A DNA stretch of 64,000 bases from Chelativorans salis. GTDB lineage: Bacteria > Pseudomonadota > Alphaproteobacteria > Rhizobiales > Rhizobiaceae. This document shows positions 1 through 64,000 of this stretch, in pieces; position 1 is the first letter of the stretch, and the number at the start of each line of letters is the position of its first letter. A model generated the notes under the pieces. The model searched no databases, had not been told where the DNA came from, and was given only the letters and a program-made list of their open reading frames with translations. The translations under genes were made by a program, and so were the position numbers. The DNA lies in contig NZ_JAOCZP010000002.1 in assembly GCF_025336525.1 (NCBI RefSeq), positions 558,001 to 622,000 of the forward strand, given 5' to 3'.

Positions 1-322
1 GATCGCCGGCTTCAAGGTGCGCGAGGGCATGCCCATCGGCGCCAAGGTGACGCTGCGCAAGGACCGCATGTACGAGTTCCTGGATCGGCTCGTGAACGTG
101 GCGCTGCCGCGTGTGCGTGACTTCCGGGGCCTGAGCCCCAAGAGCTTCGACGGCCACGGCAACTTTGCCATGGGCGTGAAGGAGCACATCGTGTTCCCCG
201 AGATCAACTACGACAAGGTCGATCAGATCTGGGGAATGGACATCATCGTCTGTACGACCGCCAAGACCGACGACGAGGCGAGGGCACTTCTGAAAGCCTT
301 CAACTTCCCGTTCCGGCAGTAA
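1..322 (+). CDS. rplE: 50S ribosomal protein L5 (C-terminal part, 5' end outside window)
   Basis: This is the C-terminal ~106 residues of ribosomal protein L5, which binds 5S rRNA in the central protuberance of the large subunit. The reading frame is open from base 2, so the gene begins before the window. The segment reading [20 protein letters not shown] and the tail with [16 protein letters not shown] and a final FPFRQ are typical of L5. It is followed 27 bases later by rpsN, in the normal spc operon order L5-S14-S8-L6. Identity is certain; only the start is missing. Confidence 0.96.
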
Positions 323-349
323 CGGCAGGCGAGAACAAGGAAATTCCAA

Positions 350-655
350 ATGGCAAAAGTTAGCGCAGTCGAGAAGAACAAGAGGCGCCGTAAGCTGGTG
401 GATCGTTATGCCGCGAAGCGCGCGGCGCTGAAGGCCACCATCATGGATCAGACGCAGCCTATGGAGGAGCGCTTTAAGGCGCAGCTTCAGCTTGCTGCAC
501 TGCCGCGCAACTCGTCGAAGACGCGCATTCGTAATCGCTGCGATGTGACGGGCCGTCCGCGCGCCTACTATCGCAAGCTCAGGATGTCGCGTATCGCGCT
601 TCGTGAACTCGGCAATAACGGCCTGATCCCGGGCCTGGTCAAGTCGAGCTGGTAA
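350..655 (+). CDS. rpsN: 30S ribosomal protein S14
   Basis: Ribosomal protein S14 of the small-subunit head, 101 residues. This is the long form without the CxxC zinc ribbon, as usual in Proteobacteria. The C-terminal segment with [20 protein letters not shown] is the family signature that contacts 16S rRNA. The ATG at 350 is preceded by an AAGGAA ribosome-binding site. It lies between rplE and rpsH, with 13 bases to the latter, and is cotranscribed in the spc operon. Confidence 0.97.
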
Positions 656-668
656 GGGGGCCATTAAG

Positions 669-1067
669 ATGTCCGTAAACGATCCTCTCGGCGATATGCT
701 GACCCGCATCCGCAATGCCATCGGGCGCAAGAAGAATACCGTTTCTTCGCCGGCCTCGCGTCTGCGTACGCGCGTGCTCGATGTCATGAAGGCGGAAGGC
801 TATATCCGTGATTACAGCCAGGTCGACTACGACAACGGCAAGTCGGAACTCGAGATCGAGCTGAAATATTTCGAAGGCGCGCCCGTGATCCGCGAGATCG
901 CGCGGGTTTCCAAGCCCGGCCGTCGCGTCTATGTGTCCGTGAAGTCGATTCCCAACGTTGCCAACGGTCTTGGCGTCGCCATTCTTTCCACGCCGAAAGG
1001 CGTGATGGCCGATCACCAGGCACGTGAGCAGAACGTCGGCGGAGAGGTTCTCTGCCAGATCTTCTGA
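669..1067 (+). CDS. rpsH: 30S ribosomal protein S8
   Basis: Ribosomal protein S8, 132 residues, a primary 16S rRNA binder in the platform. In E. coli it is also the translational repressor of the spc operon. The N-terminus reads [17 protein letters not shown] and the C-terminus has the conserved [16 protein letters not shown] segment. The start is ATG after a GGGGG ribosome-binding site. It sits directly behind rpsN in the standard order. Whether S8 represses this operon here was not examined. Confidence 0.97.
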
Positions 1068-1104
1068 TCTGCAGAGGCTGACCAAGAACAACGAGGACAA
1101 GACA

Positions 1105-1638
1105 ATGTCTCGTATAGGCAAGAAGCCGGTCCCCGTGCCGGAGGGCGTGACGGCCACTGTTGATGGCCAGACGGTTACGGCCAAGGGACCGAAGGGCGAG
1201 TTGACCTTCGTCGTCAATGACGAGGTCCTGGTGAAGCTGGAGGACGGGGCGATCGCGGTCGATCCGCGCGACCAGTCCAAGGCGGCGCGCTCCAGGTGGG
1301 GCATGTCGCGCACCCAGATCGCCAACATCGTCAACGGCGTGAAGGGCGGTTTCGAGAAGCGTCTCGAGATCAACGGCGTCGGTTACCGTGCGGCAATGCA
1401 GGGTAAGAAGCTGCAGCTCTCGCTGGGCTACAGCCATGAGGTGAACTACGAGGCGCCGGAAGGCATCACCATCGCCGTACCGAAGCCGACGGAGATCGTC
1501 GTTTCGGGCGTCGACAAGCAGGTGGTCGGCCAAGTGGCTGCGGAGATCCGCAAGTTCCGCGGGCCCGAGCCTTATAAAGGCAAGGGCGTGAAATACGCGG
1601 ATGAGACGATCATCCGTAAGGAAGGCAAGAAGAAGTAG
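1105..1638 (+). CDS. rplF: 50S ribosomal protein L6
   Basis: Ribosomal protein L6, 177 residues, with two related alpha/beta domains that bind 23S rRNA near the sarcin-ricin loop. The frame stays open to 1024, but the protein clearly begins with MSRIGKKPV at 1105. An ACGAGGAC ribosome-binding site precedes that ATG, and the alternative upstream start would overlap rpsH. The C-terminal signature [15 protein letters not shown] is present. Confidence 0.97.
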
Positions 1639-1650
1639 GAACGATAAGCC

Positions 1651-2010
1651 ATGGTGTCGAAGGTATCCGTTACGCGACGCGCCGGGCGCGTTCGCCGCAA
1701 GCTTAAGTCGGTTGCCAATGGGCAGCCGCGGCTTTCGGTCTATCGCTCGTCGAAGAACATCTATGCTCAGGTCATCGACGACGTGAAGGGGCGCACTCTT
1801 GCCGCCGCCTCCACGCTGGAGAAGGATCTGAAGGGCAAGCTCAAGACCGGCGCCGACACGGATGCGGCGAGTGCGGTCGGCAAGCTGATCGCCGAGCGTG
1901 CCAAGAAGGCGGGCGTTGAGAAGGTCGTCTTCGACCGTGGCGCCTATCTTTATCACGGCCGCGTCAAGGCGCTGGCCGACGCCGCTCGCGAGGGCGGTCT
2001 GGAGTTCTAA
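1651..2010 (+). CDS. rplR: 50S ribosomal protein L18
   Basis: Ribosomal protein L18, 119 residues, a 5S rRNA-binding protein of the central protuberance. The [18 protein letters not shown] segment and the C-terminal [20 protein letters not shown] motif are the family signatures. It starts 12 bases after rplF in the usual operon order and ends with an ordinary TAA. The next gene, rpsE, follows after 76 bases, a slightly longer gap than its neighbours. Confidence 0.97.
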
Positions 2011-2086
2011 ACACCGCTTCGGGCGCGGAAGGCGCCCGTAGTTATCATCAACCCCGTGCTACCGGAAAAGAACAAGGACAAGGACA

Positions 2087-2647
2087 ATGGCACAGCCCCG
2101 CAGGGACGACCGCCGCGATCGCGAAGAGCGTGACAGCGAGTTCGTCGACAAGCTCGTTCACATCAACCGCGTCGCCAAGGTGGTCAAGGGTGGCCGCCGT
2201 TTCGGCTTCGCCGCTCTCGTCGTCGTCGGCGATCAAAAGGGCCGCGTCGGCTTCGGCCACGGCAAAGCCCGTGAGGTGCCGGAGGCAATCCGCAAGGCAA
2301 CCGAGAGCGCCAAGCGCGACATGATCTTCGTGCCGCTGCGCGCCGGACGTACACTGCACCACGACGTGCAGGGCCGCCACGGCGCCGGCCGCGTTCTCTT
2401 GCGCGCTGCCAAGCCCGGTACGGGCATCATCGCCGGCGGCCCGATGCGCGCCGTCTTCGAAACGCTCGGTATGCAGGACGTGGTCGCCAAGTCTCTTGGC
2501 TCGGCGAACCCCTACAACATGGTGCGCGCCACTTTCGACGCGCTGAAGCACCAGATGCATCCCAAGGATGTGGCTGCCCAGCGCAACATCAAGTATGCGA
2601 CCCTGCAGGCGCGCCGCGGCAGCGTGGCCGTCGGCGCGGAAGAGTAG
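2087..2647 (+). CDS. rpsE: 30S ribosomal protein S5
   Basis: Ribosomal protein S5, 186 residues, at the mRNA entry channel and important for decoding accuracy. It has the N-terminal double-stranded-RNA-binding-like domain ([20 protein letters not shown]) and the C-terminal domain with [18 protein letters not shown]. The N-terminus carries a short, highly charged extension ([13 protein letters not shown]), which is common in this order. An AAGGACAAGGAC ribosome-binding region precedes the ATG. Confidence 0.97.
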
Positions 2648-2686
2648 GCCGCGCGCGGCAAGCCCTGAGCTCAAGGAATGACGAAG

Positions 2687-2887
2687 ATGGCTGAGAAGAA
2701 GAAGGGCAAGACGATCACGGTCGAGCAGATCGGTAGCCCCATCCGCCGCCCCAAGGAGCAGCGCGCGACGCTGATCGGCCTGGGGCTCAACAAAATGCAT
2801 CGCCGCTCGACGCTGGAGGATACGCCCTCCGTGCGCGGCATGATCGCCACGGTGCAGCACCTCGTGCGCGTCGTCGACGAGGCCTGA
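2687..2887 (+). CDS. rpmD: 50S ribosomal protein L30
   Basis: Ribosomal protein L30, 66 residues from the ATG at 2687 (MAEKKK...). An in-frame ATG three codons upstream at 2678 is possible, but the CAAGGAATGACGAAG sequence fits 2687 as a translated start about as well. The core [20 protein letters not shown] and the GLGLNKMHR motif are diagnostic. It is a large-subunit surface protein, located between rpsE and rplO in the standard order. Confidence 0.94.
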
Positions 2888-2906
2888 GGAACCGAGGAAC
2901 GGAAAA

Positions 2907-3377
2907 ATGAAGCTCAACGAACTCAGGGATCAGGAAGGCGCGACCCATTCGCGCAAGCGCGTCGGCCGGGGCATCGGCTCGGGCCTTGGCAAGACCGGCG
3001 GGCGCGGCGTGAAGGGTCAGAAGTCCCGCTCGGGCGTGGCTATCAAGGGGTTCGAGGGTGGCCAGATGCCGCTCTACCGGCGCCTGCCTAAGCGCGGTTT
3101 CGTCAACATCTTCGGCAAGGACTTCAACGAGGTCTCCATCGGTCGCATCCAGGCTGCCATCGACGCCAAGAAGCTCGATGCCAAGGCCACCATCGATACC
3201 GAAGCTTTGGTCAAGGCCGGTGTCATCCGCCGCGCCAAGGACGGTGTGCGGGTGCTTGGCGGCGGCGAACTGAAGGCCAAGGTGACGCTCGACGTCGCCG
3301 GCGCCTCCAAGTCGGCGATCGAGAAGATCGAGAAGGCCGGCGGTTCGGTCAAGCTGCCGGAGAAGGCCGCGGAGTAA
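2907..3377 (+). CDS. rplO: 50S ribosomal protein L15
   Basis: Ribosomal protein L15, 156 residues, a late-assembly 23S rRNA-binding protein. The basic glycine-rich N-terminus ([18 protein letters not shown]) and the [17 protein letters not shown] motif identify it. It is followed by a 205-base gap before secY. That gap contains several GC-rich hairpins but no open frame that looks coding. Confidence 0.97.
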
Positions 3378-3582
3378 CGCGGCTCTGGCGGCGGGCTTCC
3401 GCCGCTTGCAAGTTCGCTGCCTAGGGCCTATTTCCCGAGGTGGCGCGATCCGCCGCGGGGCGGGCGTCTCTGGGTGCTTTGGTCACACGGGATCCTTCTG
3501 GACTTGACCGCTGACGGCGGGTAAGCCTGCATCCACCTTTCCTGGTCGCGCATGGGGCGTGTGACGGAGCGGAGAATTCTTT

Positions 3583-4923
3583 ATGGCATCGGCAGCCGAG
3601 CAACTTGCATCCAACCTCAATTTCGCGGCCTTCGCCAAGGCCGAGGATTTGAAGAAGCGTATCTGGTTCACGCTCGGCGCGCTGCTGGTCTATCGCCTCG
3701 GCACCTATATCCCGATGCCGGGAATCAATCCTGAGGCGTTTGCGCAGGCATTCCAGCAGCAGTCGGGCGGCGTTCTGGGCATGTTCAACATGTTTGCCGG
3801 CGGCGCGGTGGAGCGCATGGCGATCTTCGCGCTCGGCATCATGCCCTACATCTCGGCCTCCATTATCATGCAGCTCATGACCTCGGTCGTGCCCTCGCTG
3901 GAGCAGCTGAAAAAGGAAGGCGAGCAGGGCCGCAAGGTCATCAACCAATACACCCGTTATGGAACGGTGCTTCTGGCGACCGTACAGGCCTACGGCATTG
4001 CCGTGGGGCTTGAAGGCGGAGCGAACATCGTCACCGATCCCGGATGGTTCTTCCGTCTTTCCGCCGTCATCACGCTGGTCGGCGGCACCATGTTCCTGAT
4101 GTGGCTCGGCGAGCAGATCACCGCGCGCGGCATCGGCAACGGCATCTCGCTCATCATCTTCTCCGGCATCGTCGCCGGCCTGCCGTCAGCCATCGGCGGC
4201 ACGCTGGAACTCGGCCGTACCGGCGCGATGTCGACTGGTCTGATCCTGGCGATCATCGTGCTTGCCATCGTCGTGATCGGCGTCATCGTCTTCTTCGAGC
4301 GCGCGCAGCGGCGGCTTCTGATCCAGTATCCGAAGCGCCAGGTCGGCAATCGCATGTTCCAGGGCGATACTTCGCACCTGCCCTTGAAGCTCAACACGGC
4401 CGGCGTTATCCCGCCGATCTTCGCTTCCTCGCTGCTTCTCCTGCCTGCCACCGTGGCCGGTTTTTCCGACACGACGCAGCTTCCCGCCTGGGCCGGCTCA
4501 CTGCTTGCGACGCTGGGTCATGGCCAGCCGCTCTACATGGTGCTCTACGCCGCGCTGATCGCCTTCTTCGCCTTCTTCTATACGGCCATCGTCTTCAACC
4601 CGAAGGACACGGCCGACCAGTTGAAGAAGCATTCCGGCTTCATCCCAGGTTACCGTCCGGGCGAGCGTACCGCTGAATATATCGACTACGTACTGACCCG
4701 TATCACCGTGGTCGGCGCCATCTATCTCGTGCTGGTGTGTCTGCTTCCGGAGTTTCTGATTTCGGCGACCGGCGTGCCCTTCTATCTCGGCGGCACGTCG
4801 CTGCTCATCGTCGTCAGCGTCACGCTCGACACGGTAGCGCAGGTTCAGGGCCACCTGATCGCGCATCAGTATGAGGGACTGATCAAGAAATCGAAGCTCC
4901 GGGGAGGCAAGAGGGGACGATGA
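3583..4923 (+). CDS. secY: Protein translocase subunit SecY
   Basis: The central pore subunit of the Sec translocase in the inner membrane, 446 residues with about ten predicted membrane helices. The N-terminal segment reads [20 protein letters not shown], and [14 protein letters not shown] forms part of the plug and second-helix region. The cytoplasmic loop [10 protein letters not shown]-like and [10 protein letters not shown] segments and the C-terminal KLRGGKRGR tail are characteristic. Its stop overlaps the adk start by four bases (ATGA), so the two are translationally coupled. Confidence 0.97.
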
Positions 4924-5504
4924 GGCTTATACTTCTTGGGCCGCCAGGGGCGGGGAAGGGGACCCAGGCACAAAGGCTCGTCGAGAAATACGGCATTCCG
5001 CAGCTATCGACCGGCGACATGCTGCGTGCGGCAGTGAACGCCGGGACCGACGTCGGCAAGCGGGCGAAAGCCGTCATGGACGCCGGGGAACTGGTGTCGG
5101 ACGCTATCGTCAATGCCATCGTCGCGGAACGGATCGACCAGCCCGACTGCGCGAACGGCTTCATTCTCGACGGCTATCCGCGCACACTGGCACAGGCCGA
5201 TGCGGTCGAGGCGATGCTCGACGAAAAGGGACTGAAGCTCGATGCGGTGATCGAACTGGCCGTCGACGACAAGGCGTTGATCGGCCGGATCGCCAAGCGG
5301 GCGGAAGAAACGAAATCCGCAGGCCAGCCGGTGCGTAAGGATGACAATCCGGTCGTGTTCGAGGAACGGCTGCGTGAATATTACAAGAAGACGGCCCCGC
5401 TGATCGGCTACTACTATGCCAAGGGAAGGCTCCACACCGTCGACGGCATGGTCAGCATCGAGGACGTTACGACCAAGATCGAAAAGGTTTTGCGTTCGAT
5501 CTGA
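4920..5504 (+). CDS. adk: Adenylate kinase
   Basis: Catalyses ATP + AMP to 2 ADP in the cytoplasm, 194 residues. The P-loop [10 protein letters not shown] is at residues ~7-16, the AMP-binding [11 protein letters not shown] at ~29-39 and the [12 protein letters not shown] segment at ~84-95. The protein is short because it lacks the extended LID domain with zinc-binding cysteines; this is the usual form in rhizobia. It overlaps secY by four bases and shares its operon. Confidence 0.97.
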
Positions 5505-5692
5505 AAGAACATCGCCCGGGGAGTTGACTTTTCCCGGCGATTCCGTCAAAGACGGCGCCAATTCGCTTGAATGTCAGAGCGGTCGGTGCCGGTCAGGAAA
5601 AATCGATGGCCGGGCCGGGCGCTTTCGTCTTGTCCGGTCGCAGGTCAAAAGCGCCGCCGGCAGGGTGGCAGGAAGAACTAAGGAGAGCCGAC

Positions 5693-6061
5693 GTGGCCCG
5701 TATTGCTGGCGTCAATATTCCGACCAACAAGCGCGTGGTGATCGCGCTGCAGTATATTCACGGCATTGGGCAGAGGCTCGCCCGTGATATCGTCACCAAG
5801 GTCAACATTCCGGACGAGCGCCGGGTGAGCGAACTCACCGACGCCGAGGTGCTCGCAATCCGCGAGACGATCGACCGCGACTTTCGGGTCGAGGGTGATC
5901 TGCGCCGTGAGGTATCGATCAACATCAAGCGCTTGATGGATCTCGGCTGCTACCGCGGCCTGCGCCATCGTCGCTCGCTCCCCGTCCGCGGCCAGCGCAC
6001 GCACACCAATGCGCGCACGCGCAAGGGGCCTGCAAAGCCGATCGCCGGTAAGAAGAAGTAA
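5693..6061 (+). CDS. rpsM: 30S ribosomal protein S13
   Basis: Ribosomal protein S13 of the small-subunit head, 122 residues. The frame is open to 5567, but the protein starts at GTG 5693 ([14 protein letters not shown]). An AAGGAG site lies ten bases before it, and upstream translation does not match the family. The conserved C-terminal [20 protein letters not shown] is present. The preceding 188-base gap after adk probably carries the start of the alpha operon. Confidence 0.96.
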
Positions 6062-6064
6062 ATT

Positions 6065-6136
6065 GAGTGAATGGTGAGGTAGTGAGTAGCGAATAGGGCT
6101 TCTCTGCTCGCTATTCACTGCTGTCTATTCATTCCC
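6065..6136. repeat. Palindromic intergenic repeat (copy A)
   Basis: The rpsM-rpsK gap holds an imperfect palindrome built from GTGAGTAGCGAATAG-like words on one side and CGCTATTCACTGCTGTCTAT on the other. A second copy with the same words lies at 15555-15619. The shared words (TAGCGAAT, CTATTCGC/CTATTCAC) and the hairpin geometry suggest a dispersed, non-coding palindromic element. It is small enough not to interrupt the operon. Confidence 0.6.
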
Positions 6137-6188
6137 AGGTGGAGCCGCTGGAATTACGGCGGTGTAGAGATCGTTCGAAAGGAAAACC

Positions 6189-6578
6189 ATGGCCAAGGAA
6201 GCCGCGCGCGTTCGCCGTCGTGAGCGCAAGAACATTTCATCGGGGGTCGCTCATGTCAGCTCGACCTTCAACAACACCATGATCACCATTACCGATGCCC
6301 AGGGCAACGCCATTGCTTGGTCGTCGGCGGGTGCGCAGGGCTTCAAGGGCTCGCGCAAGTCCACCCCCTTCGCCGCGCAGGTGGCGGCCGAGGATTGCGC
6401 CCGCAAGGCGGCCGAGCACGGAATGCGTACGCTCGAGGTTGAAGTTTCCGGCCCCGGCTCGGGTCGTGAATCGGCCCTTCGCGCCTTGCAGGCGGCGGGC
6501 TTCACCATTACCTCCATCCGAGATGTGACCCCCATTCCGCATAACGGATGTCGCCCGCGCAAGAAGCGCCGGGTCTAA
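6189..6578 (+). CDS. rpsK: 30S ribosomal protein S11
   Basis: Ribosomal protein S11, 129 residues, on the small-subunit platform near the mRNA exit. The [20 protein letters not shown] segment and the C-terminal [20 protein letters not shown] are diagnostic. The ATG is preceded by a GAAAGGAAAA ribosome-binding site. It is separated from rpsM by a 127-base gap containing the palindromic repeat. Confidence 0.97.
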
Positions 6579-6676
6579 CAGGAATTATCGCCGTATGAGC
6601 GCATAAAGCGCTCCTCTGCGGTTTCCAGAGCGCCCGCCACGATTGGATGGTGGCGGGGTAACGGAAGGAACGCCTC

Positions 6677-7687
6677 ATGATCCAGAAAAACTGGCAAGAA
6701 CTCATCAAACCCAACAAGATCGAGTTCACGTCAAAAAACAATACGCAGACGACCCTCGTCGCCGAGCCGCTGGAACGTGGCTTCGGCCTGACGCTGGGCA
6801 ACGCGCTGCGCCGTGTGCTGCTTTCCTCGCTGCGAGGTGCCGCCGTCACGGCGGTGCAGATCGACGGCGTGCTGCACGAGTTCTCCTCCATCGCCGGTGT
6901 GCGCGAGGACGTGACGGACATCGTGCTCAACATCAAGGAAATCGCCATCAAGATGGAAGGCGACGGGCCGAAGCGCATGGTCGTGCGTAAGCAGGGGCCT
7001 GGCGCCGTCACCGCTGGCGACATCCAGACCGTGGGCGATGTCGAGATCCTCAACCCCGACCACGTCATCTGCACGCTCGATCAGGAAGCCGAGATCCGCA
7101 TGGAGTTCACGGTCGATGCGGGCAAGGGGTACGTGCCTGCGGACCGTAATCGTGCCGAGGATGCACCCATTGGCCTCATTCCGGTCGACAGCCTCTATTC
7201 GCCGGTCAAAAAGGTCTCCTACAAGGTTGAGAACACCCGTGAGGGCCAGGTTCTCGACTATGACAAGCTGACGATGACGCTGGAAACCGACGGCTCGATC
7301 ACTGGCGAGGACGCGGTGGCTTTCGCCGCCCGCATCCTGCAGGACCAGCTCGGCCTCTTCGTCAACTTCGAGGAGCCGCAGAAGGAGGTTCCGGCGGAGC
7401 AGGTTACCGAGCTTGCTTTCAACCCGGCTCTGCTGAAGAAGGTGGACGAGTTGGAGCTTTCCGTACGCTCGGCCAACTGCCTGAAGAACGACAACATCGT
7501 TTATATCGGCGACCTGATCCAGAAGACGGAAGCCGAGATGCTGCGTACGCCGAACTTCGGCCGCAAGTCGCTCAACGAAATCAAGGAAGTGCTCGCCTCG
7601 ATGGGGCTCCACCTCGGCATGGAAGTGCCGGACTGGCCGCCAGACAACATTGAAGAGCTCGCCAAGCGCTACGAAGACCAGTATTGA
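6677..7687 (+). CDS. rpoA: DNA-directed RNA polymerase subunit alpha
   Basis: RNA polymerase alpha, 336 residues. The N-terminal dimerisation and assembly domain ([18 protein letters not shown], residues ~34-51) is joined by a linker to the C-terminal domain that contacts UP elements and activators. The latter includes [17 protein letters not shown] and [16 protein letters not shown]. The length is normal for alphaproteobacteria. Start ATG with an ACGGAAGGAA ribosome-binding site. Confidence 0.97.
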
Positions 7688-7727
7688 CCCATCGGGCAGC
7701 GCCCGTGGGATTTGAAGGAGACTAGCC

Positions 7728-8159
7728 ATGCGTCACGGAAAATCCGGCCGCAAGCTGAACCGGACATCAAGCCACCGTAAGGCCATGTTCGCCAATATGT
7801 CGGCCTCGCTCATCGAGCATGAGCAGATCGTCACGACGCTGCCCAAGGCCAAGGAACTCAGGCCCATCGTCGAGAAGCTGGTGACGCTCGGCAAGCGTGG
7901 CGATCTTCACGCCCGCCGCCAGGCCATCGCCGCCATCCGCGACGAAGCCCTGGTGCGCCGCCTGTTCGATACGCTCGCCCCACGTTATGCCGAGCGCAAT
8001 GGCGGGTACACGCGCATCATGAAGGCCGGCTTCCGCCATGGCGACAATGCGCCCATGGCCGTGATCGAGTTCGTCGACCGGGACGTCGCGGCCAAGGGTG
8101 CTGCCGACCGCGCCCGCACCGAGGCCGAGACCCCGGCGGAAGAAGTCGAGGCGGCATAA
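7728..8159 (+). CDS. rplQ: 50S ribosomal protein L17
   Basis: Ribosomal protein L17, 143 residues, the last gene of the alpha operon. The N-terminus [20 protein letters not shown] is invariant in the family. The ~25-residue acidic, alanine-rich tail ([13 protein letters not shown]) is an extension common in alphaproteobacteria. A strong terminator follows 28 bases after the stop. Confidence 0.97.
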
Positions 8160-8186
8160 TTCGACGGCCGCTGATGTGGAGAGTTC

Positions 8187-8210
8187 AAAGGGGCCTACGG
8201 GCCCCTTTTT
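8187..8210 (+). terminator. Rho-independent terminator of the ribosomal/rpoA operon
   Basis: A perfect 9-bp stem (AAAGGGGCC / GGCCCCTTT) closes a TACG tetraloop and runs into five T residues, directly after rplQ. Confidence 0.93.
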
Positions 8211-8251
8211 GCTGTGCGGAGGTGCACACATGAGGCGGCGGGAACGGCTCG

Positions 8252-8601
8252 CTACCTGATCGGCCCCTCGAAGATGAAGACGGCGCCGAGGCAGATGAGC
8301 GCAAAACCGATGGCATGGTTGATCGTAAGCTGCTCGCCCAGATAGACCACCGAAAAGACCGCGAAGACCGAGAGCGTGATGACCTCCTGCATGGTCTTGA
8401 GTTCTGCGGCGCTGTAGACGGTGTGGCCGTAACGGTTGGCAGGCACGGCGAAGCAATATTCGATGAAGGCGATCCCCCAGCTCGCCAGGATGACCAGGAA
8501 GAGCGGCTTGCTGCCGAACTTCGATGACCGTACCAGGCGAAGGTCATGAAGATGTTGGAGATCGCGAGCAGGGCAACAGGCGTCAGATAGGGCAGGACCA
8601 T
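8252..8601 (-). pseudogene. DUF486 family membrane protein gene, one-base frameshift
   Basis: A small four-helix membrane protein of the DUF486 family, distantly like small DMT transporters; function unknown. The N-terminal third (MVLPYLTPVALLAISNIFMT, then FAWYGH) is read from 8601. The rest (VPANRYGHTVYSAAELKTMQ to the C-terminal FEGPIR) is in another frame ending at 8252. The frame changes at about 8519-8523: where homologues have GH-L-K-F-G, the DNA reads CATCGAAGTTC, one base short of an in-frame CTG-AAG. Adding one base joins the two parts into one ~116-residue protein. It is either a recent pseudogene or a sequencing error. Confidence 0.85.
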
Positions 8602-8824
8602 GGAAGACCTCGATAGCCTCGGATGCCGGGAGACGGCGGGAGAGCCGCTCTGGATAATTCGGAGGGGCGTAGCAGCGGTTTATTAGCTTATCTGCGTTCG
8701 GCCTTCATCTGCATTCTTGCTGCGTAGGCGCTCCCGGTGAGAGCCGGGCAGCGGCCGCCTCAAAGCCTTTTCTTGTGCACAATCCTGTGTGAAAGATGCG
8801 GCCTTCGAAGCTCCAGGGATCCCC

Positions 8825-10297
8825 ATGAAAGGCAGTTTCCTTCTCCGCTTGCTCTTCGTCTTTGCCCTTGTCGGCCCGGTTCACGCTCAAGATGGGCAGA
8901 CAGGCTCATTGCTCGACCCTCTTTCGAGGCTTCTGCGCGGCAGTGAAAGCGGTGCGCAGGCTGAAACAGAAGGAGACCAGCGACGCGTTCCCTTCAGCCG
9001 TGAGGAAATCCAGCTCTCTTTCGCGCCGCTGGTGCGTGAGACGGCGCCGGCGGTGGTCAATGTCTACGCGTCGGCACGGGTGGAAGCGCGCTCGCCCTTT
9101 GCGGGCGACCCCTTCTTTGAACGCTTTTTCAACTTCCCGCAGATGCCGCCACGCCTGCGCTCCTCGCTCGGCTCGGGCGTGCTGGTGGATCCCTCCGGCC
9201 TCGTCGTGACGAACTATCACGTCATCCGCGAGGCGGACGAGGTGAAGGTCGCGATGGCCGACGGGCGGGAGTTTTCGAGTGAAATCCTGCTCAAGGACGA
9301 GGGGCTCGACTTGGCGGTGCTGAAGGTTGAGGGTTCGGAGCCGTTCCCTGCGGCAAGGCTGGGCGATTCGGAGGCGCTCGAAGTCGGCGACCTCGTGCTT
9401 GCCATTGGCAATCCCTTCGGCGTCGGACAGACGACTACCAGTGGCATTGTCTCGGCGCTCGCGCGCACGCCGAGCGGCATTTCCGATTTCGGCTTCTTCA
9501 TCCAGACCGACGCGGCCATCAACCCCGGCAATTCCGGCGGTGCGCTCATCAATATGAGCGGTGAGGTGGTCGGCATCAACACCGCCATCTACAGCCGTTC
9601 GGGCGGCTCCAACGGCATCGGCTTTGCCATTCCCGCCAATATCGTGCGCGCGGTGGTGGAGGCAGCCAGGAGCGGCGCGGACTATTTCGAGCGTCCCTAT
9701 GTGGGGGCGAGCTTCGACCGCGTGACGCCGAATATCGCGGAGGCGCTCGGCATGGAGCGGCCAGCCGGCGCGCTCGTCACCAACATCGCACCAGAGAGCC
9801 CGGCTGCCGAAGTTGGTCTGGAGGCCGCCGATGTCGTGGTCGCCGTCAACGGCAAGGCCGTAGATACGCCGGAGGAGCTGGACTATCGGCTCGCTACCGT
9901 GCCGGTGGGCGAGACGGCGCAGCTCAAGGTGCTGCGCGAGGGGAGCGAGCTTGAGCTTGCGATGCCTATCGCGCGGGCGCCGGAGGGAAGCGGCCGCGAG
10001 GTTGAGATCGGCGGTGACGGTCCCTTCGCCGGAGCGCGCATCGCCGAGCTTTCACCGGCGCTTGCACAGCGCCTGCGGCTGGATATCAACCGCGACGGCG
10101 TCGTCATCGTCGCGTTGGCACGCAATTCGCCCGCCGCCGGCGTAGGCTTGAGGCCAGGCGATGTCGTGCGCGAGTTGAACGGCGAGGAAATCACCAAGGT
10201 AGAGCAGATGAAGGCCGTTGCTGAGAGCGGTGGACGCTGGTGGCAGTTCACCATCGAGCGCCATGGACGCATAATCCGCCAGACACTGCGGTTCTAG
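8825..10297 (+). CDS. Do-family (DegP/DegQ/MucD-like) periplasmic serine endoprotease
   Basis: A periplasmic trypsin-like protease with two PDZ domains, involved in envelope protein quality control; 490 residues from ATG 8825. An earlier in-frame start at 8789 would add 12 residues before an obvious signal peptide (LLRLLFVFALVGPVHA, cleaved before QDG). The catalytic triad is visible: His132 in NYHVI, Asp162 in LDLAVLK and Ser237 in NPGNSGG. PDZ1 begins near residue 290 and PDZ2 near 400. rarA follows after four bases, so the two may be cotranscribed. Confidence 0.93.
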   Translation: MKGSFLLRLLFVFALVGPVHAQDGQTGSLLDPLSRLLRGSESGAQAETEGDQRRVPFSREEIQLSFAPLVRETAPAVVNVYASARVEARSPFAGDPFFERFFNFPQMPPRLRSSLGSGVLVDPSGLVVTNYHVIREADEVKVAMADGREFSSEILLKDEGLDLAVLKVEGSEPFPAARLGDSEALEVGDLVLAIGNPFGVGQTTTSGIVSALARTPSGISDFGFFIQTDAAINPGNSGGALINMSGEVVGINTAIYSRSGGSNGIGFAIPANIVRAVVEAARSGADYFERPYVGASFDRVTPNIAEALGMERPAGALVTNIAPESPAAEVGLEAADVVVAVNGKAVDTPEELDYRLATVPVGETAQLKVLREGSELELAMPIARAPEGSGREVEIGGDGPFAGARIAELSPALAQRLRLDINRDGVVIVALARNSPAAGVGLRPGDVVRELNGEEITKVEQMKAVAESGGRWWQFTIERHGRIIRQTLRF

Positions 10298-10301
10298 GAT
10301 C

Positions 10302-11624
10302 ATGGGCGATCTGTTCGACAGGAGTGAGCCTCAGGCAGCGGCCGACATCGCCAAGCCGCTGGCCGACCGCCTGCGCCCTGGACACCTGGACGAGGTGGTC
10401 GGACAGGAGCACCTGACCGGCGAGGAGGGCTCGCTTACGCGCATGATCCGCTCCGGCTCGCTCGGTTCACTCATCTTTTGGGGGCCGCCCGGCACGGGCA
10501 AGACCACTGTCGCGCGGCTGCTTGCCGGCGAGACGTCGATGGCTTTCGAGCAGATATCGGCCATCTTCTCCGGCGTGGCCGACTTGAAGAAGGTGTTTGA
10601 GGCTGCCCGCCTGCGTCGTAGCCAAGGCCGTCAGACGCTGCTTTTCGTCGACGAGATCCACCGCTTCAACCGGGCCCAGCAGGATTCTTTCCTGCCGGTG
10701 ATGGAGGATGGCACGGTGATCCTGGTGGGCGCCACCACGGAGAACCCGTCCTTCGAGCTCAACGCCGCCCTCCTGTCGCGCGCCCGCGTGCTCGTTTTTC
10801 ATCCGCTCGAGAGCGAGAGCCTGGCGCGTCTCCTGGAACGTGCAGAGGCGGCGGAAGGCCGCCCGCTGCCGCTTGACGAGGAGGCGAGGGCGGTGCTCTT
10901 GCGTATGGCCGACGGGGACGGACGTGCGGCACTGAGCCTGGCGGAAGAGGCGTGGCGGGCGGCTCGCGACAGCGAGGTTTTCGATGCCGACGCCCTACAA
11001 AGAATCGTTCAGCGCCGTGCACCCGTCTACGACAAGGGGCAAGACGGGCATTACAATCTCATCTCCGCCCTGCACAAGTCGGTTCGCGGCTCGGATCCTG
11101 ACGCTGCTCTCTATTATCTCTGTCGCATGTTCGATGCCGGTGAGGATCCGCTTTTTATCGGCCGGCGGCTGGTGCGCATGGCGGTGGAGGACATCGGCCT
11201 GGCCGACCCGCAGGCGCTGGCGATCGCCAATGCCGCCAAGGACGCCTACGACTATCTGGGCTCTCCCGAAGGGGAACTCGCCTTCGCCCAAGCCTGCATC
11301 TATCTCGCCACAGCACCCAAATCCAACGCCGCCTACACGGCCTTCAAATCGGCCATGGCGGCGGCCAAGGAGCATGGCTCACTGCTGCCGCCGAAGCACA
11401 TCCTCAACGCGCCGACAAGGCTGATGAAGGAAACGGGCTACGGCGACGGTTACCAGTACGACCACGATGCGCCCGAGGCTTTCTCGGGGCAGGATTATTT
11501 TCCCGAGGCCATGGGGCGGAAAACCTTCTACGATCCGCCAGAGCGCGGATTTGAGCGTGAGATTCGCAAAAGGCTCGACTACTGGTCGAAGCTGAGGCGC
11601 GAAAGGGCAGGAGGCAACACGTGA
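10302..11624 (+). CDS. rarA: Replication-associated recombination protein A (RarA/MgsA AAA+ ATPase)
   Basis: A clamp-loader-like AAA+ ATPase acting at stalled replication forks, 440 residues. The Walker [10 protein letters not shown] is at ~61-69 and the Walker [12 protein letters not shown] at ~114-124. The sensor segment [13 protein letters not shown] follows, and the C-terminal tetramerisation region includes [19 protein letters not shown]. It starts four bases after the protease gene. Full length and intact. Confidence 0.95.
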
Positions 11625-11661
11625 TCAGACGTTCTTTTTCAATCAGTCATTGAGCGAGACT

Positions 11662-12495
11662 ATGAATAAAAAATCCATCAAGATATTGCGCAAGGGACTC
11701 GTTGCTGCGGCGGTGGTGGCGGTTGGACTTTATTTCATCCCGATTATCACCCTCCTTTATCTCCTGGGCGGCATCATCGACGTGCTGCGCAACGACCAAA
11801 GGAATGCTGGCCTCTTCAGCCGCTATTTTCTCGGCAATGGCCTGTTTACCTGGCTTCTTTCGCCTTTCAATCTCCTTATCGACTTGGTTTCCTATCGAAA
11901 TCGAGGTGTGTGGCAGCTCGACCAGTTCCCCGAGGAATATCGGCGGGAGGTGGAAGAGGTTCTGGCGGTCTTCCAGGAACGCAGAGACGAAATCATCGCC
12001 GATATCGACGCCAAATTTGAAAGCGGCCGGCGCGGCATGTACGTCTATCAGTGGTACGGCAAGCAGCACATCGACAACGTGCCGGCCTTCACGCGCCGCT
12101 ACAAATATATCAGAACGATCGCCGTTTCCGTCTTCAGCGGCCGGGAATCGACATCGCTTCATTTCGGCCCGCTGAGGCTCACCCTGCGCGTGCTCTACAA
12201 TCTGATGCCAGTGAAGACGGACCAGGTTTTTATCGAATGCGGCGACATCAAGCACTATTGGCACGAAAACCCGCTCTTCATCTTCGATGACACGCTTCTG
12301 CACCGCTCAGTGAACGAGTATGACGGGCGGCGCTACTGCGTCTTCATGGACGTTATCCGCCCCTCGCCGGTGCCACGCCTGCTTTCCGCCCTATTGCGTT
12401 TCGTTTCGCTGCTGGTGGATGGGGTGAAGGCGGTATTCTACAAGAACTGGATCATGATTGGCGCGAAGCCGCGGGGCGATGCGCCGGCGGGATAG
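11662..12495 (+). CDS. Hypothetical membrane protein
   Basis: Not recognised. 277 residues from ATG 11662 (MNKKSIKILRKG); a TTG four codons upstream is a weaker alternative. A basic N-terminus leads into a long hydrophobic stretch (VAAAVVAVGLYFIPIITLLY, ~residues 14-33), followed by a mostly soluble body with many aromatic residues (YVYQWYGKQH, FIECGDIKHYWHENP). A second hydrophobic segment lies near residues 235-255. The arrangement suggests a membrane-anchored domain. It lies between rarA and the fluoride genes on the same strand. The sequence gives no functional motif. Confidence 0.75.
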   Translation: MNKKSIKILRKGLVAAAVVAVGLYFIPIITLLYLLGGIIDVLRNDQRNAGLFSRYFLGNGLFTWLLSPFNLLIDLVSYRNRGVWQLDQFPEEYRREVEEVLAVFQERRDEIIADIDAKFESGRRGMYVYQWYGKQHIDNVPAFTRRYKYIRTIAVSVFSGRESTSLHFGPLRLTLRVLYNLMPVKTDQVFIECGDIKHYWHENPLFIFDDTLLHRSVNEYDGRRYCVFMDVIRPSPVPRLLSALLRFVSLLVDGVKAVFYKNWIMIGAKPRGDAPAG

Positions 12496-12513
12496 GCTGG
12501 CGAGGCGAAGGGC

Positions 12514-12900
12514 ATGTACCATCTGTTTCTCGTCTGCGTCGGCGCCGCCTTCGGCGGGTTGGCACGTTTCCTTCTGTCAGGTTTCGTCGGACGCCGTTTC
12601 GGCGAGACCTTTCCCTGGGGGACGATGGTGGTCAATGTGACGGGGGGCTTTGCCATCGGCGTCGTCGCGGACGCGGTGATGCGCTACGACATGCCGGCCG
12701 TCTGGGCTTTCGTAATCACTGGCGGCCTCGGCAGCTATACGACCGTTTCCTCCTTCAGCCTGCAGACGCTGGCGCTGGCAAGGGAGGGGAGCTGGCTGCG
12801 CGCCGGCGGTAACATGCTCCTCTCGGTCTCACTCACGCTCGCTGCCGCTGCCCTCGGCCTTGCTTTGGCCGGTCTTTGGATCGGCGGCGAAAGCCTATGA
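12514..12900 (+). CDS. crcB: Fluoride channel subunit CrcB/Fluc (first of a pair)
   Basis: A small four-helix inner-membrane protein of the CrcB/Fluc fluoride export family, 128 residues. The pore-lining helix reads GTMVVNVTGGFAIG, retaining the conserved Asn. The second signature reads GGLGSYTTVSSFSLQ, where the first of the two phenylalanines that coordinate fluoride in homodimeric channels is replaced by Val. Its stop overlaps the start of a second crcB, so the active channel is probably a heterodimer in which this subunit is the degenerate partner. Confidence 0.9.
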   Translation: MYHLFLVCVGAAFGGLARFLLSGFVGRRFGETFPWGTMVVNVTGGFAIGVVADAVMRYDMPAVWAFVITGGLGSYTTVSSFSLQTLALAREGSWLRAGGNMLLSVSLTLAAAALGLALAGLWIGGESL

Positions 12901-13325
12901 AGGGGCGGACGCGCGACACGTTTCTGCTCTATGCGGCGGTCGCGGCAGGCAGCATGATCGGCAGTGTTTTGCGTGCGCTTGCTTCGTTTGGCAGCGCGGG
13001 CCTGTGGGCAGGCGCGTTTCCTCTGGCCACTTTGCTCGTGAATGTGGCGGGTTCCTTCCTCATAGGCTTTTACGCAACGTTGACCGGCCCCGATGGCCGT
13101 GTTTTCGCTGGCCCACATCAGCGCCAGTTTTTCATGGCCGGATTTTGCGGAGGGCTGACGACTTTCTCCATGTTTAATCTGGAAACCCTTCTGCTGGCGC
13201 GTACAGGGGAATTGACTGCAGCGGGACTCAACGTCGCGATTTCCGTCCCGTCATGGCTTGCCGCCGTCTGGCTCGGCCACATACTTGCAATGCGCCTCAA
13301 CCGGTTGAGAGGATCTGAGCGATGA
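12897..13325 (+). CDS. crcB: Fluoride channel subunit CrcB/Fluc (second of a pair)
   Basis: The second CrcB/Fluc subunit, 142 residues from ATG 12897, which overlaps the previous stop as ATGA; a TTG at 12876 is possible but unlikely. It has the full signatures LLVNVAGSFLIGF and GFCGGLTTFSMFNLE, with both phenylalanines of the fluoride-coordinating box. Four hydrophobic helices are evident. Its stop overlaps the next gene (DUF190) by four bases, giving three translationally coupled genes. Confidence 0.92.
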   Translation: MKGRTRDTFLLYAAVAAGSMIGSVLRALASFGSAGLWAGAFPLATLLVNVAGSFLIGFYATLTGPDGRVFAGPHQRQFFMAGFCGGLTTFSMFNLETLLLARTGELTAAGLNVAISVPSWLAAVWLGHILAMRLNRLRGSER

Positions 13326-13660
13326 AAGTACCAAAGCAGGCGCAGTTGCTGCGCATCTTCATCGGCGAGGACGACAGGGCGGACGGCCGTCCCCTCTACG
13401 AGGTGATCGTGCTCAAGGCCCGCGAGATGGAGATCGCCGGGGCCACTGTTTCGCGCGGTGCGATGGGCTACGGCCATTCCAGCCGCCTGCACACCGCCAA
13501 GATACTTCGCCTTTCGGAGGATCTGCCGCTGGTGATCGAGATCATCGACAGTGAGGAGAAGATTGAGGCCTTTCTGCCGGTGCTGGAAACGATCATGACG
13601 AGCGGCCTGATTACACTGGAGAAAGTTCAGGTCCTGCAATATGGAACGAACGGCGAATGA
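13322..13660 (+). CDS. DUF190 domain protein
   Basis: A 112-residue soluble protein of the DUF190 family. The region LRIFIGEDDRADGRPLYEVI at the start and GAMGYGHSSRLHTAK in the middle are typical. The fold resembles PII-type ferredoxin-like regulators, and the family is often found beside crcB genes. Its four-base overlap with the second crcB implies a role in fluoride resistance, perhaps regulation of the channel, but no biochemical function is established. Confidence 0.88.
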   Translation: MKVPKQAQLLRIFIGEDDRADGRPLYEVIVLKAREMEIAGATVSRGAMGYGHSSRLHTAKILRLSEDLPLVIEIIDSEEKIEAFLPVLETIMTSGLITLEKVQVLQYGTNGE

Positions 13661-13705
13661 GCTGAAAGCGCGTGGCGCGGAAATACTGCCGGGCCGAGCG
13701 AAGCG

Positions 13706-14704
13706 ATGATGACTGGAGCCATGGCAGGCGTAGAGCAGATTTCGGTGGAAAGCGGCGAGGCGGGCATGCGGCTCGACCGCTGGTTCAAGGTCCATTATCC
13801 GGGCCTTGGATTCGGGCAGTTGCAGAAGCTCCTGCGCACCGGCCAGGTGCGCGTCGATGGCGGGCGCGCCAAGGCAGACACTAGGGTGCAGCCGGGCCAG
13901 ACAATCCGCGTGCCGCCGCTGAGCATCGACCGCAAAGGTGCGCCGGCGACCATGCGCACCATCCGCGACCGCGGCGACGGCGAAGTGCTCCAGCAGATGC
14001 TGCTCCACGAGGACGAGAAGGTTTTCGTGTTCAACAAGCCGGCGGGATTGGCCGTGCAGGGCGGATCCGGCGTCAGCCGCCATGTCGATGGCATGCTGGA
14101 AGCCTGGCGCAGCAAGAAGGGCGAGAAGCCGCGGCTGGTGCACCGGCTGGATCGCGATACCTCCGGTGTGCTCGTCGTGGCGCGCACGCGGCTTGCCGCC
14201 GTACGGCTCGGCGAAGCTTTCCGTGGGCGCGAGACGAAGAAGATCTATTGGGCGCTGGTGAAGGGCGTGCCGAAGAAGGCGCAAGATCGTATCTCCACCT
14301 GGCTCGTGAAGGAGCAGACGCCTGATGGGGATCGCGTACGCGTGGCGCGCCATGGCGAGCCGGATGCCGACCATGCGGTCTCGAGCTACCAGGTGGTCGA
14401 GAAGGCCGGCACGACGCTTTCCTGGCTGCATATGGAGCCGTTCACTGGTCGTACCCACCAGTTGCGTGTACATGCTGCCTCCATCGGCTGCCCAATCATC
14501 GGCGACCCGAAATATTTCGAGGCGGATCAGAACTGGGAGCTGCCAGGTGGCATCCAGAACCGGCTGCACCTGCACGCCCGCCGCATCGTCATCCCACACC
14601 CGGATGGTGGCATGATCGATGTCACGGCCGAACTTCCACCACACATGCAGCAGAGCTGGAATCTGCTCGGCTTCGACCAAGCGGCGGACGAAGATGCCGA
14701 GTGA
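13706..14704 (+). CDS. RluA-family 23S rRNA pseudouridine synthase (RluC-like)
   Basis: Isomerises specific uridines in rRNA to pseudouridine, 332 residues. It has an N-terminal S4 RNA-binding domain (MRLDRWFKVHYPGLGFGQLQ, residues ~20-80) and a catalytic domain with the HRLDRDTSGVLVVA motif, whose Asp is the nucleophile. The segment FTGRTHQLRVHAASIG and the C-terminal LHARRI/ELPPHM segments fit RluC/RluD-type enzymes. The exact target uridines cannot be assigned. ATG codons at 13706, 13709 and 13724 are all possible starts. Confidence 0.9.
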   Translation: MMTGAMAGVEQISVESGEAGMRLDRWFKVHYPGLGFGQLQKLLRTGQVRVDGGRAKADTRVQPGQTIRVPPLSIDRKGAPATMRTIRDRGDGEVLQQMLLHEDEKVFVFNKPAGLAVQGGSGVSRHVDGMLEAWRSKKGEKPRLVHRLDRDTSGVLVVARTRLAAVRLGEAFRGRETKKIYWALVKGVPKKAQDRISTWLVKEQTPDGDRVRVARHGEPDADHAVSSYQVVEKAGTTLSWLHMEPFTGRTHQLRVHAASIGCPIIGDPKYFEADQNWELPGGIQNRLHLHARRIVIPHPDGGMIDVTAELPPHMQQSWNLLGFDQAADEDAE

Positions 14705-14752
14705 CGAGGGTTTTACCCTTCTTGAGGTGACGGCCCACCGCCTACCGCCTAT

Positions 14753-15556
14753 ATGAGTGCCATGCGTGATATTCTGAACGATCTCGATAACGACCCGCGT
14801 GTTTCCGACCCCGATCCGGTACGCCGCGCGCAGAAGCAGATGCGTGCGCCGCTGCCGAAGCGCTTCTATGCCAAGGTGGCGGTGACCGAGGAGGGTGAGG
14901 CGTTTAAGGTCCTGTTGGACGAGCGGGCAGTGCGCACGCCGGCTGGCGCGCATGTAGTGCTGCCGAACGAACAGGCCGCGCATCTGGTCGCCCGGGAGTA
15001 TGACGCGCAGGGCGAGGAGATCGATCCGATGACCATGCCCGTCACACGGCTCGTCAACACTGCGATCGACGGGGTGGCGAGCGACACACAGGTGGTCGCC
15101 GAGGATATCCTGCGCTACGCCTCCAGTGATCTCCTGTGCTACCGCGCTGAGGCACCCGAGCGCTTGGTGGCGCTGCAGGCGGAGGCATGGGACCCGGTGC
15201 TCGACTGGGCGGAGGCGGAGCTTGGTGTGCGCTTCGTTCTGGCCGAGGGGGTGATGCATGTGGAGCAGCCGCGCCAGACCATTGCCGCCGTCGGTGCCTA
15301 CCTGCGTCCGCGCCGTGAGCCGCTCAGGCTCGCCGCCTTGCATGTGATGACCACGCTGACAGGTTCGGCACTCCTGGCACTGGCGCTCGATGCCGGTGCC
15401 GTCGACGCCGAGGCCGCTTGGCAGGCGGCCCATGTCGACGAGGACTGGAACATCTCCCAATGGGGTGAGGATGCCGAGGCTGCCGCGCGGCGTGCGGCAC
15501 GCAAGCGGGACATGATGGGCGCCGTCGCGCTCTTGAAGGCGATGAGCGGCTACTAA
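14753..15556 (+). CDS. ATP12 family F1-ATPase assembly chaperone
   Basis: An alphaproteobacterial homologue of mitochondrial ATP12, which chaperones the F1 alpha subunit during ATP synthase assembly; 267 residues. Recognisable segments are LPKRFYAKVAVTEEGEAFKV, TRLVNTAIDGVA and a C-terminal region with HVDEDWNISQWGEDAEA followed by a basic helix. It lies 48 bases after the pseudouridine synthase, the common pairing in this order, and is followed by a palindromic repeat that abuts its stop. Confidence 0.9.
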   Translation: MSAMRDILNDLDNDPRVSDPDPVRRAQKQMRAPLPKRFYAKVAVTEEGEAFKVLLDERAVRTPAGAHVVLPNEQAAHLVAREYDAQGEEIDPMTMPVTRLVNTAIDGVASDTQVVAEDILRYASSDLLCYRAEAPERLVALQAEAWDPVLDWAEAELGVRFVLAEGVMHVEQPRQTIAAVGAYLRPRREPLRLAALHVMTTLTGSALLALALDAGAVDAEAAWQAAHVDEDWNISQWGEDAEAAARRAARKRDMMGAVALLKAMSGY

Positions 15557-15619
15557 TAGATAGCGAATGGTGGATAGGGGAGGCTGACCTGCAGCCCGCT
15601 ATTCGCTACTCGCCAATCA
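15555..15619. repeat. Palindromic intergenic repeat (copy B)
   Basis: Immediately after the ATP12 gene the sequence reads TAGATAGCGAATGGTGGATA, a short spacer and then CCCGCTATTCGCTACTCGCC. The arms are inverted copies sharing TAGCGAAT/ATTCGCTA. The same words occur in the rpsM-rpsK gap at 6065-6136. It lies between convergent genes and could also terminate transcription, although there is no T-run. Confidence 0.6.
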
Positions 15620-15628
15620 CCCCTCCGC

Positions 15629-15985
15629 CTACCGCCCGAATGCCTGGTAGAGCATTGCGGCAATCTCGCTTTCCAGCGGGAAGGAAAGCATGCCCATGAC
15701 CGAATAGCCGAGGAGCCACGGCATCAGGTAGAAGCGGATCATGAAGAAGAACCACGCCACATAGACCGGCACCAGGAAGTCGATCAGGAAGCCCGGTGTG
15801 ATCGGCGCGAAAAGGCGCAGGAGCGGATTGGTTGCGCGTACGAAGAAACGCATGAAGAAGAAGCTTGAATCTTCCGGAAGGAAGATGTTCATCGCCGCCC
15901 GCCCGATCAGCGTCCACATGACAACGCCCAGCACATAGTCGATGACGATCACCCAGATCGGAAAGGCGGCCAGCGTTTGCTGCAT
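15629..15985 (-). CDS. Small inner-membrane protein, downstream partner of the symporter
   Basis: 118 residues with three to four hydrophobic helices (IWVIVIDYVLGVVMWTLIGR at ~11-30, FLIDFLVPVYVAWFFFMIRF near 70-90). The start is ATG 15985 (MQQTLAAFP) with a GAGGGGGG ribosome-binding site; the frame is open further upstream without support. The internal phrase FFVRATNPLLRLFAPITPGF resembles YggT-like proteins (RxTxPLLxPxR). It is the third gene of the DUF4212-symporter operon. Its function is unknown. Confidence 0.75.
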   Translation of the reverse strand: MQQTLAAFPIWVIVIDYVLGVVMWTLIGRAAMNIFLPEDSSFFFMRFFVRATNPLLRLFAPITPGFLIDFLVPVYVAWFFFMIRFYLMPWLLGYSVMGMLSFPLESEIAAMLYQAFGR

Positions 15986-16060
15986 GGATATGAGTTCCCC
16001 CCTCGACACACGTTCAGGGGCGGGAGAATGTCCCGCCCCTGATGATTTTGGCAAGCCCGC

Positions 16061-17872
16061 TTAGTGCTTGGCGGCGAGGATTGGTGGTCCGACGGGAACG
16101 CGCGTATCCTCGACCATCCGCTGGATCTCCTCGTCGGGGGCTGGCGTGAGCAGCGTAACGACGACCATGGCAACCAGGCTGGCAGCCATGCCGACGATGC
16201 CGAAGCGCAGGTCATCAAGGCCGAGGATCGGCGTGCCGCCGGTGTAGACGTAGTAGAGGTAGGCGGAGCCGGCCACGAAGCCTGCGATCATGCCGGCAAT
16301 CGCTCCTTGCCTGTTCGCCCGACTCCACCAGACGCCGAGCACGAGCGGGAAGAACAGGCCTGAAGCTGCGAAGCAGAAGGCCCATGCAACCGCTCCCAGG
16401 ATGCCGGTGAGCTGCAGTGAGGCGATCAGGGCGGCGAGCGCACCGATGCCTACCAGCAGTACACGGGCAACGATCAGCCGGATCGAGGTGTCGGCCTTCG
16501 GGTCGATCATCTTGTAATAAAGATCGTGGCTGAGTGCGTTGGCGATGGCCAGCAGCAGGCCGTCGGCCGTCGACATGGCAGCCGCCATGCCGCCTGCGGC
16601 AACGAGACCGGAAATCACGTACGGAAGACCGGCGATCTCAGGCGTGGCCAGGACGACAATGTCCGGCCGCATGAAGAACTCGTTGAGCTGAAGGATGCCG
16701 TCAGCGTTTTGGTCGGCAATAGCCAGGAAGCCGACGCTCTGCCAGTTCTGGATCCAGGCGAGCGATGCCACCTCGTCGAACGACTTGCCGATGATGGCCG
16801 TCGGCAGGCTCGGGTCGAGAAGCTGCAGCTTGGTGAGCGTGGCGAGTGCCGGCGCCGTGAAGTACAGCAGGAAGATGAACAGGAGCGACCAGGCAACCGA
16901 CCGACGTGCCGAACGTACGGAAGGCGTCGTGAAATAACGCATTAGGATGTGCGGCAGCGAAGCGGTCCCGCACATCATGACCAGCGCCAGTGTCACGAAC
17001 TTCCATTCGGCTAGCTCACCGAAGGGTCCGGTATGCGGCGTCGTCAGCACTGATAGGCCAGCGATGGGCTCGGCCGGCTGGTTGAGCCCGTACTGCGCCT
17101 CGAGCTGCGCCATGGTGGAAGCGGCCTCGCCATAGGTGAAGTGTGGGATGATGCCGAAGCCCTGCACGTTGGACATCCAGATAACCGGCACCAGATAGGC
17201 TATGATCAGCACGATATACTGTGCAACCTGCGTCCAAGTGACGGCTCGCATGCCACCCAGCATCGAGCACAAAAGGATGCCAAGAAGGCCGAACCAGACG
17301 CCGACGGAGAAGGGAATGTGCAGCGCGCGCGCGGCAATGGTCCCCGTGGCGTTGATCTGTGCTGTCACATAGGTGAAGGAGGCGACGACCAGCACGATGA
17401 CGGCACAGAAGCGCGCCAGATTGCCGCCGTAGCGGGTGCCGATGTAATCGGGCACCGTGTAGCAGCCGAACTTGCGCAAATAAGGCGCCATCAGCGAGTT
17501 GACGAGCACGTAGCCGCCCGTCCAGCCGATGATGAAGGCCATGTAGCCGTAGCCGCCGAAATAGACGCCGCCGGCAAGTGCCACGAACGAGGCGCCCGAC
17601 ATCCAGTCGGCGGCGGTCGCCATACCGTTATAGACGGCGGGCACCTGGCGCCCGGCCACGTAGTAGGCATCCACCTCCATGGTGCGCGACAGCCAGCCGA
17701 TCAGCGCATAGATGGCGATGGTGAAGGCGACGAACAGGATGCCGATCGTGTTGGCGCCGACGCCCAGCTGTTCCAGGATCGCCATGAGAATGATGAAGGC
17801 GATGAAGCCGCCCGTGTAGATTCCGTAGACGCGGCCGATATTGTCCAGGAATCGTCCTTGGATAAGAGCCAT
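16061..17872 (-). CDS. Sodium:solute symporter (SSS family, ActP-like VC_2705 type)
   Basis: An inner-membrane Na+-coupled carrier, 603 residues with about 13 membrane helices. Related proteins transport acetate and other short carboxylates. Signatures include ATAADWMSGASFVALAGGVY (residues ~85-104) and GLLLAIANALSHDLYYK. The long loop after helix 8 contains DQNADGILQLNE at ~387-398, a textbook EF-hand calcium-binding pattern. It follows the DUF4212 gene by 12 bases, the usual partnership for this transporter subtype. Substrate assignment to acetate is inference. Confidence 0.88.
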   Translation of the reverse strand: MALIQGRFLDNIGRVYGIYTGGFIAFIILMAILEQLGVGANTIGILFVAFTIAIYALIGWLSRTMEVDAYYVAGRQVPAVYNGMATAADWMSGASFVALAGGVYFGGYGYMAFIIGWTGGYVLVNSLMAPYLRKFGCYTVPDYIGTRYGGNLARFCAVIVLVVASFTYVTAQINATGTIAARALHIPFSVGVWFGLLGILLCSMLGGMRAVTWTQVAQYIVLIIAYLVPVIWMSNVQGFGIIPHFTYGEAASTMAQLEAQYGLNQPAEPIAGLSVLTTPHTGPFGELAEWKFVTLALVMMCGTASLPHILMRYFTTPSVRSARRSVAWSLLFIFLLYFTAPALATLTKLQLLDPSLPTAIIGKSFDEVASLAWIQNWQSVGFLAIADQNADGILQLNEFFMRPDIVVLATPEIAGLPYVISGLVAAGGMAAAMSTADGLLLAIANALSHDLYYKMIDPKADTSIRLIVARVLLVGIGALAALIASLQLTGILGAVAWAFCFAASGLFFPLVLGVWWSRANRQGAIAGMIAGFVAGSAYLYYVYTGGTPILGLDDLRFGIVGMAASLVAMVVVTLLTPAPDEEIQRMVEDTRVPVGPPILAAKH

Positions 17873-17884
17873 GTCGGTCCCCCC

Positions 17885-18157
17885 TTACTCTTCCTCGCCG
17901 AAGCCGAATTCGTCGTCGATCGAATCCTGCCGCCAATTCTGGAACCAGATCAGAACGACGAACGCGATCAGCGAGCCCTGCGCGATCATGTAGAAACCGA
18001 GCGGGAAGCCGAGGAACGTGACATTGTTAAGTGATCCGACCAGCGTCGGGATGATCAGCGCGAAGAACACCCACAGGGCCAGGACCAGAATCGTCAAGTT
18101 CCTGGTTTTCTGCCAATAGCGGTCTCGCACATCTGTCGTTGTGCTTTCAGCGGACAT
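17885..18157 (-). CDS. DUF4212 domain protein (symporter small subunit)
   Basis: A 90-residue membrane protein with two helices (LTILVLALWVFFALIIPTLV at ~23-42, FYMIAQGSLIAFVVLIWFQN at ~56-75). The start ATG 18157 is preceded by GGAGGAGGAC. In this family it accompanies VC_2705-type sodium:solute symporters and is thought to be an accessory subunit. Here the symporter follows 12 bases after the stop. The acidic tail (DDEFGFGEEE) is typical. Confidence 0.9.
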   Translation of the reverse strand: MSAESTTTDVRDRYWQKTRNLTILVLALWVFFALIIPTLVGSLNNVTFLGFPLGFYMIAQGSLIAFVVLIWFQNWRQDSIDDEFGFGEEE

Positions 18158-18284
18158 GCTGTCCTCCTCCCTGCGAACTGCAGCGACTAAAGTCGCTGCT
18201 CCACACCATTGCCCGCGAAGCGAATCGCAACCACAATGGCACCCTCTAAGTGTTGGCCATTCGCCGGATAAATGGAATTCAACA

Positions 18285-18974
18285 TTGGTCGTAAGTGAAA
18301 ACACCTCTTCTGCCGCCGACTCCTTCTGGCACCGGGCTACTGTACTTGTTCGCCAGGCAGCCCAGCGGTTTCGCGTGCGGCGCGAGACTGGCCCCATCGA
18401 CACGGTCGAAGCGCTGGCCCGTTTCGTCCACACGCGGGCGGCCTTCGTGGCGCAGAAGAAGCTCTATGGCTATCTCAAGGCGCGTATGGGCACCCGATAT
18501 CCCTCAATGTTCGAGGACGATGTCTTCGTGGAATCCATCAACGTCGCCAAACGCCATGTCTTTGCCGCCTGCCTATCGGACATCGCTGTCCATACGGTGG
18601 CGCGTGTCGTGGCGGCGGGGGGACTGGAGGATGAGGCGGGACGCAGGCTCGCGCTTCAATGTTATGAGGCGGGGCTTGCGGCAAACCGCGACGACCTCAA
18701 GGACGAGGCGATGCTGGCCGCGTGGCGCTCCTCCTTTTCCGAGAGGCTCGAAAAGGCGCATTGGGAGAATTTGGCAGCCGGCGGCGACTGTTTCACCGAA
18801 AGCCCCAAGGCGCTCTATCACTGGGCTCCCATCGACGAAACGCTGAAGCGCTATGACCGCGAGATCGTTGAAAACTCGATCCGTTTCGCCTGGGCCGAGA
18901 TCGTTCGCGACTTCCGTAAGCGATCGCTGCCCGCAGCGATCGCGGGAGACTTCCATACCATCGGTTTCGACTGA
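18285..18974 (+). CDS. Hypothetical protein
   Basis: Not recognised. About 229 residues if begun at TTG 18285 (after a weak GGAA). The frame is open to an ATG at 18141, but that would overlap the divergent DUF4212 start region and read through apparent promoter DNA. The core has TVEALARFVHTRAAFVAQKK, FEDDVFVESINVAKRHVFAA and a C-terminal HWAPIDETLKRYDREIVENS. It is soluble, mostly helical, with no signal peptide and no motif I can tie to a function. Coding-like base use and an intact frame suggest a real gene; the start is uncertain. Confidence 0.65.
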   Translation: MVVSENTSSAADSFWHRATVLVRQAAQRFRVRRETGPIDTVEALARFVHTRAAFVAQKKLYGYLKARMGTRYPSMFEDDVFVESINVAKRHVFAACLSDIAVHTVARVVAAGGLEDEAGRRLALQCYEAGLAANRDDLKDEAMLAAWRSSFSERLEKAHWENLAAGGDCFTESPKALYHWAPIDETLKRYDREIVENSIRFAWAEIVRDFRKRSLPAAIAGDFHTIGFD

Positions 18975-19009
18975 TGTGGGGTCCAAAAAAGGTTAGTGAT
19001 TGAATGAAA

Positions 19010-19043
19010 AACCTCCGCTTTCACATAAAGCGGAGGTTCTTTT
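19010..19043. terminator. Bidirectional terminator between the hypothetical gene and gltA
   Basis: A perfect 11-bp stem (AACCTCCGCTT / AAGCGGAGGTT) with a 7-base loop has a T-run on the plus strand (CTTTTT) and a matching A-run before the stem (GAAAAA), so it can end transcription from both converging genes. Confidence 0.92.
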
Positions 19044-19059
19044 TCCATAAACAGCCGCC

Positions 19060-20349
19060 TCACCGGTTGGCGATCGGCACATAGTCGCGCTGAGTGGCGC
19101 CGGTGTAGAGCTGACGCGGGCGACCGATCTTCTGGTTCGGATCCTCGATCATCTCCTTCCATTGAGCAATCCAGCCGACCGTGCGCGCCAGCGCGAAAAG
19201 CACGGTGAACATGGTGGTCGGGAAGCCCAGCGCCCTAAGCGTGATGCCGGAATAGAAGTCAATATTCGGATAGAGCTTCTTTTCGATGAAATACTCGTCG
19301 GTCAGCGCGATGCGCTCGAGCTCCAGCGCCACATCCAGCTGCGGATCGTCCTTGATACCCAGTTCGCCGAGGACCTCGTGGGTCGTCTTCTGCATGATCT
19401 TGGCGCGCGGGTCGTAGTTCTTGTAGACGCGGTGGCCGAAGCCCATCAGGCGGAAGGGGTCGTCGCGGTCCTTGGCCCGGTCGATATACTCCGGAATACG
19501 GTCAACCGTGCCGATCTCGGCAAGCATATTGAGCGCCGCCTCGTTGGCGCCGCCATGGGCCGGCCCCCACAGGCAGGCGATACCGGCGGCGATGCAGGCG
19601 AAGGGGTTGGCGCCCGAGGAGCCGGCGAGCCGGACCGTCGAGGTCGAGGCGTTCTGCTCATGATCGGCATGCAGGATGAAGATGCGGTCCATCGCCCGCG
19701 CCAGCACCGGGTTCACGTGGTACTCCTCGCACGGCACTGCAAAGCACATGTGCAGGAAGTTGGCCGCATAGGAAAGTTCGTTGCGCGGGTAAATGAAGGG
19801 CTGGCCGATATGATATTTATAAGCCATCGCCGCGATGGTCGGCATCTTGGCGATCATACGGATCGAGGCGACCATGCGCTGGTGCGGGTCTGAGATGTCC
19901 GTGGAATCGTGATAGAATGCCGACAGAGCCCCGACCATGCCGCACATGACGGCCATCGGATGGGCGTCGCGGCGGAAGCCGGTGAAGAAGCGCGACATCT
20001 GCTCGTGGAGCATGGTGTGCCGCGTCACGCGGTAGTCGAAGTCTTCCTTCTGTGCTTTGGTGGGCAGTTCGCCGTAAAGCAGCAGATAGCACACCTCCAG
20101 AAAGTCACCGTGGTCGGCGAGCTGCTCGATTGGGTAGCCGCGGTGCAACAGCGTGCCCTCGTCACCGTCGATATAGGTGATCTTGGATTCGCAGCTCGCC
20201 GTGGACGTAAAGCCGGGATCGTAGGTGAACATCCCGGTGTCCCTGTAGAGCGAGGCAATGTTGATGACGTCGGGGCCGACGCTGCCTTCCAGGACCTCGT
20301 ATTCGCGGTTCTCGCCACCAAGTTCCAGTTTCGCAGTCGAATTGGCCAT
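19060..20349 (-). CDS. gltA: Citrate synthase
   Basis: Condenses acetyl-CoA with oxaloacetate in the TCA cycle, 429 residues from ATG 20349 ([10 protein letters not shown]); three extra upstream codons are possible. The catalytic regions are clear: [20 protein letters not shown] and [12 protein letters not shown] with active-site His, then [14 protein letters not shown] with the second His, and the Asp-containing [15 protein letters not shown] near the end. This is the hexameric, NADH-regulated type by length. It is monocistronic, ending at the bidirectional terminator. Confidence 0.97.
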
Positions 20350-20500
20350 GGCAATCACCTCTCTGTTCTTGAAACTTGGGGCAGGAGTCGTGTCGCCATA
20401 AGGATGACGCTCAACCGCCGCCAGGGTGGCACCTAGCTAGCGCATTTGCCCCGGCGTGCCAAGCTTGACAAGGGCGAATGTCGCGCTGCAGCATGAGCAA

Positions 20501-21934
20501 TTATGCCGTTGTCTGCTTCGCCTGATCGCCGATGCGGGCAAGCGCTTCTTCGCGGCCCAGAACCGCCAGCACATCGAAGATGCCGGGAGATGTGGTGCGC
20601 CCGGTGAGCGCGGCGCGCAGCGGCTGAGCCACCTTGCCGAGCTTGCGGTCGGTCCTTTCCGCGAACGCCCTCACTGCGGCTTCGGTCGTCTCGGCCGCCC
20701 AATCCGTCACGGCGGAGAGATCCTCGGCCAGCGCGGCCAGCGTGGCGCGCGCCTCGTCATCGAGCAGCGCTGCCGCCTTCTCGTCGGGCGAAAGCGGCCG
20801 TTCGGCAAAGAGAAAGCCCGCGCCGTCGGCCAGTTCGACAAGCGTCTTGGCCCGTTCCTTGAGGCCGGGCAGGGCGGCGCGGAGCTGCACCTTGCGCTTG
20901 TCGTCGAGGCGGTCGAGCAGTCCCTGTCCGCCTTCCAGATGAGGCAGGGTGGAGACGAACATGCCGAGCAGCGTGTCGTCATCGGTCTGGCGCATATGAA
21001 TGCCGTTCAGCGCCTCCAGCTTCTGAAAGTCGAAGCGCGCGGCCCCTTTGTTGATGTCCTCAAGCTCGAACCATTCGACCATCTGATCGATCGACATCAC
21101 CTCGTCGTCGCCGTGGCTCCAGCCGAGGCGGGCGAGATAGTTGCACAGGGCCGTCGGCAGATAACCCATGGCGCGGTAGGCTTCGACGCCCAGCGCCCCG
21201 TGGCGCTTGGAAAGCTTGCTTCCGTCCGGTCCGTGGATTAGCGGCACATGCGCCATCACCGGCACTTCCCAGCCCATGGCCTTGTAGATCAAGGCCTGGC
21301 GGGCGGCATTGGTGAGGTGGTCGTCGCCGCGGATGATGTGGGTGACGCCCATGTCGTGGTCGTCCACAACCACGGCATGCATGTAGGTAGGCGAGCCGTC
21401 GGAGCGCAGGATGATGAAATCGTCGAGGTCCTTGTTGGGAAAGCGCACCTCGCCCTGCACGCGATCGTGAATGACCGTCTCGCCTTCGCGTGGGGCCTTG
21501 ATGCGGACAACGGGCCTTACGCCTTCTGGCGCCTCTCTGGGATCGCGATCACGCCATGTGCCGTCATAGCGCGGCGGCCGGCCCTCCGCACGCGCCTTCT
21601 CGCGCATCGCCTCGATCTCCTCCGCGGTGGCGTAGCAGTGATAGGCCTCACCCTTGGTCACCAGTTCTTCGGCCACCTGCCGATGGCGGTCGGCGCGGGC
21701 GAATTGCGAGATCGGCTCCCCGTCCCACTCAAGCCCCAGCCACTTCAGCCCGTCGAGGATTGCCGCGGTCGCTTCCTCGGTCGAGCGCTGGCGGTCCGTA
21801 TCCTCAATGCGCAACAGCATCTTGCCGCCGGTGTGGCGGGCATAGAGCCAGTTGAAGAGCGCGGTGCGCGCGCCACCGATATGCAGGAAGCCGGTGGGCG
21901 AGGGCGCAAAGCGGGTGATGACGGGTTTCGGCAT
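20501..21934 (-). CDS. gltX: Glutamate--tRNA ligase
   Basis: Class I aminoacyl-tRNA synthetase charging tRNA-Glu (possibly also tRNA-Gln in this lineage), 477 residues. The start is ATG 21934 ([15 protein letters not shown]); the open frame beyond it has no family similarity. It has the HIGH-type motif [19 protein letters not shown], the KMSKS-type [13 protein letters not shown] and a helical anticodon-binding C-terminus. It is divergent from comEC across a 119-base gap that must hold both promoters. Confidence 0.96.
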
Positions 21935-22053
21935 TATTCTTCCGGGGGCGTTGTGCGCGCGGTCCGACGGGTGGCGGTTCGCGCGGGTGGAAATTGGCTG
22001 CCCGTCATGTAGCATAGCCGGGTTGGGGTGCAAGCCTGTGGAGAAGAACAGGC

Positions 22054-24384
22054 ATGGGGGGCGAAAAAGCAGCCGTCGCCGAGGGCGAACGCACACAGTT
22101 TCTGCCGGCTGCCGTCGCGCCGGGGAGTTCCATATTGCCTGCCGCTGGGAGCGCACCGGCGCCAAACGTTGCCGCGGGGCCCTCGGCCATCCTGGTGAGG
22201 CAACTGTCTGCCGTTCGCCTCTCCCAAGCCTTGGCGAGCGAGGCGGCGCGCGGTGCCACCTTCCTTTGCCTGCCGGTGCTGATGGCGGCAGGCGCAGCTT
22301 TTTATTTCGCGCTCTCCCGCGAGCCCGGCTGGTTGGCGCTCGCGCTCCCGGTGGCGTTCCTGGCCATATCGACCTGGCTGTTACGCACTAGGGCCGCCCT
22401 GTCGCTCATCTTCGGCGCCTTTCTGGTCTTCATGCTCGGCATTGCCGTGGCGAAGCTGGAGACCTCGCGGTTGGCCACGCCCATGGTCGGCTCGGACGTG
22501 ACGACCCGCATCACCGGGCGGCTCGTGCGCCTGGAGCACCAATCGAGCGGCCGCATCCGGCTCACCATCGACCTGCTTGCGACCGAGCGGCCGCGTCTTC
22601 ACTACCCGCCGAAGCGCGTGAGGTTGACGGCACGGGCGGTTCCGCCGGACCTGCGCCCCGGCGATGGCGTCGCCGGGCTGACGCGTCTGATGTCGCCCTC
22701 CGGGCCGGTGCGGCCCGGCGCCTACGATTTCTCATTCGCGAGCTATTTCAACCGCCTTGGCGCGGTCGGCTTCTTCATGTCGGGGCCGGAGCGGGTGGAG
22801 CTCGACGAACCGCTTCCCGTCTCCGCCCGCCCGGCGCGCTGGCTGGAGACGGCGCGCGGGGCACTGGCCGAGCGCATTCGCGCCCAGGTCGGGGGCGTGG
22901 AAGGCGAGGTCGCGGTCGCTATGATCGCCGGTTTCCGCGCCGGCATTCCGGAGGAGATAAACGAGTGGCTGCGCCGCGCTGGCCTCGCCCATATTCTGGC
23001 CATCTCCGGCCTGCACATGGCGCTCGTCGCCGTCACCATCATGTTCATGCTGCGCGCTGGCGCGGCCCTCTTTCCCGGCTTTTCCTCGCGTTTTGCGGTA
23101 AAGAAATATGCCGCCGTAGCAGCTCTTCTGATGTGCACGCTCTATCTGTTTGTCTCAGGCTCGGCGGTGGCCGCGCAGCGCAGCTACATCATGTTGGCGG
23201 TGATGCTGGCGGCCCTCATCTTCGACCGCGCCGCCATCACCATGCGCAACGTCGCCATTGCGGCCCTCATCATTCTCGTCCTGTCGCCGCATGAGGTGGT
23301 GGGCCCGAGCTTCCAGATGTCATTTGCCGCCACGGCCGCGCTCGTTGCGGGCTATGCTGCCTGGACGGATTGGCGCCAGCGTCGCGCGCGCTCCGGACCA
23401 CCGCCCGGAGGGATCCTTTCGCGCGTCGCGCGATATGGCGTCGCCTTTGTGCTCGGCCTTGCCGCCACCTCTCTCATCGCCGGCACGGCCACCGCGCTCT
23501 ACGGCATATGGCACTTCCAGCGCGCGACGCCGCTGGCGCTTCCGGCCAACCTTGCCGCTATGCCCGTTGTGTCGATCCTCGCTATGCCGGCGGCGGTGCT
23601 GGCGATGCTGGCAATGCCTTTCGGCCTCGACGGTATATTCCTGAAAGTGATGGGTCAGGCCATCGCGGTCGTGATCGCCGTCGCCGAGTGGTTTTCCAGC
23701 CACACACCTATCGACGCGGTGGGGCTCATTCCGCTGTCGGCCCTTCTGACGCTCACCGCCGCGCTCGTCGTTCTCGTGGTGTCGACTACTCGGTTAAGGT
23801 TGCTTGCGCTGCCGTTGATCGTCTTGGGGTTGTGCTTCGTCGCGACGCGGCAACTGCCAGACGTGCTCGTGACGGAGGATGCGCGGCTTGTCGGCCTGCG
23901 CGGGCTGGATGGCCGGCTTGCCGTCAACCGCTCCCGGCCTAACGGCTTCACCATGGAGGGCTGGACGCGGGCCTTGAAGGCGCAGGCGGTTGTCAAGCCG
24001 ACGGGGGGCGGGGAAGGCTTTCCAGATATCTCGGCTACAAGCCAGGCGGGTTTTTCCTGCGGTGACGGGCTCTGCCTCGCCCGACACTCCAGCGGCACCG
24101 TGATCGCCCACGCCGCTGGAGTGACGGCCGCCCGCGCGGCCTGCGGCGCCGCCGCGCTAATCGTTCTTGATGATGCCGTCGCGAAAAATCCCTGCGGCGC
24201 CGACGTTCCCGTAATCACCAAGCGCGAACTGGCGCGGCGGGGCAGTGCCGTGGTCTATCTTCGCGAGGAGGGGGAGCCGGCGGAGATACTCTTCTCCATT
24301 GAAGAGCCGTGGCGGCCCTGGCACGCTCACCGCGCCTGGTCGCGGGCGGCACGAGGCCTGCCGCCCAACGAACCCGGATCCTAG
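22054..24384 (+). CDS. comEC: ComEC/Rec2 family competence-type membrane protein
   Basis: A large polytopic membrane protein of the DNA-uptake channel family, 776 residues. An N-terminal hydrophobic pair (~residues 70-135) is followed by an OB-like DUF4131 region ([20 protein letters not shown]). The ComEC core has the hallmark [20 protein letters not shown] (residues ~312-331) and further helices up to ~585. The C-terminal ~190 residues are soluble and lack the metallo-beta-lactamase motif HxHxDH; they contain only [20 protein letters not shown]. Whether the cell is naturally competent is not shown. Confidence 0.9.
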
Positions 24385-24387
24385 TCG

Positions 24388-25170
24388 AGGAGCCGCCTTG
24401 TTCGCCTCAAACAAGCTTTTCAGCGGCCGCGGCTTTATGCCGGAAAGCTTTTCGGCGTCGCCCGTGACTTCGGCGAGGCCGCCGGTGCAGGTGTTGGCGT
24501 CGAAGGAGACGGAGATGAAGGCTTCTGGCACGCCGGCGGCCTTCATGCCTTCGGCAAGGGCCTCGTCCGACAGGTTGACCATCTCGATCGGTCTGCCGGT
24601 CACCGTTGTCGCAAGAGCAGCGATCTCAGCATTGGTCAGCGCTTCCGCGCCCGTCAGACGGTAGGTTACGCTCTCTTTGCTGCCGGAGGCGAGCGCCGCG
24701 GCGATGGCGCGGGCGATATCGTCGCGCGCAATATGCGCGTTGCGGCCGTCACCGGCGGAGGTGAACCATTTGCCGGTCTTGAGCCCCTGCGGCAACGCCA
24801 TCATCAGGTTCTCTTGACACCAGCTGTTGCGGAAGATCGTGTAGGGGCCGGTGGCCTTGATGGCTTCCTCGGTGCCGTGATGGACGGGGGCGAAGAGCAC
24901 GGAGTTGCCGGGCTCGGGCTTAGGCATTGAGGTGTAGGCGAGGTGACCGACACCGGCTTCGACGGCCGCGGCAACTGCGGTCTTGTGCAGTCTGATCCGC
25001 TTGCCCGGCTCGTCGAGCGCGTCTGTGGATGATGAGCACGCGGTCGGCGCCCGAAACACCTTCACCAGCGACGTCTGGTCATCAAGCTTGCAGCGCGCAC
25101 CGTCACGCTCTTTGCCGCGAGATCGGCAAGCTTGGACGGGTCGCGGGTGGTGGCGAACAGTCGAGCTGCG
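24388..25170 (-). pseudogene. Decayed NmrA/QorB-like NAD(P)H:quinone oxidoreductase
   Basis: The remains of an atypical SDR of the NmrA/QorB (YtfG) family. One frame gives an intact stretch from ALDEPGKRIRLHKTAV through TSMPKPEPGN and YRLTGAEALTNAEIAAL to FEANKAA. The N-terminal third is scattered: LFATTRDPSKLADLAAKSV lies in another frame, and the next piece (G-A-D-R-V-L-I-I) in yet another, so at least three frameshifts are needed. The Rossmann glycine motif is not recoverable. The 3' stop is also out of frame, and the frame runs on to 24157, antisense to comEC. It cannot make the ancestral enzyme. Confidence 0.85.
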
Positions 25171-25262
25171 CAATCACGCCGTACGCAGGGCGCGGACACG
25201 TTTCGACGTGGTGGAGACGAGTTAAGTCGGCCCGGTGGCAGCGCCTCAACCCTGTGATCCCG

Positions 25263-25301
25263 AAAAAAATCCCCCACCGCTCCCTAGGGAGCAGCGGGGG
25301 G
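25263..25301 (-). terminator. Terminator of the surface-protein operon
   Basis: Read on the minus strand, a long stem centred on GCTCCCTAGGGAGC, extended by G/C pairs with two mismatches, is followed by ATTTTTTT. It starts nine bases beyond the stop of the barrel gene. Confidence 0.9.
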
Positions 25302-25309
25302 AGTTGCGG

Positions 25310-28300
25310 TCAGAATTTGCCGACGACGTTGAGGAAGACGCCCTGGTCGTCGAGGGTGAGGTCGCGCAGGTCATCGGAGAAGCGGCCGAAGTTGTAGCCG
25401 ATGCCGACCTTGAAGTTGTTGCCGACGTGACGATAGAGGGCGGCGAGCGCGCCGTAGTCGGTGGTGTCGGCCTCGGGCATGTGGAGGACACGGCCTTCGA
25501 GGAGCACATCCCAGTTCTTCACGAAGTGCAGGTCGGCGCGCAGGATGCCGAGATGGGCGGAGGATTTCTGCCATTCCTCCTGGAATGTCGTGCCGGTGCC
25601 GTCACTGGTGCGGTACTTCACTTGGCCGTAGCGGAAGCCGTATTTGCCGCCGACGGACAGCCACGGGGTGAGGTCGTAGATGGCATCGACCGACAGGATG
25701 TGGCTGCGCTGGGCCGGCGCGTAGGCGTCGCCGGTCGAGCCGCTGATGACCTGGTTGTTGCCGGGCAGGTCGTAGAGCCAGGTGTATTTGAACAGCGCGT
25801 TGAGGCGGTCGTTGTCGACCGGCCGGTAGGCATAACCGACGGAGGCCTCGACATAGTCGGTGTCGGCGAAAGAGGTTTCCGTGGACTTCGAATCCGACAG
25901 AACCGCATCGATATTGGCCAGGAGGCGCCAGTCAGGATTGGTCTTCCAGCCTAAGCCGGCGGCGAAGAGATAGGTGTTCTGATCGCGCGTGTCGTTGTCG
26001 GAGCGCTCGATGCGCACCTCGCCGCGCACGCGCGCGTTGATGCCGGCCTCTTCGTCCTTGTAGCCAAGCGAGAGGGAGGGGGCGTAGCGGTCGAAGTCCT
26101 CGCGCTCGGTTCCCGTCTCGTCCACCGTGTCGTCACGCACGCGGCCGACCTCCAGTCCACCGTCGACCGTCCACTGGGCGTCCGGCGTGTAGACGACGCC
26201 GTAGGTCTGGGTGAGCGACTTGCGGTGGCCGTACATGTCGTAGTTGCTCTCGGAATAGGCCGAGACGAGGTCGCCCATGCGCCGGCGTATGCCGAGGACG
26301 ATCGAGCCGCGGTCGGAGCCGAAGAGATCGTCGTTGCGGTCGAGATCGAAGGCGCGGTCGGGGTCGAGCCTATAGCCGACATAATAGTGGTCGTCGGCGG
26401 TGGGGTCGTAGGTAATGCCGGCCAGCGCGCCAACGCCGTGCGTGCCGTAGGAGACCTCGCCGGTCAGGCCGACCCTGTCGGTGAGCTGCCACTCCGCGCC
26501 GACGCCCGCGCGGTCGTTGCGGTCGATGTCGCCGCTGCGGTCAACCGTGCCTTGCGCGAAGGCGTAGACGAGGCGGTCGTCGTCGATGCGGTAGTCGACG
26601 CGTGCGCCGGCGTCGACGCGACTGCCGTCATAGCCGGATTTGCCGGCATTGATGGCGCGCGGCGACATGATCTCGGAATAGGTGACGCCGAAGGAGACCT
26701 TCCAGTGCTGGTCGAACTGCCAGCTGACGCTGCCCGTGCCGTCGCGTCGGACTTGGCCATCGCCGTCCTTCAGGTCGTCATAGGCAAGCTGTAGGGCGAC
26801 GGCCTCCGTGACGTCGACATCGGCATGGGCGCCCCAGATGCGGCGGTCGACGGTGGCGCGGTCGAAGAGGGTGGAAAAGCCCGCCTCCTTCTTCTCGTAA
26901 TAGCCGCCCACCGTGCCCTTCACGCCGGCGCCGAGCTCGTCAAGCGCCGCTTGGCCCTCGACGCGCCAGGCCGAGGCCTTGCGGTTGGACGCATCATCCG
27001 TGGAGCGGCCATCCCAGGTCAGCCCGCCATCGGTCGATTGCGACAGGCTGAAGCCCGGCCCCTCGGAGCGGGCGAACTCGGCCGACAGGTAGGTGCGCTC
27101 GGAATGGCGCAACGCGATATCGGCGCCATAAGCCCTCTGGTCCGCCAGGCCGGTGCTTTCATCCATGCCGGTGACGCCGACGCGGACCTTATCGTTGATC
27201 CAATGCTGGGCGCGCCCGCCATAGACATAGCCGTCGACGTCGCCCGCCACCGGCTCGAACTCGTACTGTACCGTCAGATAGAGCTTGTTGCCGCCCAGCG
27301 CCCCATCGCGCACCGGGCCGCTGGTGCCGGTCATGGAGGTCAGCGGCCGGCGCAGGATGATGACGCCCTGCATGTAGTCGAAGGAATAGTCCTCGCCGTA
27401 GCTCAGGGTGTGGCGCTGGACAACGCGGCCGGTCACCGCGTCGCGGGTCTCCACCGTCACCGTCTCGGAGCCCTCGACGATGTCCTGGCGCTTGAGGAAA
27501 TAGGCCGAGCCGCCGGTGCCCAGAAACTCCTCGCGCTGCGGCAGCGTGTCGGGCTGGGCGGCATAGACCGACACCTCGGTCCGGCGCTCGCCGAAGGAGG
27601 TGGTTGCCTCGGAGCGGTAGACGGCGTTGGCGCCATAGAGCGCCCGCTCGGAGCGCAGAAACTCGGTGCCGGTGATGGCCGTCTTGTAATTGCCCCACAT
27701 GACATGGCTGTCGCCGCGCTCCAGCCGCACGTAGAACTTGCCCTTGGTCGGCGCGTCCTCGACAAAAGTCGAATCGTCGCCATAGACGGGATAGTAATCG
27801 TCCGGGTCGAGCCGGCGCAGGATGCGCCGCGGGTCCTGGCTGTCGAGGTTACGCCACAGGCTGTCGAGATCGTCCTCGCCTGTGTCGGCAGCCGCCGTCA
27901 GCAGGTATTTGCCCTTGATCTTGCCCTTCAGATAGAAGGCCAGCCGGCCCTTTGTGTAGACTTCATCATATTCGCCCGGCCGCACCTCCTCGATGCGGTT
28001 GTCGCCCATGCGTTTGCCGACGGTGAGGTCCGCCAGCGCCACGTAGAACCAGTCATTGTCGGGGATGTTGATATCCCGGGTGAAGGACAGGCCGCCGGTC
28101 TTGGAGGCGCCTTTGACGGCGACATCGACCTCGTGATCGCCCGCCGGCAGGATACGCTGCACGACGAAGGCCTGGTCGCGATCGACGGGAATCGTCTCAC
28201 CAAGGACCTCAACCGCATAACCCGGCGGCACGTGGCGACCATAGATGGTCACTGCCCCGCCATTGACGGGGATGTTGCGGAAGGCTGTGCGGTCCTCTCC

Positions 28301-29065
28301 CCAGCCTGGTGCTGTGGCTTCTTGAGCCGTGTGCCGGGGGAGGTCGCGGCTCGAGCGGCGAAGCGTCAGCGGCACCGTCTCGTCATAGCGGCCCTTGGCG
28401 TCATACACGCGCAGCACGTAGGAGAAGTCGACCTCCTCGGCCTGAGGCATGACCCAGTCGGCCCTGCCGTTGACGGCAACAGGAAGCACCGCCAGAGGCC
28501 GGGCGTCGCGCCCGTCTTCCTCGAAGATGCGGATTTCCGCCCGCTCGATGAAGGCCGGGTAGTTGGTGGTGGCCAGGAAGGTCACCGTCTCGCCGGCCTT
28601 GTAGGTGCGCTCGACCGGCATGGTCGAGACGTTCAGCATTGTCCCGGCGTCGAGCCCGTCGAACTTCACCTGGATGTCGACCGCGGAGAGGCTCACATCC
28701 GTCTGCCGCTGCCGGTCCACTGGCCGGGCGGCCCCTTCGACAGGCTCAGGACGGGCTTCGCCGGGCGCAAGCGCCTCTGGCCCTCCTTCGACAGGGCTCC
28801 TGTCGACGGTCGCCCCGTCGACGCTGATCATGAAGGGGATGGACGGTGTGTCGGCGGCCGTTTCGGCTTCGGTATTCTCACCCACCGGCAGCGGCCTCAC
28901 TGCGCTGTCGGCGAGCACCTTGCCGCCCGTCCGCCCGTCCTGGGCGATGGCCGGCCCAGCCGCCAGCAAGATGCCGGCCAGCGCCGTGCCCGCCATCAGC
29001 AGAAGCCGCCGCTCGTCCGTTCGAGCCTTTCTGGCGAGGATCATAGCTGTTGCAAAGGTTCTCAT
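25310..29065 (-). CDS. Large outer-membrane beta-barrel protein paired with a DUF11 protein
   Basis: 1251 residues. A long charged N-region precedes a signal peptide (LLLMAGTALAGILLAAGPAIA, cleaved near residue 42). Next comes a Pro/Glu-rich linker carrying the REP-encoded segment, then Ig-like beta regions to ~residue 340 (e.g. INIPDNDWFYVALADLTVGK). A conserved-looking block follows, YYPVYGDDSTFVEDAPTKGK near residue 430. From ~480 to the end there are alternating amphipathic strands rich in Tyr, Asp and Gly, finishing in NVVGKF with a terminal Phe, the outer-membrane barrel signal. No TonB box or plug was recognised. Its start overlaps the upstream gene's stop by four bases (ATGA). Outer-membrane location is a strong inference; the molecular role is unknown, perhaps secretion or anchoring of its partner. 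Confidence 0.8.
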   Translation of the reverse strand: MRTFATAMILARKARTDERRLLLMAGTALAGILLAAGPAIAQDGRTGGKVLADSAVRPLPVGENTEAETAADTPSIPFMISVDGATVDRSPVEGGPEALAPGEARPEPVEGAARPVDRQRQTDVSLSAVDIQVKFDGLDAGTMLNVSTMPVERTYKAGETVTFLATTNYPAFIERAEIRIFEEDGRDARPLAVLPVAVNGRADWVMPQAEEVDFSYVLRVYDAKGRYDETVPLTLRRSSRDLPRHTAQEATAPGWGEDRTAFRNIPVNGGAVTIYGRHVPPGYAVEVLGETIPVDRDQAFVVQRILPAGDHEVDVAVKGASKTGGLSFTRDINIPDNDWFYVALADLTVGKRMGDNRIEEVRPGEYDEVYTKGRLAFYLKGKIKGKYLLTAAADTGEDDLDSLWRNLDSQDPRRILRRLDPDDYYPVYGDDSTFVEDAPTKGKFYVRLERGDSHVMWGNYKTAITGTEFLRSERALYGANAVYRSEATTSFGERRTEVSVYAAQPDTLPQREEFLGTGGSAYFLKRQDIVEGSETVTVETRDAVTGRVVQRHTLSYGEDYSFDYMQGVIILRRPLTSMTGTSGPVRDGALGGNKLYLTVQYEFEPVAGDVDGYVYGGRAQHWINDKVRVGVTGMDESTGLADQRAYGADIALRHSERTYLSAEFARSEGPGFSLSQSTDGGLTWDGRSTDDASNRKASAWRVEGQAALDELGAGVKGTVGGYYEKKEAGFSTLFDRATVDRRIWGAHADVDVTEAVALQLAYDDLKDGDGQVRRDGTGSVSWQFDQHWKVSFGVTYSEIMSPRAINAGKSGYDGSRVDAGARVDYRIDDDRLVYAFAQGTVDRSGDIDRNDRAGVGAEWQLTDRVGLTGEVSYGTHGVGALAGITYDPTADDHYYVGYRLDPDRAFDLDRNDDLFGSDRGSIVLGIRRRMGDLVSAYSESNYDMYGHRKSLTQTYGVVYTPDAQWTVDGGLEVGRVRDDTVDETGTEREDFDRYAPSLSLGYKDEEAGINARVRGEVRIERSDNDTRDQNTYLFAAGLGWKTNPDWRLLANIDAVLSDSKSTETSFADTDYVEASVGYAYRPVDNDRLNALFKYTWLYDLPGNNQVISGSTGDAYAPAQRSHILSVDAIYDLTPWLSVGGKYGFRYGQVKYRTSDGTGTTFQEEWQKSSAHLGILRADLHFVKNWDVLLEGRVLHMPEADTTDYGALAALYRHVGNNFKVGIGYNFGRFSDDLRDLTLDDQGVFLNVVGKF
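28732..28797. repeat. REP-like palindromic element inserted in frame in a coding region
   Basis: CCCCTTCGACAGGCTCAGGA continues as CGGGC, and about 30 bases later CCTCCTTCGACAGGGCTC repeats the CTTCGACAGG core. On the coding strand this yields the peptides SPVEGG and RPEPVEG within the linker of the barrel protein. Words of the type CTTCGACAGGCTCAGGACG are a well-known dispersed REP family in alphaproteobacteria, including insertions inside genes. The frame is preserved. Confidence 0.7.
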
Positions 29066-32000
29066 TGCCCCGCCTCCACACGTATCTCGATATTCAAGGG
29101 ATAGGCTCGTCGCCGCTCGTCCCAGCGCTCGGCGATCAGCGCCTTCATGTACTTCACGCGCTCGTTGGCGAGCTTGGTGTCGGTGCTGGTGTCGATGTAG
29201 GAGAGCCTGAGCACCGATTGTTGGGCGGACAGCACCGCGATCAACTCATCGATACCCGCCGCCCAGCGTTCGGAAAGCTCCGCCCGCCCCGGCACGAAGG
29301 CCTCTTCCTTGAGATCCAGCCGCACCACGCGACCGATCGAGGCACCGAAATTCAGCTTTGTCAGCTTGCCTGCGGTCAGCCGCACCACGCGCGGGTTCTC
29401 CGTCGTCATGCGGTAACCCGTGGGCAGCGTGCGGGTGTCGAGCTTCATGATGAAGTTCGAGCCGATGCGGCTGTCCGGCAGATCGGCGCAGGCCACGTGG
29501 AAGCGGCCATACTCGTCGGTGGTGATCAGCCAGCCCTTGACCGTGGCGACCCGCACCCCCGGCAGCCCCGGCTCACCGTCGTCCTGGTGGCCATTGCCGT
29601 TCACATCGTCGAACACCTTGCCGACGATGTCGCCGCAGTCGAAGACCGGCTCGGCCAGGATCTCCACCACCGCGCGGGCTTCCGGCGCCAGAAGAGTGCC
29701 GGCGGCGTCCGTCGCGGTGGCCCGGTTCACGTGCTCTCCCGGACCCGCCGAGCTCAAGGCCAGCATCCTCAGCCGGATCTCGATCTCGCCGTTGCCTTCG
29801 AGCGACAGGTCCTCGAAGCGCACGGTGCGGCCGGAAACCTCCGGATCCACCGTCTCGCCGTTCAACCTCGCCGAGCCATCAACGTAGCGGAAGCCTGACG
29901 GAATGGTGTCGACCACCGTCAGCCCGCCCACCCGCGAGGCCGCATGGTTCGACACGCGGATCGTGAATGGCGCCTGTTCGCCGCGCCGGATGGCATGCAG
30001 ATTGGCGATCTTGGCCACGGAGATATTGCTCTGCGCAAACGGCAGGCCCAGGAGCGTCCCGCTACCTTCCGATTCCACCTCCGTGCCGGTGACCTCGTCG
30101 CCATTGGCGTAACCGATCGCCGTCGCGGTGTTCTCGACGCCGTCCTCGACGCCCGAGCCGTTGTCGATGTCGGCCTGCGTCAAAGCGTAGGTAGCCTCGA
30201 AGACCATCTCCTCGCCCGGCTCCAGCGTTGCCGAGAGCGGATCGAAATCCGACAGGCCGCCATTGGGGTCTTGGCCGTTAAACTTCGGGCCGGCATCCTT
30301 CGGTACCACCTCCTCCAGCAGCACGTTGCCCGTGTTGGTCACCGTGAAGCTGTAGACGATGGTGTCGCCGACGTTGGCAAAGCCGTTGTCGTCGGTGTCG
30401 ACGTAGGTCCCCGTCTTGACCAGCTCGAGGCCAGTCACCTGCGACGGCACCCCCACACAGTCGTCCGATGGGCATTCGGGGAGTTCCGTTTCGTCCGGCA
30501 GCTTGATGATGTTCACGACCTGCGTAACATCGTCGGACAGTGAGTCGACCACCTGCGCCGTCACCGTCAGCACCAGCGTCCCCGGGGCGGAGCCGTCATG
30601 GGGCGGCACGGTCAGTCCCGTCCAGTCCACCACTCCGCCGCCGGGATCGCCGCCCGAATGGGCACCGCCATTGTCGGCCGACGCGAAGACGGTGTTGTCG
30701 TCGAGCAGGTCCTGGATGGCGTAGCTGTCCGTCGGGCCGCCGGTGTTGGTGAGAGTGATCTGGTAGGTGAGCGTCTCACCCGGCTCGGCAACGCCGTCCG
30801 TGAGGCCGCTTTCGTCGACCAGTTCCTTCAGCCGCAGGATTCGCGCGGAGGCCGGTATTTCGTAGCATTGGTCAGGCGTCACTCGGCAGTCCACGATCTC
30901 GTCGGGCTCGTAGATGACATTGCGGACATTGGTCACGCCTTCGGGGATCGGGTCGACGACCTCGAACTCAACCGTAAACACCAGCTCGCCCGGGTTTGTC
31001 CCGTCATGCGCCGGAACGGTGAGCCCGGTCCAGGTGATGGTGTCACCGTCGTCGGTGCCGCCAGCGGCATCCACCACGATCAGGTTTTCGTCGTAGTCGT
31101 CGATCAGCCGGTAATTGCCGCGCGCCGAATCGTAGGGGTTGATAAGCGTGATCTCATAGGTCAGCGTTTCGCCCGGCTCGGCAGCACCGTCCAGCTCCCC
31201 GCTTTCACTCACCAGCTCCTTGCGCTTTGTGATCACCGGCACTGTGTTCGTGTCGGTGTCCTCGCTATTGCTTGGGTCCGGGTCCGGCACGTCGGGCGGG
31301 TTGGTGACCGTCGCAGTGTTGACGAGATCGCCCTCGAAGTCCGCCGGCACGCTCATGGTCAGTGTGAAGGTGACGGAGCCGCCCGCCGGCAGATCCACCG
31401 GCACGTCGGCGATGGCGCCCGTGCCGCTCGGAACGGTGCAGAACCCACCGTTCACCGGGCTGCCGCAGGTCCACTCCGCATCGGTGATGCCGTCCGGCAG
31501 AGGATCGTTCACCATCGTGCCCGCCACGCCGAACGGACCGTTGTTCGAGACCACGATCGTGTAGACGACGTCCTCGCCCGCCGTATAGGTCTCGCTGCCG
31601 TCATCCTTGTCGATCGCGACATCGGCCGGGAAGGTCAGCGCCGTTGTGACGCATTTGGCGCCATCGTTCTGGCCAGAGCCCTGGAGGTCCGAGATCAGCG
31701 TTCCCCGGCCCGTGTCCAAGTCGAACCGGTAGAAGCCGCCAACGTTGTTCGAGCCGAAGACGCCGTTGCTGGCGCCGAACATGCCGCCAAAGGCATTCTG
31801 GGGCAGGGTGGTGGCGCCGACCGTGTCGACAAAGCCCGACCCCGGGTTAATCGTAACGAGCAGGCCAGTGCCGGTGACGGAGTAGAGCAGCCCGTTGTGC
31901 CATGCCAGGTCCGGGCCGTGGGTGGCGGCCCCCGTCAACGCAACGGATGTCGCCGTTCTGGTTGTCACATCGACGGTATAGAGCCGCCCGGCCGTCACCG

Positions 32001-33387
32001 AATAGAACGTCCCGTCCGGACCGAACTCACCGGTAACGCTGCCGTTCGGAAAGCCGCTGATCGGTCCCAGTACCTGCACGCGGCCGTCGCTGCCAACGCG
32101 AGCCAACTGCGGCGGGGTGGTGTTGATCTCTAGCCCATAGATGTAGTTATCTATGGGGTTCATGGCGATGCCGTTGTACTGGTTCTCCGAGGGATCCCCC
32201 ACGTTGTTGACGACGAAGGGGTTCGACGCGGTTTCAAAGCGGAAGAGCTGCGTCGGAACGTTCTGCGCCAGATACATGCTGGGGCTGCAGGAGCCGAAGG
32301 ACGGCGAAAACGTGTTGGTGATCGTGCAGACGGCGCTTTGGCCGTTCTCCAACGTCACTGAATTGCCATCCGCCGCCGCCCCGCCATCGATCGAGCAGCT
32401 ATACTGGGAAGCGGCATAGCCGAGCACATCGTAGGATTCGCTGAGCGCGTAGGTGCCCGCCGGGATCGAGGCATCGGTGACCGCAGGGTCTCCCATGACG
32501 CCTTCAATGGTTACTTCACCCTCCGCACGCAGGGTGAAGTCGCTTGGTCCGGCGGAGCCGCCTTCGGTATTATCGACAGTCTTCTGCAGCGTCAGCGTTG
32601 GCTGGCACAGGGCAGTCGACTGGATTTGCGCCATGAACGCCTGTGCACCAGGTCCGGACTTTATATGGACAACGATGGTGTTGGGGCCGGTCTGCCAGGC
32701 ACCGTTCATGGAGCCGTCGGCTCCGTTGGCGGCCGTGAATCCGTTGTAGAAATACGGATCGTCAGGGGCGTAGTCGGATTGGATGTTCTGGGCGACCCCG
32801 TTCACCCATATTTCGTAAACCGAGTTGTCCGCAAAAAAGGTCATCTGCAGATCAAGCGTCGACGGGTCGACCCCGGGATCGAGGTCGAACTCGTAACGGT
32901 AGAAGATGTCGTAGTTCTCGGACGTGGGGTGGACGGCTGTTGTGTTATGCGAGATCCAGTTGGCGTTGCCAAAGGGAGACGTCGTATAGACGGCAGGTGG
33001 ATCATCCACGACGACGGCATCGGCATAAGTCAGCCCCCCCGGCGGCGGGCCGGTAACCTCTGTGGTCGTTAGGGCGACTTCCCAGTTGGCATCGGTGCCC
33101 GAGGTCAGCATGCCACCGGTCGAGGCATCGTATGCCGTGTTGAAAATGGCCCCGTCGGTCGTGCAAGAGACGGTGGGGCCCGCTTGGGCACGGGCCTCTT
33201 CCGTCGTGCCGAGAGAAAACCCGAACGCCAGAATGAAAAGACCGGCGAGGGTGTTTCGCATGAGATGGGGAGGATATCGGCGCCAGGACCCGGGCGACCG
33301 TGATGCGACCCCGTCGGGGCCTGCCATGCGATGGCAATGGGCGGCGAAGCGGCGTGCTGCGGCAAAGAACAAGACCGGCTTGTACAT
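29062..33387 (-). CDS. Giant exported DUF11-repeat surface protein with SdrD-B-like and OmpA-like C-terminus
   Basis: 1441 residues from ATG 33387 (MYKPVLFFAAARR), chosen for its GAGGGG ribosome-binding site; a second in-frame ATG at 33261 begins a shorter, classical signal peptide (MRNTLAGLFILAFGFSLG...ARA). Order by rough residue: leader 1-70; galactose-binding-like beta domain 70-255 (FFADNSVYEIWVNGVAQN); SpaA/prealbumin-like domain 258-355; beta-propeller-like DUF6923 region 360-580; four to five DUF11/CARDB-like repeats 580-1240 (e.g. GDTIVYSFTVTNTGNVLLEE); SdrD-B-like domain ~1246-1329 (GKVFDDVNGNGHQDDGEPGL); and a degenerate OmpA-like end (LANERVKYMKALIAERW). It overlaps the barrel gene by four bases. 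Probably surface-exposed or envelope-spanning; ligand unknown. Confidence 0.8.
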   Translation of the reverse strand: MYKPVLFFAAARRFAAHCHRMAGPDGVASRSPGSWRRYPPHLMRNTLAGLFILAFGFSLGTTEEARAQAGPTVSCTTDGAIFNTAYDASTGGMLTSGTDANWEVALTTTEVTGPPPGGLTYADAVVVDDPPAVYTTSPFGNANWISHNTTAVHPTSENYDIFYRYEFDLDPGVDPSTLDLQMTFFADNSVYEIWVNGVAQNIQSDYAPDDPYFYNGFTAANGADGSMNGAWQTGPNTIVVHIKSGPGAQAFMAQIQSTALCQPTLTLQKTVDNTEGGSAGPSDFTLRAEGEVTIEGVMGDPAVTDASIPAGTYALSESYDVLGYAASQYSCSIDGGAAADGNSVTLENGQSAVCTITNTFSPSFGSCSPSMYLAQNVPTQLFRFETASNPFVVNNVGDPSENQYNGIAMNPIDNYIYGLEINTTPPQLARVGSDGRVQVLGPISGFPNGSVTGEFGPDGTFYSVTAGRLYTVDVTTRTATSVALTGAATHGPDLAWHNGLLYSVTGTGLLVTINPGSGFVDTVGATTLPQNAFGGMFGASNGVFGSNNVGGFYRFDLDTGRGTLISDLQGSGQNDGAKCVTTALTFPADVAIDKDDGSETYTAGEDVVYTIVVSNNGPFGVAGTMVNDPLPDGITDAEWTCGSPVNGGFCTVPSGTGAIADVPVDLPAGGSVTFTLTMSVPADFEGDLVNTATVTNPPDVPDPDPSNSEDTDTNTVPVITKRKELVSESGELDGAAEPGETLTYEITLINPYDSARGNYRLIDDYDENLIVVDAAGGTDDGDTITWTGLTVPAHDGTNPGELVFTVEFEVVDPIPEGVTNVRNVIYEPDEIVDCRVTPDQCYEIPASARILRLKELVDESGLTDGVAEPGETLTYQITLTNTGGPTDSYAIQDLLDDNTVFASADNGGAHSGGDPGGGVVDWTGLTVPPHDGSAPGTLVLTVTAQVVDSLSDDVTQVVNIIKLPDETELPECPSDDCVGVPSQVTGLELVKTGTYVDTDDNGFANVGDTIVYSFTVTNTGNVLLEEVVPKDAGPKFNGQDPNGGLSDFDPLSATLEPGEEMVFEATYALTQADIDNGSGVEDGVENTATAIGYANGDEVTGTEVESEGSGTLLGLPFAQSNISVAKIANLHAIRRGEQAPFTIRVSNHAASRVGGLTVVDTIPSGFRYVDGSARLNGETVDPEVSGRTVRFEDLSLEGNGEIEIRLRMLALSSAGPGEHVNRATATDAAGTLLAPEARAVVEILAEPVFDCGDIVGKVFDDVNGNGHQDDGEPGLPGVRVATVKGWLITTDEYGRFHVACADLPDSRIGSNFIMKLDTRTLPTGYRMTTENPRVVRLTAGKLTKLNFGASIGRVVRLDLKEEAFVPGRAELSERWAAGIDELIAVLSAQQSVLRLSYIDTSTDTKLANERVKYMKALIAERWDERRRAYPLNIEIRVEAGQ

Positions 33388-33741
33388 GGACGACCCCTCG
33401 TATGCGAATAGTCCAGGCGCGAGTCTTCTTCTTTGCGCAGTCAAAATGACGCGCTGCCCAAGCATTACGTTAGATTCCCCTCAGAATCCAACGCATTACA
33501 TAAATGCTTCGGCAGAAGTTGCCCGACGCGGACAATTCCGATGCGATCAGGAGGTCACAGTTTTGGGGATTGGTATTTCAGAGAATTGCGATTGTTTCAG
33601 AAAAATGCGGAAATAGTTTTAGGTATATAAGCGGTGTTGCAAATTCGATACATCACCGTTCGTTCACCCGCCGAAACAGCTGCGCGAATAGTATACACGT
33701 GCGGTGTTTTGCTGGATAAATTCTTGTAAAACTTGAAAATA
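33388..33741 (-). promoter_or_regulatory. AT-rich upstream region of the surface operon (promoter-proximal copy)
   Basis: 354 bases between an AraC regulator and the surface operon, with no convincing gene. It is distinctly richer in A/T than the surroundings (e.g. TTTCAGAAAAATGCGGAAAT). It shares patches with 34893-35234: the ribosome-binding region beside the start codon, the AAGCATT inverted repeat and the TATTTCAG-GAAAA patch. Presumed to contain the promoter and AraC-type sites. Confidence 0.6.
33460..33509. promoter_or_regulatory. Inverted repeat AAGCATT-N36-AATGCTT with inner dyad (copy 1)
   Basis: AAGCATT (33460-33466) and AATGCTT (33503-33509) flank an inner dyad GTTAGATTC-N6-GAATCCAAC (33469-33492, one mismatch). 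The site lies 73-122 bases upstream of the surface-protein start. The outer arms recur with nearly the same spacing at 34954-35004. Candidate regulator site or transcript hairpin. Confidence 0.5.
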
Positions 33742-34725
33742 CTACCGCTTCGCTCGCATCCTGGCGGGGGTGATTCGCTTGTGGCTCCGCATGGCGGAGG
33801 TCAGGTGGCTCTGGCTGGAAAAGCCGCTCAGATAGGCCACTTCGGCGATGGTCATTTCCGTATCGAGGAGCAGTTTCTCGGCAAAGGCCAGGCGTCGGTT
33901 GACCAGGTAGCGGTGCGGCGGCTGGCCGAAGGTTTTGGAAAAGGCGTGTATGAAATGACCGGGCGATAGCTCGCACACCGCGGCAAGCTCGTCGACTGAT
34001 AGCTTACGGGTGAAGTGCTCTTCCACATATTCCTGCACCCTTCTGGCGGCGTAGTCGGACAGCCCGCCTTTTGGTGGTGCCGGCCGCATATTGAAGCTGG
34101 AATAGTTGCGAAGAACGTGGATGCCGAGGAGCACGATGAGGGACTCAATATATGGCTCGTTCGGCGGCTCTCCCCGCGTCAGCTCCGCTTTCAGCAGCTC
34201 TGCCATATGCAGGGCCTGTGGATCGACCTTTCCCTTCGATGGCCGGAGCTCGGCGCTTCCCAAATCAAGCGCCTCTATCGCAATCTCGTGGAGGCTTTCA
34301 GGTTTCCAGGCGACAAGCACTTCCTCTCTGGCCGTCGACCAGTCCATTTCGACTTCCACGTCGGCCGGGATGACGGTGAGGACACCGGTATACGCGTCAT
34401 ATCTGTGCTGGTCGCCGCCACCGAATCTCGTCGTTGTCGCAGGTGAGTGCGCCAGCACCACGGTGGCCACGTGGTTCCTGGGGAGGAACGTTTGCGAGCC
34501 GGGAGGGCGGATGGCGTGGACGGCCGCGCCCTTGGCGGTTACCAGCCGCGGACCAGCGTTTTCTGGAACAATGTCCAATATCCTGCGGCCCGCCAGGAGG
34601 TGAGCCGTTCCCGGGTGTCGAGGAGATAGGCCGTCAAGCTCGTCAAGCATCGGCGACCGGCGGAAGAGCTGCGCCGAGAACAACTGCCGTATGGGGCGTT
34701 CGTCTGGTGTTGAAAATATCCACAT
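33742..34725 (-). CDS. AraC-family transcriptional regulator (copy 1)
   Basis: 327 residues from ATG 34725; the in-frame ATG at 34650 (MLDELDG) gives a length nearer to its paralogue and may be the true start. The N-terminal ~200 residues are a sensing domain. The C-terminal ~100 hold two helix-turn-helix motifs of AraC type: LSVDELAAVCELSPGHFIHA, then FAEKLLLDTEMTIAEVAYLS and GFSSQSHLTSAMRSHKRITP. It is a close paralogue of 35235-36122 (almost the same DNA-binding domain). It sits directly upstream of the surface operon on the same strand, so it is the likely regulator of that operon. Inducer unknown. Confidence 0.9.
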   Translation of the reverse strand: MWIFSTPDERPIRQLFSAQLFRRSPMLDELDGLSPRHPGTAHLLAGRRILDIVPENAGPRLVTAKGAAVHAIRPPGSQTFLPRNHVATVVLAHSPATTTRFGGGDQHRYDAYTGVLTVIPADVEVEMDWSTAREEVLVAWKPESLHEIAIEALDLGSAELRPSKGKVDPQALHMAELLKAELTRGEPPNEPYIESLIVLLGIHVLRNYSSFNMRPAPPKGGLSDYAARRVQEYVEEHFTRKLSVDELAAVCELSPGHFIHAFSKTFGQPPHRYLVNRRLAFAEKLLLDTEMTIAEVAYLSGFSSQSHLTSAMRSHKRITPARMRAKR

Positions 34726-34769
34726 TCATGCTTTGGAACCCGCCTTGTCTCAGAAAAGCACGTAAATGC

Positions 34770-34892
34770 TCAAAGCGGCCTGCGTCTCCAGATATCGACG
34801 CCGCGTTTACAGGCACTGGGAAGCATTGCAGCACCGGTAGAACGGCCCGTCGCACATGGCGCTGCGTTGGAAGACAAAATCGGTTCAAGCAT
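34770..34892 (-). pseudogene. Short leader remnant resembling the start of the surface-protein gene
   Basis: A 40-codon frame (MLEPILSSNAAPCATGRS...) whose first ~35 bases and ribosome-binding region align with the start of the large surface gene (MYKPVLFFAAARR; DNA words ATG-N4-A-CCG and TTGT, then CGCAGC). Upstream, GAGGGGGCCATCC matches GAGGGGTCGTCC of the intact copy. It ends at a TGA after 40 codons, with no DUF11 sequence behind it. Best read as the 5' scar of a duplicated surface gene; it might be expressed as a short leader peptide. Confidence 0.5.
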
Positions 34893-35234
34893 GGATGGCC
34901 CCCTCGAATGTGCAGTCACCCGGTGGTGGGGGTACCCTCCATCTACGCCGCTCAAGCATTTTACCGGACTCCCACACGGGGCCGGCACACTCGCATCAAT
35001 GCTTCAGCATAAACCCCTCAAACACCGGATAACTCCAGTGCGTATAGGGAGACATAGTTCACGCCGACAGTATTTCAGGAAAATCGGGTTTTTTCAAAAA
35101 TCAGTGAAAACCATCCGCCGTACAAAAGTTCTGCAGCATATCTGCCGAAACCTACTCTATGCCGGCTCTTGGTATTAGAATTATGCGTAAACAAGGAGGA
35201 AATCCTCTCGGAGAATTCTCTTAAAAGTTGAGCA
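34893..35234 (-). promoter_or_regulatory. Duplicated upstream region (distal copy)
   Basis: 342 bases without a convincing gene, A/T-rich near 35080-35234. Patches match 33388-33741 in the same order: the ribosome-binding box at the left end, the AAGCATT/AATGCTT pair, CTTCAGCA versus CTTCGGCA, and GTATTTCAGGAAAAT versus GTATTTCAGAGAATT. This supports a duplication of regulator plus promoter. Confidence 0.55.
34954..35004. promoter_or_regulatory. Inverted repeat AAGCATT-N37-AATGCTT (copy 2)
   Basis: The same outer arms as at 33460-33509, with a spacer of 37 instead of 36 bases; the inner dyad is not preserved. It lies 62-112 bases upstream of the leader remnant's ATG, comparable to copy 1. 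Conservation of the arms while the spacer has diverged suggests they are the functional part. Confidence 0.5.
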
Positions 35235-36122
35235 TTAGCTCATCATCCGCATCCTTGCCGGGGTGATTCGCTTGTATTTCTTCATCGCCGAGGTCAAATG
35301 GCTCTGGCTGGAGAAGCCGCTCAGATAGGCCACCTCGGCGATCGTCATCTTCGTCTCGAGGAGTAGCTTGCTGGCGAAGGCGAGGCGCCGGTCGACCAGA
35401 TAGCGGTGCGGCGGCTGGCCGAAGGTTTGGGAGAAGGCCGGGATAAAATGGCCGGGCGATAACTTGCATACATTGGCAAGCTCGGCGACCGACAGCTTTC
35501 GGGCAAAATGCTCGTCCAGATATTCCTGCACCATTCTGGCGGCATGGTTGGACAGTCCGCCTTTGGCCGGCGCCGGTCGCTTAGCGGCGCTGGAATGGTG
35601 GCGTAGAATGTAAATGCCGAAGAGGACAATGAGGGAATCGATATAGAGCTCGTTCGGCGGCTCGCCCCGCGTCATCTCGGCTTTCAGAAGCTCCGCCATA
35701 TGCAGGGCCGCCGGATCGATGGTCCCCATGGTCGGCCTGATCTCGACATCGCCTCCGTTCAATTCCTGTGCAGCAAGATCGAGCAGGCAATCGGGCTCAA
35801 TCGCCACCACGGTGTTCTCCCGGCTGGACAGCCACTCCACCTTGCTCTCCATGTTGGCCGGATTGACGACCACTGTTCCAGCCTCGGCGTCGAATGTCTT
35901 TGCTTTGTCGCTGCCCATCGCCGCCGTTATTCGCGGCGAGGGCGCGAGCGCGACCGCCACGCAGTGTGCCCTGGAGATGAATGTGTGAGAGCCCGGTGGA
36001 CGGTAGGAATATATCGCGCTGCCCCGCGCGGCCGTCACTCGCGGTCCCACGTCCTGGGGAATGGACCTCAGAATATCAGAATCTGCCGCTCGCCGATCCA
36101 TATCGAATCGGCGAATTGGCAT
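35235..36122 (-). CDS. AraC-family transcriptional regulator (copy 2)
   Basis: 295 residues from ATG 36122 (MPIRRFDMDRRAA); a TTG start at 36161 and an ATG at 36101 are alternatives. The sensing domain has GPRVTAARGSAIYSYRPPGS, matching GPRLVTAKGAAVHAIRPPGS of copy 1. The C-terminal domain has LSVAELANVCKLSPGHFIPA and GFSSQSHLTSAMKKYKRITP. The two proteins agree far better in the DNA-binding part than in the sensing part, so they may read related sites but different signals. Intact. Confidence 0.9.
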   Translation of the reverse strand: MPIRRFDMDRRAADSDILRSIPQDVGPRVTAARGSAIYSYRPPGSHTFISRAHCVAVALAPSPRITAAMGSDKAKTFDAEAGTVVVNPANMESKVEWLSSRENTVVAIEPDCLLDLAAQELNGGDVEIRPTMGTIDPAALHMAELLKAEMTRGEPPNELYIDSLIVLFGIYILRHHSSAAKRPAPAKGGLSNHAARMVQEYLDEHFARKLSVAELANVCKLSPGHFIPAFSQTFGQPPHRYLVDRRLAFASKLLLETKMTIAEVAYLSGFSSQSHLTSAMKKYKRITPARMRMMS

Positions 36123-36344
36123 AGCGCCATATTCGCCAAGCACAGGTGTCCGCCGCCCCAATTATTGCTTTCGTACAGGTTGGACGATTTCGGTCACGGC
36201 TGCAACAGTGATATTCGGATACAGTTTATCGCAGCTTGCAGAGGACGATCCTTGCTCGCGCTATCGTTGGGAGCGGCAGTCTTCATGCGCCGACGTTGTT
36301 TGGGCTGTGCGATTCTGTCCGGTACTTGAAAAGAAGCTCCGCCT

Positions 36345-38094
<1,750 letters not shown>

Positions 38095-38123
38095 GCGTTC
38101 CCTCTCCCGGGTCTTACAATCGG

Positions 38124-38157
38124 AAGCGGCGGCGCTGGTCAGCGCCGCCGCTTTTTT
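38124..38157 (+). terminator. Rho-independent terminator of ilvC
   Basis: A perfect 13-bp stem (AAGCGGCGGCGCT / AGCGCCGCCGCTT) with a GGTC loop is followed by TTTT. The matching A residues at the 5' side are short, so it mainly serves the plus strand. Confidence 0.93.
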
Positions 38158-38175
38158 CGTTCGATCTATCGACCG

Positions 38176-38643
38176 TCAGCGCATATAGGGCGAGATGCAC
38201 GCCCTGCGCGGGCCGTTATAAGGCTGGAAGGTGTTGTCCCAATCCCGGTATGAGCGGTAGCGGTTGTAGCACCACTGCACATGCGCCGAGGAAAGCCTGT
38301 AGACGGGGCGCGGCTCTACGTAGCGCGGCCGGACATAGCGTGGCCGCGTATAGTAAGGCGGCGGAGCGGTGCGGAAACCGCCGGTGCCGAACTCGAAGTA
38401 GATGCCGCTGCGCGGCCTGCGGTGGCGCCAATGGCGATCGCGGTGACCACGGTGCCACCTGTGATGGTACCGGCGGTCGTGAACCTCGAACAACCCGCCG
38501 TTGTTCGTTGCCTCGACAGCCTTCACCGTATTCGCGGTCGCCCCACCCACCGAAAAGGCAGAGGCCCCGGCCGATGGCATCGCTACGGCAAGGCCGAGTG
38601 CAACCAGGCCGGAAAAAACAAGGCTGGGGAGAATGTGTCTCAT
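38176..38643 (-). CDS. BA14K family exported protein
   Basis: 155 residues from ATG 38643 with a GGAG site. A signal peptide ([20 protein letters not shown], cleaved after GASA) is followed by a very His/Arg-rich middle ([19 protein letters not shown]). The C-terminal BA14K motif reads [20 protein letters not shown]. The family was named after a Brucella antigen and is confined to this order; binding functions have been proposed, but the role is not settled. Confidence 0.9.
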
Positions 38644-38731
38644 GGGGTACTCCAATCTTCCTGATGCCGCCCAAGCCCAACGGTCATTTCTGATGAAAGG
38701 ATTATCCCATCATCACTATGAACGCTGGATG

Positions 38732-38753
38732 AACGCAAAAGTTGCGTTTTTTT
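38732..38753 (+). terminator. Orphan terminator-like hairpin upstream of the EEP gene
   Basis: AACGCAA-AAG-TTGCGTT, a perfect 7-bp stem, runs into TTTTT on the plus strand. No plus-strand gene ends just before it: ilvC already has its own terminator 575 bases upstream. It may end a short RNA that begins in 38644-38720 or act as an attenuator. Confidence 0.65.
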
Positions 38754-38794
38754 GACCCTTGTTTTTCCATGTCCAGCGGGCAAAAGTGCTCCTC

Positions 38795-39907
38795 ATGTCG
38801 GTTCGCATCGCCACGTTCAATGTCGAGAATCTTATGAACCGGTTCGACTTTTCCGGTTTTCGCAACGAATTGAATCAGGATCGCGCGCTGACGCTCTTCC
38901 AGATCAAGGACGAGGCGGAATATCGCGCACTGGAGCGGGCCCGCACCATCGCCCACACGGACGATACGCGCCAGCTTACCGCGCTCGCCATCGCCGCCGC
39001 GCACGCCGATATATGGTGCCTGCAGGAAGTCGATAACCTCGCTGCGCTGAAAGCCTTCGAATACGGCTATCTTTTCAAGATGATCGGCAGGGGCTATCAG
39101 GACAAGCACTCCTCCGCCGGCAACGACATGCGCGGCATCGACGTGGCGGTGATGATGCGGCGCGAGACCGCGCATGGCGAAGCGATCGAATTCGAGCGCT
39201 CCACCAGCTACGCGCATCTCACCTACGCGGATTTCGGCCTTTTTACGCCTGAGCTGGAAGCGCTCGGCATCGTCCCGCACGAGCGTATATTCCGTCGCGA
39301 CTGCTTGGAGGTGGATGTACGCGTCGCCGGAAAACCTGTGACGCTCTACATCGTGCATTTCAAGGCCATGTCACCGCCGCGCAACGGTAAGAATGGCCGC
39401 GAGTCCTCCATGCCCATCCGTATCGCCGAGGCGGCTGCCGTGCGCCGCATCATTGAGGAGCGTTTCGGTGCTGGAAAGACCGACGGGAAGCGCTGGGTGA
39501 TTTGCGGCGATCTCAACGACTACCGTGAGCGTATCATCATCGGCGGCGATGTCCTGAGCGGCTACACTTTCGAGCCGGCGCGGGAAGCACAGTCCAGCAT
39601 CAACGTGCTGACAGAAGGCGGCTTCTGCGAAAACGTTGTGGAGCGGCGGCCGGAGATGGAGCGTTGGACCCTCTACCATACGCGCGGGCCGGAGGAGCGG
39701 CATCTATGCCAGCTCGACTACCTCATGCTTTCACCGGCGCTGGCGCAGGCGAATGCGCACACCGTGCCCAACATCGTGCGCGCCGGCCAGCCCTGGCGTA
39801 CCATCTTTCCGCCGGGTCAGGAGGTGGAGCGTTTTCCGCGTACGGGTTGGGACAGGCCAAAGGCCTCCGATCATTGTCCGGTGGCGATGACGCTCGACCT
39901 TGTCTGA
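38795..39907 (+). CDS. Endonuclease/exonuclease/phosphatase family protein
   Basis: 370 residues from ATG 38795 (MSVRIATFNVENLMNR); a TTG at 38759 would add twelve. It is a metal-dependent phosphodiesterase fold. The N-terminal TFNVENL carries the metal-binding Asn and a Glu position, WCLQEVDN holds the catalytic Glu, VICGDLNDYRE the Asp and Asn, and SDHCPVAMTL the final Asp-His pair. There is no signal peptide. The substrate (DNA, lipid or phosphoester) cannot be told. Confidence 0.88.
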   Translation: MSVRIATFNVENLMNRFDFSGFRNELNQDRALTLFQIKDEAEYRALERARTIAHTDDTRQLTALAIAAAHADIWCLQEVDNLAALKAFEYGYLFKMIGRGYQDKHSSAGNDMRGIDVAVMMRRETAHGEAIEFERSTSYAHLTYADFGLFTPELEALGIVPHERIFRRDCLEVDVRVAGKPVTLYIVHFKAMSPPRNGKNGRESSMPIRIAEAAAVRRIIEERFGAGKTDGKRWVICGDLNDYRERIIIGGDVLSGYTFEPAREAQSSINVLTEGGFCENVVERRPEMERWTLYHTRGPEERHLCQLDYLMLSPALAQANAHTVPNIVRAGQPWRTIFPPGQEVERFPRTGWDRPKASDHCPVAMTLDLV

Positions 39908-39991
39908 AGCCTGCCGAAAAAGGCGTATAGTGCAGTTTTTTGCAGTTTTTTGCCCGGTGCAGGAGAGCGCGTGGTCAAGAAGGTGGATTCG

Positions 39992-40906
39992 ATGAATGCC
40001 CGGCGATACCAGATCTATGATGTGTTCGCGCAGCGGAAGCTTGCGGGAAACCCGTTGGCCATTGTGCTCGACGCGGAAGGGCTCGACGACGCCGAGATGC
40101 AGAAGATCGCCGGCGAGTTCAACCTGTCGGAGACGGTTTTCGTTGGCCCCCCGGAAAATCCGGTACATACGGCGCGCATACGCATCTTCACACCCCGACA
40201 GGAGCTTCCCTTCGCCGGCCACCCCACAGTGGGCACGGCAATCGCTCTGTCGCAGCAGGGCGCTATCGGGAGCGACGAGCGCACCTCCATCGTCGTTCTG
40301 GAGGAGAATGTCGGGCCGGTGCGCTGCGCGGTTTCCACCGGCAATGGGGTGGCTTTTGCTGAATTCGACCTGCCGCGACTTCCTGAGCCCGTCGCCTTCG
40401 ATGCGCCGTCCGAGGTGGTGGCGGCCGCACTGGGCCTCTCGCACCATGAGGTCGGCTTTGAAAATCATGTCGTCAGTGCCTGGTCGGCCGGGATGCCATA
40501 CGTCTGCGTGCCGGTCGCCAATCTCAAGGCAGCGGGCAGGGCGCGGCTTGACGCCGGCTTGTGGGAGGAGCTTGCGCCTGGCGAGGGCGCCATCTTAGGC
40601 GACCCTTATATCTATTGTCGCGAGACGGTGAATCACGATTGCGCCTTCCATGCCCGCATGTTCGCACCTGGCGCTGGTACTCCGGAAGATCCGGCGACGG
40701 GTTCGGCGGCGGCCGCTTTTGCCGGCGCGGTGGTTACCCACGACGAGCCGGTAGATGGCGCCCACCGCTACTGGATCGAGCAGGGCATCGAGATGGGTCG
40801 GCCCTCGCGCATCCGGCTGGAGATCGAAGTGGCCGGTCAGGCAATCGAGTCGGCGCGTATTGGCGGCGCGGCGGTGAAAGTTGCGGAAGGCAGCCTTTCC
40901 CTTTGA
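39992..40906 (+). CDS. PhzF family isomerase
   Basis: 304 residues from ATG 39992 (MNARRYQIYDVFAQRK); GTG 39971 with AGGAGAG is an equally good start that adds seven. It has two diaminopimelate-epimerase-like halves. The catalytic Glu lies in NLSETVFV, with RQELPFAGHPTVGTA and the C-terminal PEDPATGSAAAAFA supporting substrate binding. PhzF itself acts in phenazine synthesis, but no other phenazine gene is near, so this is one of the many general paralogues of unknown substrate. Confidence 0.9.
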   Translation: MNARRYQIYDVFAQRKLAGNPLAIVLDAEGLDDAEMQKIAGEFNLSETVFVGPPENPVHTARIRIFTPRQELPFAGHPTVGTAIALSQQGAIGSDERTSIVVLEENVGPVRCAVSTGNGVAFAEFDLPRLPEPVAFDAPSEVVAAALGLSHHEVGFENHVVSAWSAGMPYVCVPVANLKAAGRARLDAGLWEELAPGEGAILGDPYIYCRETVNHDCAFHARMFAPGAGTPEDPATGSAAAAFAGAVVTHDEPVDGAHRYWIEQGIEMGRPSRIRLEIEVAGQAIESARIGGAAVKVAEGSLSL

Positions 40907-41091
40907 AACCGCTGTCCCGGCGCCCCATATCGAGGCCTGCCTACCGGGCTCAGGGCGCGTCCACACACAGGCATTTAACGGGCTTGCAAGCCCCCGCCAA
41001 ACACGCTAATGAGCCCGGCATTCGCAAGGTGGCTGCCGACAACTTCCTCGGTCTGGACGGTTCGAGGAAAAGTGGGGTTGCCGGCGCGGTC

Positions 41092-41167
<76 letters not shown>

Positions 41168-41220
41168 AATTTCTCTCTGGGCCAATCCTCCCCTTTCTCT
41201 GGACATAGTCTCGGTCTTTG

Positions 41221-41245
41221 GGAACCGCTGACGATGCATGCCGTT
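41221..41245 (+). promoter_or_regulatory. EcfG-type general-stress promoter
   Basis: GGAAC (41221-41225), a 16-base spacer and CGTT (41242-41245) match the alphaproteobacterial EcfG consensus exactly. The expected transcript start is about 41252, giving a ~24-base leader to the gene at 41276. Confidence 0.75.
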
Positions 41246-41275
41246 TCCCTTGCAGTTCATGCAAAGGAGGTTGTT

Positions 41276-41512
41276 ATGGCGCGCTGCGAGGTTTGCGGAA
41301 ACGAGTATGACAAGGCCTTCAAGGTCGAGATGGGCGGCGAGACGCATATCTTCGACAGTTTCGAGTGCGCCATTCACGCACTGGCGCCGTCATGCTCCCA
41401 CTGCGGCTGCCGGATCGTCGGCCATGGCGTGGAGAAGAACGATGTGTTCTTCTGCTGCGCCCACTGCGCCGCCCAGGAGGGAGTGGAGGAACTGAAGGAC
41501 CGGGCTTCCTAG
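41276..41512 (+). CDS. Small cysteine-rich zinc-ribbon-like protein
   Basis: 78 residues with an AAAGGAGG ribosome-binding site. The Cys pattern CEVCGNEYDKAF, FDSFECAIHAL, CSHCGC and FCCAHCA indicates two metal-binding knuckles resembling TRASH or metallothionein-like domains, so zinc binding is likely. Similar small proteins are common in Rhizobiales without known function. The perfect EcfG promoter upstream places it in the general stress regulon. Its stop overlaps the convergent gene by four bases. Confidence 0.82.
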   Translation: MARCEVCGNEYDKAFKVEMGGETHIFDSFECAIHALAPSCSHCGCRIVGHGVEKNDVFFCCAHCAAQEGVEELKDRAS

Positions 41513-41853
41513 TTTTCCCCGCCGCCAGGTGTATGGACAATCGGGTCGCGGCGGGTCGGCCCCTTCAAAACCTCGCGCGCACCTTCCCGCGGGAAGGTGC
41601 TGCTGTCGTCCTCGACCACACGGTAAAGCTTTTCGTCGCGAAATGCGCTGGCGAAACTCGTCGAGACGCCGTCGCCAGGCTTGGCGGGAGTGTCGAGGAA
41701 ATCGACTTCCGCCTCGGAGGCGACGATGCGTGCGTCGGCGGGCGAGCGCGCCCGCACGACCACTTCCCCCGCCGGCTCCGCTAGGTCCCAGTTGGGATCG
41801 GTCTCGGCCGCATCCGGCACCAGTCGGTATATCTTAAGTGCCTCTTTATTCAT
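41509..41853 (-). CDS. Small hypothetical protein, probable stress regulon member
   Basis: 114 residues from ATG 41853 (MNKEALKIYRLVPDAAETDP), with GGAGG seven bases upstream; the ATG at 41859 is too close to that site. Soluble and acidic, with VVVRARSPADARIVASEAEV and a C-terminal GPTRRDPIVHTPGG. No domain was recognised, and there is no signal or membrane segment. An EcfG-like promoter precedes it. It is convergent with, and overlaps, the zinc-ribbon gene. Confidence 0.75.
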   Translation of the reverse strand: MNKEALKIYRLVPDAAETDPNWDLAEPAGEVVVRARSPADARIVASEAEVDFLDTPAKPGDGVSTSFASAFRDEKLYRVVEDDSSTFPREGAREVLKGPTRRDPIVHTPGGGEN

Positions 41854-41884
41854 CCGCATGCCTCCGGTACTGCCTGCCCCATGG

Positions 41885-41910
41885 AACACACAGCAGGGCA
41901 GGGCGGTTCC
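41885..41910 (-). promoter_or_regulatory. EcfG-like promoter (one mismatch)
   Basis: On the minus strand GGAAC (41910-41906), a 17-base spacer and TGTT (41888-41885). One base differs from the CGTT consensus. Positioned ~32 bases upstream of ATG 41853. Confidence 0.5.
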
Positions 41911-41984
41911 CATGCTTCCATCGCCACTGCTTCGGGCCCGCCTGCACCGCCGCAAAATTTTTCTGATCTTTTTTACTTTTGGAA

Positions 41985-42009
41985 GGAACCATCGACTGCT
42001 GTGGGCGTT
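41985..42009 (+). promoter_or_regulatory. EcfG-type promoter of the small RNA
   Basis: GGAAC (41985-41989), a 16-base spacer and CGTT (42006-42009), an exact consensus match. It is directed at the hairpin pair ending at 42092 and not at any start codon nearby. Confidence 0.78.
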
Positions 42010-42015
42010 TTGATC

Positions 42016-42092
42016 TCGACGGCACGCACTCCCCCCGCCCCCCAACCCCACTACTGCGTGCCGGGTGCCGGCGCATACGCCGGCATTTTTTT
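42016..42092 (+). ncRNA. Candidate general-stress small RNA, GsrN-like
   Basis: About 77 nt between an exact EcfG promoter and a perfect terminator. Hairpin 1 is an 8-bp stem GGCACGCA / TGCGTGCC (42021-42028, 42055-42062) closing a 26-nt loop of almost only C (two runs of six). Hairpin 2 is the terminator. There is no start codon with a ribosome-binding site inside. The sigma-dependent promoter, exposed C-rich loop and 3' terminator are the features described for GsrN of Caulobacter, whose C-rich loop pairs with Shine-Dalgarno regions such as katG. Homology is not shown, only the same architecture. The 5' end is estimated from the promoter. Confidence 0.72.
42066..42092 (+). terminator. Terminator of the candidate small RNA
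   Basis: A perfect 8-bp stem TGCCGGCG / CGCCGGCA with loop CATA is followed by seven T residues. No plus-strand protein gene ends upstream within 550 bases. Confidence 0.93.
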
Positions 42093-42107
42093 GCCCGGAT
42101 GTCGGGC

Positions 42108-42132
42108 GGAACTTTTGTCGCAGGCCACTGTT
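42108..42132 (+). promoter_or_regulatory. EcfG-like promoter of the PRC-barrel gene (one mismatch)
   Basis: GGAAC (42108-42112), a 16-base spacer and TGTT (42129-42132). About 58 bases upstream of ATG 42191. Confidence 0.5.
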
Positions 42133-42190
42133 GCGTGACTAAACGGCCGAGCGCCGTACCATCAGTCTTAAGCAAGATGGAGTGAAGCTC

Positions 42191-43108
42191 ATGCGACGCG
42201 ACCTAATATCCGCAATGGTTCTGGCATCGGCAACTGCCTTTGCCTTTCAGGCTCAGGCCCAGGACCAGAACCAAAACCAAGCCCAGAACCAGCAAGCATC
42301 GCAATGCATCGAGGAATTGCGCCAACTAGCGCAGAGGATGCGCGATGACGGTTATTGGCTAGCGGGGTATCGCGGCTACGGCACGACCGGAATGGCGCCA
42401 AGACCGGGCGGCACTACACCTGCCGCGCCCGGCGCCGCTCCGGCCACGCCTGCAACGCCACCGACCTCGCCGGGCACAGAGCCGGCCGCACCGGAGGCCG
42501 GTCAGGCGGCGCGCGAGGTAGGCCCTTGGGGCGACGTTCGGTGGGTAGGCCGTCCTCAATACCAAATTGGCGTGCTTTACGAGGCCGCTTACGTGCTGGC
42601 CATGAATGGGGACCAGCAAACCTGTGAGACGATGGTCGAGGCTACGCGGGACCGCTACGAGAGCTATGTTGCCGAGCTCGAGGAGTTGGGAGTCAATCCC
42701 GAAGAGGTGGCGAACTGGCGTGCGGCGGAGATCGCCGCGTCCGAGCCGGTGACTGAGATGCAGGGCCGCTTCAGGATCGAAGACATCATCGGCGCAGACG
42801 TGCGTAATGCCCAGGACGAAGGATTGGGCAGCATCGATGATGTTGTGCTCAACTCAAGCACCGGCCAGGTGCAGTACGTGGTGGTCGACTATGGCGGCTT
42901 CTTCGGCATTGGGACTGACGAGGCGGTCGTGCCGTGGGAACGCCTCCGTGCCATACCGAGCAGGAACGCGTTCGTGCTGCCGGTGGACCGCGCAACGCTC
43001 GAACAGGCCCCGCAACTTCCTGACAATGGCCTGCTCGACCCCCAACAGACCGGCTCCATCAACACGGATGAAGTCGACGCCTATTGGGAAGACGCTACTC
43101 AGCAGTGA
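42191..43108 (+). CDS. Exported PRC-barrel domain protein
   Basis: 305 residues from ATG 42191 (MRRDLISAMVLASATAFAFQ); a GTG three codons earlier is possible, but GGAG fits the ATG. A signal peptide is cleaved near AQA-QD. A Gln/Asn stretch (QDQNQNQAQNQQ) and a Pro/Ala-rich linker (residues ~65-105) follow. A helical region with QTCETMVEATRDRYESYVAE precedes a PRC-barrel domain at ~195-275 (DIIGADVRNAQDEGLGSIDD, then VVVDYGGFFGIGTDEAVVPW). Periplasmic PRC-barrel proteins are typical stress-regulon members in this order; the exact role is unknown. Confidence 0.85.
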   Translation: MRRDLISAMVLASATAFAFQAQAQDQNQNQAQNQQASQCIEELRQLAQRMRDDGYWLAGYRGYGTTGMAPRPGGTTPAAPGAAPATPATPPTSPGTEPAAPEAGQAAREVGPWGDVRWVGRPQYQIGVLYEAAYVLAMNGDQQTCETMVEATRDRYESYVAELEELGVNPEEVANWRAAEIAASEPVTEMQGRFRIEDIIGADVRNAQDEGLGSIDDVVLNSSTGQVQYVVVDYGGFFGIGTDEAVVPWERLRAIPSRNAFVLPVDRATLEQAPQLPDNGLLDPQQTGSINTDEVDAYWEDATQQ

Positions 43109-43116
43109 CCACTCAA

Positions 43117-43140
43117 CCCGTCGCCCTATCGGGCGGCGGG
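43117..43140. terminator. Hairpin between convergent genes (PRC-barrel and tamB)
   Basis: CCCGTCGCCC / GGGCGGCGGG, a 10-bp stem with one G-T pair and loop TATC, lies centrally between the two stops. There is no clear T-run on either side, so termination is only probable. Confidence 0.5.
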
Positions 43141-43144
43141 TCCC

Positions 43145-46100
43145 TTAATAGTCCCTTTCGTAAAAGATGCCGAGACTTGACTCGCCGCCGGTGCCGATGG
43201 CGCCGCGTGCCTTCAGGTCCTCGGTGATATCGAGGTTGATGGTGGCGCGCGTGGAACCGCCGGAGCCGGCCTCCACACCGAGATAGACATTCTCCTGGAT
43301 ATAGCGGCCGGCGCGAACGGCCACACCGCCTGTCTCGTCAGTGATGATGTCGAGCTCGTCGAGGCCGGTTGCGCCGCGTAGCGAACCCAGAAGCGAGGTT
43401 TCGGTGCCGCCGGCAAGCTCGGCCGCCGCGGCGGCTAGTTGGGCAAGCTGCAGGGGCGACAGCTCGTTCAAGCCGCGGTTGAAGATGAGGCGTGCTAGCA
43501 CCTCGTCCTCCGGCAGCTCCGGCTGCGAGGAAAAGTCGACCGACAGATCGGAGACGCGGCCGGTCACCGTGATGAAAACCGTGATGTCGCGGCGCTCCGA
43601 GCGGGCGACGAAGTCGAGATAGGGATCGAGGTCGCCTACTAGGCTCACCGTGCCCTCGTCGAAGGTGATGCGCTGGGTGAGGATGGACAACCGTCCGCGG
43701 ATGAGCTGGAAGGCGCCGACGGGCTGAACGGAAGTGACCGGCCCCGTCAGTTGCACCGAACCTCCAAGCTCGGCGTCGAGCCCGCGTCCGCGCACGAAAA
43801 TGCGCGCTGGCGCGTCGACGGTCACGTCCAGGCGCAGCACGCTCGGCCGACCGCTGGGCATCGGCGTGCCGTCGTCGGCCCGCGCACGGCGCAGTGTCTG
43901 GCGCACCGCCGGCGGCGGATCGACATGTTGAACGTTAATTTGGGCGGGGCCGCCGCCGCCGAAATGCTCCGGAACGGTAATCTCCACACGGCTTAAGGTG
44001 AGGTTGCCGGAAAGCAGGGGATCGCGGGTGAGCGGCCCGCGGAGCGTCAGCGCTCCACTCATGGTGGCAGTCACCAACTCGCCGTCCGTATAACGTGCCT
44101 CATTGAGGCGGATCGCCAAGTCGGCAGGAAATCCTGCCGCGGCACTGGTCGACACCGTGCCCGAGAGCGAGAGCGTGCCGCCGCCCGCAAACGCCGCCGA
44201 GGCCGAGCGGATGGTAACGGTGTCGCCGCTAATGCCGGCGTCGACGCGAATGGAGGTTAACCGTAGATTTGTCAGCGGGTCGAAAGCGGTGGCGTCCGCG
44301 ATCGACACCGTTCCCTGGATCGCCGGATTGGCGAGGCTGCCACCGATATGTATTTCGACAATGGCGGTTCCCCTAAACTGCGCGCCACGACCGGTCAGGA
44401 GGCGATCTACAAGCGTCAGCGGGACGTTTCCGCGGACGTCTACGGCCAGGCCGCTTCCTGTGAGCGGGACGCGGCCGCTGGCTGAAACGGAAAGGCCGGC
44501 AGGGCCGGTGGCGGTCATGTCGCTGAGCGTCACCACGCCTTGGGCGAAGCGGCCGGAGGCGGTGATATCGAGGGGAGCGGCGCCGAAAGCGGCGAGAGCC
44601 CGCGCGGTGAAGGCACCGGTGTGCAGGTTGAACTCTGCCCGTGGGTCGGCGAGGCTGCCCGTCACGCGGGCCGAGCCGGTGAGCGTGCCGCCGAGATCTT
44701 GGTTGGGTATCCGCGCGTTGAGAAGGGAGAGGGGGAAGGCCTGAAGCTCGACATCGAGCGCCAGCGCGCCCTCGCCGAGCGGCACGTCGCCGGCAAGCGT
44801 TGCCCTCAAGCCTCCGGGACTTGCCACTTGAGCGTCAACGGTCAGGATTTCGTTGCGGGTCGTGCCGGTGGCGTCGACGCTGAGCGAGGCGACGCCGGCC
44901 TGGCGAAGGGCCGCGGCGACGATGTCGCGCCCGGTGAGCGTGAAGGATGCCTCATGCGCTTCGCGCGTGCCGGAGATGGTGGCTTCTCCGTTCAGCGTTC
45001 CGCCGAGCGCTAGGTCGGGGCGGACGGTATTGGCGATGGAAAGCGGCACGGCGTCGAGCGACAACGCCACGTTGAGCGTCCGGCCGATCTCACCTTCGGC
45101 CGTGACCCGTCCACCGGCGACATCCACTTCCACGGGTTCGAAGGAGACAGTGTCGCCACGGACGGTGAGGGATGCCGGCCGCAGAAGGCGCGCCGACACA
45201 TCGTCTTGGGTGAGGGAAGCCTCTTGGAGCGAGATCGTGTAGCCGCCATCCTGCGGCGCAAGTCCGCCGCGGGCGGCGATGTCCGTGCCGTTGGCGAGTG
45301 CTGCTTCCGCAGAGAAGGTGGTTGCACCGCCGCTGGTTTCGGCGGTGGCGTTGAGCCGAGCCACGTCGATGCCCGCAACGACAAGATCCGCGGCCGCGAC
45401 TGTTCCTTCGACCGCCGGTACGCCGAAGAGGTCGGCGACGGTCGCCTCGAGGTCGGCGCTTTGCAGCGAGAACTGCTCGGTCACGACATCGCGCAGCGTG
45501 GCGTTGAGCGCGAGATGCTGCTCGCCATCCCGTGGCTCCAGCGACAGCGTGGCCTCGGCAGCGCCGGTCGCCTCCGTTAGAAGCAGGGCCGCCGCGGTCG
45601 AGATGTCCGCGGCGTGAAGGTTGAGTTCGCCAGCGAAAAGCCCGTCGTTGCCCCGGGCAAGGTCGCCCGTCAGCCGCGCGCCGCCGGCGGTGAAGTCGAT
45701 GCCGCTCAGGCGGCGCTCTTCGTCCGCCAGTGCCACGTCCGTTTGCAGGCTTGCGCGTACGCCGTCGAGGAAGGCGTCGCCCGTGACGCGCCCGGAAAGC
45801 GCCTGATCCTCAAGTGTTCCTTCAAAGTCGATCACCGCGTCCGTAAGTTGCTTGTCAAGAAGCCGGCCCTCTGGAACCTGGGCGCGGAGGGAGAGGTCGA
45901 GTTCGCCGGCGCTGCCCGTGGCACGTCCGTTGGCCGTCAAGCGTCCTTCGGCGCGGTTGTTGATAACCGCAAGATCGGCGATGGCGGCGTCGAAGCGGAA
46001 ATCAGCCTCTTCGGTGGCGAAGGTGCCGTCCGCCGTCAGCTCGATCTGGTCGTTGACGACGTGGAAGTTGTCCGCCGTAAAGCCCTCCGTGCTGCGCCCC

Positions 46101-47758
46101 AGCCTGCCGGTGATGCGGGTCAAGCCGCCAAGCAGGGCATCGGCGGCCGGGATGCCGATGCGAAGCTCGTTCGCCCGGCCGTCGAGCGTGAGGTCGAATG
46201 CGCCGCTGATCGGGCGCACTTCGCCGTTTGCGGCAAGATCGAGACTTCCCCCGAGTTCCCGCCCGGCAAGGCCGGAGAAGGGGGCGAGATTTGCCGCCTC
46301 CAGGCCAATATCGCCACGGAAGGCGAGGTCGGAGATTTCACCGGAAAGCGTGGCCGTGAAGCTGTGCCCGGTAAGCCGGGCGGCAGCAAGGGAAAGCGGT
46401 TCGCCGGCGCGCCAGGCGCCGTTGGCGCTAAGCTGGATGGTCTGGCCGAGGGCTTCGGCGATGTCGGCGCGGTCGGCAACGATATCCTCCAGGACGCCTT
46501 GCAGGTTGAAGGTGATGCGGCGCTCGGCGGGCTGGGAAAGGTTGGTGGCCTCGCCGCCGATGGTGAGATTGGTGTTCCCGGCAGAAAAGCCACCGCTCTG
46601 CAGGCCATCGATGTCGAGTACCGCCTGCCAGTCCTCGTCTGTTTCGCCGTAGCTGGCGGTCAGCCTTGCCGAGCGCACCGAGGACTCGCCACCGGCAACC
46701 GGCAGCAGAATCCGCTCGCCCTGCGGATCGGCGATGCTGGCATCGAGCGAAAGCATGGTCAGGAAGCCGTCGCTGGCCGTCTCGGCGGAAGCTTCAATCT
46801 GCAGTGCGGCACTCGATAGGCTGAGGGTTTCGAGCGTCAGGCCACCGCCGCGTCTGGCGACGCCCGTGGCTTGCAGCGTGGTCTCGTCGCCGAAGAAGGC
46901 GCGGAAGCGGGCAGGTATCAGCCGCACGATGGGGCCGCTGACGTCGACCGTGAAGCCGATCCCTTCCTGCCGTCCGCGGAACCGGGCGGCACCGGAAAGG
47001 GCGGGCTGGCCGGCGGCGGCAAGCGAAAGCGACAGGTCGAGATTCTCTACCGGACCGGAGCCGGCCAGGGTGAGGGAGAGCGGCGGGCGGCCTTCGATGT
47101 TGAGCAGGTTTGCCACTACGCCATTCTGTGGTTCCACCAGCGCCAGGTCGAGATCGAGCGCGCCCGTGTCGTCGGCGTAGGCCGCCGTCAGCGAAAGATG
47201 TCCACCGGGGCCATCGAGGCGCTCGATCTCGAGCGCCGTGTCGAGCGACCCGCCTTCCAGCCGCAGGCGGCCTTCGAGGGATATGACGGATTCGAGGCCG
47301 AAGACATCGCTGCTGAAGGAGATATGCGGAACTTCGAGCTGCTCAAGATTGATGGCAATCGGCAGTTCCGGGATGGCGAAGGAGCGTGCCTCGGGCGACG
47401 GCAAGCCTTCGCTGGGCAGTGGGCGGCGGATGACCTCTATGGAGTCGGCGGCAAGGCGCGCAACCTCCAGCCGCTGGCGCAGGATAAGGGCGGTGCGGCT
47501 CCATTCGATGGAGGCGTTTTCTATACGCAGCCAGACACCCTCACGGTCGGCGACGGTAATTTCGGCAATGGAGGCTTGAGAGGAAAGAACGCCCTGGATG
47601 CCGCGGATGCGGATGCGGCGGTTGGGCGTGGAAAGCCGGTTCTCGATGAAGGAGAGGAAAAGTGAGCGCTCCTCTGCCGGGCTTTGCGCAGCATCGTCCT
47701 GCGCAGTTGCCGGAAAGGCTGCGAGAAATAGGAAAAGGGCGAGCAGAAGCCGGGTCAA
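43145..47758 (-). CDS. tamB: Translocation and assembly module protein TamB
   Basis: 1537 residues. A single N-terminal signal-anchor (LLLALFLFLAAFPATAQDD) is followed by more than 1200 residues of regular beta-rich repeats, forming a periplasm-spanning groove. The C-terminal DUF490/TamB domain (~residues 1150-1537) includes RGRLSILTQRITFDEGTVSL and GLDELDIITDETGGVAVRAG and ends in FYERDY. TamB links the inner membrane to TamA and is implicated in barrel-protein insertion and phospholipid transport. It overlaps tamA by four bases. Confidence 0.93.
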   Translation of the reverse strand: MTRLLLALFLFLAAFPATAQDDAAQSPAEERSLFLSFIENRLSTPNRRIRIRGIQGVLSSQASIAEITVADREGVWLRIENASIEWSRTALILRQRLEVARLAADSIEVIRRPLPSEGLPSPEARSFAIPELPIAINLEQLEVPHISFSSDVFGLESVISLEGRLRLEGGSLDTALEIERLDGPGGHLSLTAAYADDTGALDLDLALVEPQNGVVANLLNIEGRPPLSLTLAGSGPVENLDLSLSLAAAGQPALSGAARFRGRQEGIGFTVDVSGPIVRLIPARFRAFFGDETTLQATGVARRGGGLTLETLSLSSAALQIEASAETASDGFLTMLSLDASIADPQGERILLPVAGGESSVRSARLTASYGETDEDWQAVLDIDGLQSGGFSAGNTNLTIGGEATNLSQPAERRITFNLQGVLEDIVADRADIAEALGQTIQLSANGAWRAGEPLSLAAARLTGHSFTATLSGEISDLAFRGDIGLEAANLAPFSGLAGRELGGSLDLAANGEVRPISGAFDLTLDGRANELRIGIPAADALLGGLTRITGRLGRSTEGFTADNFHVVNDQIELTADGTFATEEADFRFDAAIADLAVINNRAEGRLTANGRATGSAGELDLSLRAQVPEGRLLDKQLTDAVIDFEGTLEDQALSGRVTGDAFLDGVRASLQTDVALADEERRLSGIDFTAGGARLTGDLARGNDGLFAGELNLHAADISTAAALLLTEATGAAEATLSLEPRDGEQHLALNATLRDVVTEQFSLQSADLEATVADLFGVPAVEGTVAAADLVVAGIDVARLNATAETSGGATTFSAEAALANGTDIAARGGLAPQDGGYTISLQEASLTQDDVSARLLRPASLTVRGDTVSFEPVEVDVAGGRVTAEGEIGRTLNVALSLDAVPLSIANTVRPDLALGGTLNGEATISGTREAHEASFTLTGRDIVAAALRQAGVASLSVDATGTTRNEILTVDAQVASPGGLRATLAGDVPLGEGALALDVELQAFPLSLLNARIPNQDLGGTLTGSARVTGSLADPRAEFNLHTGAFTARALAAFGAAPLDITASGRFAQGVVTLSDMTATGPAGLSVSASGRVPLTGSGLAVDVRGNVPLTLVDRLLTGRGAQFRGTAIVEIHIGGSLANPAIQGTVSIADATAFDPLTNLRLTSIRVDAGISGDTVTIRSASAAFAGGGTLSLSGTVSTSAAAGFPADLAIRLNEARYTDGELVTATMSGALTLRGPLTRDPLLSGNLTLSRVEITVPEHFGGGGPAQINVQHVDPPPAVRQTLRRARADDGTPMPSGRPSVLRLDVTVDAPARIFVRGRGLDAELGGSVQLTGPVTSVQPVGAFQLIRGRLSILTQRITFDEGTVSLVGDLDPYLDFVARSERRDITVFITVTGRVSDLSVDFSSQPELPEDEVLARLIFNRGLNELSPLQLAQLAAAAAELAGGTETSLLGSLRGATGLDELDIITDETGGVAVRAGRYIQENVYLGVEAGSGGSTRATINLDITEDLKARGAIGTGGESSLGIFYERDY

Positions 47759-49683
47759 AACGCCTGTCCTATCCCAACGTAGAGGGCCACACTTGGGTCC
47801 TCCGGTCCCCGATCCAGCGGTACGGCGACGTCGAGCCGAATGGGACCAAAACCAGTCTGATAGCGCAAGCCCGCACCGACGCCTATGCGCAGGTCTTCCG
47901 AGAAATCGGGGAAGGCTTCGGCCCCCACATAGCCTGCGTCGACGAATCCGACGACGCCGATGCTCTGCGTGACGCGTACGCGCAGTTCGGCCGAGCCTTC
48001 GATGAGGGAGCGGCCGCCGGCAATGCCGCCGGGCACCTCAACGCCGATGCCGCGGTAGGCGTAGCCACGGACGGAGCCGCCGCCGCCGGCGAAGAACAGC
48101 TTGTCCGGCGGCGTTTCGGCTATGGGCGGATGAAGCAGCGCCCCCACCTTGGCGCGGCCCGCGATGACAAAGCGGCTTTCGGAGTCGAGGCTGTAATAGG
48201 TGCGTGCCTCCGCAATGATGCGGGCGGCGGCGTTGCCGTAGTTGAACTCGTAATAGGGCTCCAGGGTGAGTTCAGTGAAGATGCCTCTCGTGGCGTCAGC
48301 CGGGTTGTCGCGCGTGTCGTAAGCCACACCACCTAGGAAGCCGGCGGTGACAAAGTCGCGCGTGCCGAAATCGTCTTCGAAACGGGCATAGCCGCCGGTG
48401 GCGAAAAGCCGGGCAGACAACCTATCCGAGAAACGATGGGCAAATCCGATCTCGCCGGAAACGCCGGTGCGCGTATAGGTATCGAGCACCTCGCGGTCGC
48501 CGAAGACGGAGGCGATGAAATCGGTGTCGGGCGTATAGATGCCGGGCTTGGTGAAAGTGGCGCCGACGCGGTAGGTGAGATCCGCGGGATCGATGGTCTC
48601 GCCGATGCCGGCGACCTTGCCCTCTATGCGCAGGCGCTCTGCCCGGCCGAACAGGTTGCGGTGTAGCCAGAAAGCCTCCAGACCGAACCCGTCGATGGTG
48701 GAATAGGAGCCGCCGACGCCGAAGCGGCGCGGCAGGCGTTCCTGTACGATCACTTGGATGGGCAGGCTTCCGTCGGGCCCGACCTCTTCGGCCTCCTCGA
48801 TGCGGGCGGAGCGGAAGACTTCGAGCCGGGTAAGGCGGTCGCTCGCCTTCTCCAGGTCGTCCGGGTCGTACTCGGTGCCGGGCGCGATCCCCGTCTGACG
48901 GGCGACGAAGGCGGCGTCCATGCGCTCAGTGCCGCTGACGGAGACCGGGCCGAAGACGGCATGCGCGCCCGGCTCGACGACGAGCGTGGCGTCGATCGTG
49001 TCGGTGTCGTGGGCGGCGATGACGCGGCGCTCGACGATCTCCGACTTTGCATAGCCTTGCTGTTGCCAGGCCTCCACGGCCAGGCGTCCGGCACGGATGA
49101 TGGTGCTGCTTGGGGCGGGCTCGCCGGCGCGGAAGCCCTCCTGCGCCGGGTCCGCCACCACGTCTCTTTTGTTGGCTGCAGGCGGCGCTTGGTTGACGAT
49201 CCTGGCATCCGCGAAATGGAAGAGGGGACCGGGAGCGACGGCGATGCGCACAGCAGCGGGGCTTGCAAATTCAGCGTCCGGCTGAAGATCGCTGACCTCA
49301 CGACCGTCTATGGTAATGGAGATGGTACCGCCGTAGCGCGCCTTGGCATAAAGCGTGTTCAAAAGCCTACGGTAGTCGCCACGCGCCTTGACGAGAAGGC
49401 CGGCCGCGCCTGACGCCGGCTCCTCCCGGTCGGTCCACAGGTTCGAAGCGCCCTTCAGCGCCCTTTCAATATCGTCCTCATCGTCGGCGACGACGAACTC
49501 CACCTCATAGGGCTGCGGCGTGCCGATGACGCCTTCTTCTTCGCCGGCATCCTGTCGCTCGAAAAGCCGCAGGCCGAAAATCTCCAGCGCGGCCGCGGGG
49601 AAGGGCACGACAACGAGCACGGCGCAGAGAATGGCTGCGCACGGGCGCAGAAAGCGTCGAGCATCGGCGGTGCGGTTCCCCAA
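47755..49683 (-). CDS. tamA: Outer-membrane assembly protein TamA (BamA/Omp85 family)
   Basis: 642 residues if begun at TTG 49683, which has GGGAGGG four bases upstream and gives a compact signal peptide (FLRPCAAILCAVLVVVPFPA, AA cleavage before LEIFG). The GTG at 49791 would add 36 residues without a ribosome-binding site. POTRA domains occupy ~residues 60-280 (e.g. GTERMDAAFVARQTGIAPGT). The 16-strand Omp85 barrel follows, with the lid-loop motif GGGGSVRGYAYRGIG and the terminal LYVGIGQAF. It is translationally coupled to tamB. Confidence 0.92.
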   Translation of the reverse strand: MGNRTADARRFLRPCAAILCAVLVVVPFPAAALEIFGLRLFERQDAGEEEGVIGTPQPYEVEFVVADDEDDIERALKGASNLWTDREEPASGAAGLLVKARGDYRRLLNTLYAKARYGGTISITIDGREVSDLQPDAEFASPAAVRIAVAPGPLFHFADARIVNQAPPAANKRDVVADPAQEGFRAGEPAPSSTIIRAGRLAVEAWQQQGYAKSEIVERRVIAAHDTDTIDATLVVEPGAHAVFGPVSVSGTERMDAAFVARQTGIAPGTEYDPDDLEKASDRLTRLEVFRSARIEEAEEVGPDGSLPIQVIVQERLPRRFGVGGSYSTIDGFGLEAFWLHRNLFGRAERLRIEGKVAGIGETIDPADLTYRVGATFTKPGIYTPDTDFIASVFGDREVLDTYTRTGVSGEIGFAHRFSDRLSARLFATGGYARFEDDFGTRDFVTAGFLGGVAYDTRDNPADATRGIFTELTLEPYYEFNYGNAAARIIAEARTYYSLDSESRFVIAGRAKVGALLHPPIAETPPDKLFFAGGGGSVRGYAYRGIGVEVPGGIAGGRSLIEGSAELRVRVTQSIGVVGFVDAGYVGAEAFPDFSEDLRIGVGAGLRYQTGFGPIRLDVAVPLDRGPEDPSVALYVGIGQAF

Positions 49684-49901
49684 ATTCCCTCCCGGCGGCT
49701 TAACACGGAACGAGCCGCCTTCTCGAATATCCGTCCGCCGCGCCGGTGCGACTTGTGATCGCTGCGCAGGGGCTGGCCTCAAAAGCCCCACCCTGGCAAT
49801 GACCTAGCCTAGGATACAGGGCTTGTTCAACTGGTCCAATAATACATTTTTGCGGCTCCGGTGGGAGGTGATCATAGCCGGAGACGGCCGGGGAGGACGA
49901 A

Positions 49902-50390
49902 TTATTGTCCGGCAGCGCAGCGCTGCAGATCAACCTCGCGCTCTTCCTCATCGGTCTGGAACCGAAGCGTCAGCGTTTCCTCGCCAGTCACCAGGAGCCG
50001 GAAATTGCTGCTCGTGCGGCTGTCTTCGGTAGCACAGAAGGCGCTAACCGTCGCCGATCCATCTTCGGAATCGATGTCGCGGATGCTGCAGGTTGCGTCC
50101 TCCCAGCGGATGAGGGTGTCGGTGACATAGAGGCCGTTGTTGCCATCCTCCTCCACCGTGGCACATGCTGCCTTGTTGGCCGCCCACGCCCCGCGGATCT
50201 GCGTGAATGTCTCCTCCTCGGTGCCGATGCGCAAATCCTCGCGGTCCTCGGGCGCCGGCCTGTCCGGAACGATGAAACGCGAGTCCTCGCCGGGGGGGCT
50301 TTCTTCAATCGGACTCTGGCCGTAGGCTGGCATCTGCAGCGCCGCAAGTGCGACTGCGGCCGGCAGTACAACGAAATACCACGTCCTCAT
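49902..50390 (-). CDS. Hypothetical exported protein
   Basis: 162 residues. The signal peptide (WYFVVLPAAVALAALQMPAY, cleaved after YGQ) is followed by an acidic Pro-rich stretch. A small domain contains ETFTQIRGAWAANKAACATV, with Cys residues at CATV, CSIRD, CATED and QRCAAG that could form two disulfides. A WxxxxxxCxxxxxD-like arrangement near SIRDIDSEDGSATVSAFC suggests a periplasmic binding or inhibitor fold, but none is recognised. Its start overlaps the upstream small gene by four bases, so they share a transcript. Confidence 0.78.
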   Translation of the reverse strand: MRTWYFVVLPAAVALAALQMPAYGQSPIEESPPGEDSRFIVPDRPAPEDREDLRIGTEEETFTQIRGAWAANKAACATVEEDGNNGLYVTDTLIRWEDATCSIRDIDSEDGSATVSAFCATEDSRTSSNFRLLVTGEETLTLRFQTDEEEREVDLQRCAAGQ

Positions 50391-50638
50391 TGGCCGCTCC
50401 TGTTGCCCTTGCCGAGATCCGTGCGGGCGCGCTTGTCCTTGTCCAACTTTTCGAAGCTCTCCATCGTCTCGTCCGCCTCGCGTCGTGCTTTGGGCTGGGC
50501 GTGGCGCTGATTGCGGACGCTCGTCTGATCGTCGCCCTGCAGCCTGTTTTTACCCATCCTCTCATTGGCAAGGTCGGTCGACCTCATCTGGCCGGCGCGA
50601 TCTCGCTTGCGCGCGTCGTTGGTTTTGTTCGTCGCCAT
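50387..50638 (-). CDS. Small hydrophilic, highly charged protein
   Basis: 83 residues, start ATG 50638 after AAAGGAGAA. Almost devoid of hydrophobic residues and rich in Lys, Arg, Asp and Gln (MATNKTNDARKRDRAGQMRS; the end reads DLGKGNRSGQ). It is probably disordered, in the manner of hydrophilin-like stress proteins. A possible EcfG-type promoter lies at 50681-50707. The function is not known. Confidence 0.75.
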   Translation of the reverse strand: MATNKTNDARKRDRAGQMRSTDLANERMGKNRLQGDDQTSVRNQRHAQPKARREADETMESFEKLDKDKRARTDLGKGNRSGQ

Positions 50639-50680
50639 ATCGTTCTCCTTTCCCGGAGATTTCCCGGAAGCTGAAAGCCG

Positions 50681-50707
50681 AACGTTCGGGACGGGTGTGT
50701 GGTTTCC
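50681..50707 (-). promoter_or_regulatory. Possible EcfG-like promoter (imperfect -35)
   Basis: On the minus strand GGAAAC (50707-50702), a 17-base spacer and CGTT (50684-50681). The -35 is one base away from GGAAC; the -10 is exact. Located ~43 bases before ATG 50638. Confidence 0.4.
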
Positions 50708-50847
50708 AGGCAGCGAACAATTTGCGATAGGAACGATGCGCGCTCGCCCGGCGTTGCGCCAGTAGCGCTGGAGCGGTGGGCAAACCGCGCAAAGGCCCTT
50801 ATCCTTCCGGCACGCCGGCACGGCAGACGGGCGAATAAGGACAAGCA

Positions 50848-52236
50848 ATGGCTGAAGCATCCAAGACGAAACCGACCCAACGGCGCAGAAGCCCGCGCCG
50901 CACATCCACCGCAAAACCCGCAGCGCGCGGCCCCTCCGGTGTATCGCAGGACCGGGCCCGGCCGGTTTATCTGGTCGACGGCGCGCGCACGCCCTTTCTG
51001 CGGGCACGGGGCAAGCCCGGGCCATTCACGCCGGTCGACCTTGCCGTGCAATGCGGCCGACCGCTGCTTGCGCGCCAGCCTTTCGCGGCCGAGGACTTCG
51101 ATTTCGTCATCCTCGGCTGCGTCAACGTCATCGCCGATGAGATGAACCCGGCTCGGGTGGCCGCCCTCCGGCTCGGGATGGGCGACGCCATGCGGGCCTT
51201 CAGTGTGCAGATCAATTGCGGCTCCGGCATGCTGTCCATCGACAACGGTTTCCGGATGATCGAGGCCGGCAAGGCTGATCTCGTCCTTGCCGGCGGTGCG
51301 GAGGCACTGTCGTATGCGCCGCTGGTATTGTCGAGCAACGCGGCGGCCTGGTTCGGCCGTTTCGCCATGGCCAAGACGGCGTGGGAGCGAGTTGCCGCCA
51401 TCGGCGCCTTCCGGCCGGATATGGCAAAGCCCGTCATCGGCCTGGAGCGCGGGCTGACGGATCCCGTCACCGACCTTGGCATGGGCCAGACAGCGGAGGT
51501 CATCGGCCATATATTCGGTATTGCGCGCGAGGCGGCAGATGCCTACGCGCTGGAAAGCCATCAGCGGCTGGCGCGGGCGCAGGCGGAGGGCCACCTTAAA
51601 GGCGAGGTCATCGTCTCGGTCGCCCGCGACGGCACACTTTACGACCATGACGACGGCGTCCGTCCCGACACCTCGATGGAAAAGCTCGCCAAGCTCAAGC
51701 CGGCGTTCGAGAAGCCCTACGGTGAGGTCACGCCCGGCAATTCCTCGCAGATCACCGACGGCGCGAGCTGGGTTGTGCTTGCATCGGAAGAGGCGGTGAA
51801 GAAGCACAAGCTTGAGCCGTTGGCGCGCGTCGTCGACAGCGAATGGGCGGCCCTTGACCCTTCGATCATGGGGCTGGGGCCGACATTGTGCTGCACCGCC
51901 CTGGCCGAGCGGCGGGGACTTGCCCGCGAAGATATCGACCTTTGGGAACTGAACGAGGCTTTCGCCGCGCAGGTGCTCGCCTGCCTCGCCGCCTGGGAAG
52001 ACGAGGAATACTGCCGCAAGGTACTGGGCCTCGAGGCGCCCTATGGCGCCATCCCCCGCGACCGTCTCAACGTTGACGGCGGCGCGATCAGCCTCGGCCA
52101 CCCCGTCGGCACGAGCGGAAACCGCATCGTGCTGCACCTTGTCAACGCCATGCGCCGCCTCGGCCTCAAGCGTGGCATGGCCAGCGAGTGCATCGGCGGC
52201 GGGCAGGGCGGAGCCATGCTTCTGGAGGTGGTGTGA
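50848..52236 (+). CDS. Acetyl-CoA acyltransferase (thiolase, FadA/FadI-like)
   Basis: 462 residues with a ~45-residue basic, disordered N-terminal extension (KTKPTQRRRSPRRTSTAKPA) before the thiolase core beginning VYLVDGARTPFLRARG. The active-site Cys lies in QINCGSGMLSIDNG. The C-terminal signatures are LNVDGGAISLGHPVGTSGNR and the second Cys region SECIGGGQGGAM. It cleaves 3-ketoacyl-CoA in fatty-acid beta-oxidation. Its stop overlaps the next gene, the multifunctional enzyme, as expected for a two-subunit beta-oxidation complex. Confidence 0.93.
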   Translation: MAEASKTKPTQRRRSPRRTSTAKPAARGPSGVSQDRARPVYLVDGARTPFLRARGKPGPFTPVDLAVQCGRPLLARQPFAAEDFDFVILGCVNVIADEMNPARVAALRLGMGDAMRAFSVQINCGSGMLSIDNGFRMIEAGKADLVLAGGAEALSYAPLVLSSNAAAWFGRFAMAKTAWERVAAIGAFRPDMAKPVIGLERGLTDPVTDLGMGQTAEVIGHIFGIAREAADAYALESHQRLARAQAEGHLKGEVIVSVARDGTLYDHDDGVRPDTSMEKLAKLKPAFEKPYGEVTPGNSSQITDGASWVVLASEEAVKKHKLEPLARVVDSEWAALDPSIMGLGPTLCCTALAERRGLAREDIDLWELNEAFAAQVLACLAAWEDEEYCRKVLGLEAPYGAIPRDRLNVDGGAISLGHPVGTSGNRIVLHLVNAMRRLGLKRGMASECIGGGQGGAMLLEVV

Positions 52237-54353
52237 TGACTGTCTCGAAGAGCGTCTGGAAGGTGCTGGAGCCGCGTAACATGGAGCTTGGGCCCCGCGA
52301 GGGGAACAAGCCGCATACCCATTGGCGCTATGCCAAGGACGAGGAAGGCATCGTCTGGCTCGTGCTCGACCGGTCCGGGGAGAGCACCAATACGCTGTCG
52401 GAAGCCGTGATGAGTGAACTCAACACGGTGCTCGCCGAGGTCCAGGGCCTGGGTGCCAAGGGCCTGGTCATCCGCGCGGCCAAGGAGGGCGGTTTCGTCG
52501 CCGGGGCCGATATCCGCGACTTTCGCGGTGTGACGGATGCAGGCGAGGTGGAGGCGCGCATGCGCCGGGCGCACGAGATCGTCGACCGGCTGGCGGACTT
52601 ACCAATGCCGACCGTCGCCGTCATCCATGGCCACTGTCTGGGCGGCGGGCTGGAGTTGGCGCTCGCCTGTAAGCACCGCATCGCCGTCGCCGGTGCCAGT
52701 TTCGGCTTTCCCGAAATCCTGCTCGGTCTGCATCCGGGCCTCGGCGGCACCTTCCGACTACCGGCACTCATCGACCCTATCGAGGCGATGACAATGATGC
52801 TGACGGGCCGCACCGTGCACACGAAGAAGGCGAAGGCTCTCGGGCTGGTCGATGCGGTGGTGGAAGAGCGGCATGTGAAGAATGCCGTGCGTGCCGCGGT
52901 AGCGGGTCAGACGAAACCTTCGCGCCCCGGCCTGAAGGGAACCGTGCTCGGCCTCGGCGCGGCGCGCCGCATGGCGGCAAGGCGCATGCGCGCCGAGGCG
53001 GAGAAGAAAGCACCGAAGAAGCACTACCCGGCACCCCACCGCCTCGTCGACCTTTGGGAAGAGCACGGCGGCGATACACGCGCCATGAAGAAAGCGGAGA
53101 TACGCTCCTTCTCCGAGCTTCTCGTCGGCGAGACCGCACAGAACCTGATGCGTGTTTTCTTCCTCCGTGAGGGGCTGAAGCGGCTCGGCAAGGGGGAAAG
53201 CGGTGTTCGGCGGGTGCATGTGATCGGCGCTGGCACTATGGGCGGCGACATCGCAGCCTGGTGCGCGGCGCGCGGGATGACCGTCAGCCTGACGGATCTC
53301 GACCCCAAGGCCATCGCCGGCGCTGTCGGGCGCGCCGCGGCCTTCTACGATAAGCGGCTTCATTCCAGCCTCGACCGGCGTGACGCGCTCGACCGGCTGA
53401 TGCCGGATTTCGAGGGCGACGGCATCGCCAGGGCGGATCTGGTGATCGAGGCGGTGGCGGAGAAGGCGGAGGTGAAGCGCAAGGTATTCGAGGCCATCAC
53501 GCCCCGTATGAAGAAGGATGCCATCCTCGCTACCAACACCTCCAGCATCCCGCTCGAGACGCTGCGTGAAGGCCTGCCGTTCCCCGACCGTTTCCTCGGT
53601 CTGCACTTCTTCAATCCGGTAACGCGCATGGAGCTTGTCGAAGTTGTTGCCCATGACCAGGCGAGCGAAAAGGCCCTGGCGCGGGCGCATGCCTTTTGCG
53701 GCGACATTTCCCGCCTACCGGCGCCGGTGAAGAGCGCACCCGGGTTCCTCGTCAACCGTGCTCTGACGCCGTATCTCGTGGAAGCCTTCACGATGTTCGA
53801 CGAGGGCGTGCCCAAGGAGACGATCGATGAAGCGGCGAAGGATTTCGGCATGCCGATGGGGCCGATCGAGCTTGCCGACCGGGTAGGACTCGACATCTGC
53901 CTGGAGGTGGCGCGCATGCTGAAGGAACGCCTGGACGACCCGATGTCAGAGGTGCCGGACTGGTTGGTAAAGAAGGTCGAAGCGGGCGACACCGGGCGTA
54001 AGGCCGGCAGGGGGCTCTATGCCTATGACGAGAAGGGCAAGCTGAAGAGCGATGAAGTGAAGGTGGCGAAGGGCGAGGAGGCACCGCGCGCCGATGCCGA
54101 GATGGCCGACCGGCTGGTGCTGCCCATGCTCAACACGCTGGTGCGCTGCCTGCGCGAAGGGGTCGTGGCGGACGAGGAGACGGTAGACGGAGCAATGATC
54201 TTCGCTACGGGCTTCGCCCCATTCCGCGGCGGTCCGCTGCACTATGCGCGCAAGCGCGGAGTGGAGGAGGTTGTCGTGACGCTGCGGCAACTGGAGGAGA
54301 AGCACGGAGCGCGTTTTGCGCCGGATGCCGGGTGGGACATGCTGAAGGGGTGA
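52236..54353 (+). CDS. Multifunctional beta-oxidation enzyme (enoyl-CoA hydratase / 3-hydroxyacyl-CoA dehydrogenase, FadB/FadJ-like)
   Basis: 705 residues from ATG 52236, overlapping the thiolase stop by one base (TGATG). The N-terminal crotonase domain (~30-210) has the oxyanion motif GHCLGGGLELALAC and the acidic GFPEILLGLHPGLGG. The NAD-binding domain (~320-500) begins VIGAGTMGGDIAAWCAARG. The C-terminal dehydrogenase domains include FFNPVTRMELVEVV with the catalytic His region and PGFLVNRALTPYLVEAFTMF. Hydration and oxidation are performed here, thiolysis by the partner. Confidence 0.94.
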   Translation: MTVSKSVWKVLEPRNMELGPREGNKPHTHWRYAKDEEGIVWLVLDRSGESTNTLSEAVMSELNTVLAEVQGLGAKGLVIRAAKEGGFVAGADIRDFRGVTDAGEVEARMRRAHEIVDRLADLPMPTVAVIHGHCLGGGLELALACKHRIAVAGASFGFPEILLGLHPGLGGTFRLPALIDPIEAMTMMLTGRTVHTKKAKALGLVDAVVEERHVKNAVRAAVAGQTKPSRPGLKGTVLGLGAARRMAARRMRAEAEKKAPKKHYPAPHRLVDLWEEHGGDTRAMKKAEIRSFSELLVGETAQNLMRVFFLREGLKRLGKGESGVRRVHVIGAGTMGGDIAAWCAARGMTVSLTDLDPKAIAGAVGRAAAFYDKRLHSSLDRRDALDRLMPDFEGDGIARADLVIEAVAEKAEVKRKVFEAITPRMKKDAILATNTSSIPLETLREGLPFPDRFLGLHFFNPVTRMELVEVVAHDQASEKALARAHAFCGDISRLPAPVKSAPGFLVNRALTPYLVEAFTMFDEGVPKETIDEAAKDFGMPMGPIELADRVGLDICLEVARMLKERLDDPMSEVPDWLVKKVEAGDTGRKAGRGLYAYDEKGKLKSDEVKVAKGEEAPRADAEMADRLVLPMLNTLVRCLREGVVADEETVDGAMIFATGFAPFRGGPLHYARKRGVEEVVVTLRQLEEKHGARFAPDAGWDMLKG

Positions 54354-54376
54354 CGCCTGCGCTGCAGGGGCAACTC

Positions 54377-54401
54377 GGAACCTTTGTGCGCGTCGGCCGC
54401 T
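54377..54401 (+). promoter_or_regulatory. EcfG-like promoter of the DUF3008 gene (one mismatch)
   Basis: GGAAC (54377-54381), a 16-base spacer and CGCT (54398-54401), one base from CGTT. The ATG lies 28 bases further on. Confidence 0.5.
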
Positions 54402-54429
54402 TTATGCAGGAACAGCACAGGAGGCGATG

Positions 54430-54612
54430 ATGCCTGCAAAATCCAAAGCGCAGCAGAAGGCGGCCGGTGCCGCGCTGGCGGCCAAGCGCGGTGAAATGCC
54501 CAAATCCAAGCTCAAAGGCGCCTCGCGCGACATGGAAAAATCAATGAGCGAGAATCAGTTGGAAGAACTTGCTGAGACGAAGCGGAAGAAGCTGGCGGAC
54601 AAGAAGAGCTGA
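54430..54612 (+). CDS. DUF3008 family small protein
   Basis: 60 residues from ATG 54430 with AGGAGG five bases upstream; the adjacent ATG at 54427 is too close. The MPAKSKAQQKAAGAALAAKR start and the KSKLKGASRDMEKSMSENQL middle are the DUF3008 signature. A basic, helical, soluble protein, common in alphaproteobacteria and of unknown function. The EcfG-like promoter upstream suggests general-stress control. Confidence 0.88.
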   Translation: MPAKSKAQQKAAGAALAAKRGEMPKSKLKGASRDMEKSMSENQLEELAETKRKKLADKKS

Positions 54613-54617
54613 CGCCG

Positions 54618-56002
<1,385 letters not shown>

Positions 56003-56006
<4 letters not shown>

Positions 56007-57784
56007 ACGACGGTCTCCCATGGCTTGGACAGGCGCCGGGCCCCATTGATGATGCCGACCATCGAATAGGTCTGCGGGTAATTGCCCCACATCTCCCCAG
56101 TCACCGGATGCGTGTCCTCGGACAGCATGCCAAGGGGGTTGCGGGTCTTCAAGAGCGCTTCGAAGATTTCGCGCGCCTGTTCGCGCCGGCCGATACGTGC
56201 CAGCGCGTCGAGGCGCCAGAAGGCGCAAATGTTGAAGGAGACCTCCGGTTTTCCAAAGTCGTCGGCGGCTTCGTAGCGCATCATGTAGGGACCCGTCGCC
56301 AACGTTTTCTCAAGCTGATCCACCGTGCTGACAAAGCGCGGATCCTGCGGATCTATGAAGCCCACCTCGGCCATCAGGAGCACGCTCGCGTCGAGTGTCT
56401 GACCGCCGAAGCTTTCCATGAAGGCCTTGCGCTTTTCCGACCAGGCTTCGGCCAGAATGCGCTCTTTGATCTCGTTAGCCCTTTCTCTCCAATAGGTAAC
56501 ACGCGCCTTCTCACCCAATCGCGCGGCGATGTGCGCAAGCCGGTCGCAGGCCGCCCAGCACATCAGCGTCGATGACGTGTGAACGCGCGAGCGGGAGCGG
56601 AGTTCCCACATGCCGGCGTCCGGCGTGTTGTGCACCTTGTAGGCCTGTTCGCCTGCGGTTTCCAACAGACGGAAATCGGTGATGGTCGGCTTCATCTGGA
56701 TGCGACGGTCGAAGAAGATCTGCGTGGCGCCCAGGATGACGTTGCCGTAGACGTCGTGCTGATAATGCTCATAGGCCTGGTTGCCGCAGCGCACCGGACC
56801 CATGCCGCGGTAGCCGGCGAGATTGTCGATGATGCTTTCCGTTAGATGCCGTTCCCGCCCGACGCCGAAGACTGGTTGCAGATGACCGCCGTCAGAATCG
56901 GCCACTAGATCCATGAGATAGCGGAAGTAATTTTCCATCGTCTGCACGGTACCAAGGCTGTTGAGCGCGCGTACCACGAAGAAGGCGTCGCGCACCCAGC
57001 AGAAGCGGTAGTCCCAGGTGCGGCCGCTGTCGGGGGCTTCGGGGATACTGGTGGTCATGGCGGCGATGATGGCGCCGGTGGGTTCGTAGGTACACAGCTT
57101 CAGTGTAATGGCGGCGCGGATCACCGCATCCTGCCATTCATAGGGCAGCGCCAGGTTGCTGACCCAGTTGCGCCAGTAGCTGCACGTGCGCTCCTCGAAG
57201 TCGCGGGCAATCTGGGAGACGCTGCCTTCCAGTGTCTCGTCGGGACCGATGATGATATCGATGGGCGCCGACAGGTTGAAGAAGGTCTCGTCGAGCACGT
57301 AGTCGATGGGCGCGTCCGTCGAAAGCCGCAGCGTCATCTCAGGGCCGACATAGCGCACATGGTTCGATCCGCGTGTCCTGTGCGGGCGCACCGTGCCGTA
57401 TGCGAAGGAAGGTCGCATGCGGATGGAGATGCGCGGCGTGCCGGAAATGGGACGCACGCGCCGCACCAGTGTCTGCGGGCGGAAGATGCGGTCACGCCAG
57501 AAGAACCGCGGTGCGCAGTCGACGATCTCCAGAGAGCCGGAGGCTCCGTGCAGTCGCGTCGTCAGCACCGCCGTATTGGAATCGTAGCTCTGCTCGGTTT
57601 CCGCCAGGCCCTCGAGCTCGATCGAGAAAAGGCCCTCGCCGGGGTCTTCCTCGCCCCGCAGGAGCGCGTTGAACACCGGATCGCCGTCGAAACGGGGAAG
57701 GCAGCACCACACGACGCGGCCTTTGGGATCGATAAGCGCGGAGAAGCTGCAATTGCCGACCACGCCGAGATCGAGTGTCGTCAC
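56003..57784 (-). CDS. Glycoside hydrolase family 15 protein (glucoamylase/trehalase-like)
   Basis: 593 residues from GTG 57784; an open frame continues 21 codons into otsB, but AGGA before 57784 supports the shorter form. The N-terminal beta domain begins with LGVVGNCSFSALIDPKGRVV and LPRFDGDPVF. The (alpha/alpha)6 barrel has TWDYRFCWVRDAFFVVRALN, GPVRCGNQAYEHYQHDVYG and the C-terminal TGEMWGNYPQTYSMVGIING. GH15 proteins of this architecture include glucoamylases and actinobacterial trehalases. Its place between otsB and otsA favours trehalose as substrate, which is inference. Confidence 0.88.
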
Positions 57785-57795
57785 GATGAAAAATC

Positions 57796-58578
57796 CTATG
57801 CTGTCAATTGACGGGAATCGAAACTGTCGGCCAGAAGACTGAGCCAATCGCGAAAGGCGGCCACGTCCCTGGTGCGGAAGGCTGCGGCGGTGACGCCGTT
57901 GCCGATCTTGATGGAAATGCCGCTGGCGCGCGCAATCTCGCGAAAGGCGTCCTCGTCGGTCACGTCGTCACCGGCGAAAAGCGGCACGCGCCCGGCAAAC
58001 GGCGGCTCTCCCATGAAGGCGGCCACCGCATCGGCCTTGGTCGCCTTGCCGCTTTTGACCTCGATAACCATCTTGCCGTGCAGGATGTGCAGGCCTTTGA
58101 ACCCATCCACTGCTTCATGTACGGCGGCGGCACATGCCTCGGCAAGCTCGGGGCGCTGGCGGTAGTGCAGGGCCAGCGAGCCCGACTTGGCCTCCACCAT
58201 GGTGCCCGGATGGGCCAGCGTGAAGGCGCGCAGCTTCTCCTCCATAGCGGCAAATTTCGCGCGGTCGACCGTTGCCGTGGTGCGTTTGCCTCCGGCCGCC
58301 CGGCGCTCCAGCCCGTGCACACCGGCGACTGGTAGGCAGAGCGGTGCGAGGAAGTGGTCGATGTCAGCGATGGGCCGACCCGTCACGATAGCGAGCGCGC
58401 CACGCGTACTCTTTTCCAGGCGGGCCAGTACCTCACGCGTCGGCAAGGGAACCGAAACGGCGTCCGGATGCTCGGCGAAATCCGCCAGCGTGCCGTCGAA
58501 GTCCAGGAAAATCGCGGTATTCTCCGGTTTCAGACCCGAATGATCGAAAGATGTCAAAGGTGCTGGTTTTACGGCCAT
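57796..58578 (-). CDS. otsB: Trehalose-6-phosphate phosphatase
   Basis: A HAD-family phosphatase removing phosphate from trehalose-6-phosphate, 260 residues from ATG 58578 (MAVKPAPLTS); GTG 58605 is an alternative. The nucleophile motif IFLDFDGTLADFAEHP is followed by AIVTGRPIADIDHFLAP, and the acidic motif VPLFAGDDVTDEDAFREIAR binds Mg2+. It precedes the GH15 gene by 11 bases, so the operon reads otsB, GH15, otsA. Confidence 0.94.
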   Translation of the reverse strand: MAVKPAPLTSFDHSGLKPENTAIFLDFDGTLADFAEHPDAVSVPLPTREVLARLEKSTRGALAIVTGRPIADIDHFLAPLCLPVAGVHGLERRAAGGKRTTATVDRAKFAAMEEKLRAFTLAHPGTMVEAKSGSLALHYRQRPELAEACAAAVHEAVDGFKGLHILHGKMVIEVKSGKATKADAVAAFMGEPPFAGRVPLFAGDDVTDEDAFREIARASGISIKIGNGVTAAAFRTRDVAAFRDWLSLLADSFDSRQLTA

Positions 58579-58772
58579 ATTGTCGCGAGAAAGACGTGGA
58601 ATCACTAAGCCTTGGGAGTGGCCACGGCCATGCTAGGCTATGGTCGGGCGATTGTGAAGGAAGCCACGTGCGGAGGCACAGGAAACTTGACGCCTCCGCC
58701 GCGCATTTCGACGCCAGATATGCAGGTTTTGCCGTTTCGGCAAGACTGGGTATTTTAGAAAAGGAAATGGAC

Positions 58773-59108
58773 ATGAATCTATTTGGCGGGAAAAAAGGAA
58801 TTGCGGTGTTGGCCGGCTTGCTGGCCTATCTTGCCCTGGTCGCGGCGGCACAAGCGCAACGGGCGGACGTCCGCGGCTTCACCTGCAAGGAGGCCAGAGC
58901 GATGCTGGTCGAGAAGCGTGCGGCGGTGCTGTCCACCGGCCCCAACACGTATGACCGCTTCGTGATTCACGAGCACTATTGCCCCATTGGCCTTACCACA
59001 AAGCCCGCCTGGGTGCAGACGAGCGACAAGCAGGCCTGCAAGATCGGCTACACCTGCGTGGTCGATACAGACGACGATGACCGCTGGTGGTGGCTGCGGC
59101 GGCGGTAG
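58773..59108 (+). CDS. Small exported hypothetical protein
   Basis: 111 residues from ATG 58773, or two more from ATG 58767; the AAGGAA site fits 58773 better. The signal peptide (IAVLAGLLAYLALVAAAQAQ) is followed by a ~75-residue domain with four Cys (TCKEARAML, HYCPIGL, QACKIGYTC), likely two disulfides. The tail is DDDDRWWWLRRR, an unusual run of acidic, aromatic and basic residues. Divergent from otsB. Function unknown. Confidence 0.78.
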   Translation: MNLFGGKKGIAVLAGLLAYLALVAAAQAQRADVRGFTCKEARAMLVEKRAAVLSTGPNTYDRFVIHEHYCPIGLTTKPAWVQTSDKQACKIGYTCVVDTDDDDRWWWLRRR

Positions 59109-59138
59109 CGCCATTTACCGCGGGGATAGGTAGAACGC

Positions 59139-60338
59139 TCACTCGGCGGCGTTTCGATCTCCAGGCGCTTCGGTTCGGCCGATGAATCTCCGCAGTCTTG
59201 CCGCCGCCTCGCGCAAGATGGGCTCCTCCTGGCACATCGAAACGCGGATATGGCCTTCGGCTGCCGCGCCGAAGCTAGTGCCGGGCATCACCGCGACATT
59301 CTCCGTCTCCAATAATTCCCAGGCGAAGGCCTCGCAGTCGGCGTTCACCCGCGAGATGTCGAGCATGACATACATGCCGCCTTCCGAGCCGCGCACCGCG
59401 ACCCCGTTGAGCCCGCGGACGGCTTCCAGAAAGGCCTCGCGGCGGGCGGCGTAGCGGGCGGCGATCTCCTCGACGCCGTGGCCGTTCTCGACCGCCGCCG
59501 TCGCGGCGCGTGAGACGAAGTCGACCATGCCGTAGCTTGAGACGAGGTTGAGGCTGATAAGGTGCCGAACGAAATCGGCCGGCGCGGTCAGCCAGCCGAC
59601 GCGCCAGCCGGTCATGCCGTGGCTCTTCGACAGCGAGTTGACCACCAGCGTACGCTCCTTCATTCCCGGAAGCGCGCGCGGCGATACATGCTCGCGCCCG
59701 GCGCGGATGGTCCAGTAGACCTCATCGGAGATGAGCCACAGGTCGTGCTTCCGGCAGAGTTCGGCGATGGCCTCCATCGTGGCGCGGGAGTAGACGGCGC
59801 CGGTGGGGTTGTTCGGTGAGTTGACGAGGATCGCCCTGGTCTCGGGCTGGATGGCCTCGGCGATTGCCGCCGCGCGCGGCTCGAAGCCATCATCGGAGCG
59901 CGTTTCCACTTCGGTGAACGTCGCGCCGGCCGCGCGCACGGTGCCGGGATAGGTGGCGTAGTAGGGCGAGACGATGATCGCGTGGCTGCCGGGGTCGAGC
60001 ACACCCTGGCAGGCGGCGAACAGCGCGCCCTGGCCGCCCTGGGTAACGATGATCTCTTCCGGCACGGTCTCGACACCCGTGCACTCGCTGGAAAGCCGCG
60101 CCAGGCCCTCGCGCAGACGCGGCAGGCCGGGGAGCTGGATATAGTGATGATGGCCGGTACGCACCGCCTCCACGCAAGCGGCGACGGTTTCGTGCGGCGT
60201 ATCGAAATCATGGTCGCCGACCGACAGCATCAGGATGTCCTCGCCCGCCTGCTTGCGTGTCATGGCGGCGAAATGGACTTCCCAGCCGTCCTTGCCTGAA
60301 GGAACGATGCCGGTGATGCGCTTCGAGGGTAGGGGCAT
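59139..60338 (-). CDS. Pyridoxal-phosphate-dependent aminotransferase, class I/II
   Basis: 399 residues of fold type I. The segment NSPNNPTGAVYSRATMEAIA binds the cofactor, LISDEVYWTI carries the cofactor Asp, and NSLSKSHGMTGWRVGWL contains the Schiff-base Lys. The C-terminal substrate Arg lies in GHIRVSMCQEE. An arginine/aspartate-type subfamily is likely, but the amino acid cannot be fixed. ATG 60338 has AGGA ten bases ahead. Confidence 0.9.
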   Translation of the reverse strand: MPLPSKRITGIVPSGKDGWEVHFAAMTRKQAGEDILMLSVGDHDFDTPHETVAACVEAVRTGHHHYIQLPGLPRLREGLARLSSECTGVETVPEEIIVTQGGQGALFAACQGVLDPGSHAIIVSPYYATYPGTVRAAGATFTEVETRSDDGFEPRAAAIAEAIQPETRAILVNSPNNPTGAVYSRATMEAIAELCRKHDLWLISDEVYWTIRAGREHVSPRALPGMKERTLVVNSLSKSHGMTGWRVGWLTAPADFVRHLISLNLVSSYGMVDFVSRAATAAVENGHGVEEIAARYAARREAFLEAVRGLNGVAVRGSEGGMYVMLDISRVNADCEAFAWELLETENVAVMPGTSFGAAAEGHIRVSMCQEEPILREAAARLRRFIGRTEAPGDRNAAE

Positions 60339-60511
60339 GGTGTCGGGATCCTGTGAACGGTTTCGCCTGCCTATAACCGATAAGGCTGCCGGTGCGGTAT
60401 AGAAGAAAGCGGCGATGTTTTACCGGGATTGCACCGTCGCGGGTTGCCGCACCCCTGCGATGCCCGCTATAGCCGCGCGAGGCAGGAACCGGGAATGAAG
60501 AGCTGCAGCTG

Positions 60512-61231
60512 ATGAATATGCTGGCACCGGACAAGAAGAAGATAGCGGATCAGGGCGATGCGGCGGCCGTCGACGACGCCATCACGTCGCGCCGCTCGGT
60601 GCGCGCCTTCCTGCCCGACCCTGTGGACGAGAAGACGATCCGCGACATCCTCAGGGTCGCCTCGCGCGCCCCGTCGGGCACTAACATGCAGCCGTGGAAG
60701 GTCTATGTGACGACGGGCGAGGCCAAGGCGCGGCTTGCCGAAGCGATCCTGTCATCAGGCATCCGCGCCGAAAAGGTCGAGTGGGACGAGTACAAGTACT
60801 ACCCGGACAAGTTCTTCGAGCCCTATCTGTCGCGCCGTCGCGCCGTCGGCTATGCCCTCTACAGCCTTCTGGGCATTGGCCGCCGCGAGGTGGAGAAGAT
60901 GCGCGCCCAGCACGACCGCAACTTCGTCTTCTTCGATGCACCCGTGGGCATGATCTTCACCATCGACCGGCGGCTCAACAAGGGCTCCTGGGTCGATCAC
61001 GGCATGTTCCTGCAATCGATCATGATAGCCGCGAGGGCGAGGGGCCTGCACACCTGCCCGCAAGCCGCCTTTGCACCCTACCACCGCTTCATCCGGCCCA
61101 TCCTCGACATCCCCGAGGAGGAGATCGTCGTATGCGGCATGGCGCTCGGCTATGAGGATCCATCGAAACCGGAGAACCGTTTGCGTAGCGAGCGGGCGCC
61201 GTTGGAAGATTGGGCCACCTTCCACAGGTGA
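60512..61231 (+). CDS. Nitroreductase family protein
   Basis: An FMN-dependent NAD(P)H oxidoreductase, 239 residues. The N-terminal ITSRRSVRAFLPDPVDEKTI and RAPSGTNMQPWKVYV bind FMN. The C-terminal VVCGMALGYEDPSKPENRLR matches nitroreductases of the NfsB/PnbA-like branch. There is no signal peptide. The physiological substrate is unknown. The ribosome-binding site is weak. Confidence 0.9.
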   Translation: MNMLAPDKKKIADQGDAAAVDDAITSRRSVRAFLPDPVDEKTIRDILRVASRAPSGTNMQPWKVYVTTGEAKARLAEAILSSGIRAEKVEWDEYKYYPDKFFEPYLSRRRAVGYALYSLLGIGRREVEKMRAQHDRNFVFFDAPVGMIFTIDRRLNKGSWVDHGMFLQSIMIAARARGLHTCPQAAFAPYHRFIRPILDIPEEEIVVCGMALGYEDPSKPENRLRSERAPLEDWATFHR

Positions 61232-61267
61232 CGCCTCGCTGCTTCTCTTATCGCGGCATGTCGCAGG

Positions 61268-61744
61268 TCAGGCGGCGCGCCGACCCCACCGCCGCTTTGT
61301 TCCAGGCAGTGCCTCTCCTGTCTCCAGCAGCGTCTTCAGGCTCGATAGAATGGCGGGCCAACCCTGGCTCACGGCGGTGAGCTTCTTCGGGTCACGCTCC
61401 AGGCCTTCATGCGTCACCGTCAGACGAACAGAATCGTGGGCCGGCTCGATTTCGAAGGTGACGCGCGAATGCTTGCTTACGTCGCCCGCATCTTCGGGAT
61501 CGGCCCATGTCACCACCAGGCGGCGCGGAGGATCGCTCTCCACCACCTCGCCCGCGACATCGACGATAGAAGAATCGTCGTAATTCTGGTGCTCCCAGCG
61601 CGAGCCCGGCATCCAGTCCGACACATTGCGGCTCCGGCCCCAGTAATCTTTCGTCATCTCAGGATCTTGCAGGGCCTGCCAGAGCTTTTCCGGCGTGGTG
61701 GCGATATAAATTGCATAGACGAAGCTCGGCTTCTCAGTGCTCAT
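61268..61744 (-). CDS. SRPBCC (AHSA1/START-like) domain protein
   Basis: 158 residues with a helix-grip hydrophobic cavity. The start reads FVYAIYIATTPEKLWQALQD, followed by YWGRSRNVSDWMPGSRWEHQ and RLTVTHEGLERDPKKLTAVS. Its ATG overlaps the end of the upstream ArsR-type regulator by 11 bases, so the pair is coexpressed. This ArsR-SRPBCC pairing is common; the ligand is unknown. Confidence 0.9.
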   Translation of the reverse strand: MSTEKPSFVYAIYIATTPEKLWQALQDPEMTKDYWGRSRNVSDWMPGSRWEHQNYDDSSIVDVAGEVVESDPPRRLVVTWADPEDAGDVSKHSRVTFEIEPAHDSVRLTVTHEGLERDPKKLTAVSQGWPAILSSLKTLLETGEALPGTKRRWGRRAA

Positions 61745-62051
61745 TCTCCAGTCCTTTCTTCAAAGCAGCGAGGGCTGCGACCCGATTGCGGTCGTACTTG
61801 CTCATCCAGCGCTCGGCGATATCGCCGATCGGCACGGGGTTCAGATAGTGGAGCTTCTCCCGTCCCCGACGCACGGAGACGACGAGGTTCGCTTGCTCCA
61901 AGATTTCCAGATGCTTGGTGACCGCCTGCCGAGTTATCTCCAGCCTCGCGCAAAGCTCGCTCAAGGTCTGCCCGCTCCTAGCATGGAGCCTGTCGAGCAG
62001 CTCGCGTCGGCTCCGGTCGGCAAGCGCCTTAAACACCAAGTCTGCATCCAT
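61734..62051 (-). CDS. ArsR-family transcriptional regulator
   Basis: 105 residues from ATG 62051 (MDADLVFKALADRSRRELLD). A winged helix with TLSELCARLEITRQAVTKHL as recognition region. No metal-binding CxC/ELCVCD motif is present, so this is the non-metal subgroup that usually controls an adjacent SRPBCC gene. The upstream A/T-rich stretch (62050-62130) should hold the promoter and operator; TGCAACTAAATGGTTGCATG at 62060-62079 contains the dyad GCAAC/GTTGC. Confidence 0.92.
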   Translation of the reverse strand: MDADLVFKALADRSRRELLDRLHARSGQTLSELCARLEITRQAVTKHLEILEQANLVVSVRRGREKLHYLNPVPIGDIAERWMSKYDRNRVAALAALKKGLENEH

Positions 62052-62060
62052 GGGCGGATA

Positions 62061-62078
62061 ATGTGCAACTAAATGGTT
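62061..62078. promoter_or_regulatory. Dyad operator candidate before the ArsR gene
   Basis: TGCAACTAAATGGTTGCA has arms TGCAAC / GTTGCA (perfect, 6 bp) around TAAATG, ten bases upstream of the regulator's ATG. The size and position suit a small winged-helix dimer acting as autorepressor. Confidence 0.55.
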
Positions 62079-62205
62079 GCATGTCAAGAGCTGGTGTGAA
62101 GGCAGATTACGAAAATGTAATTTCCCCGAAAGCACCACGTAATGTGGGGCATGTCAGAAAATCTGCGTCCCAAGCCGCCCCAGCGGTAAACCAAGGAGTG
62201 AACGC

Positions 62206-62805
62206 ATGCTTCGTAAGGTCCTTCTTCCTGCACTCGCCTTTTCACTTATGACGGGAACCGCCGCACTGGCGCAAAGCGAGGCAGAGGCCGACAAGCCCGC
62301 CGTCGCCCTCAAGCACGGCGAGAAGATGCGCGGCAAGATATTCAGCCGCTTCGATCAGGACGACGATGGGACGGTGATTGCGGAGGAATTCGGCGGCGAG
62401 CGTTTGAAAGCCCTGCAGGCGGCCGATACGGACGGCGACGGCGCCCTCTCTCAGGAAGAGCTGGTAACCTATGTCACGAAGCGCGAGTTCGAGCGCAGGG
62501 CCGAGCGCATGACGCGGATGCTCGATATCGACGGTGACGGAACCGTCACGCTTGCCGAGTTCGAGAACCATCAAGGCGAGCGCTTCGCGCTTCTGGACCG
62601 TGACGACAACGGTGAGTTGAGCGAGGACGAGCTTCGCCGTGCCGCCGAGGACTTCCGCGCCATGCACAGGGGCGGCATTCAAGACGGTCCGCGCTTTGCC
62701 ATGCGCCATCGCGGACCCGGCCCCCGCTTCAAGCATATGCGTATGCACAAGATGGCCCCTATGATGGGTGACGAAGGCGCCGATGGCGAGGAAATGCAGG
62801 AGTAG
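62206..62805 (+). CDS. Exported EF-hand calcium-binding protein
   Basis: 199 residues. The signal peptide (VLLPALAFSLMTGTAALA) is cleaved before QSEAEAD. Four EF-hand-type loops can be read: DQDDDGTVIAEE, DTDGDGALSQEE, DIDGDGTVTLAE and DRDDNGELSEDE, each with Asp at 1, 3 and 5, Gly at 6 and Glu at 12. A Met/His-rich C-terminus (MHRGG, MRHRGPGPRF, MRMHKMAPMM) may bind other metals. Probably a periplasmic Ca2+-binding protein; partners unknown. It stands alone. Confidence 0.9.
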   Translation: MLRKVLLPALAFSLMTGTAALAQSEAEADKPAVALKHGEKMRGKIFSRFDQDDDGTVIAEEFGGERLKALQAADTDGDGALSQEELVTYVTKREFERRAERMTRMLDIDGDGTVTLAEFENHQGERFALLDRDDNGELSEDELRRAAEDFRAMHRGGIQDGPRFAMRHRGPGPRFKHMRMHKMAPMMGDEGADGEEMQE

Positions 62806-62836
62806 TGCCTCCTCAAGGCAAAGGCTCATTCACCTT

Positions 62837-62866
62837 GGAACCCGGCGGGTAGGCGCTGGGTTCTTT
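62837..62866 (+). terminator. Probable terminator of the EF-hand gene
   Basis: GGAACCCGGCG pairs imperfectly with GGCGCTGGGTTC, and the stem runs into TTTCATTT. The stem has one mismatch and the T-run is interrupted. Confidence 0.55.
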
Positions 62867-63032
62867 CATTTCCGGCCGAGCGCAAGGTGCCCGGGCGGAA
62901 ACGTGGACGTACTGCTCCTCGGCACATTTGCCGCAAGTAGCGGCGGGATTTCTGGACAGCTTCAAGCGTGGGCGCTAAAAGGCTGCGATCCTCTTCCCGC
63001 GCGCATAGCGGGCTTCTCGCAAAGGCAAATAC

Positions 63033-64000
<968 letters not shown>

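Follow-up and report, generated by a model that had tools for sequence, protein, structure and literature searches.

A putative EcfG-dependent small RNA with a cytosine-rich loop in Chelativorans salis and its relatives among the Rhizobiaceae

In Alphaproteobacteria, the sigma factor and the partner switch of the general stress response are well studied; its RNA arm has, in the literature considered here, been elucidated in Caulobacter and touched upon in Rhizobium. The window considered here, a stretch of 64,000 nucleotides of the Chelativorans salis genome (5.66 Mb, 19 contigs), contains an intergenic region where a promoter-like string of the EcfG type is followed by a hairpin with a cytosine-rich loop and by a terminator. 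Is this a stress-regulated small RNA (sRNA) gene, and how does it relate to GsrN of Caulobacter? We observe directly the parts of the gene, their conservation and covariation, their recurrence at other loci, and the genes for PhyR, NepR, and an ECF sigma factor that the host carries. According to our analysis, the locus is likely a sigma-EcfG-dependent gene for a trans-acting sRNA, which would act in a GsrN-like manner, through its C-rich loop, on G-rich mRNA sites.

Parts of the predicted sRNA gene

A script check of the coordinates places the string GGAAC-N16-CGTT exactly at 41985 to 42009 on the plus strand, with the −35 element GGAAC, of sigma-EcfG type, at 41985 to 41989 and the −10 element CGTT at 42006 to 42009. 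The predicted sRNA covers 42016 to 42092 on the same strand, with its start set 6 to 9 nt past the −10 element and its end at the T run; we assigned this extent because the spacing from GGAAC to the hairpin is nearly constant (31 to 37 nt in 53 relatives) and a terminator is present. The perfect 8-bp stem described in the sequence-only reading (42021 to 42028 with 42055 to 42062) is there and grows to 9 bp through the pair C42020-G42063, giving a hairpin at 42020 to 42063 (42020 to 42028 with 42055 to 42063) which is supported by folding and by compensatory changes. It closes a loop of 26 nt (42029 to 42054) that holds two C6 runs, as claimed, and is the presumed target-pairing region; the loops of relatives are likewise C-rich. 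The intrinsic terminator at 42066 to 42092, identified by script and by folding, was also described correctly, with an 8-bp stem (42066 to 42073 with 42078 to 42085), a four-base loop, and seven T residues at 42086 to 42092, the last of which ends the RNA. A consensus-based terminator scan did not list it and reported instead an overlapping stem at 42089 to 42111; the hairpin and the T7 run are plain in the sequence.

Folding of 42016 to 42092 gives −33.5 kcal/mol with a z-score of −4.16, and none of 200 shuffles was equally stable. The window holds three copies of the exact promoter string where 0.50 are expected, a count reached by 2 of 100 shuffles, and with that many occurrences it is weak evidence when taken alone. 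The pattern C6-N-C6 is found once where 0.02 is expected, one occurrence being reached by 2 of 100 shuffles. That no reading frame fits the RNA was borne out among frames of at least 40 amino acids: none begins inside it on the plus strand, where the two that overlap it start upstream at 41881 and 41979, and two further frames cross it on the minus strand. No Rfam 15 family other than tRNAs scored above its gathering threshold in the window or in 20 loci. The best subthreshold match by E-value was anti-hemB, with 27.9 bits against the 49.5 needed, and a permissive search of the stretch (E ≤ 10) returned four families, 6C not being among them.

Conservation and covariation in the genus

The covariance model R2, which combines promoter, hairpin, and terminator, identified the RNA in all 16 genomes of the genus, once per genome save for two extra matches below 29 bits, and BLASTn detected the core in 14 of the 15 other genus genomes. 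In genomes of named species the loop pattern was found on 11 contigs, of which seven are labelled Chelativorans and the others come, one each, from Nitratireductor aestuarii, a Phyllobacteriaceae metagenome-assembled genome, Mesorhizobium sp. J18, and Aquibium sp. A9E412. Promoter and hairpin are conserved amid unconserved flanks: averaged over all pairs of 15 genus loci, identity is 0.94 for GGAAC and the next three bases, 0.84 for the hairpin, and 0.75 for the −10 element, against 0.39 for the spacer, 0.32 between the −10 element and the hairpin, 0.29 in the 100 bases upstream, and 0.28 downstream. Loop length differs by single bases.

The description of the promoter as an exact EcfG promoter holds in this genome and has to be relaxed in its relatives. 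All 15 genus loci have GGAAC, as do 51 of the 53 relatives, GCAAC taking its place in the other two, whereas the −10 element reads CATT at six genus loci, CGTT at only four, GATT at three, and GGTT at two. Since the −10 element varies in this way, only GGAAC and TT can be regarded as strict. A relaxed −10 consensus of a similar kind applies to RpoE2 of Sinorhizobium. At L128, L135, L138, and L246 we also noted GCAAC instead of GGAAC at −35, which a second EcfG paralogue may read.

The stem and the C-rich loop, whose lack of conservation among close relatives would have spoken against an sRNA gene, are kept in 16 of 16 genus genomes, and the compensatory changes that were sought in the stem are indeed found, including G-C to A-U and C-G to U-A swaps. 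In an alignment of 20 sequences, both sides changed in 5 of 15 pairs and 98.3% of the cells pair, while slid versions reach at most 40%; the covariation score was reached by none of 500 shuffles, although further pair types, 8 in all, were no more numerous than in the shuffles (mean 8.4, with 500 of 500 reaching 8). In an alignment of 53 sequences, which was fitted to the covariance model so that its covariation counts call for caution, both sides changed in 12 of 15 pairs, 96.1% of the cells pair against at most 48.9% in slid versions, and all five measures exceed those of all 500 shuffles. The six modelled pairs of the terminator are formed in 100% of the cells in both alignments. Presence in every genus genome together with compensatory changes thus supports the view of the sequence-only reading that this Rhizobiales genome carries an sRNA gene whose promoter is of the EcfG type and whose C-rich loop is conserved.

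Relatives across the family, order, and class

Beyond the genus we relied on covariance models because BLASTn matched the genus only, apart from a match in genome G026 that lies outside the RNA part; a MAFFT alignment of distant members was not used for model building since the three most distant hairpins were misaligned. The RNA-only model R1 gave matches in 15 of 297 family genomes; of those inspected, L037 is not a member and L038, where a C-loop hairpin and a terminator occur without GGAAC, is doubtful. R2 extended this to 65 of 394 family genomes and 30 of 109 genera, its matches under about 30 bits being partly due to chance. At E ≤ 0.01, R3, built from 53 members, matched 111 of 394 genomes, which belong to 45 of the 109 genera. 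Strong relatives, at 51 bits or more, number 66 genomes (46 in the training set, 20 outside it) in 22 genera, and the next score is 45.7. A first look could yield thousands of candidates in a genome, of which these searches scored 9 to 16; absences therefore count for little. Outside the family nothing exceeded 31 bits, either with R2 in 249 order-wide genomes, family members included, or with R3 in 289 class-wide genomes. What emerges is a compact RNA and a model that finds its relatives in dozens of genera.

The relatives fall into a group A, which adjoins tamB and comprises the genus and three further genera (g60, g65, and g74), and a group B, located elsewhere, with stems such as GACGGGC/GCCCGTC and with neighbours that recur within subsets. 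The loops of the 53 relatives contain 56 to 74% C (median, 67%). The C-rich loop is maintained while the stem sequence changes, and although loop length and detail differ between genera, the C runs stay. Genomes G109 and G125 have three R3 matches each, and in G109 two copies are nearly identical; therefore we regard these RNAs as a multi-locus class.

Several individual loci deserve mention. The two G109 copies, L244 and L245, are genes for C-loop RNAs of the EcfG type; they lie on different contigs and their upstream sequences are nearly identical too, which looks like a recent duplication. Separate loci with other stems form the sets L248/L251 and L249/L254, in each of which EcfG-type C-loop RNAs are alike between two genomes of the same genus. 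In another family of the order, a stretch moderately rich in C and a terminator follow an EcfG-like promoter at L115, a possible but doubtful member outside the family. L137, beside phyR, has promoter and terminator with a loop that is not C-rich. We rejected the weak model matches L037, L119, L136, and L139 and, outside the family, L108 to L114, L116 to L118, and L233 to L240, whose sequences lack the combination of a GGAAC promoter and a C loop.

Comparison with known sRNAs

The RNA had been called an analogue or homologue of GsrN. Analogy stands, as control signal and loop are of the same kind; homology to the Caulobacter RNA does not follow from our data, in which R3, run against 289 genomes of the class with 13 candidates scored per genome, matched nothing convincingly outside the family. 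With GsrN of Caulobacter crescentus the RNA shares a sigma-T/EcfG-type promoter, a 5′ hairpin, an exposed loop with six tandem C residues, and an intrinsic terminator (PMC5869019). Two features by which GsrN-like sRNAs are recognized are thus found, namely a promoter that is predicted from its sequence to be read by EcfG/SigT and a C-rich loop that, in the modelled fold, would be exposed in a 5′ hairpin. In C. crescentus, gsrN is likewise distal to the phyR locus (PMC5869019). Unlike GsrN, however, the Chelativorans RNA has a single C-loop hairpin with two C6 runs in one 26-nt loop, and its predicted length is about 75 nt, compared with about 100 nt for GsrN, from which cleavage yields a stable 5′ isoform of 51 to 54 nt (PMC5869019); the Chelativorans RNA leaves little room for a processing site and a second exposed region such as GsrN has.

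The other close comparison is ReC64 of Rhizobium etli, an 88-nt RNA encoded downstream of phyR-tcrY, for which EcfG1 dependence was established by 5′ RACE and a reporter fusion (PMC3892343) and which was confirmed by Northern blot (PMC2881028). A further report, in which promoters for SigA and RpoH were predicted for it instead, describes its increase upon salt shock (PMC4167512). On the data of PMC3892343, R. etli was predicted to have a GsrN homologue, with a loop that the text calls cytosine-rich and the figure legend G-rich (PMC5869019); we infer that this homologue is ReC64. ReC64 belongs to the same bacterial family and is EcfG dependent, and among the genomes studied here phyR-linked RNAs with C-rich loops occupy the matching position. 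It differs in being linked to phyR, whereas the Chelativorans RNA is distal, and the linked RNAs found here mostly have two C-loop hairpins; the comparison with ReC64 itself is by its description. Together, ReC64 and GsrN set a precedent, which we counted in favor of an EcfG-dependent sRNA (PMC3892343, PMC5869019). In Sinorhizobium meliloti, 23 sRNAs with RpoE2 promoters were predicted (PMC3616915), and distal members may already be present in such lists as unnamed transcripts.

We treat the RNA as a variant among EcfG-regulated C-loop sRNAs and do not file it as GsrN. A search by title and opening of abstract, with most subscription literature outside its scope, returned no published report of it. 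Other sRNAs with C-rich hairpin loops, the 6C RNA or B11 of Actinobacteria and sX13 of Xanthomonas, are considered to pair with G-rich sites of mRNAs. They belong to other phyla or classes and have other promoters than the Chelativorans RNA.

Neighbouring genes, targets, and mode of action

Upstream of the RNA, a divergent gene at 41509 to 41853 on the minus strand encodes a protein of 114 amino acids without a Pfam or NCBIfam match, a relative of which lies beside the RNA at 13 of 15 genus loci and at L027; on its strand, the script located GGAAC-N17-TGTT at 41910 to 41885. Downstream, a gene for a PRC-barrel protein (42191 to 43108, plus strand; PF05239, E 2.6e-12) is followed by tamB (43145 to 47758, minus strand; PF04357, E 6.4e-60), which is convergent with the sRNA gene. 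A scan that used the PRC-barrel neighbour to look for named relatives found none. Among 61 genomes examined for order-wide linkage to tamB, 26 gave a tamB match, and a scan of these 26 loci detected such an RNA only at that of C. salis itself. A second exact GGAAC-N16-CGTT, at 41221 to 41245 on the plus strand, precedes a gene (41276 to 41512, plus strand) for a cysteine-rich protein of 78 amino acids without a Pfam or NCBIfam match and is kept at L002. EcfG-like promoter strings are in fact clustered over about 900 bp, comprising 41221 to 41245 and 41985 to 42009 on the plus strand and the looser 41910 to 41885 (minus), 41883 to 41908 (plus), and 42108 to 42132 (plus).

The suggestion that the loop could bind many GGGAGG-type Shine-Dalgarno sequences does not hold in exact form. 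The loop contains ACUCCCCCCG, the perfect partner of which is CGGGGGGAGU, and since it is devoid of CCUCC the RNA is not a plain anti-Shine-Dalgarno RNA; its best pairing partners are CGGGGGGAGU and UGGGGUUGGGGGG. The 12-mer TGGGGTTGGGGG, complementary to the loop, occurs 17 times in the 16 genus genomes, 12 of them being the RNA gene itself, and the five outside occurrences, compared with 4 for the reversed control, have contexts that are all unlike, so that this search revealed no conserved target. katG, a known target of GsrN, is not a conserved target of the Chelativorans RNA: 10 of the 16 genus genomes gave no match to its family, and in the six that did the leaders pair no better than controls.

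In the mode of action that we propose, PhyR would free EcfG from NepR under stress, and EcfG would read GGAAC/CGTT to produce a transcript of about 75 nt ending at the terminator. The hairpin would keep the cytosine-rich loop open for pairing with G-rich stretches of mRNAs, presumably in their leaders for the most part, and such pairing may alter translation or stability of the mRNA, by analogy with GsrN. Hfq would probably assist.

Other readings of the same sequence fare less well. The hairpin might belong to the 5′ leader of the PRC-barrel gene, which starts about 100 bp past the terminator in this genome, or to a small coding gene. This can be considered largely refuted, as the PRC-barrel gene has its own promoter-like GGAAC-N16-TGTT at 42108 to 42132 (plus strand, by script; perhaps part of the same regulon) and adjoins the RNA at only 2 of 15 genus loci (L001 and L005), and a coding role is at odds both with the absence of plus-strand frames of at least 40 amino acids starting in the RNA and with a loop whose length shifts by single bases. 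Close convergence with tamB, at most 1.5 kb from the RNA at 15 of 15 genus loci and at those of g60, g65, and g74, would suit a cis-acting element, either antisense or a terminator structure at the 3′ end of tamB; yet no tamB lies within about 1.5 kb on either side of the group B loci that were searched (L034 to L036, L091, L093 to L107, L120 to L133, and L135), a terminator for tamB would need no promoter, and the T run faces in the direction of the sRNA, which makes such an element very unlikely. We also find it unlikely, though with better grounds than the cis-acting element, that the loop binds a protein instead of mRNAs and serves as a titrating decoy for an RNA-binding protein. The loop is very C-rich and conserved, and the search for targets revealed none that is conserved and has extended complementarity; against this, GsrN, the best studied of the analogues, is known to act on katG through pairing (PMC5869019), and a loop that varies between genera while its C runs stay is what pairing with G runs would produce, even if a loose protein site fits as well.

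The phyR locus and its two-hairpin RNAs

Outside Caulobacteraceae, proximity to ecfG-nepR-phyR has been used as a criterion for GsrN-like sRNAs. In C. salis, Pfam matches place the genes for PhyR, NepR, and the ECF sigma factor side by side on contig C17, away from the sRNA gene on contig C12, and within 7 kb around this stress locus we found no C-loop RNA despite EcfG-like promoter strings there. PhyR was detected in 91 of 111 family genomes. We compared the phyR surroundings of C. salis and of 40 genomes chosen by hand (n = 41), using one locus only where two phyR copies exist. An EcfG-like promoter followed by C-loop hairpins was present at 15 of the 41 loci, 10 of them recognized by the first scans and five by eye after a looser scan, with L185 and L187 being the least clear. 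Most of these linked RNAs show two C-loop hairpins, and R3, untrained on them, ranked several (L242 and L256 to L259), albeit as weaker matches.

The distal RNA (at least 51 bits) is found in 12 of the 41 genomes, none of which showed a linked RNA (Fisher p 0.0014 with 15 linked loci; 0.027 without the five tamB-linked genomes; 0.021 with the 10 linked loci of the first scans); these values ignore kinship and are hence too small, and they assume that all 41 genomes were among the 394 searched with R3. When the loose scan was applied to all 41 loci, the 12 distal genomes still showed no linked RNA; by eye, the strings there either stand ahead of genes or lack a terminator. However, G122, which is outside the 41, carries both forms, and G185 has a distal RNA and a two-hairpin RNA. 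Adding G122 yields p values of 0.007 to 0.12 depending on the choice of rows, with 0.03 when the two least clear linked loci are dropped and 0.12 when the five tamB-linked genomes are left out as well. Absences of linked RNAs are weak, since the scan requires CGTT or GGTT and so passed over G122, where the promoter of the linked RNA has GATT at its end. Mutual exclusion of distal and phyR-linked RNAs is thus suggestive and no more.

Such a pattern could mean that the Chelativorans RNA is a true orthologue of the phyR-linked GsrN-like RNA, relocated away from phyR in this lineage. The exclusion among the 41 genomes and the recovery of linked RNAs by models trained on distal ones argue for it, while the co-occurrence in G122 and G185, the weakened p values, and the two C-loop hairpins of the linked RNA against one here argue against it; we consider relocation doubtful. 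Somewhat better, though still tentative, is the idea that EcfG-driven C-loop RNAs form a multi-locus class in Rhizobiaceae, with at most three detected per genome, whose members were repeatedly duplicated, moved, or replaced, and that the Chelativorans RNA, the only member detected in its genus, took over the GsrN role from a phyR-linked two-hairpin RNA. Linked versus distal position and two hairpins versus one provide a natural comparison, by which the minimal form of a GsrN-like RNA and the targets that it keeps become testable questions. At L021 (2050 to 2170, minus strand), the PRC-barrel gene beside ecfG has a leader in which, by eye, an EcfG-like promoter is followed by a long hairpin formed by GGCCGCGCAGCC and GGCTGCGCGGCC.
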